Program-made: the position numbers and the translations under genes | Notes under the pieces: model-generated | What the model was told of the DNA's origin: nothing | The model's database searches: none | Seen by the model: the letters and a program-made list of their open reading frames with translations, nothing else | From: JALXCG01 sp026991065 [NCBI: Gemmatimonadota bacterium] | Lineage (GTDB): Bacteria; GCA-2686955 | DNA length: 9,577 nucleotides | Reading direction: 5' to 3' | Assembly: GCA_026991065.1 (NCBI GenBank) | Contig: JALXCG010000892.1 | Span: forward strand, 1 to 9,577 | In this document: positions 1-9,577 of the stretch, piece after piece | Numbering within the stretch: the stretch's first letter is position 1 | Layout: the number at the start of each line of letters is the position of its first letter

Positions 1-671
1 CCACCATAGTGAGGGCTGAGATAAAACATCGGCACGATCTGCCAGGAGACGGCGACCAGCAGCCCGCCGACCCAGCCCACCCCGATCAAAGAGAGATGCA
101 GGAGCAGCCGCTCCGCCCGCAGCGGCGGCGCCAGGCCGGCAGCGTAGAGAATGAGCAGAACCACCGCCAGCAGGGTAGCCAGAACAAAGGCGAAAAATGC
201 CAGGCGCATTCCCTGCACGCTGGCATCGGCCGCCGTCGTTCGATGCAAGGCGATCCCCACCGGAATGGTGAAACCGAGCAGCGCCGCTCCCAAGAGCCAC
301 GCCGCGACCCATAACCAACTCAGTTGCCCCAGCAGCAGCCCCCCGGCGAAAGCCACCATTCCCCCCGCCAGCAGCGCATGAACGCCGTGCGCCAGGCGCA
401 CCACCGGAACCGGCGCCCCCGCCAGCACCGGCAGCATCTGGTAGAGCGCGCCCCACATGATCATGGTGAGCACGCCCAGGGTTGCGACATGGGTCAACGC
501 CAAAGTGCTCGGCACCCAAGGTGAAAGCCACACCTCGGCGCCGCGCCAACATAGAATCGCACCGGCCGCGACCAGGGCGAGCGGCGCACTGAGAAAGAAA
601 CTCGCCGGGATGCTCAGCGGCGGCGCCTGATCGAAGCTGAGCCCGGCATCCATTCCTCCGAACGCTCTCAT
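1..671 (-). CDS. Polytopic membrane protein, NnrS / heme-copper oxidase subunit I-like (C-terminus cut by window edge)
   Basis: The first 223 codons are present and the frame is open to the window edge. The ATG at 671 overlaps the stop of the upstream regulator gene as ATGA (668-671), which fixes the start and implies translational coupling; the ribosome site itself is weak. An in-frame ATG at codon 7, directly after GGAGGA, is an alternative but too close to that motif. I see six hydrophobic segments, near residues 20-42, 56-84, 96-118, 119-142, 156-180 and 190-217. Motifs THVATLGVLTM (55-70 region, His61), GALYQMLPVLAG (74-85) and VSWQIVPMFYLSP (208-220), plus His192 in LLHLSLIG, resemble a family of conserved membrane proteins loosely related to NnrS and heme-copper oxidase subunit I, where paired histidines could bind heme. 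That family link is from memory of motif shape. No catalytic function can be claimed, and the missing C-terminus limits confidence. Confidence 0.72.
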   Translation of the reverse strand, partial: MRAFGGMDAGLSFDQAPPLSIPASFFLSAPLALVAAGAILCWRGAEVWLSPWVPSTLALTHVATLGVLTMIMWGALYQMLPVLAGAPVPVVRLAHGVHALLAGGMVAFAGGLLLGQLSWLWVAAWLLGAALLGFTIPVGIALHRTTAADASVQGMRLAFFAFVLATLLAVVLLILYAAGLAPPLRAERLLLHLSLIGVGWVGGLLVAVSWQIVPMFYLSPHYG

Positions 672-1756
672 GCCGGCCGCCAAACCAGAAGCACAACACC
701 CAACTCGCTGCGGTCAAGGAGCCGATGGCTCAAGCCGCGCTCCGCCAGGTGCGGAGGCAAGAGGCGTGGGCGGCGAGGCAACAGCGCACCGTAACGCTGC
801 CCCGGCGCAAGACCCGAAACCGCCTGGAGCACCCGCTCCAGGGGTTCCGGCGCCTCCAAGTCGCGCAGGTCGTCGACCGGCGGTCCCAGGATTGTCACCA
901 CCGAATCCCACAGATCGCTCCGCGCCTCTTCGGCTGCCACGCCGTGGCCGCTGGTCTCCATGAGCGCCACCAGAGGCCGCGGAAAGAAAGAGGAGCGAAT
1001 GATCAAGATGCTGCCGGCGGGAGCCTCTTCCAGTGCGGCACGCAAAAGATGAAAAGGATCGTTGCCCTGGGCGATCATCGGCCGCACATCAATCAAGCGC
1101 AACGTCGGTTCCGCATCCCGCGCTCGCTCACACTGGCCATCAACGGCGCCCGGCACCGCGGTCACCGGCGCTCCATCACGCGGCAAGGCCCCCACTTGCC
1201 ACTGCGAGAGCACTCCATCGGCTTGCTCCGACAACGGCACTCTGCGCCCCTCCATCTGCCAGTGCAGGACTGTCGCCTGGAGTGCCCCGATCAGTGCCAG
1301 GGCCGCCTGCCCGGGATCGATTTCGGCGGCGAAAGAGCCCTCCGCCTGCCCCTGGTAAACCAACTGCCCAAGCAGCGCCCGCTGCATCGCCAGCAGGTGT
1401 CGCAACGCCGCCGAAACCGGATCGGCGGCGGCGCCGGCGTTGGCAAAAAGCAGCCGCGGCAACCCCGGATTGCGTTCCACATGCGCCATGTAGGCCGCCA
1501 CCATGGCGCGGATTCTGGGTAGCGCCGCGGCATGCGTGCGGAACACCTCCTCGGCACTGCTCGCCAGCTCGTCCCGTGCCTCGTCGATCACCGCCAGCAG
1601 AAGCGCCTCGCGGTTGCGAAAATGGCGAAACAGCGCCGGTTGACTCACCCCCACGGCGCGCGCAATGCAACGCGTGCTCATCTGTTCCAAAGGTGTGTCC
1701 GCCAAAAGTCCCATCACAGTCTCGACGATCTCTACCTTGCGCTCAGAGGAAGCCAT
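668..1756 (-). CDS. TetR/AcrR-family transcriptional regulator fused to two DUF2249 domains
   Basis: The 362-residue product is much longer than a typical TetR protein (about 200). Residues 5-53 form the TetR DNA-binding domain, with the recognition-helix signature VGVSQPALFRHFRNREALL (35-53). Residues 60-185 are an all-helical TetR-type ligand/dimer domain. After a linker (about 186-216, containing Cys209) come two copies of a DUF2249-like module. The first is about 218-288 (LIDVRPMIAQGNDPFHLLRA, then FFPRPLVALME). The second is about 294-360 (DLRDLEAPEPLERVLQAVSG, then LLPHLAERGL-type and VVLLVWR ends). DUF2249 has the TusA/SirA-like fold; the sulfur-carrier cysteine position of TusA (CPxP) is Ala302 here (APEP), so sulfur transfer is unlikely and a sensing role is more plausible. 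The gene overlaps the downstream membrane-protein start by 4 bp and is divergent from the AtuA-family gene. TetR identity is secure, the DUF2249 assignment is by motif, and the ligand is unknown. Confidence 0.9.
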   Translation of the reverse strand: MASSERKVEIVETVMGLLADTPLEQMSTRCIARAVGVSQPALFRHFRNREALLLAVIDEARDELASSAEEVFRTHAAALPRIRAMVAAYMAHVERNPGLPRLLFANAGAAADPVSAALRHLLAMQRALLGQLVYQGQAEGSFAAEIDPGQAALALIGALQATVLHWQMEGRRVPLSEQADGVLSQWQVGALPRDGAPVTAVPGAVDGQCERARDAEPTLRLIDVRPMIAQGNDPFHLLRAALEEAPAGSILIIRSSFFPRPLVALMETSGHGVAAEEARSDLWDSVVTILGPPVDDLRDLEAPEPLERVLQAVSGLAPGQRYGALLPRRPRLLPPHLAERGLSHRLLDRSELGVVLLVWRPA

Positions 1757-1765
1757 TGATCTGCC

Positions 1766-1777
1766 TGGTTAGAACCA
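1766..1777. repeat. Short inverted repeat in the regulator leader
   Basis: TGGTT (1766-1770) and AACCA (1773-1777) are perfect 5-bp arms around a 2-bp centre. It lies 10-21 bp upstream of the tetR-type ATG, within the predicted 5' leader. It could be a secondary operator half or chance; the arms are short. Confidence 0.3.
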
Positions 1778-1798
1778 CAATCCACATCTCAGACGCCG

Positions 1799-1828
1799 CG
1801 CGATCGGATGATAACATCGCGGATCGCG
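1799..1828. promoter_or_regulatory. Nested inverted repeat, candidate TetR-type operator
   Basis: The outer arms are CGCGATC (1799-1805) and GATCGCG (1822-1828). Inside them, GATG (1807-1810) and CATC (1815-1818) form a second perfect inverted repeat around ATAA. The two centres differ by 1 bp. The element covers the predicted -10 of the minus-strand regulator promoter and sits about 90 bp upstream of the plus-strand promoter. TetR proteins commonly bind such palindromes in divergent intergenic regions and repress their own gene; that this one is bound by the adjacent regulator is inference. Confidence 0.5.
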
Positions 1829-1837
1829 GCAAAACAA
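1808..1837 (-). promoter_or_regulatory. Predicted sigma70-type promoter for the TetR-DUF2249 operon
   Basis: On the minus strand, TTGTTT (1837-1832) is followed by an 18-bp spacer and TATCAT (1813-1808). TG at 1816-1815 makes an extended -10 (TGTTATCAT). The predicted transcription start is near 1801, giving a leader of about 45 nt before the ATG at 1756. The -35 match is only partial. The -10 is overlapped by the inverted repeat at 1799-1828, which would suit autorepression. Confidence 0.5.
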
Positions 1838-1914
1838 TCACGGGTTCACCATGCCGCCACGGTGCCTTCGCGCACCCGCTCGTTCGCTCTTTCAACCCAC
1901 CCGCGGTTCGCCGC

Positions 1915-1923
1915 TGCTATACT
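1915..1923 (+). promoter_or_regulatory. Extended -10 promoter for the AtuA-family gene
   Basis: TGCTATACT (1915-1923) fits the extended -10 pattern TGnTATAAT with one mismatch. No good -35 is seen at the normal spacing (TTCAAC at 1891-1896 is 21 bp away), which extended -10 promoters tolerate. Transcription would start near 1930, leaving a leader of about 38 nt before the ATG at 1968. Confidence 0.5.
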
Positions 1924-1956
1924 CAGCACTTAGCTTCGTGCCCGCGCAACACCAAT

Positions 1957-1960
1957 GGAG
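1957..1960 (+). promoter_or_regulatory. Ribosome binding site deciding the AtuA-family start
   Basis: GGAG with a 7-nt A/T-rich spacer precedes the ATG at 1968. This favours 1968 over the in-frame ATG at 1851, which lies upstream of the predicted promoter and would add 39 residues with no family similarity. Confidence 0.8.
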
Positions 1961-1967
1961 AATATTA

Positions 1968-3737
1968 ATGTCCAGCACGCTACGCATCGCCAACTGCAGC
2001 GGCTTTTATGGCGACCGGATCTCGGCGGCGAAAGAGATGGTGGAGGGTGGCCCCATCGACTTCCTCACCGGCGACTACTTGGCCGAACTGACCATGATGA
2101 TCCTCTACCGCGATCGCCAGCGTGATCCGCGGCTCGGCTACGCGCGCACATTTCTCCAGCAGATGGAAGAGGTGCTCGGGCGCTGCGTCGATCGCAAGAT
2201 CAAGGTCGTCGCCAATGCCGGCGGGTTGAATCCCGCCGGGCTGGCCGAGCGCCTCCAGGAGCTGGCCAAGAAACTGGGGGTCGAGCCGCGCATCGCCTGG
2301 ATCGAGGGGGACGACATTACCGCTCGCCTGGGAGAGTTGCAGCAGCGCGGCAACCCCCTGAACGACATGTCGAGCGGCAAGCCCCTGGCCTCATTGGATC
2401 AGGAGATTCTCTGCGCCAACGCCTACCTGGGTGCCTGGCCGGTCGTCGAAGCACTGAGCCGCGGCGCCGACATCGTGATCTGCCCGCGCGTCACCGATAC
2501 CGCCCTGGTGCTCGGCCCGGCGGCGTGGCATCACGGCTGGGGCCGCCAGGATTGGGACCGGCTGGCGGCCGGCGTGGTCGCCGGGCACATTCTCGAATGC
2601 GGCACCCAGTCCACCGGCGGCAACTACGCTTTCTTCCGCGAAGTCAAATCCTACCGCAATGTCGGCTTCCCCATCTGCGAGATGGAGGAGGACGGCACCT
2701 TCACCATCACCAAACACGAGAACACCGGCGGCCTGGTTTCGGTGGGCACGGTAAAATCGCAACTCCTCTACGAAACGACCGACGCTCACTACCTCACCCC
2801 CGACGTGGTCGCCCGCTTCGACACCATTCAACTGGAAGAGGCCGGCGAAAACCGCGTGCGGGTCACCGGCGTCAAGGGGGAGATCGCGCCCAGCACTCTC
2901 AAAGTCGCCATGCTCTATGTCAGCGGCTACCGCAACGCCGGCACCATCCTTCTCACCGGCCTCGACATCCCCGAAAAGGCGCGCATCGTCGAAGAGGCGT
3001 TCTGGGATCTGATGGGCGGGCACGACACCTTCGAAGAAGCGCGCATCGACCTGATCAACCAGACCCCGCAGGATCCCAGCTCCAACAACTACGCCTTCGC
3101 TCAACTGCGTTTCGCCCTGCGCGACTCCGACCGGCAGAAGGTCGGCCGGCGCTTTTTCGACAAGATGGTGGAACTCGCCCTCTCCAATATCCCGGGCTTC
3201 ACCATGCCCACCAACGTCGGCAAATCCGCCTCCCCCTGCGCCTCCTTCTGGGCGGCGCTGGTACCGGCCAGCGAGATCGAGCAGGTGGTGGTCATCGACG
3301 GCGAGCGGATCCCGGTTCCCCACACCGAAATTCCGGACGAAAACGTAACCGTGACCCCACCCTCGATCGAGGTTCCGCCGCCGCCCGGCGGCCGCACCCG
3401 GCGCATGGCGATCGGCGAGGTTTTGGGCGCCCGCTCCGGCGACAAAGGCGGTGCCGCCACGTTGGGCGTCTGGGGGCGCACACCGGAGGCCTACTCCTGG
3501 GCGGTCGAACACCTCACCATTGAGCGCATTCGCGAGTTGATTCCGGAAGCCCGCGGCCTGCGGGTCGAGCGTTTTCTCATGCCCAACATGCTGGCGATCG
3601 GTTTTCTCATCGACGGCATTCTCGGCGAAGGCGCCAGCGCCTCCACCCTGATCGACCCGCAGGCAAAATCCCTGGGCGAGTATTTCCGCGCCCGGCACAC
3701 CGATGTACCGGTGGCACTGCTGCCGCCTTCAGCCTGA
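1968..3737 (+). CDS. Acyclic terpene utilization AtuA-family protein (DUF1446 + AtuA-like C-terminal domain)
   Basis: The product has 589 residues, about the length of full AtuA-type proteins. The N-terminal DUF1446 region (about 5-455) shows the family motifs ANCSGFYGDR (8-17), IDFLTGDYLAELTM, VVANAGGLNP, and ILECGTQSTGG with a following NYAFF. A proline-rich linker (PPSIEVPPPPGG, about 463-475) leads to the C-terminal domain with LGARSGDKGG (486-495), the hallmark of the AtuA-like C-terminal domain. No signal peptide or membrane segment is seen, so it should be cytosolic. AtuA is named from the Pseudomonas citronellol/geraniol (atu) cluster, but its exact reaction is not established, and many family members occur outside terpene pathways near short or branched acyl-CoA genes. 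Here it stands alone between its own promoter and terminator, divergent from the TetR-DUF2249 gene, which may control it. Family assignment is firm; the substrate is unknown. Confidence 0.93.
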   Translation: MSSTLRIANCSGFYGDRISAAKEMVEGGPIDFLTGDYLAELTMMILYRDRQRDPRLGYARTFLQQMEEVLGRCVDRKIKVVANAGGLNPAGLAERLQELAKKLGVEPRIAWIEGDDITARLGELQQRGNPLNDMSSGKPLASLDQEILCANAYLGAWPVVEALSRGADIVICPRVTDTALVLGPAAWHHGWGRQDWDRLAAGVVAGHILECGTQSTGGNYAFFREVKSYRNVGFPICEMEEDGTFTITKHENTGGLVSVGTVKSQLLYETTDAHYLTPDVVARFDTIQLEEAGENRVRVTGVKGEIAPSTLKVAMLYVSGYRNAGTILLTGLDIPEKARIVEEAFWDLMGGHDTFEEARIDLINQTPQDPSSNNYAFAQLRFALRDSDRQKVGRRFFDKMVELALSNIPGFTMPTNVGKSASPCASFWAALVPASEIEQVVVIDGERIPVPHTEIPDENVTVTPPSIEVPPPPGGRTRRMAIGEVLGARSGDKGGAATLGVWGRTPEAYSWAVEHLTIERIRELIPEARGLRVERFLMPNMLAIGFLIDGILGEGASASTLIDPQAKSLGEYFRARHTDVPVALLPPSA

Positions 3738-3782
3738 TCATTCCGGATCATTCGGCGCCCCCCACCGGCTCCAATGCGCACC

Positions 3783-3815
3783 AAGGCCGCGACCCGTCCC
3801 GGGCCGCGGCCTTTT
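3783..3815 (+). terminator. Rho-independent terminator after the AtuA-family gene
   Basis: Perfect 9-bp GC-rich arms AAGGCCGCG (3783-3791) and CGCGGCCTT (3805-3813) can extend inwards by CCC/GGG after one mismatch. The run TTTT (3812-3815) ends the structure. It starts 46 bp after the stop. It lies between convergent genes; on the minus strand only two T follow the stem, so it should act mainly on the plus-strand transcript. Confidence 0.85.
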
Positions 3816-3836
3816 CGATGCCACCCATGCAACACC

Positions 3837-6017
3837 TTAGATGCCTGAGAAGTAGTCCATCTTGCCGCTGCCGGAGGCTCCCAGGTCTCCGGAGTCCAGC
3901 ATCTCGCCGGAAGCATCCAGGAAGCCCAGCAGATTGCCGGAGGCATCCAGCATCCCCAAAATACCGCCGGAAGCATCCAGAATCGCAATCATGCCACCGG
4001 AAGCGTCCAGAACTCCCAGGAGGCTGCCGGAAGCATCCAACATCCCCAGAATGCCGCCGCTCGCCATCAGCTCTTCAGCCAATCCATCGCTGGAAGCATC
4101 GAGCATGGTGATGATCCCGCCGGAGGCGTCCAGCATGCCGATGATCCCGCCGGAAGCGTCCAGCATGCCGATGATCCCGCCGGTCGACTCGATCTCGCCA
4201 AGCTCCTGCGCATTGGTTTGCAGGAAGGACCCAAGTCCCCCGGACGCCTCCAGCACTCCCAGAATCCCGCCGTCGGCTCCGCACATTCCACCCAGATCAA
4301 AGTCGATCACCTGCCAGGTATCCACCAGATCGGTGGCGCTGTCGTAGAGACAGAAGAACCCCTCTTCGGTCTCGATAAAGAGCGCGACACCCAGTTCCTG
4401 GTCGTTGACCACAGCACCGATCTGGTTCGAGGGATAGAGGTTTTCCGGTGGTGCCGCCGGATCCACATAGCCCTCCAGGTCGACTCGTTCCCGGGTAACG
4501 ATATTGGGCCATTCGGTCAGCGCCCGATAGGGATCGATCAGGCCGTATCCGGTCTCCTCATCCCACCCGGCCGGTCCCAGGTCCGACGCGGTCTGGGTAA
4601 TGATGTTCTGCACATCGAGCGGGGTGAGTGAAACCTGCACGCCACTGGCATTGGAGAGCAGCATCGCGGCGAGCGCCGCCACGTGCGGGCTGGCCTGCGA
4701 AGTCCCGGCGCAGAACCAGTAGCCCAGATTCTTGGGCTTCAGATAGCCGATCGAAGTGCTCAGGATGGCGTCCGGGTAGCCATCTCCATCCAGATCCTCT
4801 TTCGACCCGCCGGGTGCCACGACATCCAGCGCCTTGCCGTAGTTGGAATAGCTGGTCCGCAGCGCATCGCGATTCACCGCGCCGACCGCGATTACTTCGT
4901 TGTAGGCCGCGGGATAACTCACTTCCGGCCAGTTCTTGTTGCCGGCCGCGGAGACCAACACGATCCCCGCCGCCTCGGCATCCTTGATCGCCGCTTCCAT
5001 ATAGGCACCGGGATCGAAGCCCGGCGGGAACGACACGCTCAGATTGATCACCCGGTAGGGGTGCGGCATCTCGATCACCGCGCGAATCCCATCCACCAAG
5101 GCCTCGATCGTGCCCTTGCCATGCTCATCGAGCACCCGCACCGGGGCGACCGTAAAGAAGGGAGCCATACCGGCGATGCCGACGCCGTTGTCGATCTCCG
5201 CGGCAATGATCCCGGTGACATGCGTTCCATGCTGATTCATGTCGTAGGCGGCGGATCCCGGCGCAATGCAGTCGGTCGCATGCAGGAATGCCGGCGCCAG
5301 ATCGGGATGCTGGGCATATTCGGTGCCGGTGGCGGCATCCACGCCGGAACTCCAGGCCACACCGGAGTCAAGAACCGCGATCAGCACATCCTCGCGCGCC
5401 GCGGTACCATGCTCCACGCCCCAGGCGGCGGGCATGTTCAGCATCTCCAGGTTCCACTGGTATCCGGCATAGTAAGCATCGCTCGGCGGCCCTTCGCCCG
5501 CATAATCGGTATTGCTTGAGCAGACCGCATTGGGAACCGCCGCGCGCACCCTCGGGTCGGCGCGAAAACGCGCCAACAACTCGGCCAGACCACTGTGATC
5601 CGCCAGCGGGCCGCGCACTCCGGCACGCCGCAGATGCCGGCGCACCACTTCCGGCTTCGGCGTGCGCACTTTGAACCAGCCGCCCGGCATCTGGTCACGC
5701 TCGATCCGCAGACCATAGTCAGCCAGGAATGCCGCCCGCTCACGCCGCCCCACGCCCCGCCGCAACTGCACCAGCAACTCGCGATCCACCACCTCGACCA
5801 ACGCTCCGCTCCGCCCCAGCGGACTCTCGACCGTCGCCCGTCCGGCCACCTGCGGTGTGGCCGTGGTGACCGGCGCTACCGCCGCCCGCGCGCCGGCCGG
5901 AACCAGCGCAAGACCACCGGCGAACGCCAACCCAGCGACCCACAATGTCCGCCGCGCCCAGCGCCGAGAGGTCCAGTTGTCATCGTGTTGCCGAACTAAA
6001 TGCTCGGGAAAGTTCAT
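3837..6017 (-). CDS. Secreted subtilisin-like serine protease (peptidase S8) with C-terminal decapeptide repeats
   Basis: The 726-residue product starts at the ATG at 6017, chosen because AGGAG lies 6 nt upstream; an in-frame ATG at 6086 lacks this. Residues 1-45 are a signal peptide with arginine pairs (SRRWARRTL, 17-25), a hydrophobic core and an ARA-A cleavage site, Tat-like or Sec. Residues about 80-170 look like an S8 inhibitory propeptide (LLVQLRRG, GWFKVRTP, FRADPRVRAAVPNAV). The catalytic domain (about 185-500) has Asp217 (AVLDSG), His263 (NQHGTHVTG), oxyanion Asn360 (SAAGN) and Ser440 (GTSQASPHVAAL), so it should be active. DLDGDGYPDA (408-417) is a calcium-loop-like insertion just before the serine motif. 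GYGLIDPYRAL marks the end of the fold. Residues about 583-712 are ten-residue repeats (see separate entry), and the protein ends in FSGI without a known sorting tag. It presumably degrades proteins outside the cytoplasm; the substrate is unknown. Confidence 0.93.
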   Translation of the reverse strand: MNFPEHLVRQHDDNWTSRRWARRTLWVAGLAFAGGLALVPAGARAAVAPVTTATPQVAGRATVESPLGRSGALVEVVDRELLVQLRRGVGRRERAAFLADYGLRIERDQMPGGWFKVRTPKPEVVRRHLRRAGVRGPLADHSGLAELLARFRADPRVRAAVPNAVCSSNTDYAGEGPPSDAYYAGYQWNLEMLNMPAAWGVEHGTAAREDVLIAVLDSGVAWSSGVDAATGTEYAQHPDLAPAFLHATDCIAPGSAAYDMNQHGTHVTGIIAAEIDNGVGIAGMAPFFTVAPVRVLDEHGKGTIEALVDGIRAVIEMPHPYRVINLSVSFPPGFDPGAYMEAAIKDAEAAGIVLVSAAGNKNWPEVSYPAAYNEVIAVGAVNRDALRTSYSNYGKALDVVAPGGSKEDLDGDGYPDAILSTSIGYLKPKNLGYWFCAGTSQASPHVAALAAMLLSNASGVQVSLTPLDVQNIITQTASDLGPAGWDEETGYGLIDPYRALTEWPNIVTRERVDLEGYVDPAAPPENLYPSNQIGAVVNDQELGVALFIETEEGFFCLYDSATDLVDTWQVIDFDLGGMCGADGGILGVLEASGGLGSFLQTNAQELGEIESTGGIIGMLDASGGIIGMLDASGGIITMLDASSDGLAEELMASGGILGMLDASGSLLGVLDASGGMIAILDASGGILGMLDASGNLLGFLDASGEMLDSGDLGASGSGKMDYFSGI
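3909..4271 (-). repeat. 30-bp / decapeptide repeat tract in the protease C-terminus
   Basis: The tract encodes residues 583-703 of the protease. Nine clear units fit GG(I/L/M)(I/L)x(M/V/I/F)L(D/E)AS, beginning at residues 583, 613, 623, 633, 654, 664, 674, 684 and 694. More diverged units fill 593-612, and one 11-residue unit at 643-653 shifts the register by one codon. At DNA level the units are 30 bp. Copies 4111-4140 and 4141-4170 differ at one base, and the first 13 bp repeat again at 4171-4183, suggesting recent duplication. A final degenerate unit and a Gly/Ser-rich tail follow. I recognise no named repeat family; alternating hydrophobic pairs with DASG turns would suit a beta-solenoid or stacked beta-arch, which is inference. 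Confidence 0.9.
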
Positions 6018-6023
6018 GCTCGT

Positions 6024-6028
6024 CTCCT
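6024..6028 (-). promoter_or_regulatory. Ribosome binding site deciding the protease start
   Basis: On the minus strand AGGAG is followed by six bases (ACGAGC) and then the ATG at 6017. This is the strongest ribosome site near any candidate start and places the signal peptide at the N-terminus. Confidence 0.85.
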
Positions 6029-6061
6029 GGCAAAAGGACACCGGAATCGTGATCGAGAACC

Positions 6062-6083
6062 GACCCGGTCGACTCTCCGGGTC
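6062..6083. repeat. GC-rich hairpin in the protease leader
   Basis: GACCCGG (6062-6068) and CCGGGTC (6077-6083) are perfect 7-bp arms around an 8-bp loop, 45 bp upstream of the protease ATG. In minus-strand RNA it is not followed by a T-run, so it is not a standard terminator. It may be 5' UTR structure or a protein-binding palindrome. Confidence 0.45.
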
Positions 6084-6120
6084 CACCCGCTCTGGTGCAG
6101 GAGTCGTGCCGAACCGGGAA

Positions 6121-6133
6121 TTGCAAGATGCAA
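6121..6133. repeat. Short inverted repeat upstream of the protease
   Basis: TTGCA (6121-6125) and TGCAA (6129-6133) flank AGA. The 7-bp string GATGCAA at 6127-6133 recurs at 6196-6202, so on the minus strand two TTGCATC boxes, each after AGG plus one base, lie 69 bp apart. A regulator site is possible but unproven; I could not find a convincing -10/-35 pair in this gap. Confidence 0.3.
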
Positions 6134-6180
6134 GCCTCGAAATCCTTGGAGCACAACACCTCCGCTATCTCCTACTCGTC

Positions 6181-6197
6181 TCGTGCGATCTGCACGA
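6181..6197. repeat. Small hairpin downstream of the diguanylate cyclase gene
   Basis: TCGTGC (6181-6186) and GCACGA (6192-6197) are perfect 6-bp arms with a 5-bp loop, about 43 bp beyond the cyclase stop. No T-run follows on the minus strand. It could be a weak or Rho-assisted terminator, or an operator. Confidence 0.35.
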
Positions 6198-6239
6198 TGC
6201 AACCTTCCTGGCGATCGTTCAGAATTCGCACAAGCCTGT

Positions 6240-9200
6240 TCACTCGGCACACTCCACCACCTGGGCAGCGATCTCCACCCGGTTCCGGCCACTGCGTTTG
6301 GCCACGTAGAGCGCCTCATCCGCGCTCGGCAAAAGCACTTCCACCTGGCGCCGATCTTTCGCTTCCACCCCAACCACACCAAAGCTGCAGGTCACCGGAC
6401 GCCCCTCAATGAGTGGCGCCGCTTCGATGCCCGCGCGCAGACGCTCGGCAACCGCCGCCGCGGCCACCGCCGTCATGCCGGGCAGCGAAACCGCGAACTC
6501 TTCACCGCCCAGCCGGCCCACCATCCCGGGCCCCTGGGTCAGCTCCTTCAGGATCGCGGCAACCCCCGCCAATACGTGATCACCTTGCGCGTGTCCCAGT
6601 TCATCGTTGACCCGCTTGAAGTGGTCGATGTCGACCATCAGCAGCGAAAACGGCAGCCCCATGCCGATCGTGCGCTCATAGTCTTCCGCCAGGCGCTGGA
6701 GGAAGTAGTGCCGGATCGCCACCCGCGTCAGCCCATCCACGGTCGCCCGCTCAAAGAGGCGGGCGTTGCGAATCGCCAACGCCGCCTGGTTGGCCAGCGA
6801 CTGCAACACAAAAAGCTCATCCCGCCCGAGATCATAAACCGGCCGCTCGTCATCCACGTAAATCACGCCGATCACCCCATCCATGCTCGCCACCGGCAGA
6901 CCGATCATAAAGCGCAGATCGAGTTTTCGAATCGATGAGCGGCGCCGGAAATCCTGAGCCTCCTCCGCATTGGTCACGATCACCACTTGCCCGCGCCGAA
7001 ACACATCTTCAACAAACGTCTTGCTGTAGCTGATACTGGCCGGGTCGTCCACCTGCGGGCCGGCGTAAGCCACCAACTCGCTCTCTTTGCTCTTTTCATT
7101 CTTTAGAAAGAGCAGCGCCCGTTTGCCGCCGGTCAGCTCGATCGTCTTCTGCGCAATCAGGTCGAGCAGTGGCGAAAGCTCGTGAATCGCATTGATCTGC
7201 AGCGTGATATCCAGCAGATGGCGCAGCAGGTGATCGCCGGTCATGCTCCGCGCCTGCTCCGCGGCCACCGGCGCGTCGTTGTCGATCTCCAGCAGAAGCC
7301 GGCTCGCCACACTGTGGTCCGCCAGCGCCCCCAACTTCTCGAAACCGGCGATGGCGTGCTCCAGAACCGCCCGCGCCGCGCCATAGCGTCGCATCCGCTG
7401 GAGTATCTGCGAGCGCTGCACATCCACTCGGTGCGCAGCATGAATCAGATTCGACTTCGCCATCAGCCGCCGCGCCCGCCCGTAGCGTGCCAATGCCCGG
7501 TCCCGCAACCCCCGCCGCAAAGCCACCGCCGCGCCCAGCGCCAGTCCGTTGGCCACCTCCGCGCGACTCCCGGCCCGTCCGGCGGCGCGCAGCGCGATCG
7601 CCGCCAACGCCCCCGCTACCATCGCATCGCCGTACTCCAACTCCCACGCCGCGATCCGCCGCAGCGCTTCGATCCCCTCACCGGTTGCGACCATGCCGCG
7701 CGCATCTCCCTGCGGCGAGTTCTCCACCCAAAGTGCGGCTGCCCGCCCAAAGCGCTCCCGCGCCTCCGTCGCATCGCCGTCCAGCAGAGCCAGCTCCCCC
7801 ATATTCCCTTCGACCGCGGCGATCCCGCTCCACTCATCCAGCGCCTGCGCCAACTCCAGCGCCTCCTCCAGAAGTCCGCGCGCCCGCCGAAAATCCCCCT
7901 GATCGCGCAGCAACTGCCCAAGATTGTTCAGCGCCCGCATCCGTGCCGGAAGATCCCCCACACTCGAGGCAACCGCCAGCACATCGCGGTAGGTCTCCGC
8001 CGCCTGGTTCCATTCCCCCCCCGCGGCCTGGGCCACCGCTTGATTCGACAGCGCCACCAGATAGGCATTCAGGTCGTGCGTTCGGCGGCTGCGCTCCGCC
8101 GCATTGCGGAAGCACCCCACCGCTTGCGCATACTCCCCGCGCTGCCAATGCACCGCGCCGATCGCCACCTCACAGGCAGTCGCCCGGCGCTCATCGCCCA
8201 ACTCCAGGAAAGTCTTCAGCGCATCGGCGTAGGCCTGCGTCGCCGCCGCCAGATTGCCGCGGTTCAGGTCCACCCGCGCGCGGGTGTGCTTGAGCGCCGC
8301 CCGCTCGCGCCGCCCGTCAACTGTCTCGGGGATCACCGCCTCCGCCGCCGCCAGGCTCTCCAGGCACGCTTCGATCTCGCGCCGCGCCAGTTGCGCCAAA
8401 CCGCGCCGGTGGAGCAACCGCACCCGCAGAGTCGCCGCCTCGCTCCCCGGCACCAACTCCGCCGCCCGCAAACCGACCGCCACCACACGCTCCGCATCCG
8501 CCGATCGATTCATCACCACCAAAGAGCGCGCCAGGGCTCCCGCCGCCCGCGCCCGGCGCCACGGATCCGCGGCATCCAGGAGCGGTCGCACCGTCTCCTC
8601 AACTTCCGCCGCGCGACCCGCACGATCCAACGCCTCTCCCCGCGCCAGAACCATCTCTTCCAGCAGATCCCGCGGCGCCTGCGCCTGGAAGCGCTCGATG
8701 AACGTCGCCAGCGCCTCCGCCTCCTCCAGCGGCGACTGCAAGCGCTGCCAGCGCCGCCCGGCTTCCGCCAACGCCTCCGCCGCCGCCGCAAACTCTCCCA
8801 CTGCTCCCAGATGCAACGCTGCCCGCGCCAGCGCCTGCGCGCCCGCGCCCTGCTGCTGCCGCGCCGCCACCCCCTCCAGCACCGTTACCGCCCGCCGATG
8901 CAGTCGCTCCCGGTCCGCCGCCGACAAGCTCTCCACAATGCTCGTCGCCAGCGCCGCGGTGCTGAAGCTCACCTCGGCATCGCCCCACGAGAGCCCACCC
9001 CCGGGGCTCGAGCGATCCACCAAACCACACCGCTCCAACCGCTCAACCGCCGGAATCAGCCCCGCCCGCGAACACTCCGCCAGATCCGCCAGGTCGGAGA
9101 GCCGACAGCGGCCGAAGATCGCCAACGCCTCGGCCGCGCGCCGCTCCACCGGTGCCAGGTCGGTGGGCAGGGTCACCGCCGTCTCTTCCGTATCCGGCAC

Positions 9201-9577
9201 ATGGAAACGCAGGTCGGGCAGCTCCGCGCTCCAGCACTGGTCGTAGACCAACTGCCCGGAGCGGATCAGCGCCTTCACCCCGCGCAGCACCCGGGCCGGA
9301 ACACCGCCCGAAGCCCGGTATACCTCGCTCACGAACTCCGCGCGCAACCGCTTGCTGCCGAGGTGACTGGCCAGCAACTCCGCCACTTCCGCCTCGCTCA
9401 AAGCTCCCAGGCGCCCGGCGTAGAACCCCTCCGGCACGCGCGGCGGCCGCAAGCGCCGCGGCCCTCCCGCGATCACCGCCAGGCGCCCCCGCGGCACCGC
9501 CTCCGAAAGCGCGCTCAGCACCTGCTCGAGAACCGGATTCGCCTCCTCGGTGGCATCGATCAGGAGCAGCGTGCGCC
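6240..9577 (-). CDS. STAND/AAA ATPase-TPR-GAF-diguanylate cyclase fusion (N-terminus cut by window edge)
   Basis: The last 1111 residues are present and the frame is open to the edge. The visible start RTLLLIDATEEA (near 9540-9575) looks like a Walker B strand, so the P-loop, and perhaps a kinase domain, lies outside. A winged-helix-like segment (about 9010-9160; LSDLADLAECSRAGLIPAVE) follows. Then comes a long helical solenoid with clear TPR units (about 7560-8900; ALNNLGQLLRDQGDFRRARG). A GAF domain lies at about 6760-7235 (RFMIGLPV, GVIGVIYVDD). The C-terminal GGDEF domain (about 6265-6750) has metal-binding DIDHFK (DID at 6624-6632), VNDELGHAQGD, the active loop GGEEF (6495-6509) and ADEALYVAKRSGRNRV. 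It should make cyclic di-GMP from two GTP, gated by the ATPase/TPR and GAF modules in the cytoplasm. The RxxD inhibitory site is absent (QGPG at that position). The signal is unknown. Confidence 0.92.
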   Translation of the reverse strand, partial: RTLLLIDATEEANPVLEQVLSALSEAVPRGRLAVIAGGPRRLRPPRVPEGFYAGRLGALSEAEVAELLASHLGSKRLRAEFVSEVYRASGGVPARVLRGVKALIRSGQLVYDQCWSAELPDLRFHVPDTEETAVTLPTDLAPVERRAAEALAIFGRCRLSDLADLAECSRAGLIPAVERLERCGLVDRSSPGGGLSWGDAEVSFSTAALATSIVESLSAADRERLHRRAVTVLEGVAARQQQGAGAQALARAALHLGAVGEFAAAAEALAEAGRRWQRLQSPLEEAEALATFIERFQAQAPRDLLEEMVLARGEALDRAGRAAEVEETVRPLLDAADPWRRARAAGALARSLVVMNRSADAERVVAVGLRAAELVPGSEAATLRVRLLHRRGLAQLARREIEACLESLAAAEAVIPETVDGRRERAALKHTRARVDLNRGNLAAATQAYADALKTFLELGDERRATACEVAIGAVHWQRGEYAQAVGCFRNAAERSRRTHDLNAYLVALSNQAVAQAAGGEWNQAAETYRDVLAVASSVGDLPARMRALNNLGQLLRDQGDFRRARGLLEEALELAQALDEWSGIAAVEGNMGELALLDGDATEARERFGRAAALWVENSPQGDARGMVATGEGIEALRRIAAWELEYGDAMVAGALAAIALRAAGRAGSRAEVANGLALGAAVALRRGLRDRALARYGRARRLMAKSNLIHAAHRVDVQRSQILQRMRRYGAARAVLEHAIAGFEKLGALADHSVASRLLLEIDNDAPVAAEQARSMTGDHLLRHLLDITLQINAIHELSPLLDLIAQKTIELTGGKRALLFLKNEKSKESELVAYAGPQVDDPASISYSKTFVEDVFRRGQVVIVTNAEEAQDFRRRSSIRKLDLRFMIGLPVASMDGVIGVIYVDDERPVYDLGRDELFVLQSLANQAALAIRNARLFERATVDGLTRVAIRHYFLQRLAEDYERTIGMGLPFSLLMVDIDHFKRVNDELGHAQGDHVLAGVAAILKELTQGPGMVGRLGGEEFAVSLPGMTAVAAAAVAERLRAGIEAAPLIEGRPVTCSFGVVGVEAKDRRQVEVLLPSADEALYVAKRSGRNRVEIAAQVVECAE

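Follow-up and report, generated by a model that had tools for sequence, protein, structure and literature searches.

A TetR-family regulator carrying a DrpB-type DUF2249 tandem and overlapping a membrane partner gene

Introduction

What does a DNA-binding regulator do with two DUF2249 domains at its C-terminus? The window analysed here, a stretch of 9,577 nt that makes up one whole contig, encodes a TetR-family protein of this kind, for which an original prediction made from the letters proposed a sensing role, perhaps for a redox, sulfur or nitrogen-oxide signal.

A study on H. mediterranei describes DUF2249 as a domain of unknown function and reports that all four DUF2249 genes of this organism are up under denitrifying conditions (PMC11218638). 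Genetic data come from the Drp proteins of T. thermophilus (PMC6282519). When both Drp proteins are missing, expression of nar and dnr becomes independent of nitrate, and drpB mutants show constitutive expression; DrpAB also affects nitrate reductase maturation. DrpB is described there as a cytoplasmic, partly membrane-bound protein in which no transmembrane domain and no DNA-binding motif were detected, and its authors offer only speculation on its route to transcription. The same paper mentions DUF2249 occurring with response-regulator domains (PMC6282519).

Results

Architecture of the regulator

The regulator gene and its domains lie on the window as follows.

668..1756, minus strand: TetR-DUF2249-DUF2249 regulator gene, 362 aa, stop included (open reading frame and Pfam)
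1589..1714, minus strand: TetR_N helix-turn-helix, residues 15-56 (PF00440, E 2.8e-10, 40.3 bits, cut-off 24)
1232..1525, minus strand: TetR C-terminal ligand/dimer domain, residues 78-175 (TetR_C_13, PF16925, E 6.3e-9, 36.6 bits, cut-off 27)
902..1093, minus strand: DUF2249 copy 1, residues 222-285, copy-1 type of DrpB-type tandems
680..871, minus strand: DUF2249 copy 2, residues 296-359, copy-2 type, with Ala302 at the TusA cysteine position

Pfam identifies DUF2249 (PF10006) in two stretches of the 362-aa product with an E of 1.6e-15 and 57.1 bits against a cut-off of 29.5. This significant match bears out the central claim of the original prediction, a TetR regulator with two extra DUF2249 modules. 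The module boundaries, proposed as residues 218-288 and 294-360, shift to 222-285 and 296-356/359, and the motifs named for the two modules, LIDVRP and DLRDLEAPEP, are both present. Scored singly, copy 2 (680-871) reaches 35.4 bits and copy 1 (908-1093) 28.1 bits, slightly below the cut-off; the Pfam TusA profile matches the regulator weakly (E 0.0072, 16.6 bits, cut-off 28.6). PF17932 and PF08359 likewise score over their cut-offs in the regulator, which identifies a helical ligand/dimerisation domain, and NCBIfam gives partial matches, with SlmA in first place and FadR and FasR next, none of them near its cut-off.

A plus-strand reading of 668-1756 is ruled out by an internal stop codon. A frameshift or chimera joining two genes is ruled out in practice, since the whole protein is present, at 48% identity, in a relative of the same family (G001, public contig NYZA01000066.1), where it has the same architecture at full length and the same downstream gene. 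In a pairwise comparison of the two fusion proteins, the stretch QPALFRHFRNREALLLAV, which lies within and after the helix-turn-helix, is identical, and this fits a shared DNA site.

The structure model of the full protein, built with six sequences, has a mean pLDDT of 66 and is weak in the TetR part; the structures that it matches there belong to the TetR family, among them SlmA, FadR and EthR. Modelled alone, the tandem reaches a mean pLDDT of 91.3 and consists of two beta-alpha-beta-alpha-beta-beta units.

Rarity of the fusion

The window's own genome (G000) is an assembly of 4.14 Mb in 902 contigs with a completeness of 83.8%. Among the genomes searched, G001 is the only other member of its family and phylum, and both assemblies are about 84% complete. 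When 386 genomes were searched with the full-length protein (E <= 1e-15, often with only the best five candidates per genome scored), only the G000 and G001 fusions reach the DUF2249 part, and no other match extends beyond model position 224. A scan of genome contigs yielded six loci, with the fusion only on the G001 contig, and the preceding scan gave no matches. With the full protein as tblastn query against plasmids, none of the best 30 of 219 records covers 80% of the query. DUF2249 has four matches in the own genome, only the fusion's two of which lie below E 0.3, so that this roughly 84% complete assembly contains no separate DUF2249 gene at E < 0.3. A literature search, with most subscription papers outside its coverage, returned no paper with both DUF2249 and TetR, and two that mention DUF2249.

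Tandem-DUF2249 proteins were collected by searches of 400, 385 and 380 genomes, a few of them shared. From 109 loci, chosen from genome-search hits and the contig scan, we counted 85 tandem proteins, which are not independent because three phyla weigh heavily. Sorted by N-terminal domain, 63 carry DUF1858, 20 carry neither DUF1858 nor TetR, and two carry TetR, namely the window protein and its G001 relative. The count leaves out nine full-span rows of the 400-genome search, whose open frames of <=299 aa are too short for TetR plus tandem, ten rows of the 385-genome search that are short or span a single copy or a fragment, and L114, L130, L181 and L203, which duplicate counted places; nor do the 85 include the small loci (L048-L077) or the records from plasmids (L178-L180).

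The two DUF2249 copies

We compared 193 DUF2249 domains from the loci collected up to that stage of the survey. In the resulting tree, a clade of 61 copy-2 domains (support 0.913) includes copy 2 of the window protein and excludes its copy 1. Support for the copy-1 grouping is low, at 0.16, and reaches 0.81 when an additional single-copy domain is counted in; the split is also imperfect, because two '2of2' copies from other proteins are placed with the copy-1 domains. Since the two window copies fall in different groups, a recent duplication inside this protein is ruled out. The doubling had been taken as peculiar to this protein; instead, copy 1 is of one subfamily and copy 2 of another, both shared by DrpB-type tandems, which makes it most likely, from the tree, that a pre-formed DrpB-type tandem was joined to TetR. 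Triple-DUF2249 proteins are encoded at L096, L132 and L145, all in one phylum, and the third copy at L096 is of the NDHDP type of single-DUF2249 proteins, a natural join of both kinds.

As had been stated, the TusA-cysteine position of the second copy is alanine (Ala302). The missing cysteine is not the special feature that it was held to be: it is ordinary, since none of the 193 DUF2249 domains has a cysteine in this column, and its loss as a distinguishing mark of this protein is ruled out by the same count. Copy-2 domains (n=63) have P in 52 cases, M in 5, A in 3 and other residues in 3. A cysteine anywhere in the domain occurs in 33/193.

The proposed TusA-like fold holds for copy 2, which matches YeeD (8k1r) with a VIA Z of 10.7 (1.9 Å over 69) and 3hz7 with a Z of 9.9. 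TusA (3lvj) gives a VIA Z of 9.0 with an aligned range spanning both copies. For copy 1 the best VIA Z is 7.5, to 1dcj (2.8 Å over 71), tied with unrelated folds, and its assignment therefore rests on the family. Foldseek with the tandem gave no match at E <= 0.001. The similarity to TusA is drawn from VIA, the Pfam DUF2249/TusA matches and the family taken together.

The membrane partner gene

Downstream of the regulator lies a second gene, cut by the contig end.

3..671, minus strand: gene for a haem-copper-oxidase-like membrane protein, cut by the contig end (homology; family HMM E 1e-45)
668..671, minus strand: 4-bp ATGA overlap of the regulator stop and the membrane gene start (read from the sequence)

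The same 4-bp overlap is read at L016 and L015, and the regulator and the membrane gene are likely to be translationally coupled. The window membrane protein shares 52% identity with the G001 copy and 28% with a protein of G032. It has no Pfam match at E <= 1 and the G001 copy has none over cut-off; the suggested oxidase-like identity of both comes through homologues. The G032 membrane protein is a COX1 match (PF00115, E 8.5e-13), and its upstream partner is a DUF1858-DUF2249-DUF2249 protein whose gene has the same 4-bp overlap with the oxidase-like gene.

The training set of the oxidase-like HMM consisted of the window, L015, L016 and L078-L113; loci of later searches lay outside it. An oxidase-like gene is found <=1.5 kb away from 80/85 tandem-DUF2249 genes and is absent in 5/85. 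Loci of plain TetR genes have one in 0/34 cases at the same E-value and in 2/34 at a looser threshold. A plain TetR gene beside an oxidase-like gene (L023, L024) was considered as a precursor of the arrangement and set aside, the HMM hits being weak (7e-6) and the protein NnrS-like by eye.

Two His are invariant in 22/22 oxidase-like partners, at residues 61 and 192 of the window protein, and no other conserved His column exists among these 22. The six-His-ligand set of haem-copper oxidase subunit I, including CuB, is not found in the partners, of which the window copy is truncated. Pei et al. 2014 reportedly described haem-copper-oxidase homology (HCOH) proteins, many with two conserved His that are possible ligands of one haem. 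The window partner family is COX1-related with two invariant His and resembles these HCOH proteins and NnrS, a likeness seen via homologues.

Genomic context of relatives

In T. thermophilus SG0.5JP17-16, nitrate reductase genes are followed by an MFS transporter gene, a single-DUF2249 gene and then a DUF1858-tandem gene; 1.3 kb beyond that lies an oxidase-like gene. The position of the tandem gene is that described for drpAB, and we equate this record with DrpB by position and architecture, not by locus name. The order in M. loti NZP2037 is NnrS, oxidase-like gene, tandem, DUF1858, Crp/Fnr, NosR/NirI and nosZ. In Rhizobium sp. SSA_523 the tandem stands between nor genes on one side and NnrS and nirK on the other; here NnrS is the adjacent membrane protein, and the one hit of the oxidase-like HMM, to NO reductase, is weak.

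The 9.6-kb window contig, which ends inside the partner gene, contains no recognised denitrification gene. Elsewhere in the own genome, contig C29 encodes a 740-aa NorB-type protein with COX1 and NorB_cytochrome_c-like domains. Near this gene (L176, G000:C29) is a small gene that by eye resembles an Rrf2/NsrR-type regulator with a cysteine cluster.

Two further window genes lie on the minus strand. The product of 3837-6086 is a subtilase (PF00082); inspection of its translation by eye shows a series of degenerate LDASGGI-type repeats at the C terminus. The product of 6240-9521 is a long TPR, GAF and GGDEF protein (Pfam); the start of its open frame is near the contig end, and its N terminus may be cut.

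A putative operator upstream of the fusion

The region upstream of the regulator contains one candidate site.

1799..1816, no strand assigned: putative operator, with half-site TGATAACA (1809-1816) inside ATCGGATGATAACAT (1803-1817), conserved upstream of the relative

The regions upstream of both fusions share ATC(A/G)GATGATAACAT. None of 300 Markov simulations of region pairs produced a shared stretch as long as these 15 bp at 1 mismatch; the longest was 14. Searched across the whole assemblies with <=1 mismatch, the 14-mer ATCRGATGATAACA has one match in G000 and one in G001, each time upstream of the fusion, and its reversed control has no occurrence in either assembly. With this single site per genome, no regulon-wide operator was found. 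In G001 the site, which lies between a hemerythrin gene and the fusion, is a perfect 8-bp dyad, TGTTATCA-GA-TGATAACA. The window version has an intact right half and a left half that matches at 4/8 positions; its perfect arms are instead CGCGAT and ATCGCG (1799-1804 and 1816-1821). One conserved site upstream of each fusion, together with the perfect dyad in the relative, makes autoregulation by the fusion regulator likely. The intergenic stretch 1757-1967 is candidate target DNA for the regulator, as is TGTTATCAGATGATAACA.

The ATG of the G001 fusion frame that is nearest the dyad overlaps it, and for this reason translation of the G001 fusion probably begins slightly further in, at a TTG or GTG.

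Divergent from the window regulator is a gene for an AtuA-family protein (acyclic terpene utilisation; 1968-3737, plus strand). The putative operator is 42 bp from the regulator start and 151 bp from the AtuA start. AtuA is not seen beside the G001 fusion and was dropped as a conserved neighbour; the gene divergent from that fusion encodes hemerythrin. The own-genome hemerythrin that by eye is closest to that of G001 lies on a separate contig (L177, G000:C620, at the contig end). The half-site TGATAACA was not found at L177, and on this ground control of this hemerythrin by the same operator was rejected.

Discussion

We put at about even the chance that the fusion is an autorepressor coupling a haem-type membrane protein to transcription, with the tandem DUF2249 as sensory or coupling module. 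In such a mechanism, the TetR dimer would bind the TGATAACA-type operator between the regulator and its divergent neighbour and repress its own operon, that is, the regulator and the translationally coupled membrane gene; in G001 the repressed set would also include the divergent hemerythrin gene. The tandem, which has no sulfur-transfer cysteine, would dock on the cytoplasmic side of the membrane protein. When the presumed haem of that protein meets NO, another nitrogen oxide, or a redox or oxygen change, docking would change and the TetR part would leave or re-bind the DNA. By analogy with the named relatives, whose tandem genes lie in nar, nos and nor/nir clusters, and with DrpB genetics, the signal is probably a nitrogen oxide or redox, and of the roles originally proposed this one stands as the best inference. 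Several observations weigh against this mechanism: the window contig has no recognised denitrification gene, the two fusions have different divergent genes, half of the left operator arm does not match in the window, 5 of the 85 tandem genes have no oxidase-like gene close by, the membrane neighbour in Rhizobium sp. SSA_523 is NnrS, and the fusion is known from two incomplete genomes. A more specific version, which we advance tentatively, sees a split membrane-to-DNA sensor of gas or nitrogen oxide, in which an oxidase-derived single-haem receptor passes its state through a cysteine-less TusA-like pair to the operator of the shared operon.

The fusion might instead be an ordinary ligand-responsive TetR repressor, for example one for acyl-CoA like its FadR/FasR relatives, with a DUF2249 tail that tethers or modulates and senses nothing. 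Its TetR_C domain is intact and scores above the cut-off, so a small ligand could be the real signal, and the partial NCBIfam matches to SlmA, FadR and FasR, the structural matches to SlmA, FadR and EthR, and the divergent AtuA-like gene flanking the window regulator all speak for it. However, the divergent gene in G001 encodes hemerythrin, not AtuA, the putative operator is nearer to the regulator start than to that of AtuA, and the items that are conserved are the tandem and the membrane partner; we find this account rather doubtful. Translational coupling is also what one would expect if the main task of the fusion were to help the oxidase-like protein assemble or mature, with TetR as simple feedback on its own operon, and the effect of DrpAB on nitrate reductase maturation points the same way. 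That proposal leaves unexplained why a DNA-binding domain is fused to the coupling module, and we consider it unlikely. A sensor of the sulfur state, in which the TusA-like tandem takes up persulfide or thiosulfate-derived sulfur as TusA and YeeD do and gates TetR, would suit the fold of copy 2 with its Z scores to YeeD (8k1r), 3hz7 and TusA (3lvj). It is nevertheless very improbable, given that neither copy, nor any of the 193 domains, has a cysteine at the sulfur-carrying position, that the five window proteins run on Pfam include no sulfur gene product, and that three named relatives sit with nitrogen-oxide genes.

An autorepressor coupled to a membrane protein has parallels in several known systems. 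DrpB of T. thermophilus (DUF1858-DUF2249-DUF2249) has the same copy-1 and copy-2 tandem, and an oxidase-like gene is nearby in both cases; the fusion has TetR in place of DUF1858 and thereby its own DNA-binding output, and unlike drpAB it is not beside nar genes on its short contig. With TetR/AcrR regulators such as SlmA, FadR, EthR and AcrR it shares TetR_N, the C-terminal domain, TetR-like fold matches and a putative palindromic operator, whereas its two DUF2249 domains (about 145 residues) and the coupled membrane partner gene are additions. YeeD/TusA with YeeE is a case of a TusA-like fold working with a membrane protein (PMC11073785), and in SoxT1B-SoxR a membrane protein signals to a repressor (PMC11582611). 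In contrast to both, the fusion has no catalytic cysteine, its partner is oxidase-like and not a thiosulfate transporter, and repressor and TusA-like modules are in one chain.

DUF2249 is also joined to a DNA-binding regulator in DUF2249-Crp/Fnr fusions (L110:3795-4739 and L111:1459-2409, two genomes of one family), which shows that it has been joined to DNA-binding outputs more than once. These proteins differ from the TetR fusion in having one N-terminal DUF2249 and a Crp/Fnr output (cNMP_binding and HTH_Crp_2), and no oxidase-like gene was detected in the 14 and 9 kb examined around them. What is new in the window protein is the TetR output domain on a DrpB-type tandem, the TetR family and DrpB-type tandems both being known kinds.

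Unlike DrpB, the fusion has a DNA-binding output, and has it in the same chain as the tandem. Rare as it is, it hints that signals at the membrane reach gene control through a poorly understood tandem module, and the oxidase-like membrane protein, encoded beside 80 of the 85 tandem genes, is a likely missing partner of DrpB-type proteins. If the split-sensor version of the coupling mechanism is true, DrpB proteins would be the same coupler acting on a separate regulator. Together with its putative operator and its coupled partner, the fusion turns the question of how DrpB reaches transcription into a two-gene test.
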